Source: Phlegmacium glaucopus
Lineage: Eukaryota; Basidiomycota; Agaricomycetes; Agaricales; Cortinariaceae
Reading direction: 5' to 3'
Length of the DNA: 64,000 nucleotides
Assembly (NCBI GenBank): GCA_015039465.1
Contig: MU130570.1
Span: forward strand, 1 to 64,000
Part shown: positions 1 through 64,000 of the stretch, one piece after another
Position numbering within the stretch: position 1 is the stretch's first letter
How the letters are laid out: every line of letters begins with the position of its first letter
Notes under the pieces: model-generated
What the model was told of the DNA's origin: nothing
The model's input: only the letters and a program-made list of their open reading frames with translations
The model's database searches: none
Position numbers and translations under genes: made by a program

Positions 1-2566
1 TCTTCGCAAAGCTACTGTCAGCATGCGTCAAAGAGAACCTGGAATACCACACAGAAAGACTAAACTTGTTGCCTAAAAGCCAGTATGGAGGGAGAAAGGG
101 AAGGACAGCGACGGACTCAGTACATGCATTGGTCGATTTCACGAAACAAGCATGGAGAAGGAAGGAGGAGGTGGTGATTGTGTTCCTAGACATCAAAGGA
201 GCGTTCCCCAATGTGTCGATCCCAGTTCTAGTGCATGACATGAGAATGAAAGGCGTACCACAGAAATACACAAAATGGATCAGCGATAAGACAACAGGAA
301 GAGAAACGATCATCACTTTCGACGACTATATATCACCGCCCTTCGAAGTGAAGAACGGGCTGGACCAAGGATGCAATTTGTCACCCTTCTGTTACAATTA
401 TTACAGCGCAGACCAGATGAAAGCGATACGGGAAGGGGGAAAGGAAATGGCAAGCACATATGCAGATGACGGAGTATGCGCAGCACGAGCGAGTACGCTG
501 AGGGAGGCAGGAGAAATGATAACGGAGATGTTCAATAGAAGGGAAGGACCAAAAGAGTGGGGAAGAACGCACCATTCAATGTATGAATACCACAAAATGG
601 CAGGCATTGCGGCGACACGTAGAAGGATCCAAGATCCAATGGACGCAAGTAAGAGGGTCAAACAGGGGCCACTGACAGTGAGGTTGGACGACCAGCACAC
701 AATAATCACAAAATCATCATACAAGTTTCTGGGAGTGATTATCGACAGTGAACTACGATTCAAAGAACAAGTAGCACAAGCAATTGGACATGGAACAAAG
801 TGGACCAACCAAGTGCGACGGTTAAGCAAAAATGCAAGGGGAATCAAAGGAAGCCTCACGAGACGGATGTATTATGGAGCAGCAGTAGCCAGGATGCTAT
901 ATGCGGTAGATGTGTGGGGGGCACCTTCGGGGGGAAAAGGGGAAGGAAAGGGATTCAAAGGAGCGATTAGAAAGCTGGAGAGCATCCAGAGGAAGGCAGC
1001 ACTACAAGCGACGGGAGGACTGCGAACAACACCTACAGACCTTCTGTTTGCGCATGCAGACATGGTACCAATGCATCAACTCATATACTCGCACTGTCAG
1101 AACGCAGCAATCAGACTCGCAACAGTAGGGAAGGATCACCCATTGTACAAAAGAGTGTTACGAGCAACTAAAAACTATCCGAACACCCATCCATCTCCTT
1201 TACACAAGATCATACAAGCCGGGAAAATCAAACCGCAGGAGATGGAACACATAGATCCCAAACCGAGACATCCAAATTGGAAATCAGGGATACAGATCAG
1301 AATTGCAGGAGACAAGGAGGAAGCAGGCAGGGAAGATCGGGAGCAAGACACAGACATAAGGATATATTCAGATGGCTCAGGAAAAGACGGGAGGATAGGA
1401 GCAGCGGCTACGCTACAATACAGATTTCAGCCAAGGAAGACAGCAAGGTACTACTTAGGGGTCAGCAGGAAGCACACAGTTTTCGAGGCAGAATGTGTAG
1501 GAGAGTTGCTGGGGATGAGACTACTATACCAACTTGGAACGCAAGCGGATCTGAATGGAAAATCAGTTACAATAGGGGTGGACAGCCAGGCAGCCATCAA
1601 GAGACTCAGTATGAGAACGAGAGGACCTGGTGCCTACATAGTCGAAGAAATACACGCCATAGCCAAAGAAATCAAGGACAAGTTTCCGAGACTCAGGATG
1701 ATGATAAGGTGGACGCCAGGGCATATGGGATTAGCAGGGAACGAAGGAGTGGACAGAGAAGCTAAGAAGGCGACGGAGGGAGAGGGAAGAAATCGCAACA
1801 GTCATTTTGGGATACTCAAAGGATCTCTGCCAACGAGCAAGAGCACACACAAACAATGGCTACGGGAGAAATCCAAAGAGCAGTGGAAGAAACAGTTTCG
1901 AGAAGGACCAAGATACCATAGAGTGTCAGCAATAGACAAAACGATGCCATCCAATAAATATCGGAAAACTACAGCAAGTTGGCCCAAGAGAAACGTCAGT
2001 ATCCTCACTCAATTACGAACACAACACGCACCGTTGCAGGCATATCTACACAAGATCAAAAAGTCAATACACCAGTATGCCAGCAATGCAAGGAGGGTCC
2101 GGAAACAGTGATCCACTACCTGATCTTCTGTAAGAAGTTTGACAGACACAGGCGCAGACTGAAGAGAGATACAAGAGAGGGTAGGGGGATGGATATGGGT
2201 GTCTTAGGGGAGAAAAAGAGTCTACTGGCAGTTTTCAGATACATCAACGATACGAAACGATTCGAAGACTCACATGGGAATTTCAAGACATGAAAATACG
2301 GACAATCTCACAGGCAATACCAATACAACGACAGCACCAGCACAACCGTATAGTCACATCATAATATCTAATCCTTATTTCTAATTCTAATTCCTACATT
2401 ACACAACCCCCACACCTTAATTACCTATTAAAGTCTTCTCAGAAGGCAGTTCATTGTTTGTACAGGTAGAGGCAGCCAAGGCATAGTTATATAGATAGTG
2501 ACGTAGTCTAGGCAGTCCGACATAGGGCATCGCCCCGCAGGACTCTAAATGGGAAAAAAAAAAAAA
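1..2566 (+). mobile_element. LINE (non-LTR retrotransposon), 3' part
   Basis: This is the 3' portion of a LINE; the 5' part lies before the window. The reading frame is open from base 3. It contains a reverse transcriptase followed by an RNase H domain and a C-terminal CCHC-like motif. About 270 bases of untranslated tail follow the last coding piece and end in an A13 tract at about 2554-2566, the usual LINE 3' end. RT plus RNase H plus a C-terminal cysteine motif fits the Tad1/I-like LINEs of fungi; the clade is an inference. A target duplication cannot be checked because the 5' end is outside the window. Confidence 0.88.
3..2293 (+). CDS. LINE ORF2: reverse transcriptase-RNase H, 5'-partial, one frameshift
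   Basis: This encodes the enzyme that copies LINE RNA into DNA at the target site. RT motif A is seen as FLDIKGAFPNV and the catalytic YADD box follows at about 450-465. The RNase H domain begins at IYSDGSG (about 1360) and continues through FEAEC, GVDSQAAI and a GHMGLAGNEGVDREA-type motif. The first frame stops at 2111. The C-terminal motif CQQCKEGPETVIHYLIFC is in the frame that ends at 2293. The two frames meet at a run of five A's (2058-2062), where one base appears to be missing, so this copy is probably inactive unless it uses -1 slippage. No start codon is visible; the protein begins upstream of the window. Confidence 0.88.
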
Positions 2567-4148
2567 ATCACCGTGTCATTGCCATCGCCTTCGTGGGTCA
2601 TGAACAACCAACGAACTCCAAACGACCATGGCGAGGTAAGAGGTCGAAGCAGAGAGATGTGCAAGGCACCAGGTACATGGCCACCACACCCCATTCAACC
2701 TGTCTGACCACCACACCCCATTTTTGTACAAAAAACGATGGCGTGGATACAAAACCCATGCCAGCCCATGCACAACCTACATGAACAACGACGAGAATAA
2801 CACCACCGCCGGCCTATCCCCTGCCATAGCCACAAAGACCACAGGTTTGTGGTTCAACCACCCCATGAGGCTTAGCTGACCACCCCCAATCACCCCTCAC
2901 ACAGATACGACAATCTTGTTTGCTCACGGTGCTCTGTAAGTCACCTCTCCTGTGAACTGTTGCCCGGCGCTGTACTTATTTCTCTATTTAAGAAACACAT
3001 CAAAGTATCCAAAGGCGTTTCTAAAGCCATGAACATTTCGGGTGCCGGGGTTGAAGCTTCAAAGCAGGAATGAGATGGACTAGTACTGTAGCTGTAAATT
3101 AGATTTGTATATACCCTTGCCACCTGTCCTATTTAGCTATATCGTTACTAATTCATGTTATCATTTACTACCTATACTGCCTACCTTGCCTAAGAAACCC
3201 AAACTGGCCTAATAGACTACACCTACTTGAAACTAATGAGACCTAATGAGGCCTATATTTCCAGTGAGATGCCTAACAGTACCTATATAGTAGGGGGTTG
3301 CCTAACCTGCCAATTGACCTATGTAGGTCTATGTAGCCTACATAGGTATCTGCCGTTTTCCTGATGTGATCCCACTGCAGGTACATCAGCATTATGTGGT
3401 GTCATAGTCTTGTGAGTTTGTTGTGTAGTCACTGTAGGCCTGGTTGAGTCCTTTGGACTAGATGAGATGAGGGTAGGTGTTGGCAAGGATGCGCAAGTTG
3501 TCTGTGAGGATGACAGCAATATAGCGTCTAGCTGTTGCTATGAACAGGTTAATGTTCCATTTTCATGGTTAGAAGCAGCATTGTAGCACACCTTTTCTTC
3601 TTTGATCATCTCACATCCTTTGAAGCTCATATCACCATCATCCTCTGAGTCTGCCTGCAATGCAGGAAAATCCTCGTTGAACGTGTTGGAGCAGCCTTCA
3701 AACATGTCGTGAAATTCTTTGACTGCAGATGGTAGAGTAAAAGTTTCCGAGTCAGTGTGTTGGCAGTAAGGGGAGTATGAGAGACTTGAGACTCAGGTTG
3801 AGTCTCAGATTCAAGAGAGGGTCACAAGGGAACTGGGATCTGTAACTGATATCTCAATTGGCAACATATCCACAATCATTGGAAACACCAAACGCACCTC
3901 ATGTTTAGAGATCATCGAGCTTGGCACCTGAGACTCGGAATTGGGCCAAGCTTCAAGTCCTGAGTCTGACTTGGACTCTGTTTCACCTGGAGTGCTGGTG
4001 TTAGAGTTGGGGATATATTGCGATCCATATTGTAGCCTGAGCCAAATCCGAGATTTAACTGTTGATTTTTTGGGGCATCTCCAAGTCAGCAGATTGAGCA
4101 CGAAGTTGGAGTTGAAAAACTTACCATTGTACCAATGGTTTAAACAAG
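2567..4148. other. Gene-less stretch between LINE and nested repeats
   Basis: No convincing gene is seen. Around 3180-3340 there are loose repeats of words like CCTA and GCCTACATAGG. Two short minus-strand frames (3319-3519 and 3811-4101) rich in Ser, Thr and Pro have no recognisable domain. They may be degraded pieces of the gene remnants that resume after 8114, but I cannot show this. Confidence 0.5.
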
Positions 4149-4539
4149 GAGGTCTTTACAGTCCCCCACCCTTTCCAATTGGTATCCTTCAGAATTCCAA
4201 AGGATTCCTCAGAATTCCAATTGGAAGGATTTAGTACTGTCTCTCACCAGAAAGTCATGTATTTTCGGAATTTCATTCCAATCCCATTCCAACAATTCCA
4301 AGTTTCCAATTGGAATCCTTGGAAAGATTGGACTTTCCAAGGATTCCAATTGCCAACTTCCAAATCAAGTAATTAATCACCTGACTTGTAGCATATGACA
4401 AATAAAAGAATATCAGTAAGGAGGATTGAACCAAAGACCTTGAGAAAGGTCATGTGACATAATTCCCACACTGCATCAGTGATCTACCAACTGCACCATC
4501 ATTGCTTGTATATATATAAAAACTAATGGTTATATATAC
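4149..4539 (-). repeat. TTCCAA-word repeat with tRNA-like head, copy 1
   Basis: The left edge is a 20-bp end (4149-4168) of the GAGGTCTTTACA-STCCCCCA type shared by many repeats here. About 170 bases of TTCCAA/TTGGAA words follow, then a unique stretch ending in a tRNA-like segment. Copy 2 (5730-6439) has the same order. The right edge abuts the TTCCATGGAA element at 4540. No matching closing end or target duplication was found, so the full extent is uncertain. Confidence 0.6.
4423..4505 (-). repeat. tRNA-derived SINE-like promoter region
   Basis: On the minus strand, TGGTGCAGTTGG (4498-4487) resembles a tRNA A box and GGTTCAATCC (4432-4423) resembles a B box, about 55 bases apart. The same pair occurs at 6399-6388 and 6332-6323. 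This is what a tRNA-derived SINE head looks like. No good cloverleaf with paired acceptor ends can be drawn, so it is not called as a working tRNA gene. Confidence 0.5.
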
Positions 4540-5433
4540 ATTTACTTTACCCTCCCCCATATAATCCATATGGAATGGATAGAGTCCATATGGAATCCAT
4601 AAAATAGGGGGTGGATTCCATTCCATGGAATCCATGAAATAGGGATGGATTCCACCTTTATTCCATGGAATGTACATATGGATTCCATACTAGTACTCAT
4701 TCCATGGAATATAAGAATGGACTCCATACTCATCCCATCAAATTTAGGGGTGGACTCCATACCCATTCCATGGAATATACAGATGGATTCCATACTAATT
4801 CCATAGAATATAGGGCTAATTCTATAACCATTCCATGGAATATAGGGATAGACATACCTATTTCATGAAATATAGGGATGGACTCCAGACCTATTTGGAA
4901 TATACAGATGGATTCCACACCTATTCCACACTCATTCTATATAGAATCCATACACAATCCATATAGAATAGGTGTGGAATAGGTGTGGAATCCATCTATA
5001 TATTCCATGGAATGGGTATGGAGTCTATCTGTATATTCCTTGGAATGGGTATGAAATGGGTATGGAATCCATCTGTATATTCCATGGAATGGGTATAGAA
5101 TGGGTATAGAATGGGTATAGAGTCCATCCACATATTCCATGGAATGGGTATGGAATGGATATGGAGTCCATCTCTATTCCATAGAATGGGTATGGAATAG
5201 GTATGGAGTCCATCTGTATATTCCATGGAATGGGTATGGAATGAAGTTGGATTCCATCTGGAACATGACCATTCCATAGCCATTCCATATGGAATCCATA
5301 GTGACTATGGAATGAGAAAATGGCTGGGGACTCAGCCAAAAGTCATTCCATATGGAATCCATGGAATGACTGATGGACTCCATGGATTCCATATGGATTC
5401 CACATGGATTATATGGGGGAGTGTAAAGACCTC
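4540..5433 (+). mobile_element. TTCCATGGAA-word element, copy a (left arm of inverted pair)
   Basis: This non-autonomous element of 894 bp is made almost entirely of variants of TTCCATGGAATGGGTATGGA. Its 20-bp ends are ATTTACTTTACC..CCCCCA (4540-4559) and TGGGGGAGTGTAAAGACCTC (5414-5433). The long reading frames inside it are only translations of the tandem words. It is a near-identical inverted copy of 7055-7934. Its left flank is ATATATAC (4532-4539) but its right flank is CTATTTCC. The match to ATATATAC is instead found inverted at 7047-7054, beside the other copy (see finding). Confidence 0.85.
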
Positions 5434-5586
5434 CTATTTCCTCAGATCCACTTGGATCCACTCAGATTCTGATCAGATCAGATCAGATCTGGTGGGGACA
5501 GAAAAGTACTGAGGTATCTATTTTCTCAGATCTACTTGGATCCACTCAGATTCTGATCAGATCTGGTGGGGGACAGAAAAGTACTG
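5434..5586 (-). repeat. Two partial GATC-word element ends, inverted
   Basis: Two tandem partial copies of the left end of the GATC-word element (compare 12959-13080), in reverse orientation. Each runs from CTCAGATC..TTGGATCCACTCAG to a TGGGG(G)ACAGAAAAGTACTG terminus, the outer one at 5567-5586. If the 5434-7054 inversion is undone, this piece joins 7935-8113 and rebuilds one GATC element carrying the TTCCATGGAA element inside it. About 140 bases of AT-rich sequence follow up to 5729. Confidence 0.7.
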
Positions 5587-5729
5587 TATTTATTTTGATA
5601 TTGTACTTGGTTATTATATTAATGAAATAAATAATATTGAAGTCTGTATCCAAGAAAATTGATATGTACTGAGAATCTGCTTAGAAATGAGTGTCCAATT
5701 AAGTTTCTGATCAGATTCTGACCAGTTCT

Positions 5730-6439
5730 CAATACTTTACAGTCCCCCACCCTTTCCACTTGGAATCCTTTGGAATTCCTTGGAAACATTTGGAAACATT
5801 TGGAATCCTTGGAATTCTTGGGAATTCCAATTGTTTCCAAGATTATTTCCAATTTCATTCCAACTGTTTCCAAGGAATTCCAAATGTTTCCAAGGAATTC
5901 CAAGGATTCCAAGTGTTTCCAAGGAATTCCAATTGCCAACTTCCAAATCAAGTAATTAATCACCTGACTTGTAGCATATGACAAATAAAAGAATACTGTT
6001 AGGGGACGTTAGAACCCGGGAACCAAGTTGAATACAAAGGTGGTTATCGTCTATATACTACAGGCGTGGGAGCCAATTCGACTATATACAGCTAGGATGT
6101 AATAGAAGGTAGGACAAGGTAAAGATAACCTAAATATAAACTGACATCTGTCAAGATGTCATCGGCGAAGGGACGACTACTACTACAATAGAAGGGAGAA
6201 CACAAGGAGCAGGATAAGGGATGTGGTATGGGATACGATCATAGAGTGAGTGAAGGTAAGTACATACTAAGCAAGTGTAGAGGTGGACACAATGGGTGTC
6301 CCCTGACAAATACCAGTAAGGAGGATTGAACCAAAGACCTTGAGAAAGGTCATGTGACATAATTCCCACATCTGCATCAGTGATCTACCAACTGCACCAT
6401 CATTGCTTGCATATATATAAAAACTAATGGTTATATATA
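5730..6439 (-). repeat. TTCCAA-word repeat with tRNA-like head, copy 2
   Basis: Same order as copy 1: a 20-bp end CAATACTTTACAGTCCCCCA (5730-5749), an array of TTCCAAGGAATTCC words, a unique stretch, then the A and B boxes. It is interrupted by a 312-bp solo LTR (5997-6308). Copy 1 lacks this insert at the matching position (about 4411-4416), so it serves as the empty site. Confidence 0.7.
5997..6308. mobile_element. Solo LTR (TGTTAGGGG...CCCCTGACA)
   Basis: This 312-bp insert starts with TG and ends with CA, with short inverted ends TGTTAGGGGAC / GTCCCCTGACA. It is flanked by the 5-bp duplication AATAC (5992-5996 and 6309-6313). Copy 1 of the host repeat reads AATATCAGTAAGG with no insert. 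TG..CA ends, a 5-bp duplication and no coding content point to a solo LTR of a Ty1/copia or Ty3/gypsy element. A similar LTR lies at 25997-26409. Confidence 0.8.
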
Positions 6440-7047
6440 CCCTTCCCACTTGACTAAATAATATATTCTGGCACTTGCTGAGGGGCTACTACCATGTATT
6501 ATATACCAAAATGTTTATAAAAATGGGGGGAATCCATTGGTAATAAAACTGTGTTGTGATACACACTTTGATATGCAGTTATACATGAAATACTGCAGAA
6601 TATACAGTAAAATAATGTGTTCTATGCTTATAAATGAGCCGAACATGATGCACCATATACCGATAGAATTGTGCTAATCACAGCTTTCAGAATATATATA
6701 AATCATGTGCATGCACCTTGTCTGGTGCGTGTTTTTACACATTTTATATGTTTTAATATTGAAAAAGAGCTTATATTCCCACGCTAATAGTATGGTTATA
6801 TTCCCTAGCAGTGTAGCTTTCTATCGGTATAAGTTGCGTCATGTTAGGCTCATTTATAAGCATAGAGCGCATTATTTTACTGTATATTCTGCAGTATTTT
6901 GCATATAACCGCATATCAAAGTGCGTATCACATTGCGATTTTATTACCAATGGATTCCCCTCATTTTTATGAACATTTTGGTATATAATACATGGTAGTA
7001 GCCCCTCAGCAAGTGCCAGAATATATTATTTAGTCAAGTGGGAAGGG
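6440..7047. mobile_element. Foldback element with long inverted arms
   Basis: This 608-bp element begins CCCTTCCCACTTGAC and ends GTCAAGTGGGAAGGG. Its arms of more than 200 bp (about 6440-6660 and 6810-7047) pair with each other with scattered mismatches. It sits in a TATATA tract on both sides, so a TA-type duplication is likely but its length is ambiguous. It has no coding capacity. Confidence 0.7.
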
Positions 7048-7054
7048 TATATAT

Positions 7055-7934
7055 GAGGTCTTTACACTCCCCCATATAATCCATGTGGAATCCATATGGA
7101 ATCCATGGAGTCCATCAGCCATTCCATGGATTCCATATGGAATGACTTTTGGCTGAGTCCCCAGCCATTTTCTCATTCCATAGTCACTATGGATTCCATA
7201 TGGAATGGCTATGGAATGGTCATGTTCCAGATGGAATCCAACTTCATTCCATACCCATTCCATGGAATATACAGATGGACTCCATACCTATTCCATACCC
7301 ATTCTATGGAATAGAGATGGACTCCATATCCATTCCATACCCATTCTATACCCATTCCATGGAATATGTGGGATGGACCCATCCTATACCCATTCTATAC
7401 CCATTCCATGGAATATACAGATGGATTCCATACCCATTTCATACCCATTCCAAGGAATATACAGATAGACTCCATACCCATTCCATGGAATATATAGATG
7501 GATTCCACACCTATTCCACACCTATTCTATATGGATTGTGTATGGATTCTATATAGAATGAGTGTGGAATAGGTGTGGAATCCATCTGTATATTCCAAAT
7601 AGGTCTGGAGTCCATCCCTATAGTTCATGAAATAGGTATGTCTATCCCTATATTCCATGGAATGGTTATAGAATCAGCCCTATATTCTATGGAATTAGTA
7701 TGGAATCCATCTGTATATTCCATGGAATGGGTATGGAGTCCACCTCTAAATTTGATGGGATGAGTATGGGGTCCATTCTTATATTCCATGGAATGAGTAT
7801 GGAATCCATATGTACATTCCATGGAATAAAGGTGGAATCCATCCCTATTTCATGGATTCCACCCCCCATTCCATGGAATCCACCCTCTATTTTATGGATT
7901 CCATATGGACTATATGGGGGAGGGTAAAGTAAAC
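7055..7934 (-). mobile_element. TTCCATGGAA-word element, copy b (right arm of inverted pair)
   Basis: Inverted near-identical partner of 4540-5433. Ends: GAGGTCTTTACACTCCCCCA (7055-7074) and TGGGGGAGGGTAAAGTAAAC (7915-7934). The right flank AGAAATAG (7935-7942) matches the inverse of CTATTTCC (5434-5441) at 7 of 8 bases, and the left flank GTATATAT matches the inverse of ATATATAC at 4532-4539. The target duplications have therefore been exchanged between the two copies. Confidence 0.85.
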
Positions 7935-8113
7935 AGAAATAGATACCTCTGTAAGGTTTGGTTAAGGTTTGGTTAAGGTTTGGTTAGGGTTTGGTTAGGG
8001 TTTGGTTAGGGTTTTTATTAAGGTTTCAGGGGTATATAGTTTCTATTCTGCTCAGAATGCCCCCAAAATGTGCTCAGATCTGATCAGATCTTGTGGGGGA
8101 CAGTAAAGACCTC
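7935..8113 (+). repeat. Right half of a GATC-word element with telomere-like repeats
   Basis: It contains six or so tandem GGTTAAGGTTT/GGTTAGGGTTT units (about 7957-8018), then CTCAGATCTGATCAGATC words, and ends with TGGGGGACAGTAAAGACCTC (8094-8113). The same parts occur in the same order in the complete GATC element at 12959-13268. Its left half was displaced to 5434-5586 by the inversion. Confidence 0.75.
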
Positions 8114-8567
8114 CTTTAGCTTTGCCAAAATTCCAGTCAATTCAGAAGCCTCAGCAAAATGACCTTCAGGCTTCAAAGCATAGATAGCCAACCAGCATTC
8201 TATAACCATTGACCATTTATTCTCCTCCCTTATTGATGTCTGTGAAGACAACAATGGATAGATAAATGCCTGGAATATTTGAATGTGTTTATCATTGGGG
8301 TTCCTTTAGAGCAGTTTCAAGTGCAGTGATGTGCTGAATATGGTTGTCTGGCAATGGAAAGGTGTAACCAGATTCATGTCCCTTGTGTGCCTCTAAAATT
8401 GAATAGGCCAGGCTATGTAATGTATAGGCATATTGGCGTTGGGTGTCTTCTATAAGATGGTACTGCCATGGATCAGTTTTTTGTTGGGTTCTAGTTTTTT
8501 ATCAAACATGTAAAGATTAACAGGGATTGTGCAATATAAATGCTAGTAACTTACCGAGGATATTCTG

Positions 8568-9446
8568 TCAGCAGGCACCATATACGCATAGTTGGATCCT
8601 TGGCAACATTAGCCACCACAGACATATAATTTCAAACCAATTTCCACAAGGGACACTTGGTAGTTGTTTGGGAGACATAAGTGTCAGTAGAGTCTTGCAT
8701 TTTGTTTTCTCTGTGACATAGCCTGCAAGATGTTCATGCCACCCAGTTTTATATAGCAGAGGGGGGATTTCTCTTGGAGCAGTAGGAATAGTAGCTTCAA
8801 ATGTGGGATATGTGGGAACCTCATTCTGCAAGTAGACATCAAACAGAGACTTTGGACTTGGAATAGAAGGCTGGACTTCAAAGTATGAACAGTCGAATTG
8901 AGGGTAGAATGTCTGTACATGCCTTCTGTGGTAGTGGTCTTCTGTTGTCTGGGGTAGATTTTGATGACTTGCAGACCAATGGTTTGCAAAGGTACAAGAT
9001 GATAATGCACAATAATTGCATACATTGCAGCAGTATGCATCATTATGGATCTTCAGAAGTTCAACTGGTTGATGATTATATGGAGGAGGAATATGGCTGT
9101 TGGTTGTGACTTTGTAATCTGCAACAATGTTATCCCATAGTGTCTTTTGCTCCTTTGTAGTTGGGATTTTGTGCTGATTGTTAACATGGGAGAGTGCAGA
9201 GGATGGCAAGACAACATATTGGCAGGTAACACATATCATAACTTGATGAACCTTATGAAAACGGTAGCCCAAGTAGTCCAGGAGAGCAGTTGACTGTAAA
9301 TTGGATGAGGCTGAAGAGCTATCATCAGATAGATTGTTGTGAGACTTGTTAAGCTAGGGAGTGGGAGATTGTGGTTGGAATGGATGAAAGTGATTGCCCT
9401 TGATAACAGATTGTGAAAGAGCCTGAGACCTGGCACTAGAAGACAT
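8568..9446 (-). pseudogene. Zinc-finger protein remnant with in-frame stop
   Basis: Starting from ATG at 9446, the frame reads through a Ser-rich N-terminus, hits TAG at 9354-9356, then continues open to 8568. It contains two similar C-x2-C-x12-H-x4-H motifs, CVTCQY..HVNNQH and CNVCNY..HWSASH. A conserved-looking tail follows (GWHEHLAGYVTEKTK), after which the frame decays. The spacing suggests paired zinc fingers of a kind common in Agaricomycete gene families, possibly near the OrsD-type zinc-finger proteins; that assignment is only a guess. One stop codon and the missing 3' end argue for a pseudogene. Confidence 0.5.
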
Positions 9447-10287
9447 TGTTGGATTTGTTCTGCAATAAAATCATTTATAAATGTATAAGAACCCTAAACA
9501 TATCAGCAATATTGAAACTCACTAAAAATAGCAGTAATAACACCAGAAACAGAGTAGGAGAAGTGAGCTGGCAGTTAATGTCATCTCATGATGTGTGGCA
9601 GTGTAATGAACACGTGACAAATTCCATTACCTTATGAAATGTCCAGCACATGCCAATGCCAGACCTAACCTAGTGCAAGCAGCAGGCAGAGATGCCAGAA
9701 ATATTGTGAAACTCCTATCAATGCCAGCGTTATTCCCACATTTATTCTGGTTCATCAAGCAAAGTGGAAGATTCAATAACATAGAAGAAGCACATGCAAA
9801 TGCATAATAATGAAAACAATGCATAACCACCGCAATCTAACCTAATCTAATCTACACTACAACATTACGGATACACGTGTCTTATTTCATGTGGGTTCAC
9901 CACTACTAGTTGTGCAACACACAGCTCTTAGCTTATATGAAGCAACAACCTTTCAAGAGGTTGCTAGTATTCTTAGATATTTACTATGTAGTGTATGTCT
10001 ACCATATGGCGTGCCACAAAGGACAATAAACACAGATTCAAAAAACAAAACAAAAAATCAAGACTGGTCTTTTTCTGGTCTTTTCTGGTCCAGTCTGGTC
10101 TGATTACAGTTTTTTTCTGGTCTTGTAACCAGACCTTCAAACACTACAAATTGTGAGTCTGTTAAGGCCATCTGAAAGATTGGTTTTAGACTGGTCTGAG
10201 GCAATGTTGCTGCAGACTGTGGCAGCTTCAGAGCAGCTGTTGCTTTTGTATTCGAGTCTTGCTTCTACAAATTGGTTGAGAGCTGAA

Positions 10288-10839
10288 TTACAATTGATCA
10301 AATATTGTAGTTATCCTATTTTTTCCTGATTGTGCTTTGCATAAAGCTTGAGGAGGCACCATAGCATTCTCAGGTATGTTTTCTGGGATTCCATTATTCT
10401 TCTTGGAAGTTTGGTTTCTCATTATGGGATTCAAGGCATTTGCTAGTTGGTAGGCATGTCCACCCTGGCTGCAGTTAGGCTGAATGGCTTGCCCCCTGGC
10501 AGTTGGTTCTCTGTTAGTTGGCACTCTGGTGTTCTCTGTGCAGGGTCAGCAGGTTTCCCAATATCTTCACCCTTTTCTGGGACTGTGTCACTTGCAAGCT
10601 CATTGGTAGGAGCTATAGAGAAGACATATTAAAGTCAGTTGATAATTAATACAAGAGTTAAAGTGAGACTCACCTTGTCTTTTACTGGTCAGCACATCAC
10701 TAGAGATACTGGTATGTGCTGTCTTACCACTGGCTTGATCTTTTACTGAGACATTATAAATCATTGTTTGTGTTGTTATGTAACACCAACCAGAGAGCAG
10801 TGGACCAGTCTTTAGGTCAAAAAACTCCCTGTTATTCAT
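10288..10839 (-). CDS. Short hypothetical protein, probably two exons
   Basis: An ATG at 10839 opens a 55-residue exon beginning MNNREFFDLKTGPLLSGW. It ends at a good donor, AAG|GTGAGT, near 10672. A possible acceptor (CTATAG) lies near 10610, followed by an open Pro/Gln-rich second exon. No domain is recognised. It may be a fragment of the same degraded locus as its neighbours. Confidence 0.35.
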
Positions 10840-11138
10840 TTAGGGAAGGCTTAGCCTTAGACTTGTAACACACAGAGGTAGGGGGTCAGAGTAGAGGTGA
10901 TGAGGATGAGGATGAATGTCTTGAAAGGTGACTGAGGTAGAGGATGAGGATGAAGATGATCAAGGAAGAAGTCTTCAGTAAGACTATAGCAGATAGCAGT
11001 AGACAATAGGTTGACAGTAAGGGACTGAAAAAGTGAGCTTAGAGGAAGAATTCACTGGAATTCCACTGAGATGATGACTGTAGAGGACTAAAATGTGAAT
11101 AGGAGGGAACTACCTATCCTGGTACAAAAGAGCAGTAT

Positions 11139-11684
11139 TTATACCCTAAGGATAAGGCTATGTAGAATAATAAAATAAAAAAAAGTATGTGCTATCAAAG
11201 GAAGAAAGATGAAGAGATGACAGCTGCAAGAAGAACAGAACAATGGAAAAGAAGAAGGAACAATAAAAAAATCCATGCCAGGACCTCTGGAGGGTGTGAT
11301 TAAGGGCTGTGAGTCATTGGTTGTTGTTTTTATTATTTGCATGGCAGGACCCATGAAGGGTAGGACTAATGGCTCTGCCTGAGACACTGTGCGCTGCTTC
11401 CCCTTCTCCACTGCTGTATATCGTGGCTGACAATAAGAGGGGGAGTCAGGGGTTGTTGGCTCATGAGTGATGGGGTTCTTTGGTGTGGTTGGCAGTGTTG
11501 GCTTGTATGAAGAATTCCATGATTCCATGTGTACACCAGTGAAGTCTTCAGTACATGTGTAATGTTCTGGGGTAGTTGGTGGTGTTGGCTTGTATAGGGA
11601 GTCCCACAATTTCATGTCCACCCCAGTGAAGTCTTCAGTACATTGGTAACATTTTGGGGTGGTTGACACAGATTCAGAAGCCAT
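11139..11684 (-). CDS. Hypothetical protein with internal CTEDFTGV duplication
   Basis: The 181-residue frame has two back-to-back copies of a roughly 33-residue unit built on Y-x-CTEDFTGV-x-M-x2-W-x-S-x-YKPT-x-PTTP. A Pro/Thr-rich stretch and a hydrophobic tail follow. I do not recognise the family. The duplication keeps the frame, so the region was coding at least until recently. The hydrophobic end (about the last 35 residues) may be read-through into non-coding sequence. Confidence 0.4.
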   Translation of the reverse strand: MASESVSTTPKCYQCTEDFTGVDMKLWDSLYKPTPPTTPEHYTCTEDFTGVHMESWNSSYKPTLPTTPKNPITHEPTTPDSPSYCQPRYTAVEKGKQRTVSQAEPLVLPFMGPAMQIIKTTTNDSQPLITPSRGPGMDFFIVPSSFPLFCSSCSCHLFIFLPLIAHTFFYFIILHSLILRV

Positions 11685-11975
11685 GTCAACGTCACCTGAG
11701 GCCTGTCATAGTGTTCTCCCGTAAAACAGCCTAGTTTCCAAAAAAAGATGAGTAGATGATAATAATAAAAGATATATATAAGGACATACTTGTAAACCAA
11801 ATGCAGAGCCACCCCAGCTTCCTGCCTCAACAGCCTATTTAATGAAGATGCAGTGAGTCAGCGAGTAAATTACAATAAGAAAGGATATAAGTACATACTT
11901 CCTAATCCATTAATAAATTGTCCCAGCTTCCCACCTCAACAACCTATGTAACGAAAGCACAGGAAGTCAGCCATA

Positions 11976-12340
11976 TCACTCCAAACAATGTGTCATACAT
12001 ACCTGCTGCAATACAGAGGCCTCAACAGCAATTTCACCCATTGCAACATCTCCCTCAGGCTGAACAAGTTCATCTAGCCTACTCCCATGGCCAATGTCAT
12101 CAGGACGGATCCTTTTACAATGGTTGTACATGTCTAGATATTGAGTGTACTGAATGTTGCATCCAGGGCATGTAAACCTCTTGCTCACCACATCGCAGAG
12201 TAGAAGTACCATATGGTGTGGTCTGCAAGGATATATTACCAACAATCAGACAGAGTGCTCTTTTTTCTTATGATTAGCTAGTTTGTGGGAAGTGTTGAAT
12301 GTGGATACACATTTGGCACAAGTAAATTGCATGATCTGTG
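11976..12340 (-). pseudogene. C2H2 zinc-finger fragments
   Basis: On the minus strand near 12330-12260 a classical finger is seen: FTCAKCVSTFNTSHKLANH followed by KKKEH (C-x2-C-x12-H-x4-H). Further on, at about 12190-12100, a second finger-like motif reads CPGCNIQYTQYLDMYNH. The two are in different frames with a stop between them. Either a very short intron or decay separates them. A candidate donor (CAG|GTATGTATG) is seen near 12003. Confidence 0.45.
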
Positions 12341-12640
12341 TGTAGAAATATAGTAGTCAAAATATGAAAGGTCCTGAGTCAACACTTGAAAGGTGCAGCC
12401 TTGTTCCTGAGAAAATACCACTTGCCCATGATCCCATGTTGCACAGCCTTAATAACACTTGACACACTGAGAATAATCCTCTGCTGCTGATTCATCTGCA
12501 ACTCCTGCTTAGTTGTGATCCTCCTGGACTTTTTAAAGTGTCATAAAGAGGGTGGGAAGGATCCAGGTACCACATAAATGTTGGTTTTGGCAGTGAATGA
12601 TAAGATAAGAGGTAGATAATTGAGGATAGGAGGCTGGGTG

Positions 12641-13772
12641 CAAGACTTTACACTCACCCACCAGTCCGATCGGAATCTGAGTAGTCCGAGTAAAAACATC
12701 AAAAGTCCGAGTTCAGTCCAAGTCAGTCCGAGTTCAGTCCGAGTTCAGTCTGAGTTCAGTCCGAGCTGAGTCCGAGTCCAAGTAAAAAATTACTTGGACT
12801 CGGACTCAACTCAGACTCAGCTCGGACTGAACTCGGACTGCATCAGGAAAAATGATTTTGACACCTTTAGTGCATCCTGGTGCATTGACCATCTGGATTA
12901 AATCACATCAGGAGGCCCTGGGAGTCCCTTAGAATTTATGAAGAATTTATGAAATTTCCAGTACTTTTCTGTCCCCCACTAGATCTGATCAGATCTGATC
13001 AGAATTGTTATATCTGACCAGATCTGCTCAGATCTGCTCAGATTCTGAGTGGATCCAAGTGGATCTGAGAAAATAGAGACCTACTAGCTACTTCTGTTAA
13101 GGTTTGGTTAAGGTTTGTTAAGGTTTGGTTAAGGTTTGAGTTAAGGTTTGGTTAGGGTTTTATTAAGGTTAGGGAGGTATATCATTTCCATTCTGCTCAG
13201 ATCTGCTCAGAATGCCTGCCAAATCTGCTCAGATCTGATCAGATCTGGTGGATCACAGCAAAGACCTTGAATTTTCATATAGAATGTTTAACCACCGTGT
13301 CCAGGAAAGTATTTTGCAATTTTCTCAATAAGGAGAGCTGCTATTAATAGAATTTAAACATATTCAGGGTCCTAAAACAATTCTCTACCATCTTTAAAAA
13401 ATTTCCTTTTTTGGAATCTTATGTAATCTACTCTGACCCACCATATGCTTGAAATCATGCTTATCTGTGATCATGTGACCAATAGTCTGTGTGGGAAGAG
13501 GACAAACATGGGTACAAACATGGACAAACAGTAGTCTAAGCAATTTACTTGGACTGAGTCTGAGTAAGTCCGATCAGAATCCAATTGGAATCCGATGAAA
13601 CACAGTCCGATCAGATTCCGAGTAAGTCCGAGCAATTTACTCGGACTGAACTCGGACTGGGCTCGGACTCAAAACTTGAAAATGGCTGGTGCTCCAGCCA
13701 AATTTGAGTCCGATCAGACTGCTCGGATTACTCGGAATCTGATCGGAATTAGTGGCTTAGTGTAAAGACCTC
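12641..13772 (+). mobile_element. GTCCGAGT-word transposon with perfect 8-bp duplication
   Basis: The ends are CAAGACTTTACACTCACCCA (12641-12660) and TGGCTTAGTGTAAAGACCTC (13753-13772). The flanks are identical 8-mers, GCTGGGTG (12633-12640 and 13773-13780). Arrays of GTCCGAGT/CTCGGACT words lie just inside both ends (12661-12840 and 13550-13750). The interior holds a segment homologous to 29060-29400 (inverted) and a nested GATC element at 12959-13268. It has no coding capacity, so it must have been moved by a transposase encoded elsewhere. Confidence 0.88.
12959..13268 (+). mobile_element. GATC-word transposon nested in GTCCGAGT element
   Basis: This 310-bp element has ends CAGTACTTTTCTGTCCCCCA (12959-12978) and TGGATCACAGCAAAGACCTT (13249-13268). 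The flanks GAAATTTC (12951-12958) and GAATTTTC (13269-13276) agree at 7 of 8 bases. It contains GATCTGATC and GCTCAGATCT words at both ends and telomere-like GGTTAAGGTTT units in the middle (about 13098-13170). The homologous interior at about 29280-29310 has one copy of the target and no insert, giving an empty site. Confidence 0.85.
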
Positions 13773-14647
13773 GCTGGGTGTGATCCAGGAGCAAGGTATG
13801 GCAAGGTAGATAGCTGAGGGAAAGACTTGTGGGTCTATAGCCACAACAACAATGACAAAGCCTTTTACATAATAGGAGATGTAGCTAATGTCCATGAACA
13901 AGCCATTCTTAAAATAATGGGCTATAGATACAATCAAACACAAGCCGATGACTGATGTGAATAGTGGATTGATTGCTTTGTTGTATTGCTAGCCAAGGAA
14001 TAAATGGATGGTAGATGTGCAGGATCATGTTGATAGTGTAGATGATAGATAACATGGTGAAAGACATTGTGAAGAAGATGAGTAGTGAGGATGATAACAT
14101 TGAATGAATGATTTTATTGACCAGAAACATGATTCAGGGCCACTTCCAAAACAGGCAAGTGAATTCAAGTCTGCTTTATTTTCATGATGGCAACTTTTAA
14201 GCTTTTTACCCATGCTACCAATCAGTATTGGTGCACAATACTATGGGTGAGTTTGGACAGATAGATGATGATGGGGATGGGTTTTGCAGGTGAACACCAG
14301 GGTCAGAGAAAGGGGTTCATGTGTTGGAGTAAAATCATGTTGCAGACCAATGTCATAGTAGTCATATACTTCAGATCTCCACAACATTCATGCTGCATCT
14401 TAAAGAATTCATTTATTTATATTTACTAATAAAGTTTATCAAATATACATGCCAACAATCTCTTCATCACTCATCTCCCAGACCTCCAGATCAGTGAGCC
14501 AATTTATTGTGAGAGCAGCTTGCCTCTGGTGTTGCTTGATGGGTGAGATGAGAAAAAACATTCTTAGTAACAAGCATTTCTACATCTGAATCACTTGAGC
14601 CTGGGGATACTGAAGGAAAGTGCTCTCCTGGGGTCTCAAACTGCAGC
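13773..14647. other. Gene-less stretch left of gypsy element
   Basis: Only short minus-strand frames are present. Near 14640-14460 the minus strand has a coding-like stretch (ETPGEHFPSVSPGSSDSDV and a later DLEVWEMSDEE). It may continue a coding-like stretch at 22382-22500 on the other side of the gypsy insertion, so the retrotransposon may have landed in an old gene. The frame across the target site is not certain. Confidence 0.4.
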
Positions 14648-15024
14648 TGTTACAACTTCAAACGATTCAGGTTGCTGATCGCTAACAGTCGTCACTATGT
14701 CGGGTTCAAGTATCAATCTGAGGACTTGCACTTTGTAGACTTGTAAAGGTCTAGAGCAGCGGTTGTCTTTGAGAGAGATGTAGAGTAGAAGGTTCATCTA
14801 TTAAAGACTAGGTAAAGAATAATGTACAGGATATGTAGGTTTATATACAAAAGTAGGAAATGAAAGGCATACGGTAAGGGTATGTAAAACATGTGTTCGA
14901 CACATGTATGAAAAGTGAACCGTAACAGCATGTAAGTGAAACAATAAACATTGCATGGAGTGGCATGTGTGATAATAGAAAAAAAAATGAAAAGGGTGTG
15001 TATGCAGCATGTATAATCGTAACA
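14648..15024 (-). repeat. Gypsy 3' LTR
   Basis: 377 bp, TG...CA, equivalent to 21996-22376. It is the 3' LTR because the coding sequence runs on the minus strand. Differences from the other LTR are C/T or A/G exchanges such as CGATTC versus TGATTC and GATCGCTA versus GATTGTTA. Confidence 0.93.
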
Positions 15025-15060
15025 TTACCCCTCTGCTAGACTTGTTGAAAACTCCTGGTT

Positions 15061-15366
15061 TCAACAGCTGTACAATCTCTTTGCAAGTTGACAACGTTTG
15101 AGGACGTGACCGGGTTCATTGCAGAGGACACAATGGTTTCGAACCGTTCGCATGGTGTTAAGAGTCTGGAGTCGTTGATAATCTTCGTCATTGGGGATGT
15201 AAATCGGACTGTCTTTGGAGCCGTCGCCTTCTGAAATAGTGTAATATTTAGATGAAATTTTGGAAATCGAGACATGGGGGGTGACAGGAAGGATGATTGT
15301 GTCAATGGGAACATTGAGAATCAATTTCGCAGACGATAAGGGTGGAGAAGGGGTGTCGGAGACTGG
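15061..15366 (-). pseudogene. C-terminal part of gypsy second ORF, with zinc knuckle
   Basis: This open stretch encodes a Ser/Ile/Pro-rich segment (PVSDTPSPPLSS...) and ends with a CCHC knuckle, CVLCNEPGHVLKRC, close to the stop at 15061. A zinc knuckle at the very end of the element, after integrase, is unusual since the Gag protein already has one. Upstream, the frame runs into a 37-base A tract (T tract on the coding strand, 15367-15403). Beyond that the normal reading is lost because the mirrored segment begins. If that segment is reversed, the frame continues in phase through the T tract into the ORF that starts at 16840. Confidence 0.7.
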
Positions 15367-15403
<37 letters not shown>

Positions 15404-15405
<2 letters not shown>

Positions 15406-17189
15406 AGATTTATATTGGGATTCGGATTGGAGATTTAGATTTATATTGGGATTTAAGATAGTTTTCAGACCGCCTGACACTGGTCTGTATGTCAGGTCCG
15501 TAACAGGCAGGCCTGACACTGGTCTGTATGTCAGGTCCGTAAAAAGATGAAAGTGGCCTGAGACTGGCCTGAGAGTGGCCTGAGACTGGCCTGAAAATGG
15601 CCTTAAAATCACCTCAGGCGGTCTGAAGACGGCCTGAGACCGGTCTGTTGCACCCCCTGACATTTCATGTGCTTCCCCCATTAAGAGGACGGAACGTTGT
15701 TTTGATAGTGGCGACTTCTTTGACGGGCAGAAAATGAACTTTTAGAAATGTTTTCTAAACCTAATGGACTGGCTAACAATAGACTGGTTCCTGGAGTTAA
15801 GTGAAGAGTTAACAAATCTCTCGAAAACTTTGATGAACCCTAGTGTAGAAGGGAGAACTACCGAATAGTGGGGGTTTGGCTACCTCGATGACTTACTTGC
15901 TTAGTTATTTAACTTCGGATGAATAACTAAATAACGCGTAGAGTCGGTCTTCTTACCGGCTAACGGAACTTATGTGACCTTAAGTGTGTGTTGTTGGCTT
16001 CTGTACGACTGGTTAATGTGTGAGGTAAGTTTGAATACAAACCTCTTAGAGGATAACGCTAGGGGAATAGAAAACTTTTGTGCTTTATAGGTAGTTAGTT
16101 TCTATTTTACTTCTGTGACTAGTTCTTGGCTCTTCTTCGAGAGCGTCGTGTACTTGAACGTGCGTGTGTGTAACGTCTTACTTCGTTAGTTTAAAGTAGG
16201 GTAAGTTCTTCCCTGTCTTTCAAACCAATCTGAGTACGTTGGAGTTTTGCGACATGGTGTTCTTTTACCGGGGTTTTACGCTTCCTGGAAAGTTTTAGTG
16301 TCTTCAGAATCCTGGCTAGTGAATACTTAATGCTGAGGGTAGGAGTACCTTCTATGTATTGCAGAAGGTACGTAGGAATGAGGCTGGGATGTTTCTTTTG
16401 CTGCAGATACCTCTTTTGAAGCTGTCTGGTGGAGGACTTGATGAACTTCCACTTCTTCAAATACTTTAGTTTTGTTAAGATTTTGTGTCTTCTGCTCCTG
16501 CTTTACAGGTTATGATGTAGTTTACCTTTCCTATAGGCTAGAGGCTTCGTAACACCCTTTTGTTTCTTCGTAAAAGTCTGCTGCCGTCTGAACAACTGTT
16601 TGATATTTGTTACAGTGGTTGAGATTAGTTAGTGTCTTCGAGTTGTACGCAATGTGAAGGATACGTGTGTTCAATGAACTACTTCTCAAAAACTTTAAGT
16701 AGCTGGTCCACCGCTAGTAATGCTGTCTCAACCTCTTATATTCCCTCTTCGAACTTCTTCTTGCTCTGTTTGTCAAACAAGAGGGGGAAAAGTTGAAACT
16801 TCAGATGTTGGGAGTGTAGCTATTGAAGAAGAAGAATATTACGGAGCTCGAGTTCACTGTCTTTTTACGAAGGCTGGGTGACAGGCGGGAGAAGGTGGTT
16901 TAAAGTTAGTTGGTACGCGTGTGGCTGAAAGAAGAAGAGGGGGAAGAAGATAACTTAGACTATAGAAAAGATTACAACTTATAAAGCTGAGTGTACTTGA
17001 GTTGAGGTATGAATTTTTGTTTTTGTTGGAGTTTAACTAGTTCCTGTAGGAAACCCTGGCATCGTTGAACTTGACAGTTAAAGCGGTAATGAAGTTTTGG
17101 TTTGTCTGTTATGCTGCTGATCTCTTTCTTCAGTTTGCTGTTGTTTATTGTTGTTTGGAAGAGAAGCTGGTATACTCTCTTCCACCAGA
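15404..17189. other. String-reversed (mirror, not reverse-complement) gypsy segment
   Basis: Neither strand read 5'-3' gives gypsy protein here. The base-by-base complement read left to right does. It gives integrase core motifs SDQGPQF (catalytic D at 15784-15786) and HPQTDGATE (E at 15892-15894), exactly 35 residues apart. GPF/FHASLLRPY-type motifs follow, then a chromodomain-like YYIKWKGY (about 16510-16540), a short ORF from about 16646 and an ORF starting MPRAQV at about 16840. In the same mirrored sense, 15404-15671 equals the left part of the CCGGAC element seen forward at 18044-18285. The frame also has point decay: a CGA-type to TGA stop after HPQTDGATE, another stop shortly after, and a frameshift near 16180. 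Confidence 0.95.
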
Positions 17190-17427
17190 TAGGGCTTAGG
17201 ATTAATATTTAGGGATGGGGATATTTTCTGTCCGCGCGGTAGCGCGTTCTTAGGTTAGGAGGGGATACAGGCATGTTTTGTACTTCCACCGGACTTCCGC
17301 CGGACTTCCACCAGACTTCCACCAGACTTCCACCGGACTCTGACCGGACTCTGACCGGACTCTGACCGGACTTCTCTGGAGTCCGGCAGAATTCTGGCCG
17401 GACAATGTGGGGGAGTGTAAAGTCCTC
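17190..17427 (+). mobile_element. CCGGAC-word element copy 2, right half (left half is mirrored)
   Basis: It contains AGGGCTTAGGATTAATATTT, CTTCCACCGGACT-type words and the terminus TGGGGGAGTGTAAAGTCCTC (17408-17427), as in copy 1 (18044-18499). The target copy CCCCCTTC follows at 17428-17435. Its left half is 15404-15671 written backwards: reversed, it starts GTGTACTTTACAGTCCCCCA and is preceded by CCCCCTTC (15672-15679 reversed). The whole element would be about 506 bp, inserted in the integrase codons for Thr-Lys-Gly. Confidence 0.88.
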
Positions 17428-17435
17428 CCCCCTTC

Positions 17436-18043
17436 GTAAGACCTTGGTCGACCACGGACAAGATATAGTCGTATCCTTCGGCAGGTGGTAAGTCGGTGAT
17501 GAAATCCATAGAGCAATTAGCAAATGGCTGTGTCGATTTCGCTCCCTCCACAGGCATAAAAACCAGTTTTGAGGGGTTTCTGTCAATTTTAAACTGTTGA
17601 CAAGTTCCACATCCTTGGACGTAGTTCTTCACAAAGGTTCGGAGTCCAGGCCACCAGTAGTGCTGTCGTACTGCATTATAGGTTTCTAGTTCACCAGGGT
17701 GTCCAGCTGTTTCAGGATCATGGAACATTTTGACTATGTCCCGTCGTAGTTCGAAGTCTTTAGGAATATAGTTCTTTCCTTTGTAGAAAAGTATCCGTTT
17801 TCCTTCGAATTCTTCTGTTGTCCATTCATTCAGATCTCTCTGTGCAGATGATCCAGTGTCCAGTAGTAATTTTATTGCTTCGGCAGCATCGAGATCTAAG
17901 TCATCGGCGGAAGCAATTTGTTCTTGTAAGTCGGTATCGATGAGGTTTAGGAAAAGACTATCGGGGAGTAGAACAATGTCTTCATTATCATTGTCTTCTT
18001 CAGGGCAATGATCAGGTTGTCGAGAGAGGGTGTCAGATTGTAT
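17436..18043 (-). pseudogene. Gypsy integrase N-terminal part
   Basis: Integrase inserts the cDNA copy into the genome. On the minus strand this piece begins after transposon copy 1 with SDTLSRQPDHCPEED and has the zinc-binding HHCC module (FHDPETAGHPG and CGTCQQFK). It then enters the catalytic fold with SMDFITDLPP (first catalytic D) and stops at VVDQGLTKG, where copy 2 of the CCGGAC element is inserted. The rest of the catalytic core is only found mirrored in 15404-17189, whose first residues continue exactly from Thr-Lys-Gly. Confidence 0.92.
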
Positions 18044-18499
18044 GTGTACTTTCCAGTCCCCCACGTTGTCCGGCCGGAGTCCGGCGGACTCCACTAAAAT
18101 TCTGGTAAAAGTCCAGTGAGAGTCCAGTGAGAGTCTGGTCAGAGTCCGGTGAAAGTAGAAAAATGCCTGGACTGTATGTCTGGTCACAGTCCGCCGGACT
18201 TCCACCGGACATCCGCCGGACTTTTGATGGAATTTAGGGTTATATTTAGATTTAGAGGTTAGGCTTAGGGTTATATTTAGATTTAGGGCTTAGGATTAAT
18301 ATTTAGGGATGGGGATATTTTCTGTCCGCGTGGTAGCGCGTTCTTAGGTTAGGAGGGGATACAGGGATGTTTTGTACTTCCACCGGACTTCTGCCGGACT
18401 TCCACCGGACTTCCACCGGACTCTGACCAGACTCTGACCGGACTTTTCTGGAGTCCGGCAGAATTCCGGCTGGACAATGTGGGGGAGTGTAAAGTCCTC
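18044..18499 (+). mobile_element. CCGGAC-word transposon, copy 1
   Basis: This 456-bp element has ends GTGTACTTTCCAGTCCCCCA (18044-18063) and TGGGGGAGTGTAAAGTCCTC (18480-18499) and a perfect 8-bp duplication GATTGTAT (18036-18043 and 18500-18507). CCGGAC/GTCCGG words fill both ends; the middle has TTTAGGGTTATATTTAG units. It lies between the RNase H and integrase codons of the gypsy polyprotein, which resume in frame when the element and one target copy are removed. There is no coding capacity. Confidence 0.92.
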
Positions 18500-20557
18500 G
18501 ATTGTATCATCTTGCTTCCAGCCAGGTGAATGAGTTTCACATCGAATTTGGAGAGATATAGTGCCCATCTTGCTTGTCTTTGGTTCAGTTTCTTTGCTTC
18601 TCGGTAATATGTCAGGTTCTTGTGGTCTGACAATATAACCGTCATATGAGAGGATCCTTGAATGTAATGTCGCCATTCTTGGAGTCCACGAATGATTGCA
18701 AGCAATTCTCTGTCGTAAATTTCATAGTTCCGCTCAGTAGGGGAAAAGGTTTTCGATATAAAAGAGACTGGGTGTCTGTCTCTGTTCGAGTCCAATTGTG
18801 TGAGGACCGCACCTGATGCATATTTTGATGTGTTGCATTCAATTTGGAAAGGTTTCATATGGTCTGGCATCATAAGGACCGGTTCTTCTGTGAATCGTTT
18901 CTTCAAAGTGTCAAAGGTGTCTTGGCATTCTTGTGTCCATTCAAATGTTTTGTTCTTTCTCAAAAGATTGTTGAGTGGTCCAGCGAGTTCCGAGAATTTC
19001 CTAATGAATCTTCTGTAGAAATTTCCAAATCCAAGGAACAATTGTACTTCTTTGACGGTGGTAGGTGTAGGCTAGTCTCTAATTCCTTTGAGTTTTGTGG
19101 AATCCATAGAGACGTTACCTTCTTCGATGATCATTCCGAGATATTCAATTTTCTTCTTGTTGAATTCGCATTTCTTCGGTTTCAGGTAGAGATCGTGTTC
19201 TCATAGGCGCTGTAGGACCTTCTTCGTAATTTCTTCAAGATCTTTTTCACATGTTGCAAAGATCAAGATATTGTCCATGTAAACAATGACGTAGTCACCT
19301 TCAATGAGATCTTCAACAATTGAATCCATCATTGCCTGGAATGTAGCCAGGGAATTGCACATGCCAAAGAACATAACTGTTGGTTTGAAAAGTCCTCTGT
19401 TCATTTTGAATGCTGCTTTCCATTCATCACCTTTCTTGATCCAGACATTGTTGTAACCTCTAAGGACATCAAACTTGGTAAAACAAGTTGCGCCTTTTAG
19501 TTTGTCCATAATTTCAGAGATCAAAGGTAGGGGATAAGCATTCTTGACCATGTGTTCATTCAGGTATCGGTAATCTTGGCAAGGTCGTAACTTTCCATCT
19601 TTCTTGGGGACAAAGAAGAAAGGGGATGCCATCGGTGATTTCAATTTTCGAATGTATCATCGTTCAAGGTTTTCTTTGAGGAATTTGTCCAGTTCGGTTT
19701 GTTCTTCCGGGGTGAGATTGTAATTCTTGAAGGATTTTGGTTCAAATCCAGGTTTCATCTCGATTTTGTGATCCCAGGGCCGTTTGTCAGGAAATCTGTC
19801 TGCTTTCTTTCCGTCAAATACATCAAGGAATTTGTGATATCCTTTTGGAACCAGTTTTTCAACCGGAGTATCTTCCTTCTTGTCATATTTCTGTGCAAGT
19901 GTTTGAGATGCAGAGGTTTTTGCATTGATCCATATGTCATTGTCCGTTTTGCCAGTAATAAAAGCAATGGGTGATGATAGTTCATCATCATTGAGGGGGT
20001 TCAAGGTAGAATTCATGTATTCTTCTTCGTCATCTTCGTCAGTAATTGAAGATTTCAGGTATTTCGGGAATTCTCATTTTGGGGTGTCCGTTCTCATGTT
20101 TTGCTTAAAGAAGCGCCGTTTGCCAGTCCTTTTCTTCATTTCTCCAGGAGAATGCTCCAGTTTTCCAATTGATTTCTGGGTTAGTTTCTTGTAACCAGGG
20201 AAATCCAAGGATAATCTTCTGCTTTCCAAGTCCTGTGACTAAGAGTCGTTCTGTTTTTCATTGTCTGTTTACAATAAGATCAAGATTGACAAATGTCTTA
20301 ATAGTTCCGCATTTGTTTGGTGTTCCGTCTACATTAAAGACCTTCAGTGGTTCATCCAGTTTTTCGATCTTGAATCCAGATTTTCTTGCGTAGTTCTGGT
20401 CAATAAACTTTCCAGCTCCAGTGTCTATGAGTCCTTGGGTTTCAATGTCTTCCTTACTCGATGTCTGGCTTTCGATAATGATTGGAACAGAAATTGAATT
20501 GTTTGTTATCATAGCACTATAGACAGAGTAAATATCCAGACTGGGAGAGACTTGCAT
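18500..20557 (-). pseudogene. Gypsy protease-RT-RNase H, catalytically dead
   Basis: The protease motif LIDTGAGKFID lies at about 20430. RT blocks run from about 20016 to 19201 ([17 protein letters not shown], then VYMDNILIF). The catalytic YxDD box reads YMDN because GAT has become AAT. RNase H (about 19041-18508) has [23 protein letters not shown] and [12 protein letters not shown]; its first catalytic Asp is Asn here. Stops sit at Trp and Arg codons (TGG to TGA before the [11 protein letters not shown] block; CGA to TGA after VLQRL). These changes are all G-to-A or C-to-T. The copy could not replicate. Confidence 0.9.
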
Positions 20558-20574
20558 CGAGGAAGTTCTCTGTA

Positions 20575-21870
20575 TTAAAAACCCTTGTCATCCACCTGCT
20601 TGAAGAACTCCTCTTTATCTTTGTCATCCATCTTTGCCATCAAGGCTCGGATGTGGGAGTGCAATTCTTTTCCCTTCATCTTCTTGATTTCAGGGACTTC
20701 TGGCTTCTTCTGCCAGGTTTTCATCGTGTTCTGGTTTGAATAAGAGGCTGTCTTCGTGCAGTCTCTGGATAAATGTCCAGGTTGTTTACATTTGAAACAG
20801 AGCCCCTTTCTCATCGCATTGTTTTGTTCATCCATGGACATTGCATCGACATCCATAGTGTTTGGATCTTTCTTCTGGAAGTTCCATTTTCTTCCTTGTG
20901 GGTTCTTATTTGTTTGACCAGTTTTGTTCTGGTTTGTGTTTCCTCGGGAAAAGGAGTTCATCATTCTCTTCCACTGATGGTCAAGGTGTGAAGCCCATTT
21001 GTACCATCCAGCAATTGTGTTGGGGGGTTTTTCCAACGTCAGGATTCTTCGTTGTAATGAGGGGAGGATTGAGTCCTCGAATCGTTCAGTGATAGCAATC
21101 TCGTCTTTGAGACCACTCTTCTGGACCAGGATCTTGAATTGAGCGATGTGCCCGTCAATCGAGGTTTTCTCCTGTCGGAGATATTTCAAATCATTTAAGG
21201 CATCGCCTTTTGTGTCATATTGTGCAAACGATTCTTCAAGGAGTTTGAAGAAGTTGAGAATTGTTCCTAAAGATGTGTTATTGAACACATTCGCAACATA
21301 TTCTTCCTTCCATGAGACTGCTTCACCATCATTGAGTAAAGAAAGCACAAAGGCAATCTTTTTTAAGTCGTTGTTGTAGATTTTGTCATTTATCGTCAGG
21401 TAAAGTTTCATTTCTAGAAGAAACTTCCTTAGTTCTTCTCTTTTGCCGGTAAAGGGCTTTGGCATATTCAGCTTGATTTCTTTTGCTTCATCATGAGCAT
21501 TCAGTGGGTTCATTGGTTGATCAACCATATCTTCTGATTCCGGTGTTGGGGATCGTGTTGGGGTTTGGTTTAGAAGTTCAGCAACTTCTTCTTCTGAGTT
21601 TGTTTCGGGTGCTGGAAAAGTCCACGCGTCTGGTCTTGTTCGGGTTTTGGTTGGATCGAAGAATGATTGGAATGGGTTAGATTCTTGTTGTGTAAAGTTG
21701 ATTGGATTTCTAGATGCACTGAGTCTAGCAAGTGCTTCTTCTAGCACTTCTTCAGTTGGTTCGGTGGGTTTGGGAGGAGTAGAAAAATCTCCTTTGGTAT
21801 TGTTTGTTGATTGGGAAGACTGTGATAGTCTATATGTCCCTCTTCTTCTGTTTCTTGAACTTGGCGCCAT
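20575..21870 (-). CDS. Gypsy Gag protein
   Basis: This 431-residue frame from ATG 21870 has a Ser/Pro/Thr-rich N-terminus and a helical capsid-like region (KPFTGKREELRKFLLEMKLYL, then WKEEYVANVF and LLEESFAQYD). Near the C-terminus is a CCHC zinc knuckle, CFKCKQPGHLSRDC, that would bind the element's RNA. Length and order are normal for Ty3/gypsy Gag. It lies first after the 5' LTR (about 125 bases away). It is the only intact ORF of the element; the protease frame follows after a stop. Confidence 0.9.
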   Translation of the reverse strand: MAPSSRNRRRGTYRLSQSSQSTNNTKGDFSTPPKPTEPTEEVLEEALARLSASRNPINFTQQESNPFQSFFDPTKTRTRPDAWTFPAPETNSEEEVAELLNQTPTRSPTPESEDMVDQPMNPLNAHDEAKEIKLNMPKPFTGKREELRKFLLEMKLYLTINDKIYNNDLKKIAFVLSLLNDGEAVSWKEEYVANVFNNTSLGTILNFFKLLEESFAQYDTKGDALNDLKYLRQEKTSIDGHIAQFKILVQKSGLKDEIAITERFEDSILPSLQRRILTLEKPPNTIAGWYKWASHLDHQWKRMMNSFSRGNTNQNKTGQTNKNPQGRKWNFQKKDPNTMDVDAMSMDEQNNAMRKGLCFKCKQPGHLSRDCTKTASYSNQNTMKTWQKKPEVPEIKKMKGKELHSHIRALMAKMDDKDKEEFFKQVDDKGF

Positions 21871-21995
21871 TGCTCAGAGGTTCGGGTGTCGATCGGGTCT
21901 TTTACCAAGTTTCAACATTCAGTTTTGGGTTCGTTTCATTTTGGGTATTTCGCAAGTGTAGAAACTATGCGAGGTTGTGTAGACACCTAGTCTTT

Positions 21996-22376
21996 TGTTA
22001 CAACTTCAAATGATTCAGGGTTGCTGATTGTTAACAGTCGTCACTATGTTGGGTTCGAGTATCAATCTGAGGACTTGCGCTTCATAGACTTGTAAAGGTC
22101 TAGAGCAGCGGTTGTCTTTGAGAGAGATGTAGAGTAGAAGGTTTGTCTATTAAAGACTAGGTAAAGAATAATGTACAGGATATGTAGGTTTATATACAAA
22201 AGTAGGAAATGGAAGGCATACAGTAAGGGTATGTAAAACATGTGTTCGACACATGTATGAAAAGTGAACCGTAACAGCATGTAAGTGAAACAATAGACAT
22301 CGCATGGAGTGCACATGTGTGATAATAGAAAAAGAAATGAAAAGTGTGCATACGCAGCGTGTGTACAATCGTAACA
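21996..22376 (-). repeat. Gypsy 5' LTR
   Basis: 381 bp, TG...CA, paired with 14648-15024. It is followed outside by the target copy GCAGC (22377-22381). On the coding strand the LTR is followed by AAAGACTAGGTGTC, the position where a primer-binding site would be; I could not assign a tRNA. Confidence 0.93.
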
Positions 22377-22381
22377 GCAGC

Positions 22382-25265
22382 TGATGTGCCCGGACCTGTG
22401 GCTGTGGGGTGGAGTAACAGGTGGGTTTAGTGGTACATGATCAGCATAATCAGTAAGGGCTACAGAGGCTGCAGGCACTGCAGTAGCAGATTTTCTAGCC
22501 TTATGAGCCTTGGGGAGCAGCTAACATCTGACAAGAGTGGGAGAAGGGAAGCAAAGTCCTGAAACCATGCACAACAATTGATAAGACTGGAATCACATGT
22601 GATAGTGGAAATTGAAAATTGATCTATATTTAATAGCTTATCTGGATATCTGCAGTTTACTATATTTAATTATGGATACCCATGAATAGTTATCCAGATA
22701 AAACAGTCACAGATAGCAACCGGATCTTGTCAGTCCATGTTAGTCCTTACAAAAATGCACAGCCCTCACTGGAGAAAAATAGAAATGACTCAAATAACCC
22801 TGAGTAGAGGAGTGATGTAATATATTTATAAATTATTGTATGCTAGCATAACAATTGGATGGTTTGCAATGAAAGAAAAGTACACTAAAATCCATAGCAA
22901 CATTCTTAAGTCTATTTGTATTTTCTGAACAAAGTGAGAAGAAGAGTGACTCTTCTCAGATCTATGCAAATATTGGCCTAGCATGTTTAATAATTTGACA
23001 ACTTCTCTGGGTATGTTTTTTCTTCTGGTGACCCTATGTGGGTTGTTTGAACAACCAGACTGTATTAAATAGGAAGGAAGTTCAATGAATTTTAATTTTA
23101 GTTGGCTTAAAAATATTAAAATTAATTTAGATCTTCTTTAATAAATTTTTAAGTTGAAGTAGTCTAGCATTTTAATCTTTCTCCTCCCTACTCAACTGAG
23201 ATATTTTTATAAGGACTTTGAAGATTAAACTACCAAGTGGAATATTAGATATTTGGCAGTAGTCATACAGTTATAAAGCTTTCAAACAACAATATGCAGG
23301 ACAACAAGTGAGACTTAGCAATCTTAACTCCAATTACCTTGCATGCTCTGAAGGCCCTAAAATAATTGAGTATATTAAGTGTTGATTAGATAATAATAAG
23401 AGAGGGCATGTAATATGGACCCAGAAATTTATAGTGAGAAGAAAAGATGGCTTGTTTGCTGTTGCCAGGACAAAATAGTCATAGAAAAGTTAAATAAAAA
23501 AAGTCAGAAAATTAACTTGCAACTGTCTTAACAGAGTCTACTTCTTTAATTATAGCATGTATTATATAAATAAGTATATAAATATATGGGTAATACATCT
23601 TTAATAAAATAAAGTATATAAAAAACCCACATCATTTTCTTTCTTTAAGCTCTGTTTTTTTGTATTCATGTCTTAATCTCTTTTTTCTTTTTAAAGAATT
23701 ATTTTATTTTACTCACTCCATATAATGCATTTATTATTAAAAGCTTTAAATTTATTGTTTTTCCTAACTTTAATGTTACTACCTTAATTTAAACCAGAAA
23801 ATGCTTAGTGTAATATCTACTCTGCTAAAAGCATATTTAATTGTTTCTACACACACATAAATATATGAAGTAAGCATAACAAAGCTTATAAAACCAATTA
23901 TAGTTTTAGAATTTTATTGCAACTCAAGACCATAAATCAATTAAAAAAATAAAATAGGAGACTATAATATTGATTACATTACAAAGGTAAAAGTAATTAT
24001 TAATTATCAAGTCTAAAGGATTTTTAAAGAAGAGTAGTGTTACAAATTTTTTAACTCTTCTGATACACATTCATTTCATCTCTGTCTACATGCATCAATC
24101 ATTCTCTTTTCATTGTTTCACATATATGCAATATGACTCATGGTATGAATCACCTTTTCCTTATTTCATGACTCATTTTATATATGCATTATGACTCATT
24201 TACTATAAAAACCTTATTTTATTACCCATGTACTTTAGCTAGTTCTTGAGATTCTTACACTCTAAAGAAACTTTTAACTCTCTCAAACTTCTAAAGACAA
24301 TACTAGAGCAACTCTCTAGCATTCTTTGAAGCTCATAATTTCAAACTCAAATCTAAAATGACTGGCTAGAGTTAAACATTTAAGTTTAAACTTTTTGAAG
24401 TCATAACAAGTGAAAAATATAAATTAATAATGAATATTCTAGACTTATTATTTTAAAATTTTTCATTTGAACCAGTATTGTATATTTAAAACTGAACAAT
24501 TTAATAATATTCAAGATATCTAACATCCTACCTATGCATGGCAATAATTTTATACTGATAAAATTTGCCTTTTTTGGAGAATTTTATTAGAAATTATTTT
24601 ACAAATAATGCTATGAAAATAAGAATAAATTTGAAAGTATTAGGTTTGAATAATAACCTTAGCTGATCAGTTTACACTCAGTCATCATAAATACAAACTA
24701 TTTTAAAATCTTAAATATAAATATTTATTATAACAACTATATAAGCTTTCTACATAAAGACATTCAAAAGGGAGGACTGTACACTCCCCCACATACTCCG
24801 CTGGTGATAGGTTGACTATGATATAAGTGTATAAATACACCAATATAAGTCTTGAATTGTGATCGGGCTTCCTAGGAAGTATAGCTGTTCTGATTTATTT
24901 ATTGATTCTTAAAATAATGATTTCACTTTTAAGTTGTGAATAACTTTGTATATTTATCCAAATTTCAAAGACTAACTTCAACAACCAATAGTGTAACTAA
25001 TACACTTGAAATAATTGCAACCAATGCAAAACCAATAGTGTAAACTTGCCTTGAGTACTAGTTCTACTTGACCAATCCATTTTGATCTCATTCTTCTTTT
25101 GTTTGCACTCATGTGCTGACCATAGCCCTGGCCTTCGCTCTTTGTTTCATTCATCATATTTCGTTGACAATTCTTTTCAGCTATTTAATGGTTTATGCTT
25201 GGTGCGTGTTTTTCCTTCACATTTAAGCTGGTTTATTCTGAGTTTTTCTTTCCAGTATTTCTATC
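22382..25265. other. AT-rich gene desert
   Basis: The first 120 bases look coding on the minus strand (PAASVALTDYADHVPLNPP). From about 22550 to 25000 the sequence is strongly AT-rich, with no frame longer than 60 codons and no recognisable LTR ends or RNA gene. It may be an old, mutation-flooded repeat. The sharp change in base composition compared with both sides is clear. Confidence 0.55.
24772..24791 (+). repeat. Lone 20-bp terminal motif of the word-element family
   Basis: GAGGACTGTACACTCCCCCA matches the shared transposon end at all but a few positions. No closing copy was found to the right and no word array follows, so this is either the remnant of a deleted element or the edge of one whose other end has decayed. 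Confidence 0.45.
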
Positions 25266-26883
25266 ATGCCGTCTGAATCTTCTTTCAAGAAACAAGCACA
25301 ATTTGCTTGCGACGCCCTCACAAATTTCAATACTGTCCTTCCATTGAAGGCCCCTACTCTCATCAAGCCTGCTCTTCTTGAACTCGCCGAGTCCACCGCT
25401 GCTTTTTCCACCTTTGCACCATTTTTCCTTACTCATCCCTTATTTCAAGAACTACTCCCTGCTGTTCATAACACTATCGAGGATTTCAAATCCAAGAACC
25501 CTGACTTCCCACTTCCTGAGAACACCCACAAGATTGCAAACCTCGATGCTGATGTTAAAGATGCTTTGAAACAAAACATTTCCAAGCAAAGTAATTTCTT
25601 TTCATATCTTCTCTTTTATTTATTCTTATTTCATAGCTTCCAGCATGCCGGTTGTGCCTCGTTTAGATCATAACAAGAAATTTTGACCCACTGTGAGCTC
25701 TTTTTCTTCATACACGGCCCTCATTTACTCTTTTTAGGGTAAGCATCCACATCTTTCCCAAGACTTTGATAACTCCGATGGTGATGACATTGCCTGTTTT
25801 CTGGACAATTCAGCCATTTTATCTCCCAAGTCATCTGTTTCTAAACCTTCTGGTAAGGAGCATGAACCAGTAAGTTTTTCTTTTTCATCTTCCTTACTTC
25901 TTCTGACTGTTTCTTCCTACTTAGGCCATCATTTTTGATTCTGGCTCTAATGTCCCTATGGATGTTGATCCCCAGCATTCTTCCAATGCCAATGGTTGTT
26001 AGGGCAACTGTGATGCTGACTTAGTCAAGCTAGCAGGGGATCCAAAGTTAATAATATTTCAGAAAAGATATCTACAAGTGACTTACCTAACAGGGGATCC
26101 AAAGAGGGATGGGGATGCCTGCTAGGCTAGGGGTGTTTAAGTACTAATATGGACATAATGGAGATATAAAATAAATAAAGGAATAATACAATAATAATTA
26201 ATTAATTAATTAATTAAGAAGTGGTGTGATGTGAAAAATAGAAATAAAAGGCGGAGCAAATCGGAGGGTCGGAGTCGGAGCGGAACTACGGGGTTCTGGA
26301 GTAAAGCGGTGACGGAAGCGGAGTTGGATGGAAGGTCAAAGGTCATCGGAAAGGCGGGGTGTATGATTCTAAGGTTGAGGTTTGGGTTAAAGTCAGGTGT
26401 CCCCTAACAATGGTGCTCATTTATGTGGCTCGGTACGCCTCCCTTTCTCTATGGTACCGGGTATGGACATGTCGTCTGTTGCTTATCGCAAGGCTATCTC
26501 TATCTTTGCCAAACAGCAGGACTCTGGCCACGCTTTCGTTCCTTGCCCAAAACTTAATTCCAATGGACAGGTAAACACCAGTATGTTTCCTCTTTTCATT
26601 CTTTCTCTTATTTTACTCTGACCTTTCTTCTTAATCAGGTCATCCTTCTGGCCCTATTTCCGGTCCCAACCTTGATCTCATGCAATGCTCTCACACTATC
26701 CTTTCTGACCCCATCATGTCTGAACTCATCAATGAGGACCCTAAGTCCCCCGAGGTTCTCAAAGAGTCCCTTCGTACTCAAATTGTGGTTGCTTGTCAAC
26801 ATCTCCGTATTCATCTTTCCATCATTGACTGTCTTATGTCTTTGTATATCACCTCTTCTGAAGAAACTCCCACTCCTGACTAA
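25266..26883 (+). pseudogene. Unknown multi-exon gene split by a solo LTR
   Basis: Exon 1 starts MPSESSFKKQAQFACDALTN and is open to about 25590. Coding resumes at about 25743 (KHPHLSQDFDNSDGDD), then after a clear intron at about 25925 (AIIFDSGSNVPMDVDP). The solo LTR 25997-26409 interrupts it; removing the LTR and one target copy gives an unbroken frame (SSNANG then AHLCGSVRLPF). A donor CCA|GTATGT near 26581 and an acceptor at 26638 join to HPSGPISGPNLDL, ending at 26883. The exon 1 to exon 2 junction puts a stop in phase, so the gene may already have been dead. I do not recognise the family. Confidence 0.5.
25997..26409. mobile_element. Solo LTR (TGTTAGGGC...CCCCTAACA)
   Basis: This 413-bp insert has TG...CA ends (TGTTAGGG / CCCTAACA) and a perfect 5-bp duplication ATGGT (25992-25996 and 26410-26414). 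The ends resemble those of the solo LTR at 5997-6308, including the GGTGTCCCCT motif near the right end, so the two are probably related. It sits inside an exon. A (TTAA)n-like tract ATTAATTAATTAATTAA is seen at about 26198-26215. Confidence 0.82.
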
Positions 26884-26983
26884 ACCATTTCTTTTTGGTA
26901 GTCAAGTAGAACTCCTACCTCGCCTTTCTTCTATCTTTGAAACTTTTTCTTTCACAGGCTTTGTATTCCTGTAGCTTTGTAGC

Positions 26984-28010
26984 CTCCTAACTATCAATGT
27001 TACTGTTGTCTCATAAAGTTTGTGAAATTTTTAAAATGAGGCAAATGTCTCCTCTCTCCCCCAAACTAAAATCCTTAAAACTCTGGTTTTATAGACTTTA
27101 TTCTCGTGGAATAGCTTCTTCGTCAGTTTCTGCCTCATTATCCAAGGACTCATTCTTCTCTGATTGCAATCAGACATTTTCAAAAGAGAAATCTTTTTCT
27201 GGTAACTCTTTATCAACATCTTCCGCTTGCTCAATTCTTTCCAAAACACGTGCTGACACATCGATTAATTCATGTATATTGTCTGGTAGGTCAATCTTCC
27301 TTCAAGCAAAATACGGAATTACTCTAAACGCACCTACTTTCTGATGTAGCACCACACCATCCAGTTCAGCTAACACATACAACCCTCCACATGTCCTAGA
27401 TATCACTACCATAGGCTCATTGTACCGTGGTTTCATTTTCTTATCCAATGATGACTCAATCTCGGTATTTCTCACAAGAACTAGATCACCTGTTTGAAAG
27501 GTGAAGTCCTTTATTGTAGACTTATTCTCCCTTTCATATCTTACTAACCATTCTCACTTCCCCTTATCAATTCTAGCTCTCATTTCTATCACATGCTGTT
27601 GATGCTTCGCCAGCGCTTTTGCTCGAAAACCTATCAACTCCATCATTGACAATGGCCTTCCTGGTAAATCAACTAACCATGTAGCCCTCTTGTATGTCTA
27701 GAGGTAGGGTAGGATGTGCTCCGGTCAGCATAAAGAATGGTGAGCAGCCATATCCTTTCCCCACCGACATACGGTCTGACCACATTACATGGTGAAAAAA
27801 ATAAAACCACTGAGACAAATTTCCGCCCGTGGCCTTGTACAGCATCTGTCTCACATCCCAGTGGGGATGTTCTATCTTCCCATTCGCTTTCAAATTATAG
27901 GACAAGATCTTAAACCCCTTGATTCTGTACTTCTGTTCTAACCATGCTACTGCCGCTCAATATGGGCCTCCATTATCCATAATTATTTCCACTAGGCACC
28001 CCCATCGACC
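26984..28010 (-). pseudogene. Second gypsy-type integrase relic
   Basis: From 28010 leftward the minus strand reads integrase core motifs: EIIMDNGGPY (catalytic D), KYRIKGFKI, LSYNLKANGKIEH (catalytic E), then YGCSPFFMLTGAHPTLPLD. Downstream, in broken frames to about 27030, are typical C-terminal segments. A stop replaces Trp after MDNGGPY. No LTRs could be assigned. It differs clearly in sequence from the element at 14648-22376. The right edge at 28010 abuts another repeat, which probably truncated it. Confidence 0.75.
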
Positions 28011-28011
28011 T

Positions 28012-29590
28012 GATATGATTTAATCCAGATGGTCAATGCACAGGATGCACTAAAGGTGTCCTGAGCAAGTGTGTGACACTCTAAAATTTTATCTATGCTG
28101 TCCTAGGTTGTCCTGGGGTGTCCTGGGATGTCCTGGTAGTGATGTGACACTAACAAATTACCCAAGGCTACCTAAGGCCAAAATCATTTTTCCTGATGTA
28201 TGCTTTCAGCCTTCTGCCCTGTCCAAAGAGCCCTCACCAACATTATCACTCATTCATTAAGAACAACCAGATCTATGGGGGGCAAAGGAACTCTCAAGGA
28301 GGTCAAGGCCACCAGTGACCAGACTGCATATGAAAATGTTATTAAAGCCTTGAAAGACACAGAGACAAAGGTGAGCTGTCTGAAACCTCCACTCTGATTG
28401 CTACTACCATTCCAAACATCATGTCCTATAGCTTCCAGCAAGTACACTCCCTCATTCTGACTCCTGAGATGGAGTTAACTGAATATTCCAAAATAGCAGG
28501 ACCCCCAACAAGACTGAGTTAGTTCTTTCTGTCCACATGTTTGTGGACAAGGAGGGCAGTGAGGCCAAATACCTCAAGACCCTTCACATTACCAAGAATG
28601 GGAACTACAAGACTAACAAGCCGAGTAATGGGGGTGGAAACTTTGAAGTTAATGCAGCAGTTGGAGCCTCATCAGGAAAAATGACTTCTGCCCTAGGCTG
28701 TCCTGAAATGTCCTGGGGTGCCCCAGGCAACTCAGGGCACTCAGGTCAAGAGGTCGCCCTGGGGTGCAAGTTACCTATGTATGAAAAGTCTTAGGCTGTC
28801 CTGGGGCAACCTGAGGCAACCTGAGAGCATCCTGAGGCAGCCTTAGTCCCTTTAGATCTGATGCTAGAAAACATATATAAACCAGATATTTGAGTGGTCT
28901 CACACAACAGAATAATAATAATAATAATAAAATTATATTCAATTATTCTAAACATCATATATACTAGTAATAAAATAATAATAAAATAGTGATACATAAA
29001 TATACTAGTATAATACTGGGGAAGTAGGAAATAAGAAAACAAAATTGTGGGTGGTTTATATATCTTTTGGATGGCGCACAGACCATTGGTCACATGATCA
29101 CAGATAAGCATGATTTCAAGCATATGGTGCTGGGTCAGGGTAGATTACATAAATTCCAAAAAAGGAAATTTTTTAAAAGATGGTAGAGAATTGTTTTAGG
29201 ACCCTGAATATGTTTAAATTATATTAATAGCAGCTCTCCTTATTGAGAAAACTGCAAAATACTTTCCTGGACGCAGCAGTTAAAGATTTTCTAGCAAAAT
29301 TCATAAATTCTAAGGGACTCCCAGGGCCTCCTGATGTGATTTAATCCAGATGGTCAATGCACCAGGATACACTAAAGGTGTCCTGAGAAAATGGGTGACA
29401 CTCAAAACTTTATCTATGCTGTCCTAGGTTGTCCTGAGGTGTCCTTGGATAAGTGTGTAACACTCAAATTTTACCTGTGCTGCTCTAGGATGTCCTGGGG
29501 TGTCCTGGGGTGTCCTGGGATGTCCTGAGTAGTGATGTGATACTAACAAATTACCCAAGGCTACCTAGGGCCAAAATCATTTTTCCTAAT
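28012..29590. repeat. CCTGGGGTGTCC-word repeat complex
   Basis: Two direct repeats (28012-28197 and 29332-29590) start GATTTAATCCAGATGGTC, contain TGTCCTGGGG words, and end TCATTTTTCCTGATG or TCATTTTTCCTAATG. A third word block in the other orientation lies at 28670-28850, starting CATCAGGAAAAATGA. Between them are a weak coding-like stretch (28270-28690), AT-rich DNA (28880-29030) and a unique core (29060-29330). The core is homologous, inverted, to the interior of the GTCCGAGT element at 12841-13500. CATCAGGAAAAATGA may be this family's terminal repeat, but no target duplication was found. Confidence 0.6.
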
Positions 29591-29948
29591 GCACATATCT
29601 TGCTCATTTCTGGGTCATTCTGGGTGTTTTTGGGCTCGTTTTGATGGGTAAACCTGCGGGTTTAATGGGTAGGGGTCTCAGGGGTACAGGTATGGGTCAG
29701 CGTCAAGATACCCAAGGGTTACCCCTGCCATTCACTAAGTGCAATGGAGAATCAACAAAATTAGTCACAATCATGAAACAAAGAGGGAGAAATGAAGGAA
29801 GGGCACACTAGAGAGCCACTAGATACAAAACAGGGTACACTGTCACCCCCTCCTGTCCTCATGCTAGAACAGGTAAACCCTGCAAACTTGTCTTGGGAAC
29901 AAAATCATATCATGGCATATCTCATGACCATGATCATTGAGATGTCTG
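29591..29948. other. Gene-less stretch with a hAT-end relic
   Basis: Words of GGGT/ACCC type at 29640-29730 end in TTACCCCTGCCATTCACTA, close to the right terminus of the hAT-like element at 29949-31048. No matching left end is seen, so it is probably a truncated relative. The rest is unremarkable. Confidence 0.4.
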
Positions 29949-31048
29949 TAGTGATGGGCAGGGGTTTGGGAAACCCCTGGGGTACAAGGGTAAGGGTAAG
30001 GAGGGTCAGGGTCAGGGTACAGATTTTTTGACCCTTGACAAACCCTTACCCTTCTGGAGGGTCAGGGGTTTTTTAGGAATTTTTATTTCTCTAATATCAG
30101 AATGATGTAACTGTTGTGTATCTATAAAAATGACTTTAAATCAGAGAAAAAGAAAATCCAAAGAGGCCTCACTGCTTTCACAACAATCAGTAACCTAAAA
30201 TACTAGTCAAACCCTCTCTATTTCATTGAAAATATATTGATAAACATCTTTAACACCCTGAACATATTTCAAATAATAGCTACTTTGAAGGTTTCTTGGG
30301 ATTATAAAACCTGAGGAAATATTTGGACCAAACCCTTGCACTAAACTCTGCTGGGGTTTCTTACCCTCAACCCCTCAGAAACCCTTACCCTTACCCTCCA
30401 AAACCCTTACCCTCACCCAAGGGTAAGGGTTTTGGAGGGTAATGTCGGAAATATCAAAAGTGCCTTATAATCAGTCACAATTTTCTTGTGACTGTCACAC
30501 TGTAAAAAGACTCTGTTCTGGTACAAGTTGTACATGTATTTTAGCCATTCATACTGTATGTGATATCTTAAAATCAGTTAATCTTCTGAACTCTCAGAAA
30601 TCTGGGGTGTAAAACAGTGAGGAACGAAATTTGGTCAAACTTACAAGATGAACTGCGGCCTTATGAGGCCTTATGAGGCTGGTAATCCCAATAATCCAAA
30701 TGTGATGAATTTGTGACCGGGCAGAATTGGTCACATTTGGATTATTGGGATTACCGGCCTCATAAGGCCTCATAAGGCCGCAGTTCGTCTTGTAAGTTTG
30801 ACCAAATTTTGTTCCTCACTGTTTTACACCCCAGATTTTTGAGAGTTCAGAATATTAACCGACTTTAAGATATTTTGAATCAAATTGAATGGCTAAAATA
30901 TGTGTACAACTTGCACCAGAACAGATCCTTTTTTCCAGTGTGACAGTCACAAACAAATCGTGACTGATTATAAGGCACCTTTAATATTTCCAACATAAGG
31001 GTAAGGGTCAGCCTAATTCCACCCTGGGGTTACCCCTGCCCATCACTA
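29949..31048. mobile_element. hAT-like non-autonomous element with GGGTAAGGGT words
   Basis: The ends are TAGTGATGGGCAGGGG (from 29949) and CCCCTGCCCATCACTA (to 31048), typical of hAT termini. The perfect 8-bp duplication is GATGTCTG (29941-29948 and 31049-31056). Arrays of GGGTAAGGGT and its inverse lie near both ends and in the interior (29980-30070, 30350-30440, 30998-31010). It contains a nested palindrome at 30443-30995. There is no transposase, so it depends on one made elsewhere. Confidence 0.88.
30443..30995. mobile_element. 553-bp near-palindromic foldback element
   Basis: The two halves are almost complete reverse complements, meeting near 30710-30720 (GGCCTTATGAGGCCTTATGAGG on the left pairs with its inverse at about 30755-30780). 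The ends are TGTCGGAAATAT / ATATTTCCAACA, flanked by TAA on both sides (30440-30442 and 30996-30998). A 3-bp TAA duplication is what PIF/Harbinger elements make, so it may be a Harbinger-type MITE; the class is tentative. It has no coding content. Confidence 0.7.
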
Positions 31049-31183
31049 GATGTCTGTATGAGCCATTCATGGATGCTGGTCCTGCACAAAGAACATCAGA
31101 TGGAACTGGGTATTTTTGGGAACAGCCTCAAGAAGTGCTTGCCACCAGAGTGCAACCACTAGCACAAGGTCAAAGACACCACA

Positions 31184-31754
31184 TGTTAAGTTTAAAACAA
31201 GGAAGTCACGTCGGAGTTACTCCGGAACGGAACCGGAACAGTAAGCGGAAAGGACGTTGGCCTCAGCGTGTGTGCTGTGCCGCCCAGCTCCTAAGGTGTC
31301 CTGATTTCGGAACGGAAGAAGAAGTAATAAGACGGAAGACCTCAGTGACTTAGAGGACGAACAAGAGGAGGAAACAAAGTTGATATTCGAACTGAGGGAA
31401 AACATACAAGTTCGAGTACTTTAAATATAAAAGGAATTGCAACCAAAATATAGAATATAAATATAAGTGCTGCGTTCAGCTCCCAGAAAAGGTCCTGCAT
31501 TCTTGGGTGAATAATCCATGGCTGGTGTGCTGACTGATAGTGGGAAAGTGATGACAAAGGAATAGTTGTTATGACGAAGGTGTGGTAAGGGGTTTGGGAT
31601 ATCGTCGGAAGAGTCGGAGTGATACGGAGAAGTCTTGGAGTCAGACATAGGAGGAGTAGAGTTGGAGACAAGGGAAAGTACTGGAACGGAGTACGGACTA
31701 CCGGAAACAACTCCGTCGGAGTCGGACCGGAGTAACGTGTGACGGAATGTAACA
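31184..31754. mobile_element. Solo LTR, copy A (TGTTAAGTTT...GAATGTAACA)
   Basis: 571 bp with TG...CA ends and a perfect 5-bp duplication CCACA (31179-31183 and 31755-31759). It is homologous over its length to copy B (31868-33753). It has a single GGAATTGC at 31433-31440, the empty counterpart of the hAT insertion in copy B. Confidence 0.85.
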
Positions 31755-31867
31755 CCACAGAGTTATACAAGTTGATGAATATTTTTGTTCCAGCCAAAGC
31801 TGGGAAGATGTCTCTGAAGCCTGTATTTGAATGCAGACAAAAATGAAATGTTTGTGTATCTGAGGTT

Positions 31868-33753
31868 TGTTAAGTTTAAAACAAAGTCACGTCGGAGTTA
31901 CTCCGGAACAGTAAGCGGAAAGGACGTTGGCCTCAGCATGTGTGCTGTGCCGCCCAGCTCCTAAGATGTCCTGATTTCGGAACGGAAGAAGAAGTAATAA
32001 GACGGAAGACCTCAGTGAAATCAGTGTCACGAACAAGAGGAAGCAACAAACTTAGAGAATAAACAGAGGAGGAAACAAAGTTGATATTTGAAACTAAGGA
32101 AAAACATACAAGGATCGAGTACTTTAAATTTAAAGCAAAAAGGAATTGCTAGGGATGCCGAAGTTCAGTTCGGTTCAGTTCGGGACCCATTTTCTCAGAA
32201 CCAGAACCAGAACCACTTAGGAAAACTAGAACCAGAACCAGAACCAGAACCGAACCAACAGAACCGGTTCTCTTGGTTCGGTTCTGGTTCAGAACCAGTT
32301 CGAACCATAAGAACCAGTTAAAAATAGACTTTTGTTAGGATATCACCAATTAGACAAGAATTTTTCATTTTAAGTTTTATTTTCTGAAATTACACCTTAT
32401 TTATAAATATATCTTAAAAGTTGAGGCCAGAAGTCTGTAGTATTGGTGTTATAACCATGACATCACTAATAGCAAACATGAAAAGAAAAAATACTATTGT
32501 CAGGGAACACTCAGTTTTCCATCCAATCAGTCCAACTCCTGACTTTCAGTCTTTCACATGAACACCCAGACCCAATGAGCTTCACACCCAAACCCAAACC
32601 TAATTCCAAAACTGTAAATTCCACCTCACCAACAAACTTAGTTCCCCTCTCATTTCTACTCTTCATTTTCATTTGGCCCCAACTTTCACCTGAGTACCTG
32701 AACATGACCAGTTCAGCCCAAACTCTAAATTATTTTTTATAAAAGGTCTAAATTGGTTACCTCTTTTTCTAGATAACTTCATTTTTCTATTATACTGATA
32801 TGGTACCACTAATAATATTAATAATGAAATACAAACTTGTCATTTTTCATTTATTCTGGTACTGTACCACTTATCATTTTATTATTTTCACATGACACTA
32901 TTTGATTATTTATTTTCCATAACTCCATTATCTCTATATTAGTACTTAAATCCCCCCTCACTTTAGCAGGGATCCTTATCCTTTCCTCTTTGGATCCTCT
33001 GCTAGGTGACAACTATAAATTGGATTCTTGCAATATGAGTATATTAATAACATGGTAAACCTAAAGTTATAAAGTAAATGAGACATGTTATTGATTATGT
33101 ACTATGCCAGACCAAAGAATGATGTACTTCTGATTGGAAATATATAGTGTTGGTGACTTGGATAAATATTTTCATTATAGATACAGGTACAATGTGTGAT
33201 TTAACATGCAAATAAGTAGTTATCTTACTTAAATATTTGCCTTGGGATAAAGTGGTTCAGAACCGGTTCGAACCGGTTCAGAACTGGTTCTCAGATTTCT
33301 GGCCAATCCAGAACCAGAACCAGAACCAGATGGCTGGGGGTGAACCAGAACCAGAACCAAACCAGAACCGCGGTTCGGTTCAGCTGGTTCTGGTTCTCTG
33401 GACTGGTTCAGAACCGAACTTCGGCATCCCTAGGAATTGCAACCAAAATATAGAATATAAATATAAGTGCTGCGTTCTGCTCCCAGAAAAGGTCCTGCAT
33501 TCTTGGGTGAATAATCCATGGCTGGTGTGCTGACTGATGATGGGAAAGATGATGACAAAGAATAGTGGTAGTGGCGAAGAAGTGATAACGGGTTTGGAGT
33601 ATGGACAGAGGAACCGGAATGACACAGAGAAGTCTCGGAGTTGAACATAGGAAGAGTAGTTTGGGATATAAGGGAAGGCACTGTACGGAGTATGGACTAC
33701 CAGAAACAGCTCCGACGGAGCCAGACCAGAGTAACGTATAACGGAATGTAACA
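31868..33753. mobile_element. Solo LTR, copy B, interrupted by hAT element
   Basis: Same LTR family as copy A, with a perfect 5-bp duplication AGGTT (31863-31867 and 33754-33758). It is split by the 1,283-bp hAT-like element at 32150-33432. About 600 bases remain when that insert is removed. Confidence 0.85.
32150..33432. mobile_element. hAT-like non-autonomous element with GAACCAGAACC words
   Basis: The ends are TAGGGATGCCGAAGTT and AACTTCGGCATCCCTA, classical hAT-type termini, with a perfect 8-bp duplication GGAATTGC (32142-32149 and 33433-33440). Arrays of GAACCAGAACC and GGTTCTGGTTCGG lie only in the outer 150-180 bases at each end (32160-32325 and 33250-33420). The central 900 bases are AT-rich and non-coding. 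The intact copy A LTR gives a clean empty site. Confidence 0.92.
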
Positions 33754-33758
33754 AGGTT

Positions 33759-34334
33759 CCATGCTTACCAAATTATACCAATGGCTTCAATGAAGACAAC
33801 CATGAACTGAAGTATATTTTGATTGAAGTACCCTCTTGAATTGATTTGTTGGTGGCATGGCACTAGACTCATGACCAGTCAGAGAATGAGGAGGGTAGAG
33901 AGAGTCCTCAATTCTTGGTTCACCAGAGTCACATGAGTGACCAGAAAAAACTTGCACAGCACCAACAATGTACATCTTCAAATTGTTCTTTGATAGATGG
34001 GCACCAAAGAAAGTTGTTTGGCATGAACAAGAGAAGATGGGTGTGTTGCATAGGAAGATCTTGCTAACGAGCCATTATAACTGGCAGATCCTGTGCACTA
34101 GTACCCGCAGCTACAACAAACAAGACGGAAGCATTCAAAATTTCATCGTCACGGAATCGTACTTGGAGATATCATACAGGACTATCTGCTGACTCTCGGA
34201 TCCTGGAAGTGTAATGTTCTGTTCAAATCCCTATACAAACCAATGTAAAAAGGAGCGATAGCCTTCTAAAACGCGTTCAGATGGAAGATTGGCGATACCA
34301 AGGTACGGCACGCACCGGGGACGATGAGCCAAAT
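33759..34334. other. Gene-less stretch left of Per1
   Basis: A plus-strand frame (33968-34192, MYIFKLFFDRWAPKK) has no recognised domain. No repeat ends or RNA gene are seen. It includes the 3' flank of the Per1-like gene, which is read towards this stretch. Confidence 0.4.
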
Positions 34335-35417
34335 TTATGTTTTATGCTCACGCCAACTGGGATCCAGGGAGTCTTCAACTAGGAAATCATACCACCTCAG
34401 AGCTATCGGTGCGGTTGATAGATGCCAAAGAGCATGAGCGTCGATTATCCGTGCCCAAGGAGGGAAATCGAAGAGCTCAAGGGAAGTGGCTGCGGTCGTC
34501 AAAGCAACAAACACTGCTGCTTTGCTTGTGAATCTAGGACGGTAATTTTTGGGACGTGATGGAAACTTTCGGAAGAACGAAAGAGAGACCGGCATCGCGT
34601 ATAAGCCCCACAATGCGTTGTGAGTAAGGCCTAGAGTAAGGTTGAAGGCCATGTTATAGGTATAATCAAATCGGGGGAGGAAAGTCAAGTAAGAGACATG
34701 CGCAAGATATAGTAAAAAGCAGGCACAGGCCAGAAGATTGCGATTCCATGTTTTTGTTGGTGTCGAAGGAAGGGTTAGGCGACTTGGTGGAGGAGACGGA
34801 TAGATGTGGAAGAGACGGATGGTGGTATAGTATAGAGCGTATAAAATTGCCAAGGCAGCTGAGAAATAATCTAACTTCTCGGTAATAGGAAGATCTATTA
34901 TTTGGTGAGAAGGCTCTGTATTTTGAAGGATAGATGGAATGTACCAATCACCTCGAGTGTGGAAAACTGAAGACCAAATCCAAGCGTTGATGCTGATTGC
35001 TGACCACAAGAGGTAATATGACCTCATTGGATGCGACTCCGGAACCTTTTTTCTAATCTTTGAAGCACCCCGCGCGTGAGCCCAAAGGTTCAATAACGAG
35101 AATGCCACGGATGCGGGTTCCTGCATTCCTGCCACGCGCCAAAATGGCCATTTCCCGTGATACTGTTGAATCCTTATACCATCCCGTATATCTCTGTCGG
35201 TGATTTCGTGCATGCATCCATATTTACAGTCATCGGTACAACTCCAACGCGTCACTCTTAGGGCCAAGGACGAATTACTCCAAAAATGTGGGCCACACCG
35301 AGTTACTTTGCAGAGATCAACACAGTTGATAAACTCTTGAGATCTATCACCAGAGGATGCATAAACCGACGCTGAAAGTATAGTGACCGTAAGTGAGGTG
35401 AGCGACGATAGCCTCAT
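34335..35417 (-). CDS. Per1/PGAP3-like GPI-remodelling protein
   Basis: Per1/PGAP3 proteins act in the ER membrane on the lipid of GPI anchors. The frame is open from 35531, but the Met at 35417 begins a good signal peptide (MRLSSLTSLTVTILSASVYA), so I choose that start (360 residues). Family hallmarks are the Cys-rich luminal part (FINCVDLCKVTRC, TRWSCTDDCKYGCM), QYHGKWPFWRVAGMQEPAS, WIWSSVFHTRGDW, and LPITEKLDYFSAALAILYA. Several membrane segments follow, and the C-terminus has an AHALWHLSTAP motif with conserved His. Length fits the family. It appears intronless. The first well-preserved gene right of the repeat zone. Confidence 0.9.
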   Translation of the reverse strand: MRLSSLTSLTVTILSASVYASSGDRSQEFINCVDLCKVTRCGPHFWSNSSLALRVTRWSCTDDCKYGCMHEITDRDIRDGIRIQQYHGKWPFWRVAGMQEPASVAFSLLNLWAHARGASKIRKKVPESHPMRSYYLLWSAISINAWIWSSVFHTRGDWYIPSILQNTEPSHQIIDLPITEKLDYFSAALAILYALYYTTIRLFHIYPSPPPSRLTLPSTPTKTWNRNLLACACFLLYLAHVSYLTFLPRFDYTYNMAFNLTLGLTHNALWGLYAMPVSLSFFRKFPSRPKNYRPRFTSKAAVFVALTTAATSLELFDFPPWARIIDAHALWHLSTAPIALRWYDFLVEDSLDPSWREHKT

Positions 35418-35689
35418 GGTGTAGCCAAGCGAGCTGACTACCATGACTTCGCTTGAAGCGCTCCATCCTGGGAATTCCTTAGTAAGCTCGTGCATCGAGT
35501 CGCTCGTAATACTTCTCATCTGTGAATCCAAAAGGTTCTGTGGATATATTATATATCCCCTTCAAAACAGTAGATATCTGGAAGCAAGAGAAAAAGGGGC
35601 GAATAAACACGACTGCAGCATTCCGAAAGACATAAGTCCATGGTAAAATCACATCATTTATCAGAGTTAAAGTTAAACAAAAGTGCCTA

Positions 35690-36325
35690 TTAAATGCGAT
35701 ACTTCCGAAAATTCAACATGGTCTTCGCAAGCGACCATCGCGGCCCGGGATCGACAATTTCAAAATTGTGTCGAGGATTGCCCCTTATTTGCCGACATGT
35801 ACAACTTTTCCGGATGTAGCTGGTGCGATCAAAAACGTTAGTCGCTGTTGGACCTATGAAACATTCGTTGTCACTGGCACCGAAATTCCTGACGAACTCC
35901 GGCAACTGTATGCGATGCGTTTTTCATTGATTCAAGGCGTCCACGTCGTTCGATACTGAGAAGTGACTATTACAACGGTGAGAATGACGTTGATAAAGAT
36001 TCAACCTCGAGCCGCGGTCGGGTTGGAAATACTGCTCGTAGAGCAAGAGGTGGGCGGCCGCCGTAGTCGTGGTCGGTGTAGAGGACGAGGAGCAGCCATA
36101 GTAGCGACGCTAACAGCAACTGGAGAAGACGGCGATTCAGAAATTCCCGACGTTACTGCTGCTCCTGCAAAACGGGGCAGAGGCAGAGGTCGCAGGAATC
36201 CTAGAACTGCAGACAAAGAGAAAGATATGGGTACTCCATCTACGGAGGCTGGTCCTACGCCTGCAGCAATTGGATTTGATGTGGATATTGCATTACATGT
36301 GAGTTTTTACAGGCTTACTTTGTAA
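35690..36325 (+). CDS. Weak coding region with RGR-rich tail
   Basis: One frame reads FKIVSRIAPYLPTCTTFPDV then CWTYETFVVTGTEIPDELRQ and stops at 35957. Another frame from about 35963 encodes an Arg/Gly-rich segment (RGRCRGRGAAIVATL, AKRGRGRGRRN) to a stop at 36325. They may be exons of one gene, or pieces of a degraded one; I cannot find a consistent start. No family is recognised. Confidence 0.3.
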
Positions 36326-36385
36326 AATAATCATCATACCTAGGTACAGTACAGTCTTAGTAGAGAAGCGTCTAGAGTCTAGAGT

Positions 36386-39300
36386 CTAGGTAGAAGGTGA
36401 GTCTTCGCTTTGAAGTTTGCTCTGTTCGTCTGCTTCCAACGACAATTTTATCGCCAGCTCCATCTCACGGACAAACACAACATCATCGTCTTCCTCTGTC
36501 GCCAGTGATGAGGAAGAAATTTGCGCCTCCACAGACCCACTGCGATGGTGGGGATCAACCTTTGCATCTACATCTTCAAGCACCGAACTCGGGTTATTTT
36601 CCTTGACATCCGTACTGCTTGTCTCCAGCTCCACGCCATCATCCAACGCCCTATCGATAGCTTCTTGATATAGCTTTTTCCTCTGGGGTGTCTTACGTAT
36701 TTCTTCCTCGAACCTTGTGATGATATGTATTTTCTGGGCTTCTGTACCAAGCCGAACGGCTTCCCGTCCATCCGCAAGGCGAGTTAGACGATGCTGGAGT
36801 TCTTGGCTTTTTCCAACAATTGATTGCACCGATTTCCAGGCGTGGTGGATGGGCAAGGTCACCAGCCCCAGATCTGAGTGGCCTCCGTTCGACGTTGTCG
36901 GTCGAGCTGACCTCTTTTGTATGGCTTGAGCAGAAAGTGAGATAATTTGAAGTGCAGTTCCTTTCATAGCTTTGATGACTTTCTGTTGAATGATGAACAA
37001 CTGTGTCTATACTCAAAAATTCACGGCATTTTGACCATCACTAACATTTTTCTTGCTCGGTTTTAACCCCTGCTTAGGACCTTTTAGGTCATCTTGAGCA
37101 TCACTAGATACGCTCTGTCGCAGAAGATCAGTTTTATACAGATAAGTCAAGAATTGCATTCCTGACAGTATCTTTGTTTTCCGATTCTTCATCTATCTCC
37201 AGATCCAGATTTACCGATGTATGAGATCTACCATGCATAGAAACCAAAGTATCCTTGACGAATGCTGCCGCGTAACAAGGTTAAGAAATTTAATATTCAG
37301 GTTGACGCGTGACTTGCCAGATTTTCTAAGAATCGGCGAGGATTAAAACCCTTTCCCAATCTCTGAAGCAAATGCAGTAACATACCGAAAAAGCTCAGTA
37401 AGCCCAGAAAGATGCGTGACCTTCCAGAAAATCGCGCTGGTACTAGACTCGGATGGGTTTTTCTGTTTGCCGTACTCCTTCGGTCCTGGAGTTGACTAAA
37501 TGTCATGATTGTAAACAAGAGTGTGATGAATTAAGGCAGTTACGGTGTAGCGTCAGCGATTGCATTGTGAGTCGTTTCGCATCAGCAAGCGTTTGGGCAG
37601 CGAATGTGCTCAATTTCAAACACTAAATTTAGGCGTTGGTCTTCAATAAGGATGTATCGAGGAGTCTGAAGCTTACATGCTCAGTAGACCACCATACTGC
37701 CAATCGTGATGGATCCAGGTCGCATCTCATGTTTAGCAATGGAAGATGTTTGTAAAAACTCTCCACGCCCTTCTGCACTCCATTCTACAAAGCATGAGCA
37801 GTCGGACGGTTCATTTATAATCGAGAAATATATTTACATCTTCGTGAATTTGACGAGCCATCTTTTTCGCAGCCTCCTTTGCGGAGGGACTAATTGCAAA
37901 CTTAATGGCGTCCCTTAGGTTGTCGACGGTTAACTCTTTGTGAGAGATAGGCTTAGGGCCAGCCCCTGCCTTATGTATCATATTGCCTAGGATGGAGAAA
38001 AGAGAAAAGTTTATACTCTCATAAGCAATAATAAAGGCAAAGAGGAAGCGTACCCCAGAAACCTTGATCACCAAAGAAAGGTATGACAACAGTTGGACGC
38101 CCTTTGGCAAGTCCAATTGCAGTTGTGCCTGCACCTCCATGGTGGACAACGGCAGATACACGCTCTTCGTCAAAGAGCCAGTCGTGTGGAATATTTCCAA
38201 GCATGAATGTATGCGGCGGAGCAGAGACGCCGCCAAGTCCTCCCTAGTAAAAGTGGACGATTGTTAGCGTGACATACGGCCCATACAAGAGGTTTCTCTC
38301 ATACCCATCCAACCGAAATTAGAGCTCTGACACCAGCTTGCTCAGTCGCCTCGAATATGATTTCTGCAGGAAGTCAATCCACTGAAGCAACGACGAGGAT
38401 TTTATTACATACGTGACATTGCAGCAGGATCATCGACAACCACAGAGCCGAACCTGCCAAATGATGACGCAATCTGTTAGCAGTGCATCCGTGGGAGAAA
38501 CATTTGGCAATTTTACCCTATGTATATGGGCGTCTCTCCGGCTTCCAAGAAAGCCAACAATTCAGGGGGAGCTTGGTAATTCACTGCCAAATCAAGGAAA
38601 TAAAACCCCACTACGTCTGGAAAGCGCCTTCTTATGAGTCATTGTTCCCAGCTAAATTTTCTGGTTCATCAAGTACCAATGTGATTTTTCCAATCAACTG
38701 GCTTCGGTACCAGGGATGGACTCATGCAATATGTCCATGGGACCCTGACGTGGTCGACTATTCCTGGTCCTAAGCGAAGTGTCAAAGGCGAAATTCCGAG
38801 AGTAGAAGTGCGGAAAGTGTTGATGATATCGCCGACACTAACAAGGATCAGAGGAATCACAGACGTTCAGCCAAGAGGAATCTCTTACCCCTGCCAAGTA
38901 AGGAGGTCTGCGGCAGCATAGCTGAGGTAGTTACTAAGCCGATAGCCTGCATTTGAGGTGGTGATGTTCACCAGAGGATGCGAGAAAGAAGTGGTTGGAG
39001 ACCTGCGGTACAATTAGTTCAGAGTTGTGTAGTCGATGGGCTAGTGATCACAGACCATGGCATCGCTACACGATTTCCGTCAAAGAAATAAGAGCAGAGA
39101 AGAATCAGAACGCTTACTAAAGCTCATAAGTAGGGGTATTCCTAGAGCCTCTGCACAATGGACGTGTGCAAATGCAGGAGGGTTTGAAATTATTGCATCT
39201 GCTGCGAAAGTACGTCCGGTAATGGGACAAGGGGAATGACAGGAAAGCCAGCAACCATTGATCATCTTGGAGCATTATCAGTGTCGGGTTTTATTATATG

Positions 39301-40153
39301 GGATGGATGAACTTCAGTTAACATCTTCCGCTTCTTCAAGATATCGCCGTTCGTCAACGATTCAAAGCCGGGCATTAATCCAGGATCTGGGCATTTATGA
39401 AGTATATGGATGACGTTGAATGAATTGAGCTCACTTTTGACCATGTAACTCATGAGGTCCTGTGGATCCCCGCCAATACTAAAGAACTCCAGACCAGCGC
39501 CTGTTACAAATGCTTGAAAGGTCCCATGAGTGGCGATTCGAACACGATGCCCATCTTTGACAAGTCGTTGTCCAAGCGCAACATATGGCTGTACGTCACC
39601 TAATCCCAATTCCAGCAGATGGTGAAGGTTTTTGTTGAGCACACATACCACGACTTCCAACGATCATGATAACTATGTTCATGCTTGGACAGTCTTTCCA
39701 CCTTTCGTGATCAACAGCAAATTCGTTAACTTCCTGTGTGAGAATTTGACTCGGAAGAAAATCTGGTAGATATTTCTTCAAATCGAAAGACATAGATATT
39801 TGACCGTCCAAACTAAGTTTTGCGATTGACAGAAGACCTTTTCCCTGCGATGTATACTCTGCATAATCTGCACTAAAGTCGATAGCTAAACTTGCTGAGA
39901 GAATAATATGATACTCACCGATAGACTGGTCATGGCTTTCCTCCGTCCGGTTGGTATCTACAAAGAGGACATCTTTTTGTTGCTCCTCTGGTGATATTGG
40001 GGTTGGTAATAACAAGACATGATCTGGCACATCTTGCATATGTAGTTGGTTTGTTTGAACCGATAGGCCTGACATTCTACCACAGAGACTCGGAGCCGAG
40101 CTAAGGTGGTTAGTCTGAGAACGAGATGGGACTAAGTTTGTGGCGACCCCCAA
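36386..40153 (-). CDS. Sterol-glucosyltransferase-like GT1 protein with long C-terminal extension
   Basis: Members of this family move glucose from UDP-glucose to sterols or similar lipids. About a dozen short exons can be traced. The first (to about 39649) ends WKDCPSMNIVIMIVGSRG, the next begins DVQPYVALGQRLVKDGHRV, then FAADAIISNPPAFAHVHCAE, STLGISPLTLRLGPG, VPWTYCMSPSLVPKP, GETPIYIG, FGSVVVDDPAAM and the UDP-sugar-binding HHGGAGTTAIGLAKGRPT with PFFGDQGFWG. Further exons (GVQKGVESFYKHLPLLN, STFAAQTLADAKRL, SAIFWKVTHLSGLTELF) lead to a last exon (36386 to about 36984) with a ubiquitin-interacting-motif-like EMELAIKLSLEAD. Whether that last exon belongs to this gene is likely but unproven. 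A start at about 40075 (MSGLSVQ) is an alternative. Confidence 0.85.
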
Positions 40154-40688
40154 CGGCTGAGGTCAACTGATATGGCCACTTGTTGACACCACTGATTGTA
40201 TCCTGAGAACTTTGACCTTTGCCTTGTTCTTTGAGTTTTTGGAGTATTTTCTTAAGCCTCTAGCCTTGTATGCACCACTGAAACAGATCAACTGGCATTG
40301 GAACAGAAAATGGATCGGCAAACAAGTACGTTCAAGTTCAAAACAAAATAACCCTTATTATCGGAATCTCTACCCCATCTTATCATCAACGGTACTACTT
40401 CACTCGGAAATGATGTGGAACGCAAAAGCACTGGCGCTTGAAGCGCTTATCAACTTGCTTCCTTGCGAGGCTTGCACAGCCTTGAAATGTGGGGGATGAG
40501 GGCGAGCAAATAACAGAAGCAAACCCGGTATGTAGTATGACTCCTAGGCCGATATATATATTATTGGGCACCAGTTCTCAAGCTCCTTCCTAGAGGAATA
40601 TTGCTACAGTCGTTCTTTTCCCCCGTCCTTTCTATCGAGCTATTCGCAGTTTCACATAAACCAAGTAATCTAAACCGACAGGCTTGCC

Positions 40689-42454
40689 ATGGACTCCAAT
40701 TCACAGAAAGTTATTGCTCCCTGCACGATTGTAATCAAACTTGGTGGGTACTACATTACTGAAAAAATATGATCCTCTACTAACTAAACCATTAGGAACT
40801 TCTTCCATTGTTCATGAGACCACTCACCAGCCTCTCCTTTCAACGCTTTCGGCTATTGTCGAGACTGTTGTAGACTTGAAACGTCATGGTCATAAAGTTG
40901 TCCTCGTGAGCTCTGGTGCCATCGGCGTAGGTTTGAAACGTATGGATATGGAAAGTAGACCCAAAAATCTTTCTGGTAAACAGGTGTGTACCTCGTGTTT
41001 AGATTTATTGCCTTCAACTACTGATAGATAAAATCAGGCCCTAGCTGCCATCGGGCAAGGACGTCTCATAGCGCTTTATGATAATTTGTTTGGCCAGCTC
41101 GAGCAACCCATCGCACAAGTACTTTTGACGAAAGGAGATATTTCGGATGTGTGTTGGCTCTCCTCCACACCTATCCCGACCCACTTATAAAACATTGTAC
41201 CTAGCGAACGCGCTATCTTAATGCGGTCAACACCTTCAAAGAATTGTTAATGATGGGCGTTGTTCCCATTGTCAATGAGAATGACACTGTATCTGTCAGC
41301 GTGAGTAGTTTGACGTTGTCTATGGTTATTTCGTCTCACAACAAAACCTACAGGAAATCCAATTTGGTGACAATGACACACTATCGGCCATTACTTCTTC
41401 AATGGTTCACGCAGATTACCTCTTCCTGCTCACAGATGTCGATGGTCTCTACACCGCGAACCCTCGCAAAAACCCAGGTGCAAAGCAGATTGAAGTTGTC
41501 GATTCCATCCCAACCATTCGCTTGGAAGGTTAGCCATGCTTTATTCGATTCCTTTTCCTTTTCTAATCAACACTGTGTATTACAGTCAGTACCACAACCT
41601 TAGGATCTAGTCTGGGAACAGGCGGAATGGAAACGAAGCTTATAGCAGCTGAGATCGCAACAGCTGCAGGGGTGACGACTATCATCACATCCAGCAAGGA
41701 TCCATCGTGTATCTTCCGTATCATTGAATACGACCTGCAAACCCGGCCCCGGAAATTCAGATCAGATTCTGGTCCAGCATCGACTACGCTGACAGGTGCC
41801 AATGGGGTCAATTACAACGGAAAGGCTTCCCAACCCCTCATACGTCCTCCGCACACGCTATTCACCGCCTCATTGGACCCTATGCCAGATCTCAAATCAT
41901 GGACAAGTCATACCTTGAAACCTTCCGGCAGTGTTGTCATTGATGCGGGCGCATACCATGCCTTGGCTCATCGGGATTCCGGAGGGAAGCTCCTCGCAGC
42001 AGGTGTCATTGGTGTCATTGGCGTATTCGCTTCGGAACAAGCCGTCCGTATTGTTATTCCAAGGCAGCGACACGGGAACTTGGAGGATGACTTGGATGCC
42101 TACTTAAGGGCCATGGCGTCGACGATGCTGACGACTCTCGATACTGCTACAATGTTACGGGAATTGGGAGCATCGAATACGTCTCAAGAAGCGATGGTGG
42201 ATAATCAACAGAAAGCAGATGCGTTTCTGGAGGCGGACGTTATCGAAGTTGGCCGAGGACTAACAAACTACAACTCAGCCCAAATCATGGCTGTTAAAGG
42301 ATTGAATAGGTGGGTAACTCACGCTGGAATTCGTGTCTGGTCATTTACCCATTTTTCTTGCAGTTCCGTCTTACCACAGGTGTTGGGTTATGCGGATTCA
42401 GAGTTTGTGGTGGAAAATATCACAGTCAATATCCCGCCAAGTCCTCCGTCGTAA
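40689..42454 (+). CDS. Glutamate 5-kinase
   Basis: This enzyme catalyses the first step of proline synthesis, phosphorylating glutamate with ATP. Exon 1 (ATG 40689) ends IKLG; exon 2 begins at 40796 ([11 protein letters not shown]) and has [16 protein letters not shown]. Further exons give [50 protein letters not shown] and [19 protein letters not shown], all kinase signatures. The C-terminal half ([30 protein letters not shown]) is a PUA domain. There is no fused reductase. About six introns of 50-70 bases. It is followed in tandem by the PRPP synthetase gene. Confidence 0.95.
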
Positions 42455-42743
42455 TGCTTGTGTCCCCTATTCCTTTTTCGTTGTAGACTTGGATAACAAA
42501 GAAATTGATTTATAAATGTCGTACCGGTGCAAGGAATTCCCTATCCGCTTCCCTTGCTGCTTCCTCAAAGAAGTCGTCCAACGTGCACTAACTCTCGCAT
42601 CTGATTGGTTGGAGATGGTGGCTGTGTAGCTACCACTTGTGACAATTTCCATAAATTTTCTGTCATACTCTTCCTTCATACTTGCATCGTTCTGCTCCAT
42701 TGCCTATGCTATAGTTTATATATTTCCTCTTTTTTTATATTTC

Positions 42744-44128
42744 ATGTACCACAACAACTCTATAAGGATCCTCACAGGTGTGTCTCAACCATATGCCTGA
42801 GCTCGATGACGCCCCCCCTAACCTCCTGTTAATGATTTCTAGGGAATAGCCACCCCGAGCTCGCCCAAGCCGTGGCGGAGCGGTGAGCTGCTTCTCCATG
42901 AGTTGCGCTCACGGCGCATGCGACAGTGATTCATGTCACCCTACTCTCCTTCCATTATACAGGCTCAATGTTCCCCTCGTTCCTTGCACCGTCAAAAAAT
43001 TCTCCAACGGAGAGACCAGCGTCAAAGTTTTCGAATCGGTCCGAGACGAAGACGTTTTTATCATCCAAACGGCATGCGATGATGTGAACGATAACCTGAT
43101 GGAACTTCTTATTCTCATCTCAGCCTGCAAGACCGCATCCGCACGGAGGATCACGGCTGTCATTCCTTGCTTTCCTTATGCACGTATGGACAAGAAGGAC
43201 AAATCGAGAGCACCGATTACGGCAAAACTCGTCGCCAACATGCTCGTTGTGGCCGGTTGCGATCACGTCATTACGATGGACCTCCACGCAAGCCAAATTC
43301 AGGGATTCTTCGACATTCCCGTGGACAACCTGTGGTCAGAGCCGCTTATGATTGGCTACATCAAGCGTCGAATCGTAGGTTGGGAGAATGGCATCATCGT
43401 CAGCCCTGATGCCGGTGGTGCCAAGCGGTGCGTAATTATCTTACTCTGTCGCACTCAATTCTTCACTTTGGAGTTGATGCCTGATATTATGTTACAAGTG
43501 TGACTGCTATAGCGGACAAGCTTGGTGTTGAATTTGCTTTGATCCACCGGAAACGGAACGGCAAGTCCTTGACTGCTCCCGAGCATATGGAAATCCTGGT
43601 GGGTGATGTCAGAGGCAAGGTTTGTTGGGAACATTCTTCTCGTATTTGGCTAGTTCCTTATTTCTTACAACCATAGGTAGCGATACTCGTTGATGACATG
43701 ATTGATACCGGCAGTACTCTTATGCTAGCAGCGCGTACTCTTCATGAAAAAGGCGCCAAATCTGTCCATGCTTTAATTTCGCATGGTATATATTTTTTAG
43801 TCTTTATATTCGTTTCTTCCCTCACTCACCTATAACCAATCAACTAGGGCTTCTTTCGGAGACCAATATGAGCTTGATAGACGAACTGCCTATCACGGAG
43901 CTGGTGGTATGTACTCCCTTGTATGGTTTTCGACATCCTTAAGTCGTAGCAATTCAGGTCACGAATACCATCCCACAAAAACAACATCAAGACTTGTGCA
44001 AAAAGCTTGTCACCATTGACATTAGCCCCACAATCGCAGAGAGTATTCGTCGGACGCACAACGGGGAAAGCATCAGTTTTCTCTTTGGAGAATGGGCTGA
44101 GACAACTGGCGTCGATGTGGTATTTTGA
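42744..44128 (+). CDS. Ribose-phosphate pyrophosphokinase (PRPP synthetase)
   Basis: It makes PRPP from ribose 5-phosphate and ATP for nucleotide, His and Trp synthesis. ATG 42744 opens a short exon ([12 protein letters not shown]). After an intron (42778-42842) the frame gives [23 protein letters not shown], the signature [27 protein letters not shown], and, in later exons, [15 protein letters not shown] (the PRPP loop). The last exon ends [16 protein letters not shown], stop 44126-44128. About six short introns. No insertion of the kind seen in yeast PRS1 or PRS5 is visible. Confidence 0.95.
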
Positions 44129-44730
44129 TCGTGATATTTACACTTTTTTTTCCTTACGAGAGAACGATCAAGAGAACATAGGACTTGCACGTTTCTGTAT
44201 ATCATCATATTTTAAAAAATACGTGCATGATTTACATAGAGCATAAAGAATAGACAACCAATATGAGAGCATTGTAGAGAGAAAGCACTTGAATGATAAC
44301 TACCAGTATGTACATATATCATTTATCACGACCTCCAAATTTAGCCTAGCCCCATGGACACTACCATCATGACTCTGTGCTGCCTCATGCAGGAATCATG
44401 CTGCTCATGTTTCGGAACAAAGCTGAGAACAAAGACGATCGACAGTCACCTGGACCATGCTCATGCTCCGGATCCCACTCGCAGACACCCCTATACCTTT
44501 TGTCCATATGCTAGTCGACGTTCGTTGATCCAAAGCTTAGCCTCAAGTTTTTCTTTCGTTGGCAGCGATTCTACTGGCGATGGATTCTGCATCTCTAGTG
44601 CTGATATGATGATATGTGACCACGAGACCACCTTTTATCATTATCTAGCACCATTGGGATGGATTGTCATGCTCATATGTCTTTGCCGCGCAATGGCCCG
44701 GGCAGAACTGGAACTTTTGTTCCTTGTACC

Positions 44731-45063
44731 TTAAGCTTCTTTTTTTCTTCTTTCAGAGTCCTCTGCCCTGAAGACTAGCGCTAGTAGCGCTGCATACGGC
44801 ATCCAGCCCGGCAGCATGATTCTTTTTCGAAGTTGGGGTGAATTGGCCGTCTTTTGACCATGGATTTCTTCTACCAGCCAATTTGGGGATAATACTCTGA
44901 CATTTTTGCACGCAACCAACCCTTTTTGTAGAAAGCTTGGCGAGCGCAAGCTACTTATTGTCCGAGATATCGACGATGTGGCTTTCATCTGGTCCATCTT
45001 CGCTTGGCTTTTCACCGATTCAGTTAGGTCGATCATCTCGGGGTTATTACGACTTTGGCGCAT
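44731..45063 (-). CDS. Unrecognised small ORF between PRS and chitin deacetylase
   Basis: The 110-residue frame (ISRTISSLRSPSFLQKG...LLALVFRAEDSERRKKEA) resembles a small protein with a presequence-like N-terminus and one hydrophobic stretch. On the same strand, 44620-44510 also looks coding (NPSPVESLPTKEKLEAKLW) and ends at a donor-like GTATAG, so the two may be exons of one gene. An overlapping plus-strand frame (44354-44734) seems less likely. No family is recognised. Confidence 0.35.
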   Translation of the reverse strand: MRQSRNNPEMIDLTESVKSQAKMDQMKATSSISRTISSLRSPSFLQKGLVACKNVRVLSPNWLVEEIHGQKTANSPQLRKRIMLPGWMPYAALLALVFRAEDSERRKKEA

Positions 45064-45142
45064 ATAAGAGATGGCGGAAGGTTCCCTGCCATGTTGAAAC
45101 TTCCTTGAACGGTGCTCATCTTGGCCCTTTCCACCGTAAAGA

Positions 45143-46534
45143 ATGCTTCCTCTAGTTGCTGTGGTGCTCTCTGTTGCGTTATTCAGCTTGGGAATCTCTG
45201 CTGCTCCCTCAGTTGAGCGCAGAGCAAGAGCTCAGGTCGTAACGCGATGCACAGTTCCAAACACTGTTGCTCTTACCTTTGTGAGCATTTAAAAAAACTG
45301 GTTGTTCATTCTAATAATACTTTTCAGGACGACGGACCATATATCTATCTGTACGGTGCTGCTTCTCTTCTGTTACCAAATGATAACTGACTGCGATGAT
45401 CCAGAACTGACATTGTTAATACGCTTGGGGCTGCCGGAGTTAAGGCAACTTTCTTCTTCAGTATGTCCGATAACTTATCTTCAATCTGATCTTTCACTGA
45501 TTTCATTCTTGTAGACGGCAACAATTGTGAGTTGATCACGGTGTCTGCGCGTCATTGAATATGCTGAAAGATTGATATATAGACGACTGTATCTACGATG
45601 TTGGTCCTGCCAACGGAGTAAAGTATGCATACGATCATGGACACCAAGTTGCTTCCCACACATGGGCGCACAAAGATCTGACAACACTCACTTGGGATCA
45701 AAGTGAAAGATATCTTTTTATGCTCCTGTTATTTTTCTTACACTGTCTCGTTGCTAAATCAATGTAGTCCATGATGAAATGTGGCGGGTTGAACGTAAGA
45801 TTTCTGTCTATCTGATATCCCCCAACTACTCAATTTTTGTGCACCCATCTTTAGAGGCTCTGGTAAAAATCACGGGTGCTTATCCAGCTTTTATGAGGCC
45901 CCGTAAGGATGAACTTTAAATCCTGACAGCCCCGTACTTATGCCTAATCCCAGCTTATGGGAATTATAATGACTTGGTGCTGGATGCCTCTGGAATCCGG
46001 GGACAAACTGTAACAATCTGGGATTTTGAGTACGCTGATATATTTATTTTATTTTATTCTCATGTTGACCTCCGACCATCCCTCTCCAGCTCCCAGGACT
46101 CCCTGGGCGCCAGTCCTCAAACGTCCAAGAATCTATACGACCAAATCATTAGTCAGAGGCCAAGCACGATTCTGCCGCTCAATCATGAAACGATTGGTAG
46201 GAACATTACCCAGTTCAAATTATTCTCAGAAGTATAATCTCTCTTTCCTTTCCTTATCAATAGAAACCACTGCGTGAGTGACCTTTGATGACATTTGGAC
46301 AAGCCTTTTTTTGAAAAAAAGAAACAATCTCCGAATAGACATCAAGTTGCTCAATACGCCATTCAGCATCTAAAAAGTGCCGGCTACAATCTCGTAACCC
46401 TTGCGGAATGTCTTGGGCAGGCACCTTACCAAAGTGTGGTCGCTCCGGGAACTCGCGATGTCAGTGAAAACGGTGTATTTTGTTTTATTGACGCATTCTC
46501 ATCCTACCCCTTGTAGTCTTCATGGCATTGTTAA
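45143..46534 (+). CDS. Chitin deacetylase (CE4 polysaccharide deacetylase)
   Basis: A secreted enzyme that removes acetyl groups from chitin in the wall. ATG 45143 begins a signal peptide (MLPLVAVVLSVALFSLGISA). The NodB domain is split over many small exons: TFDDGP across the first intron, then VNTLGAAGVKATFF, HQVASHTWAHKDLTTLTWDQ with the metal-binding HTWAH, FHDEMWRVE, KITGAYPAFMRP and PAYGNYND. Later come YDQIISQRPSTILPLNHET and QHLKSAGYNLVTLAECLG, ending SSWHC at 46534. At least nine introns. No chitin-binding module is seen. Confidence 0.92.
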
Positions 46535-47096
46535 GAACTTTCACGAAACATTGACGTATAATTCTCGGCCCGCTGACGAGAAATGGACATTAGGGTATTA
46601 CTAGTAGCAAACTAGTAGGGGTTGCCTGTACCCGCAACCAGTTTTTTGTTGTTGTGGGATCATCTGATGTTTGGTAATGAATTTGGACTTTCGCACTGAG
46701 CAAGGGAATTGTAAAGACGTTCCGGACGTGCGCGTGAATCGTGAGGCTATATACCGTGATTAGGGCTGCCAACCGGAGCCGTCTGACGTGGTGTTCGCTG
46801 ACTGAAAGCCGAAAGTCAGGTCTCGGGCTTTCCGACCCCGTACAGATTATAAGTATTTACACGGGGGACTGAAGGTGCATAGTTGCTCGCCGAAATCCCT
46901 GCAACTCGAAGATCGGATTCTCAAAACAACAAGAGAAATTGAGCGCGACTCCATGTCTAGGCCCATCGAATGCTCCCGCAGTCCGTCATTATAGGGGTCT
47001 TCACCGAGTTATGATTCAGGCTGACGTTCGAGACAGAAAAAGAAACATTGCTTCGCTGGTCAGCCTCAACCGAATGACAGATCAATATTCTTCTAA
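46535..47096. promoter_or_regulatory. Intergenic region between two secreted-enzyme genes
   Basis: 560 bases with no ORF above 60 codons that looks real. It should hold the 3' end of the chitin deacetylase gene and the promoter of the PL14-like gene. No clear TATA box or known motif was found. Confidence 0.35.
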
Positions 47097-48801
47097 ATGG
47101 CCTTGATGGCCCTCTTTTGCCTTTTGTCACTGGGTGATCTTCATGGAATCCTAGCAGCGCCAGCGTTCTCTAAAATTTCTGCCATTTCAATGGTGAGCCT
47201 GTCTAGAAGATGCGGGCCATCCCAGATGACAAGCTTGTCGACCGCTGGGGCTGGATCGCTTTCCCCGCCTCCTGAAATCCGTCAGGTGAATCCACACGCT
47301 AAGGAAAACCAATATGCCTTCTCAGTTGCCATGCCTTCTACCATGTCCCCGCTCACACTGCCAGTGACGACAGTAACTGTCAAAACAGAGGAGACAACAA
47401 CGATCACCTTGTCACCTATTGCGACCACAGTAACTGCATTCATTACAATCCCTGCATCACCAAACACGACCTCTGCCTCTCCATCTCCGATGCCTACGCC
47501 CAGCCTCGGACCAGCAAAGGCCATATGGGTATCACCAGCCAAGATGGACGATCTCACCCCTTTCGGTGTATCCCATTTTCCTGATGGAGGAAAGAATCTT
47601 CAAATCGTGACCGAAAATCCTGCAAAAGCCAATGTTATCCCGATGGACGGTTCCAACGCTGCCTCCACAAAATCAGACGATTCAGTTTCCATCCTCCAAC
47701 TTTTCTTCCCAGCAGGTTCCATCGACCCAGCGCAGGAACCCCAAGGAGGAGCTGAATTCTATGCATCTCCACTCGATATCTCAGACGCTCAGAATGTGAC
47801 GTTGATGTATAGCGTCTTCTTCCCCGCAGACTTTGATTGGGTGCTTGCCGGGAAGCTGCCTGGTTTGTATGGCGGTCACACAAGGTGCTCGGGAGGTAAC
47901 CCAGCCGTTGATTGTTTCAGTACACGTTTGATGTGGAGAAAGAAAGGGGCTGGAGAACTCTATCTGGTACGCTGAATCCTTTTTTTTCCAACCAGGTGGC
48001 GAGATATTTATGGATGACCGATAGTATGCACCGAAAGAAAAACAAACAGAGGCCCTTTGCTCAGATCCTGAATCGATTTGTGATGCTGCATATGGTTTAT
48101 CTATTGGCAGAGGGTCCTTTACATGGGCCGCAGGCGATTGGACAAGGGTTCAGCAGACCGTCGTCCTGAACACCCCTGGGATGCAGGATGGGAGCTTCAC
48201 ATTAGACATAAACGGACGGAGAGTAATTGACCGTGCTGATGTCTTGTATCGTGATGAACTTGCTGACGATTCGGGGGATGATGAATCGCGAACCCCTTCC
48301 CCGAAAAAAGCGGCTACGTCGACTAAACGGGCCAAGCCGACACCGACACCGACACCGACTTCTGGTTCGACAAAGGACGAAGGCCTTCTGGGACCGATTC
48401 TAGGTGGTTTACTTCAAGGGCTCGGGCTACGAGACCTAGGGAAAGATAAGTCGGCGGTTAGCATCTCAGTAACTGCAGATTCTGCACCAACGAGCAAGAG
48501 AGGGTTCCAACCTACTATTACCATCAGTTCACCTCAACACACGTTCAACAATCCCCAACCGGCCCCAACAGCGACGGCCGCTCCAGACACTGTTTCCTCC
48601 CGGTCATCGAGTGATGCAGAAGTCGGATTCATTGGGATCTTCTTCAGGTGGGTTTTCTATATCCTCTTATGCCTGAACCGCTAACTTACAAAATGCGAAT
48701 ATTATTTCAGTACATTTTTCGGAGGACACAGTGATAAGTATGCGACACCTCGTGATCAGTACATATGGTTCAAGGATTTTGCATTGGCATACAACTCGTA
48801 A
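47097..48801 (+). CDS. Secreted PL14-like polysaccharide lyase
   Basis: ATG 47097 starts a signal peptide (MALMALFCLLSLGDLHGILA). A Ser/Thr/Pro-rich linker of about 90 residues follows, then the catalytic-type domain: VTLMYSVFFPADFDWVLAGK, LPGLYGGHTRCSGGNPAVDC, FSTRLMWRKKGAGELYL, then after an intron at about 47967-48023 APKEKQTEALCSDPES-like sequence, YGLSIGRGSFTWAAGDWTRV and GSFTLDINGRRVIDR. These motifs match the PL14 alginate/glucuronan-lyase-like proteins of Agaricomycetes. A long low-complexity insert (TPTPTPTSG...) precedes the last short exon, which ends FGGHSDKYATPRDQYIWFKD. Substrate unknown. Confidence 0.78.
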
Positions 48802-49092
48802 GGATCGTGCAGGCAAGAAGAGTTAATGGATTGGCCTGAAACGTACAGTCCGCTGTAGCCAAAATTTCAGTTCTTTGTCATTCACGGGAAGTATGGATAC
48901 GCACTTGTCGGTAAGGGCTATCAGCTACATAAATGAGTCCAGAGGAAGGGAGGAAGGGTATCTAATTCTAAACGACTCCCAAAGAAAGTTTAAGCGGATA
49001 TTAGGTAGTAGGTGGGCGTCAGAAGAGGGTCATGATGGTCATATCAGGGTTTACAGGCTTTAAACCATACAAAGGGTAGTAGTGTATTAATG

Positions 49093-51007
49093 TCACATTC
49101 TCATGCGGACTTTCCCTCCGAGGGCAGAAACAATTTCGAAACACAGGACGAGCAGCAGCTGTCCAATAAGGTCCATCAATGCCGAATGAATAGGAAGCGC
49201 ATACATATCTGGATCGCAATCCTTGGACCAGAGATAATTGGTGAGAAGACGGGCAATGACCAGTGATGCGAATACCTATTCAATAATTAGCAGAAAATTC
49301 AACTTGGTCCATGCAAGGACTCACAGCACAACAAAAAAACACAATCGAGAAGGCAACAAACAGAAATGGAAGATTGAGCCAGCCGAGGGTGTCTAGAATC
49401 GAGAGGAATATGATCTCAACAGGGATGGTTATGATGAGAAGTGTAAGCGTGGCAAGACGTGGACTTGGTTCCGGATTCTTGGATGGATTCGAATAAGTAG
49501 GAAGACCGTAGTGGAGAAGGCGTGCAGCTGCATGTAAAGATGTAGATAGTCTTGAGACGAGAATAGAACCTGCAGCCCCTGGAAGGCCTATGAGGAGTTT
49601 TAAGATGAAGGCCTTCAAAATGGAGAGGCTGTTAGAAACATACCACTAATAACCACTGCAAGGAGGGCGAAGCCCTCATACCGACTGACAAACATATCTA
49701 GCACAATCCCAGTCCCACTACTAATCAACATGGCGCCAAATAAAGGCGGCCAGCCTTCTTTCAGCAAAGGGCGAACGTGTTTGTTCTTCAATGTAAACAC
49801 GAAGCAAATGATGGCACAACATAGAACAAGGATGCCAACGAAGAAGGGAAGTGGTGTTTCGATAAAAGGTATTAAAAGAGTGGAGACGAGACCAAGCAGG
49901 ACAAGTGTGAAGAGGTCACCAAGACAAGAAGCAACAGCAGGAACGATATTGTCTGGGTCCCGGTTGTATTTTTGGCAAATAACGACAAGAGTGCACATAA
50001 AAGAACCGAGGAATATGCCTGAGAGAGAAGCGGCCGTCATCGTGGTAGCTGCAACCATGATTAACCTAATAGACAAGAATGAGGACTCTACAGTGACACA
50101 GGGAGGAACCACGCACGTTTTAAGCCCAGATTTCCGACCTTCGTCGATGATAGTGAGCGGATGAGCCATTGATCTATGATGTAAAGAATAAGTTAAGAAA
50201 TTACGAAGAGGGTGGCTAGTCGAGTTCGTTGCGCCAGTTGAACGTAGAGACATTGATGAAGGCGGAGACGCTGAGCTGGGAGGAAATCCAATTCGTGGCA
50301 CAAAGCGGCCCAGAACAAGAGCGATACAGGCAGAAATGAAGGAAACGGACACTGTTTGAACTTGGAGCAGCGCCAAACTGCCGATGATCATGGAGCGCCG
50401 AACCATGGGATCATCGAATTCTCCAACGTTGGCAGCCGTCGCAAGGCGTGCTGAAAGGTTCATTTCTAGATTCCCATTGAGATTTAAAACGACTGGGATG
50501 ATCATGATTAACTGGTCAACTTCTCGCATGGCCCGCCAGTGCTAATAGATAGTTTTGTGTCAGAATCGAAGCGTGATGAAAGAAAATGGTGTCGTCTCAC
50601 CGATACTCTGTCCAACAACTTTCCAGTAAACGAAAGACTTATGGTTGTCATGAAAAGCGTGGGTGCACTCTGAGCGATTTAATTTAGTTGCTGGGAAGGA
50701 AAACTGTGGTTGCTGAACAGACCTCAATGACGATGCTCTTTATCTGAGGCCACAGTTTTGCAAGTGGTGGTTTGGACCGTTCACGACGATAAGTGCTCGC
50801 AACATTCCCGGTGAGAAGTCCTCTGTTTCCATCGTCGTCTGAAACGCTATCGTCGTCGTCTGAGTCGATTTCTGTCGCAAACGGGGTGCCTTCATGGTCT
50901 CGCGATTGAATATGATTCATACCAATCATCTCCATGTCGTCGTCTTCGATGGATTCATGCCCAGACAGATTTGGATTAGAGGGTAGAACAGAATCTGTCA
51001 GAGACAA
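49093..51007 (-). CDS. SLC41/MgtE-family magnesium transporter
   Basis: A membrane transporter for Mg2+. ATG 51007 begins an acidic cytosolic N-terminus (IEDDDMEMIGMNH, EIDSDDDDSVSDDDG). After introns come APTLFMTT-type sequence and the family signature LNLNGNLEMNLSARLATAAN. Two MgtE-like blocks follow: one with SIRLIMVAATTMTAASLSGI and NIVPAVASCLGDLFTLVLLG, and the second with VISGMFLTASPF, PGAAGSILVSRLSTSLH. About ten membrane segments are seen. The last exon ends CFEIVSALGGKVRMRM (stop 49093). It is divergent from ADA3. Confidence 0.9.
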
Positions 51008-51446
51008 TATACGGCTGGGTGTACTGATGGTAGTGACTTGAAAGTGTTATTACCGTAAGTAATTTGATCATTTTCTCAATTTGGCCCTACAACACTGGCG
51101 GGATTGTCGAGGTGACAATTGAACATGTACTCTTATACTCTACATACATACTCCCAATATTAATGGCTCAGCGCTCAACTATATGTGGTCTAACTTGAAT
51201 GTTCACAGTAAATGTTAATGCTAATGTTTTCTCACGTGACGCGGCCCACTTATCGGGCCCGTGATCAGCACGGAAGCTTTGTTCGCACCTTGTTCCCGAC
51301 CTCAAATAACGACCACCGAATAGTTGACGTTGACAAGAAAGGCCATCTAGGCCAGCTTTTGTATCATCTCTATTCGACGTTGAACTGCAATTTAATTGCG
51401 GTGCAAAATCAAAGCGCGAAGGTCGTCGACCGCGGCACTCCACGAC
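51008..51446. promoter_or_regulatory. Divergent promoter region, SLC41 / Ada3
   Basis: About 440 bases separate the two start codons, so the promoters of the Mg2+ transporter (-) and ADA3 (+) must share this DNA. No clear TATA element or known binding site was recognised. Confidence 0.5.
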
Positions 51447-53872
51447 ATGGCTACCAAATTGTCTTCGTTTTCGCCGCATCCTCCAATCCTATCTCCTTTG
51501 CTCAAGAAGGCTCCTGATGCGGTACCTCCGACGGATGAACTTGAACAACTTCACGCGGAGCTTAGGCTGGCCAAGCAGAAAGCTATCGAACGGAGCAAAA
51601 AAGCGAACGATGATCTCAAGACCATTGAGGAATCTATCCGTCGAATGACAGAAAGGGAAAAGGGAAAATTCAAAGCAATTGATAAAATAAAGCGCGAACG
51701 TGACTGTACGTATATGCTGCTAATAAAATATTTTGAAAAATCTCTGACCTTTGGAATCGAATGCTTGACATACTTCCACCTGTTGTTTCGCCAAATGTTG
51801 GCCACCTCATTGATATATTCACCGTATATCAAAAAAATTGATGGACGAAACTGGCCAAAATGACATCTGTATCGGCTTTGTGGCGTCGTAAATACCCTTG
51901 TCGTTGACTCTCTCCCCGTGCTATATCTATGCAGATACTCCTCTTCCCGATGCCCCCGAGTCCAAAAGTTCAACCCCGTTTCACGGGCAATCATCAAAAC
52001 CGCGTATTCACTCTCATCCAACCAACGCTTTACCTAGCTCGTCTTCAAGATCGTCACTAGACCCTCGTCGATCGTGAGCCTTCTTCTCTCATACATATAC
52101 AATTTGATGTTTACAAGACCCCCAAAGTGCCGCTGACGAACTGAAAAAGAAAAAAAAGAAGCGGAAACGAGAAGGTGGCGACAGTGACATTGAACCAGGT
52201 ATATCAGGATTTGCCACTGTATATTCCTCGGTATCTCATCTTTACTTTATTAGAAGCACAAAGACCTCGAAAACTATCGCCACCCGTAATTGTCCAACCT
52301 CCAAAAGCTCAAAAATCTACTATCTCTGCTAATGTGTCACACAAGGTTTCTTTTTTCTCGTTCTCTACCGTCCGATCATCATGTTAACTCGTCGTTCATC
52401 CGCTCATTTGCAGACATCGAATGGTCCCGACTTCTCTATCCCTCCAGCTCAACAACTCCTGCCACCTCGGCCACCGATACCACCACCACCAATAGCCGGG
52501 CCTAGCAAACCGTCAGAAGTCATGGAAGATTTCAGCAGATTAAAACAACCGTCTCAAACCGTCATAACAACGTTTTACAGCAGTATAGAACCCTTTATGC
52601 GTAATATCAAGGAAGAAGATGTTGGATTTCTAGAATACACAGGCGATGAAGTTGAGCCGTATGTGATGCCCAAACTCGGGAGGCACTACTTGGAGGTTTG
52701 GGAAGATCAAGATATGGGACTGTTACCACCTCTTATGCTTGGCGAACCACCAGTTGCCCCTCCGTCCGCTTTCTCTGCTCCGACCCCCAAGTGGGACTCA
52801 TCAACTCTCACCGAGGCCGACCTGCTGACCGAGGATAAAGGTCATGGACCTCTGACTGAAAGAGTAATCAGTGCATTGTTGCCGATCCCAGATCTTGCTG
52901 TTTGGAAAGGTGTGAAAGCTGCTGAAGACGCGATGGAAGGTCGGCCTGGTGGAAGTGGCGCTGCCGCTGCGAGACGGGAACGGTTAAATGTAACGGATTT
53001 GGAAGGGAGAATACGAGACACTATGCGGTATCACGGCTTGCTTAATTTCGTGGTAAGTATAAGAACTACCTTTCTCGCCGCCGCTTTGATTATTGCCCTT
53101 CATTCACATCGTCTTCTAATTCTGGTTCTCATTATCTCATTACCTTCTTTTTCAGCCTGATTTCAGTGAAAGAGTGGACGATCCTATAGCGACAGCTCTT
53201 CGAGAAGCGCAAAGAGAACTACGAAAAGTTGTCGCCACCAATAAAGCCAGGAAAGCCCGCCTTATATCTATTGCATGCGATAGACTTGGATACCAAGAAT
53301 ACCTCGAAGTCCGAGACTCTATCGACAAGAATATCACCACCTTGTATCATAAATTGCAGAAGAAGGACGTACCCAAGGTATCCAAGAAGAAGAAAAAGCC
53401 ACTACAAGGAGCGGCTGCCGCCGCCGCCGCGGGCAGTAGTGGGACAGGAGCGGGGGAAGAAGCCGCAGTTCTACCACAGTGTCCTGCAGCGGTTGGTCTG
53501 ACACAAGACGACGAAAATCACTTAGCAGTGAATGAGCAGCTTAAGCAACTCGTCGAGACCCGGAAACATTGGGTGGATACCGTTGGAGCCGTTTTCGATG
53601 CCAAGGAGTTGGAGATGCCTGGAAGGTTGTATGGGCTTCCGAAGCGAAGTGTGTTTGAAGGGGTCGAGGAAGAAGTGCAAGCCATGCTGGCAGCTCCATT
53701 GGTTGATGCCACTGATTTTAATTCAAGTGTCAATGGCTCGTCATTGGGGAAGGGTGGACGAAATCAAAGCAGTTCTTCAAAGATGAACAACAACGTCAAT
53801 TATGGCGGCGTCAACCTCAGTAACGGGAAAGGGAAGGAGAGAGCCAGGAATGATGCCATGGATATTGGATAA
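51447..53872 (+). CDS. Ada3/Ngg1, SAGA acetyltransferase subunit
   Basis: Ada3 links Gcn5 and Ada2 in the nuclear SAGA/ADA histone-acetylation complexes. ATG 51447 (MATKLSSFSPHPP) opens a coiled-coil-like exon (ELEQLHAELRLAKQKAIERS). A rather long intron of about 230 bases follows, then small exons, a Pro-rich part (PPRPPIPPPPIAGPS) and a conserved middle (LKQPSQTVITTFYSSIEPFM). The C-terminal Ada3 domain is in the last exon: DDPIATALREAQRELRKVVA, NKARKARLISIACDRLGYQE, YLEVRDSIDKNITTLYHKLQ, then NEQLKQLVETRKHWVDTVGA and PGRLYGLPKRSV. Stop at 53872. The start is supported by the position of the first in-frame Met in the exon. Confidence 0.92.
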
Positions 53873-54167
53873 AACTTGATACCTTTTTCCCGCATTGTTA
53901 TTTCGTAATTTCGTAATCCACATTGGAGTCCTTTTTTCATTATCTTATTATTTTTTTTGCTCTCGTTTTTATAAGTCGTTTTTCTCCTTCCCTTTCAGTC
54001 TGCTTTCATGTTTGCAATTGCTCTGTACATACATTGCACCGGTCTATCTAGGAAATCATAGTCCCCATTATCCTCTTTGCCATTGCCAACCTCTCTTGTG
54101 CCCAAACGAATCAGATGTGCACCATTCAACTCGGGTTGTGAGATCGGCTATCCATAGGCATGCCATG
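53873..54167. other. Convergent 3' region, ADA3 / RPA34
   Basis: About 295 bases between the stop codons of two convergent genes. T-rich tracts and the frame 53895-54302 (+) are not believed to be coding. It contains the 3' untranslated ends. Confidence 0.5.
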
Positions 54168-55167
54168 TTACCCTCGAGTCTTGAACTTTTTGGACTTCTT
54201 CGGAGCTGGAGATTCCGCCGTGTCCGTACCCTCGCCTTTCCGTTTCTTTCCCTTTGCTTTCTTCCCTTCAGGCTCCGCTTCTGTGGCTGTGGACGGCTTT
54301 AGAGGCGTCTCCAAATGGATCTCATCAACGACTTTTCCCTTTTTCCTCTTCGTCTTCGGTGGGAGTGTAGGTTGAGGTTCCGGGGTCTCGATATCTACAT
54401 TCATACCCTCATGGGTCTCGGTATCCATTTCGTCGTCGTTGTTCGTAACATTCACAAGGGACCCGTAAGGCATAAATTGATGTTTGAGTACTTCTTTTGG
54501 ATAAGACTGGCGTGGAGGATTTTTATACGGTGGACCTGTCATTTCTGAAGGTTGAGTGCTTGAGGATGATGATGCATAGGGTGTCGGCACCACTGACTGA
54601 GCAGATATCAGCAGGTGATGCGTAAATGGTTTTGGGGCTAAAAGTCGGCTGGGGCGTCAGTGGCATGCCACAAACAAAAACTGTGTTTAGGCGACATACC
54701 AGGATATAATTTTCCTTTCTTCTTTTTGCGAGGTAAAAGGCATGAAAGGCTTTTCAGTTCTTCTCCTCCTATTGGCTGTTCTCCATCATTACCCACAGCC
54801 CAGATATCAAATGTCGTATGTTTGCGTTTTAGGATTCCAACACAAGCGTTCTGAGATGGCGTTGAAGAAGAAGAAGAAATTGGCATATGGAGCTGAACAT
54901 TTTCTAAATATTTAGGTTTCACCTAAACATAAGAAGAAACAAGTATTGAGAGGTGCGGTGGTGGGGTAATAAATAAGATGCAAGCAGCAAACCTACGCTA
55001 TCCGGGATGCGAATCAAGCAAAGTTCAAGATCTTCATCATCATTTATTGTGTCCCAGTCAAATTCACCTGCATCCGCATCTTCTTCTTTTAGGAGGACAG
55101 TGCCTGGTGGAGGAGCAAAAGCCCAGTTAAGGTTGACTCCTTCGTTTTTTGCTTGAACCGAGGACAT
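54168..55167 (-). CDS. Rpa34-like RNA polymerase I subunit
   Basis: RPA34 (A34.5 / PAF49 family) helps RNA polymerase I elongate along rDNA. ATG 55167 gives MSSVQAKNEGVNLNWAFAPP, an acidic stretch and DLELCLIRIPDSV, which matches the family's conserved 'LIRIP' strand. After a 50-70 base intron the next exon starts KPKYLENVQLHMP and ends in a basic run (LPRKKKKGKLYP). The third exon has PPRQSYPKEVLKHQFMPYGS and a long Lys-rich tail (KKSKKFKTRG, stop 54168), typical of the disordered Rpa34 C-terminus. Identification rests on these short motifs and the overall layout. Confidence 0.75.
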
Positions 55168-55360
55168 TGTAAATCATAGGTAGAGGTGAAGGTAGAAAGT
55201 CCTGTTGTTTTGGGAAGTCAAAGCATTCAAAAAATAACATTGGTTATATTAGGAGCGGAAGCAATTGAACAAAGCCCCTTTTCAACTACCCCATACGAAA
55301 CACCATCACGAAACTGAGGCGCGCCCCCAACCAATCACACTAAATTCTTCACGTTGTTAT

Positions 55361-56487
55361 ATGACGGAAATCTGGCTCAAACAATGTCCTATCTGTCTCG
55401 TCGATTTTATACCTCTCAAAGACTTCCGCTTCTTCTCTTGTGGTAAACCTTTTGTTATTCTCCTGAACGGAATTATCTTAAAGACTTGTGTGGAAATATA
55501 TAGGTCATAAATGGTGTTCATCATGTTTGAAGAAACATAAAGGTGACCCTTTATGCGGTGAATGTAGACAACCCAAAGGACAACCTCATCGAATATACCT
55601 TGACTGGGAAGACTTGGTGGATAATCAAGTCGCTTTGGTGGCTGACGGCTTGAACGCGATTAATGTGGAATATTCATCTTCTGATGTTGAGAATTTTAAT
55701 CGTGCAGCTCGGAAACTACGTCAAAATCCTAATACTAATAGCGATCCAGCCGTATTGGTTAGTAAAATTTCTTTGACTACCCCCATCATAAATAGTATAT
55801 GAAATATTCGTTGATAACTCCCCCGACTTCAGAAAGTACTGGATGAAGCATTGAAGCGTCTCGAGGAGCGAGCGGCTCCTTTGGCCGACCGATGTGCAGA
55901 GTACAAAACCCTGAACGAAGCCTTGAATAGACAATTAGAAGACCTTCGGTCACAAAACCAGATTTCGAGGGATAAATATAAAATGGCGAAGCGAAGCCTT
56001 CAGACCGAGAAAGAAGAGACAGAGAGATTGCGTCTCGCATTTGAACGACAGATAACAGCTAATAAGGCAATGATGAAAGGAAAAAACGAAACACAAGCAA
56101 AGCTGGAAGAGCAAGGCAAAGAGGTTAATATCGTTTGCTTTCTTTTTCTCAACTGTAGTATTTTTTATTTCTAACTATCATTGTGCTCTAGATCAAACTT
56201 TTAAAAACAAAACTCAAAGCTCTGTCGAAAAAGCAAACGGTGAAATCGACTCGCAGTGCTGAAGATCCAGATGCATCACTCCTGGTAGAACCTTCTAAGA
56301 CGGTTCGCTTATACCAGTTATCATGTTCATTAGAGATAATTATGTTCTAATTTTAAACCAGGAGTTGGACACGCAGTGTCGACGACTCAAGCGTCGGGTT
56401 GAAGACCGTGTTACCAAACGCACTTCAGACATTGACTCTTCCCGTCCGTTCAAGAAGGTTCTTATCAAACGGTCCGGCCTTCCTTAG
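55361..56487 (+). CDS. RING finger-coiled coil protein
   Basis: ATG 55361 (MTEIWLKQCPICLVDF). A C3HC4 RING is split by an intron (about 55442-55502): CPIC..FFSCG, then HKWCSSCLKKHKGDPLCGEC. A conserved-looking spacer (HRIYLDWEDLVDNQVALVAD) and a long coiled coil (RLEERAAPLADRCAEYKTLN to KLEEQGKE) follow, then Lys-rich exons ending KKVLIKRSGLP (stop 56485-56487). A RING suggests E3 ubiquitin or SUMO ligase activity; the substrate is unknown. The RING-plus-coiled-coil layout recalls the Zip3/RNF212 and Rad18-like groups, but nothing decides between them. Confidence 0.8.
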
Positions 56488-56589
56488 ACCACTTTCCAAT
56501 GAAAACCTCTGCACGTATTAATAGCAAGGACGGAATTAAAGTATGTACTCGAGCATAATGTATAATAAATCTACAATTCGGTCACGCAG

Positions 56590-59500
56590 TTATGGTATCC
56601 CCAACATTGCGCAGAAAATACTGATGAATGTCTCGTCTAGATCCTTCATGCCTATATAACCAACATGACCCTTTTGCACACCAGCGTAAAGAATCGCTGA
56701 TTGGAAAAGTTTACGATTTGGTTTCCACACATGAGGTCGATTTTGAGCAACATAAACGGCCGTAGATTGTGTGATGCCCTTGAGATAATGCGCACTTAGA
56801 TAGAATGAAACTGGAAGGTCAGAATTCTTCATAACAAGCGAGTTCTTTGAGTTCAAAGATACAGTTGCGTTCACACGTCCACTGACTAGTTCCCAAGACA
56901 GCCCCCAATTATCGAAGAAGAAAGGACGCATATCTGCCTCCTCAATATTCCCACAGAAAAAGGCTCCGAAGATAATGGTACCACCGTTCTTGGAGTATTC
57001 TACCAATTTCGAGAGGAGGTAGCGATTTTTATGATCAGTGATGGATGAATCCGTTATGAAAACGCCGAGTAGATCGGGAGAAGATAAAAGGTCGATTATT
57101 CTAGCGTTCGAAAGACCATGGAGAACTTCCACCCTCTCATCCAGCTTTTGGAAGAAGTCACCAAAATGTTCTTCAACCAAGTCCACAAGCGAGAAGGACA
57201 ATGTCATCACGAATTTTAGAGTGTCGGGTATTATAGATGGGGGTCGATCCAGTAGATCAAGCATGGCGAGAAGGACTGGCGTCGATTCAGGTGCTGCATT
57301 GGTATCACCAATATATCCTAAAGAACCTGCTCCGACACGAGTATGAAGTATCGGTGCTTCAAGCGGATCCGGAGCCTGGTCATCATCACTATCGAGTGCC
57401 GTGATGTATAGAACAGTATCCCGATCGACATTTTTCAGAGTGACAGCTTTGAGAGAATATAAGTAGGGAATAGATGTATGCCGTTTCGCAATGTCATGAT
57501 CAAGATTGAGGTCCAACGTTTCATGGAAAAAAACAGAACTTCCTTTCCTCCAAGATAGATCAAACGCCGAAAAAAGCTTGGCAACTTGGGATCCGTCTGC
57601 CATAGACGGTAAAACGCCTCCAACCACAACTGCCCCACCAGACTTTGTATAGTCCACCAATTTAGATAGTATTTGTGGGTAGAAAACTCCTTCGTCGGCC
57701 GCATAGACACCGTCGAGGTAAGGTGATGCAAGATGGGTCAAAACACTGGAAGTAGTATCAGCAACGTGAACTTGTATCTTCTCTCTGAGCGCCGATATTT
57801 GCGACTTCCATTTTTGCATGAATGTGTCTTTATGTTTAAGAACGATTATCAGGATAAACTTCTCCTCAGTCGATTGAGAAGATACGGGCGTCGTTGGCGT
57901 ACTGTCAGGCTTTGGGGAAGATGTCGAAGGCTTCTGAGTAGCAGATGTCTTGGTCGACTGATCTTTTTTGTTTCCATGCGTTTTAGGTAGAGAGCTCTTT
58001 GAGGGATCCATGGGTGTCGGTTCGGCCTCGGGTGGCGATGTAGGTGAGGATGGTGATAAAGGTCCGTTAGGCGCGTCCAGGAGACCAAGCATGGCCAACA
58101 CGGTATTTGTCGAGGAGGTCTCTGCATTAACATCACCAAGGAAACTGACAAGACCGCGTCCCACACGGGTACAGACAGCAGGGGCTTCTGTACGTGGCGA
58201 TGCGTGATTAGAATCCTCACGTTGAGCATACAAAGCCATCTCCGGTGAGATACAAGCGATGTGGACGGCCTTCATGCTGTAAGAAGTGGCCATAGACGGG
58301 TTTCTCTTGGCAAGTTCGTTCGATGGGTTAAGTGTAAATGTCGTCCGGAAATATGAACCCTGTTTCCAATCAAGCCCCCAAGCATTCTTGAAAAACCTAT
58401 TCAAGTCTGTTGGAATTACGAAAGTGCTCAAGCAACCCCCGAACACTGCGGATCCACCATTTTTGACGTAGGCGACGAGCTTGTTAACTACAGCAGAGGC
58501 ATTGGCATGGACTATTCCGGGATCGGTGACGAAGACGCCTGCGAGGCCAGGAGATGATAGGTGCTTTAGTGCGTCCCGGTGCGTGAGCGCTTGAATGACT
58601 TGTAGCTTATCCCGCAAAGCTGTGAGAACGTGGGCATGAATCTCAGCAAAGAAGTCCTCATTCTCGAACGATAACAAGAGAACGAAAGGTTTCACGAAGG
58701 GTTCAGGAGCGCGAGGTTGGGGCGTTAACGTTGGATTCTTCGGCACTTTTTGAGCTGCTCGTTCAAAGCTAGCTTTGAGATGAGCAAGAAATGTATCCTT
58801 CTCCCTTGTTCCACGACGCATTTTTTTGTTGGACTTTACCATCATAGATTTTATGGTAGTCTTCTCTGGGTCATTCCACCATCCGCCAGGTGGAAGATAG
58901 GTTCTGTCGTGCGAGTAAAAGCATTTACGACTACCGAATGTGCAATCGTCAAGGAGGGAATTGAGACAAACGTTCCGTCCACTAACAAAATATGTGAGCA
59001 TTTGGGTGTCGGAGACAATAGTTAATTCGCTTACAGTTCATCTCGAACGCTCCTGTCATCTGGCGCATGGGAGAATTTGCAATTTGAGGCCCGCACACAA
59101 CCTTCTCGATTATGGAACCAGCAGGGTATGTTATTTCCAGTATGTCGGTACTCGCTGGTCTCTGAATCTGAAATGAATTCCTCTGGTTCCTCGTGGTATC
59201 CAGGATAATCATCATAGTCAATTGGCAATGCGTCATATTCTTCGCCTGGCCCAAGGAGACCCTGAATTTCTGTTTTCGCGTCTTTACACGTTGGGTCTTC
59301 ATTGATGATAATCAGGAGATCTGTTCTTTCCGTTGGTAATGGTCAACTTAGAGAAAGAGACATCTTGAGGACGTACCACTTATTGCATGGCGAGAATCCA
59401 TGCCCTTCTCCTTCCGAGCCATGGCTCTACGGAAACGAGCCTTGATATTACGCGGGTCATGTGTAAGCGCTATTGTGGCAGCCCATTCCGCATCTTCATA

Positions 59501-59826
59501 GCTGAGAAAAAAAAGGCCTCGTTATTCAAAAGTAATAAAGAAAGAGATCCAACATACAGTTCGAGCTTGAGGTATGTCATAGCCAGATTAGACATGAGCA
59601 CGGGTTTAGGGCCTCCATGAATATTGACCGCTTTGGCATAGTTGTTAGCGGCCTCGATATAGTCCCCATTATTGTACATTTTGTTGCCCTATAAATGCAT
59701 GAGGTGGATACGTGTAAAAACATGAAACGAAAAACTCACTTCAAGTCGCAACTTGTCGGCAAGCTCTTTCCGTTTAGCAGAGTTGGTGGCCCGCACCTCT
59801 CTCCGTGCCAATACGGCGTCTGACAT
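56590..59826 (-). CDS. TPR-CCCH zinc-finger protein with three repeated 170-residue domains
   Basis: Short N-terminal exons from ATG 59826 (MSDAVLARREVRATNSAKRK) encode a TPR unit (GNKMYNNGDYIEAANNYAKA, LSNLAMTYLKLEL, RDPRNIKARFRRAMARKEKG). Two CCCH fingers follow: CWFHNREGCVRASNCKFSH and, after an intron, CLNSLLDDCTFGSRKCFYSH. The large last exon (56590-59001) contains three homologous units, beginning FVLLLSFENEDFFAEI, FILIIVLKHKDTFMQK and FVMTLSFSLVDLVEEH. Each has a GVF(V/I)TD-type strand, a GG(S/T)-hydrophobic-FG loop and a closing VG-x-(I/L)GD motif, suggesting a repeated Rossmann-like fold. CCCH fingers suggest RNA binding. I do not know a characterised homologue. Confidence 0.8.
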
Positions 59827-59926
59827 GTCGGGCATGCTAGTGTACGAGTTTGCAGACAAAGATCACGTCGCCTGAAAAGAAACGGGTTTCGACGCGTCGA
59901 AGGACAAAGGGTTATGTAATAATAGC
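59827..59926. promoter_or_regulatory. 100-bp divergent promoter, TPR-CCCH / THI20
   Basis: Only 100 bases separate the two divergent start codons. No TPP-riboswitch-like core (CTGAGA or the matching P4/P5 stem) is seen upstream of the thiamine gene or in its first intron. Confidence 0.55.
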
Positions 59927-62049
59927 ATGACATCATCTTTTCCCCAACCCATGAAAGCTGTGTTATCGATAGCAGGGTCGGACTCTAGTGGTCGTTCTGG
60001 CATTCAAGTAGGTCCATTCACCGGTCTTAGATTGATCTCGACCTCATGTCAGAAGGCTGACTTGAAAACTTTTGCCGCTCATGGATGTTATGGAACGAGC
60101 GTCATCACTGCCCTGACTGCCCAGAACACCCTTGGTATACAGGACATTCACCCTTGTCCCCCAGAATTTGTAGCGAATCAAGTGCGTGCCACTGCAGCCC
60201 TGTATCTTGAGTAATGGGGAATGACCTCTCGTTTCAGATACATTCCGTTCTCGATGATTTGGATGTTCATGCTATCAAAATAGGGATGCTTTACGACCTT
60301 GCAACAACCAGGATAGTAGCTGAAACACTCCGATCTTTCTTCAATGGAGAGTCAAGTATGGCGATGCCACCGCTGATTTGCGATACAGTCTGTGTCTCTA
60401 CCTCTGGGCGTAAAGACGCCATTGAAATCATGATCACTCAATTATTCCCTATGGCTGCTTTAATCACTCCGGACAAAACTGAAGCAGAGCTTCTCCTCAC
60501 GCAGAAAGGCATCTCTCAAAACATGGAGACCTTGGACGGCATGCTCACTGCTGCGAAAATTTTACTAATGTCGATGGGGAGCAAGGCAGTTCTTCTCAAA
60601 GGAGGCCATAATACCATTACTATGCATAATGTCACGATGATATCCGAACAATTCTCAGATATCCAAATCGTAAAGCATGGACTTTACGAGGAAAACATGG
60701 AAATTCTTTCTATAAATCAAGATTATTCCCAACCTCAACTTGTGGTCGACGTTCTCAATGAAGCAAGTGGAGAGAAAACGTTATTCGTACGACCTCGTAT
60801 AAACTCTTCAAGCACACGTGGCACGGGATGTACGTTAAGTTCGTCCATTGCTTGTGGAATCGCTCTAGGATGTACATGTATGTTGTTTTCGAGCTTCAGT
60901 TCTTCAATAGCTTACAAGATTAGTGAAGGAAGCGGTCAAGAAGGCAATCGCTTATACTCATCTTGGAATGGAACTCGCTCAACCACTTGTGAAAGGTCAT
61001 GGCCCACTTGATCACTTTCACTCGATCTCTCCTCTATTGATTCCACGGTAAATCCATTCCTAAACGCTGTTTAATACGTATTCCAAAACCTTGCTATAGA
61101 CGAACTCCTACGAACCCATTCCCACTTACCCGTATGTTTATCCAAAGCACTAGCTCAATCTGGAAACAGTATGTAGAACATGATTTCGTGAAACAACTTG
61201 GAAAAGGCACTCTCAATCGCTCGTCCTTTGTTCACTTCATAAAGTTACGTCTCCAATTTTCGGGAGGGGTTGCTACTTTACTTCCAAGTTCTTACCCGTG
61301 ATATATTATTTCCAGGCAAGATTATCTTTATCTGAAATATTACGCTCGTGCATACGCGTAAGCAGCACAACCCTGTTCTGCAAACACAAGCACATATCAT
61401 CCCTCTCCTTTCCAGGCTACTGGGAGCTAAATCAAGCAATTTCACCTTAATCCAAAGCTCAACCCAAACCATCCTCGCCATTTTGCACGAAATCGGCACA
61501 CACAAGTCATTCTGCGCCACTTTCGGTGTTACCCCAGACGAATTAGAAAATACACCAGAATCAACAGCTACAATGGCTTATGGGGCTTATCTTATCGATG
61601 TTGGTTTACGAGGTTAGTACTATACATCGACATTTCCTGCATCTTAGCGTATTGGACCTTTCATTAGGTGATACCACGAAATTGATAATGGCGTTGATGG
61701 CTTGTCTACTTGGATACGGAGAAGTCGGTTTGTGGCTTCAAAAAGAGAGCAAGAATGAAAATACCTGGGTCATAATGGAAGGTAATCCATACAAGCTATG
61801 GATCGATGATTATTCAGGAGAGATCTATCAGAGCGCTGTGAAGGCAGGGTTAGGTACTTTTTCTGATGTTCCTTTCTATCTTTCTTCTTTTATTGATCCT
61901 GTTATCTCTCCCGACCAAAAGAAACTATAGAAAACTGTGCCATCGCTGACCCTCCATCGCCTGAAAGGCTTGCAGAGTGGATGGGGGTTTGGGAACGATG
62001 CACGAATCTGGAGAAGGGCTTCTGGGACATGGCGTTGGGGATTCTTTGA
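59927..62049 (+). CDS. THI20-type HMP/HMP-P kinase fused to TenA-like domain
   Basis: A thiamine-pathway enzyme. The N-terminal ThiD-like part phosphorylates hydroxymethylpyrimidine and the C-terminal TenA/thiaminase II-like part salvages pyrimidines. ATG 59927 leads to [16 protein letters not shown], then, over an intron ending [23 protein letters not shown]. Further exons have [37 protein letters not shown] and [19 protein letters not shown]. TenA motifs follow: [63 protein letters not shown] and [16 protein letters not shown], ending FWDMALGIL at 62049. About ten introns. A broken copy of the TenA part lies 1.3 kb downstream. Confidence 0.92.
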
Positions 62050-62921
62050 TTATCATGGCCGAAGAGAAATGTTGAAATTACTAAATGTATAAGTGTATAA
62101 AGGTAAATACTACCCGTAAAATTAGCCATCCAGGAAAGAAGGATTGTTCCGTGTTACGATCGCAAACCGATCTCTTCCTCCAAAGTTTTGGATTAGCACC
62201 CCTCTCCCGAGGGCGAGAAGACAATCGTCTTGCGATTCTTGTTAGCATTAACTACTTTCTGTGCACTAGGACATTATATATTATTTTAATTTCTGGACCC
62301 CCCTTGGTCTCTCTTCGACTCATAGGAGCTATCGGCAGAGGATTTTATGTATATAAAGCCTTGTAAAATACGGTACACTGCATATGACTTAGAGCCGAGA
62401 TGACAAGGTGGAGAAGACGAGGCGCAAGTGTCAATATTTATCTAATAAAATAGAACATGACATCATTCTTCTGTGTACTACAACCCTTCTTGCAGCTTAA
62501 CCCATCACAATATTAACAAGCATCGCATATTTTAGGAAGAAACATATTATCACCGGTGACCGGAGATTGGAAATCAGCAGTCCGATTTTTCTATTGAAAA
62601 TATACAGAAGGACAACTGCTACGTTCAAAAGGCTATCCTCCGAGGCTCCGAGTCGTTGAAGGTACCCCAAGCAAAGGCCAATCACATCTCATAAGAGGCG
62701 AACACTTTCAATTGTCATCGATTCATCATGCATCCTGGCCTGACACAGAGCTAATACAACTCGGTTCTGAATTCATATTGAGTGATACCTGCAAAAATTG
62801 GGGTGTTCAAAAAAGTGTCGCAGTAGAGTTTTTTTTTTTAAAAAAAAAACATAAGCCTTACCTTCCGCCTCGAGAAGCTCCTTGGCAACAGCCTCACGTT
62901 CTCCTTCTTCAAACTTGGGTA
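62050..62921. other. Gene-less stretch after THI20
   Basis: No convincing gene. A T11-A9 block near 62829-62849 forms a small AT palindrome. A minus-strand segment at 62930-62850 (ELIPKFEEGEREAVAKELLE) probably belongs to the ORF that follows. Confidence 0.4.
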
Positions 62922-63209
62922 TTAATTCAGGATCCATTCCTTTCCACCCACGAAATGGGGCTCAACCATGTATTGCTTAAAAAGTTCGGGGCCAAACATG
63001 ATAAAGGAAGAACGGTATGGCTTTCCTCTAACCTTCTGCATAACGATGGAAGTTGCATAAACAGATTGGTTCTTTACTTCAGGACTTATTGGCTCTTTCA
63101 AGATGCGAGTGGCCCAGGCGATACAGGTGGCATTATCGATCACATAGCCGCCTACGATTGACAGTCGTACGAGATGGACCGCTCGGGTACGATGTTCGAG
63201 GTTGTGCAT
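62850..63209 (-). pseudogene. Unrecognised conserved-looking ORF with frameshift
   Basis: The frame from ATG 63209 (MHNLEHRTRAVHLVRLSIVG) runs through PYRSSFIMFGPELFKQYMVE to HFVGGKEW and then stops at 62922. In another frame the sequence goes on GMDPELIPKFEEGEREAVAK to a donor-like GGTAAG near 62858. The two pieces look like one protein broken by a single-base shift near 62935. Family not recognised. It sits between THI20 and its broken duplicate. Confidence 0.4.
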
Positions 63210-63380
63210 TAGAAGGCAAGTCGCAGATTGAAGTTTCCTGAACCATGGTCGGAAATGGTTGTGCTAGACAGTATTGTTGGAATTTTGGAATAGGAGTCCT
63301 TGTGGGTAATTAAATATGCAACTCATCCACAATTAAATAATCTTATTAGGTGTTCCCTGCACCCGACAACCTCCTTCGGA

Positions 63381-64000
63381 TCGGTAAATCCCTTCCTAAA
63401 CGCTGTTTAATATGTATTCCAAAAAAACTTGAAACTACCCATTCCCGCTTACCCGTATGTTTATCCAAACTGGAATCAATATGTGGAACATGATTTCGTG
63501 AAACAACTTGGAAAAGGCCACTCTCCATCGCTCGTCCTTTGTTCACTTCATAAAGTTACGTCTCCAATTTTCGGGAGGGGTTGCTACTTTACTTGCAAGT
63601 TCTTACCTGTGATATTATTTCCAGGCAAGTACTATACATCGACATTTCCTGCATCTTAGCGTACTGTAATTTCATTAGGCAGTGATGCCACAAAATTGAT
63701 AATGGCGTCAATGGCTTGTCTACTCGGGTACGGAGAAGTCGGCTTGTGGCTTCAAAAAGATTCAGAAGGCAAGAATGAAAATACCTAGGTCATAACGGAA
63801 GGTAATCCATACAAGCTATGGATCGATGATTATTCAGGGGATATCTATCAGAGTGCTGTTAAGGCAGGGTTAGGTACTTTTTTTCTGATGTTCCTTTCTA
63901 TTTTTCTTCTTTATTGATCCTGTAACTGTTTATACTAGCTCTCCGACAAAAAGAAACTACAGAAAACTGTGGCATCGCTGATGCTCCATCGCCCGAAAGG
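63381..64000 (+). pseudogene. Partial duplicate of THI20 TenA part, internally deleted
   Basis: 63381-64000 repeats 61041-61970 of THI20 at high identity, including its introns, so this is a DNA-level duplication and not a processed copy. A stretch matching about 61320-61617 (the [12 protein letters not shown] to YLIDVG exon) is missing, with the join at GGCAAG|TACTATAC (about 63629). A Trp codon has become TAG (ENT-stop-VI, about 63785), and one three-residue insertion (DSEG) is seen. The 3' end is cut by the window. Confidence 0.85.

Follow-up and report, generated by a model that had tools for sequence, protein, structure and literature searches.

A backwards-written segment of a gypsy retrotransposon in the Phlegmacium glaucopus assembly, very probably an artefact of assembly text handling

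The window, i.e. the whole stretch of 64,000 nt analysed here, is the start of contig C203 and carries a gypsy retrotransposon in which 1.8 kb of text appears to run backwards without being complemented. The question raised by this locus is how such a segment could have arisen. The initial annotation placed it at positions 15404–17189 (1786 nt, strand “.”), an extent with which our paralog alignments are consistent. For comparison we used L039–L043, the downstream parts of five of the seven best paralogs, with the window itself left out. In BLAST, the reversed text of the segment matched all five fetched paralogs collinearly, with 84–90% identity over 691–1466 nt. The individual values were 89.0% over 1378 nt (L039), 85.5% over 1406 nt (L040), 85.9% over 1466 nt (L041), 84.5% over 1464 nt (L042) and 89.7% over 691 nt (L043). 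In four of the five, the match started at window position 17189, where the reversed text begins. The presence of a backwards, uncomplemented gypsy piece was thereby confirmed.

The segment text as given had no BLAST match on either strand in the same five loci (E 1e-5), and a true genomic inversion was therefore rejected. Chance similarity is excluded by the bit scores of the reversed text (916–1790) and by the paired target sites described below. The strongest dinucleotide biases (CA/AC, TA/AT and TC/CT) resembled those of the gypsy flank solely in the reversed reading of the segment. The CpG signal was too weak for dating. The normal flanks were 80–88% (left, the four copies that align) and 87–91% (right) identical to the same copies, similar to the 84–90% of the segment, so there is no sign that the segment is older in its mirrored state.

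According to the initial annotation, the plain complement of the segment, read left to right, encodes the integrase core of the element. We found the core (rve) in this reading at 15667–15873, with a significant Pfam match (PF00665, E 6.4e-10). The D-35-E spacing was as had been described, with the D at 15784–15786, the E at 15892–15894 and 35 residues between them. The chromodomain, which had also been predicted, was located on the plain complement at 16461–16598 (PF00385, E 1.6e-9). Between the two, at 16212–16394, we observed a Tf2-1-like SH3 domain (PF24626, E 2e-15) in a frame other than that of the core. The complement reading frame is thus broken: it contains stops, and the integrase core and the SH3/chromodomain part lie in different frames, so that the gypsy copy would be degenerate even with its text set right. 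Two ORFs in ordinary minus-strand reading, of 226 and 103 aa, overlap the segment; they had no Pfam match above the cut-off, and one sub-threshold match, PF10180, scored 19.2 bits where 25 were required.

The remainder of the element is written normally, on the minus strand. It comprises a pol piece with the integrase zinc-binding domain at 17255–18289 (PF17921, E 1.3e-20), an RNase H piece at 18349–19071 (PF17917, E 1.1e-35) and a reverse transcriptase piece at 19201–19656 (PF00078, E 6.2e-25), the last with at least 150 matches in the genome, its own copy counted. When the mirrored part is read backwards as a separate piece, the pol order is RT, RNase H, H2C2, D35E core and chromodomain. The element is flanked by a 293-nt repeat pair on the minus strand, 7.3 kb apart and 96% identical over its length, of which the member at 14670–14962 likely lies in the 3′ LTR and that at 22019–22311 in the 5′ LTR. 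The host element is a Ty3/gypsy chromodomain retrotransposon (chromovirus), an ordinary copy in a degenerate state. With the known elements of this type it has in common RT, RNase H, the zinc-binding domain, the D35E core and the chromodomain; it departs from them in its degeneration and in its stretch of backwards text. Elsewhere in the assembly, two pairs of gypsy matches had identical scores, one on C128 (372827 and 384416, 11.6 kb apart) and one on two contigs (C25:132608 and C86:44659). It is possible that these pairs are duplicated pieces of the assembly.

Evidence for the reversal that is independent of the proteins came from a nested element. Its first copy (456 bp, 18044–18499, + strand) has imperfect terminal inverted repeats and is enclosed by an 8-bp duplication, GATTGTAT, at 18036–18043 and 18500–18507. 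The second copy is divided by the right seam. One half stands in mirrored text at 15404–15671 (strand “.”), as the reverse of 18044–18283 with 84% identity (E 1.9e-79), and the other half stands in normal text at 17190–17427 (+ strand), as direct repeats with 18284–18499. In the reversed reading the two halves join at the seam: the first runs up to the counterpart of 18283, and the second takes over at that of 18284. The right seam is thus exact to one base inside the nested element, and no base was lost. The target-site duplication of this copy is CCCCCTTC at 17428–17435 (+ strand, normal) and CTTCCCCC at 15672–15679 (strand “.”, written backwards), and these two 8-bp copies can be matched only in the reversed reading of the segment. 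The initial annotation had the protein resume across the seam at the very codon where the normal part stops (“...LTKG, then V”). This continuation must be qualified, as the 506-bp second copy, which had been overlooked, straddles the right seam and interrupts it. With its 8-bp target-site duplications and imperfect terminal inverted repeats, the nested element is presumably hAT-like by the 8-bp duplication rule. Inverted ends, here imperfect, and 8-bp duplications are features that both copies share with non-autonomous hAT-like DNA transposons; unlike the known ones, one copy here is split by a seam.

The left seam has a different structure, which had also escaped the initial annotation. The alignment of the left flank ends at position 15366 (four of the five fetched paralogs could be aligned here). 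It is followed by a run of 37 A at 15367–15403 (+ strand), which directly precedes the segment. In all four alignable paralogs, exactly 91 other bases lie between the equivalent of 15366 and the point where the reversed segment begins. The left seam, where 37 A occupy the place of these 91 bp, looks like an assembly break.

We also assessed the direction of the text without homologs. A strand-symmetric fourth-order Markov model, fitted to the remainder of the window, scored the forward against the backward direction of the text. Across the cross-validated scan of 212 pieces of 600 nt, the four lowest values (−47.0 to −19.6 per kb) all belonged to the segment, and 22 pieces scored below zero. 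The best mirrored stretch of the whole 64 kb by Markov score was 15325–17053, in a search that was not cross-validated. The next lowest score in the scan, −19.0, belonged to 31201–32400. As several other loci match this region in ordinary orientation, 31201–32700 was rejected as a mirrored stretch in spite of its negative scores, and we must note that single pieces can mislead the letter-order test. Nevertheless, the forward-against-reversed likelihood scan put the segment lowest without homologs, and it could be used to screen other assemblies.

The A-run at the left seam was taken to the whole assembly (60.5 Mb, 259 contigs). On the + strand of the contigs, runs of at least 28 nt comprised 44 of A and 11 of T (binomial p 8.7e-6). 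Natural A-runs would be expected to be even between the strands, since contig orientation is arbitrary. Runs of exactly 21 A occurred at two sites only, both on the + strand. Of the 44 A-runs, we inspected 32, that of the window included, together with ≈ 3 kb of the surrounding text, and likewise five of the 11 T-runs. The threshold for a mirror-like 700-nt flank by letter order was −6.4, set from 174 overlapping cross-validated pieces of the window, ≈ 2% of which fall beneath it. At least one such flank was present at 16 of the 32 A-run loci and at none of the five T-run loci; the other 16 A-run loci had no mirrored flank by this test. About one of the 62 scored A-run flanks would be expected under the threshold by chance (two further flanks were unscored for N's). 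In the gypsy-locus control (13 loci, of which L001 is the window's own), none of the 52 pieces was under the threshold and two were below zero. Scores merely below zero were found for three of ten T-run flanks (lowest ≈ −6), 20 of 62 A-run flanks and 14 of 174 window pieces. The shares of T-run and A-run flanks are thus much alike, only strongly negative flanks distinguish the A-runs, and the control is small.

Reversed-text BLAST matches back eight of the 16 mirror-like loci. At four of them the match lies at or nearly at the run: L055, L079, L077 (the window) and L078, the last being a weak match of 70%. At L050, L052, L059 and L080 it lies 0.5–1.2 kb from the run. Where two loci matched each other, the mirrored partner was decided by the sign of the Markov score. 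On C26, the text to the right of a run of 34 A is the reverse of window positions 28806–29468 at 98% identity, and forms the first part of a mirrored stretch adjoining this run that extends over ≈ 4.6 kb by score (L081 3929–8630, run included). At C13:166868, the 675 nt to the left of a run of 28 A are repeated backwards on its right with 100% identity. Some loci carry the mirrored text to the right of the A-run and others to the left, and C23 has it on either side. At the other end of L081, at 543–1423 and 300 bases from a run of N's (1–243), we observed a stretch that L064, L083, L071 and L058 match in the reversed reading only. Judging from these matches, this part of C26, near the N's, may be mirrored as well.

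The given, i.e. mirrored, text of the segment had 18 matches in the genome, comprising the segment itself, C87 and 16 short ones. The match at C87:82022–82663 has 68% identity over 645 nt and is likely another mirrored gypsy piece, judged by this alignment. Contig C87 contains no A-run of at least 28 nt, so the A-run is not always present. C87 was not among the matches listed for the zinc-binding domain, where 117 of 984 candidates were scored and from which absence does not follow. An old family of mirrored elements is disfavoured, as the copies in normal orientation are closer to the segment (84–91%) than C87 is (68%). In consequence, a mirrored stretch on C87 would be a separate event. The 16 short matches are at most 201 nt long and lie within the first 177 query bases, in the repeat-rich end of the nested element; one has 84% identity over 167 bases of C13. 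Some of these may be further mirrored pieces.

With reversed-only alignment to the five fetched paralogs and recurrence at other loci, the backward segment is very probably an artefact of text handling during assembly, with no biology behind it. The main support for this reading is that further backward stretches stand next to long A-runs at other places in the assembly. The initial annotation had offered a choice between a processing error, in which reverse was used for reverse-complement, and a deliberate edit; our results strongly support the former, and the recurrence does not fit the latter. The assembly step behind the reversal we infer from the observed recurrence, seams and A-run bias. 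Fill text would have entered the gypsy copy, reversed and uncomplemented, when a gap was closed or contigs were joined. Starting at the right-hand contig edge (17190), the fill would probably have grown to the left and been written down in the order of its discovery, a detail towards which we lean with some reserve. The remainder, left over beside the left-hand contig edge (15366), would then have been output as A's. The segment also differs from mirror repeats, i.e. same-strand text that reads alike backwards. Those that are known are short stretches of simple composition, unlike the 1.8 kb of coding-like text in the window.

Long-read gap-closing tools, including PBJelly, FinisherSC and LR_Gapcloser, were compared in PMC8848313. 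In the excerpts of that study, gap-closing errors place untrue fill sequence at a contig gap, as in the window segment. The errors treated in these excerpts are low identity and broken or overfilled gaps, and not text reversal as here. The corresponding excerpts of PMC6733440 and PMC8848313, both gap-closer papers, make no mention of text reversal. Among the literature matches listed, no printed description of a text-reversal error was found, which is no proof that it is undescribed.

It is also possible that the artefact took a different form, in which small contigs were only half reverse-complemented (i.e. reversed) when placed, and the A-runs are noise from consensus polishing at joins that lacked read support. 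We regard this variant as a somewhat doubtful candidate, and the weight given to it shares in the confidence placed in the artefact reading. Mirrored text on either side of the A-runs agrees with it, and so does C13, where the end of the adjoining text recurs within the mirrored text, as would be expected of an overlapping contig put in the wrong place. Misplaced small contigs are therefore a possible source. On the other hand, the base-for-base right seam is more readily explained by fill grown out of a contig edge than by a contig placed on its own. A single deliberate edit, by which one segment was reversed in the file, e.g. as a planted test, is very improbable. It would account for the exact reversal at the right seam, but other contigs also carry mirrored text, and a bare reversal would not yield the A-run and the 91-bp loss at the left edge; the edit is a misfit because mirrored text recurs. 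That the segment is real DNA, i.e. that a strand was copied in parallel polarity and kilobase stretches were joined beside A tracts, is improbable in the extreme, and no observation speaks for it directly. No polymerase or recombinase is known to make parallel-strand copies, and an unknown strand-parallel copying reaction would be needed if it were true. Text handling is indicated by the appearance of mirrored stretches in unrelated pieces of sequence, by the excess of A-runs on the + strand and by the 100% forward/backward pair on C13.

The artefact reading leaves the finding real as text, and its lesson concerns data quality. Text reversal leaves length and base composition unchanged, and annotation of either strand is blind to it; it can therefore pass ordinary assembly checks. 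It ruins the reading of genes and can produce false ORFs. Since 16 of the 32 examined A-runs had a mirror-like flank, gene models near such runs in this assembly should be distrusted.

Further features of the window were recorded apart from the mirrored segment. No match to Rfam at the gathering score was found in the window. Four short arrays of tandem repeats lie at 30000–34000 and are irrelevant to the segment. A 261-aa ORF at 8568–9353 (− strand) contains an OrsD-type domain (PF12013, E 1.8e-13). A large inverted repeat occupies 4626–7861; its arms (423, 299 and 66 nt) are 99–100% complementary and have 1.6–3.1 kb between them.
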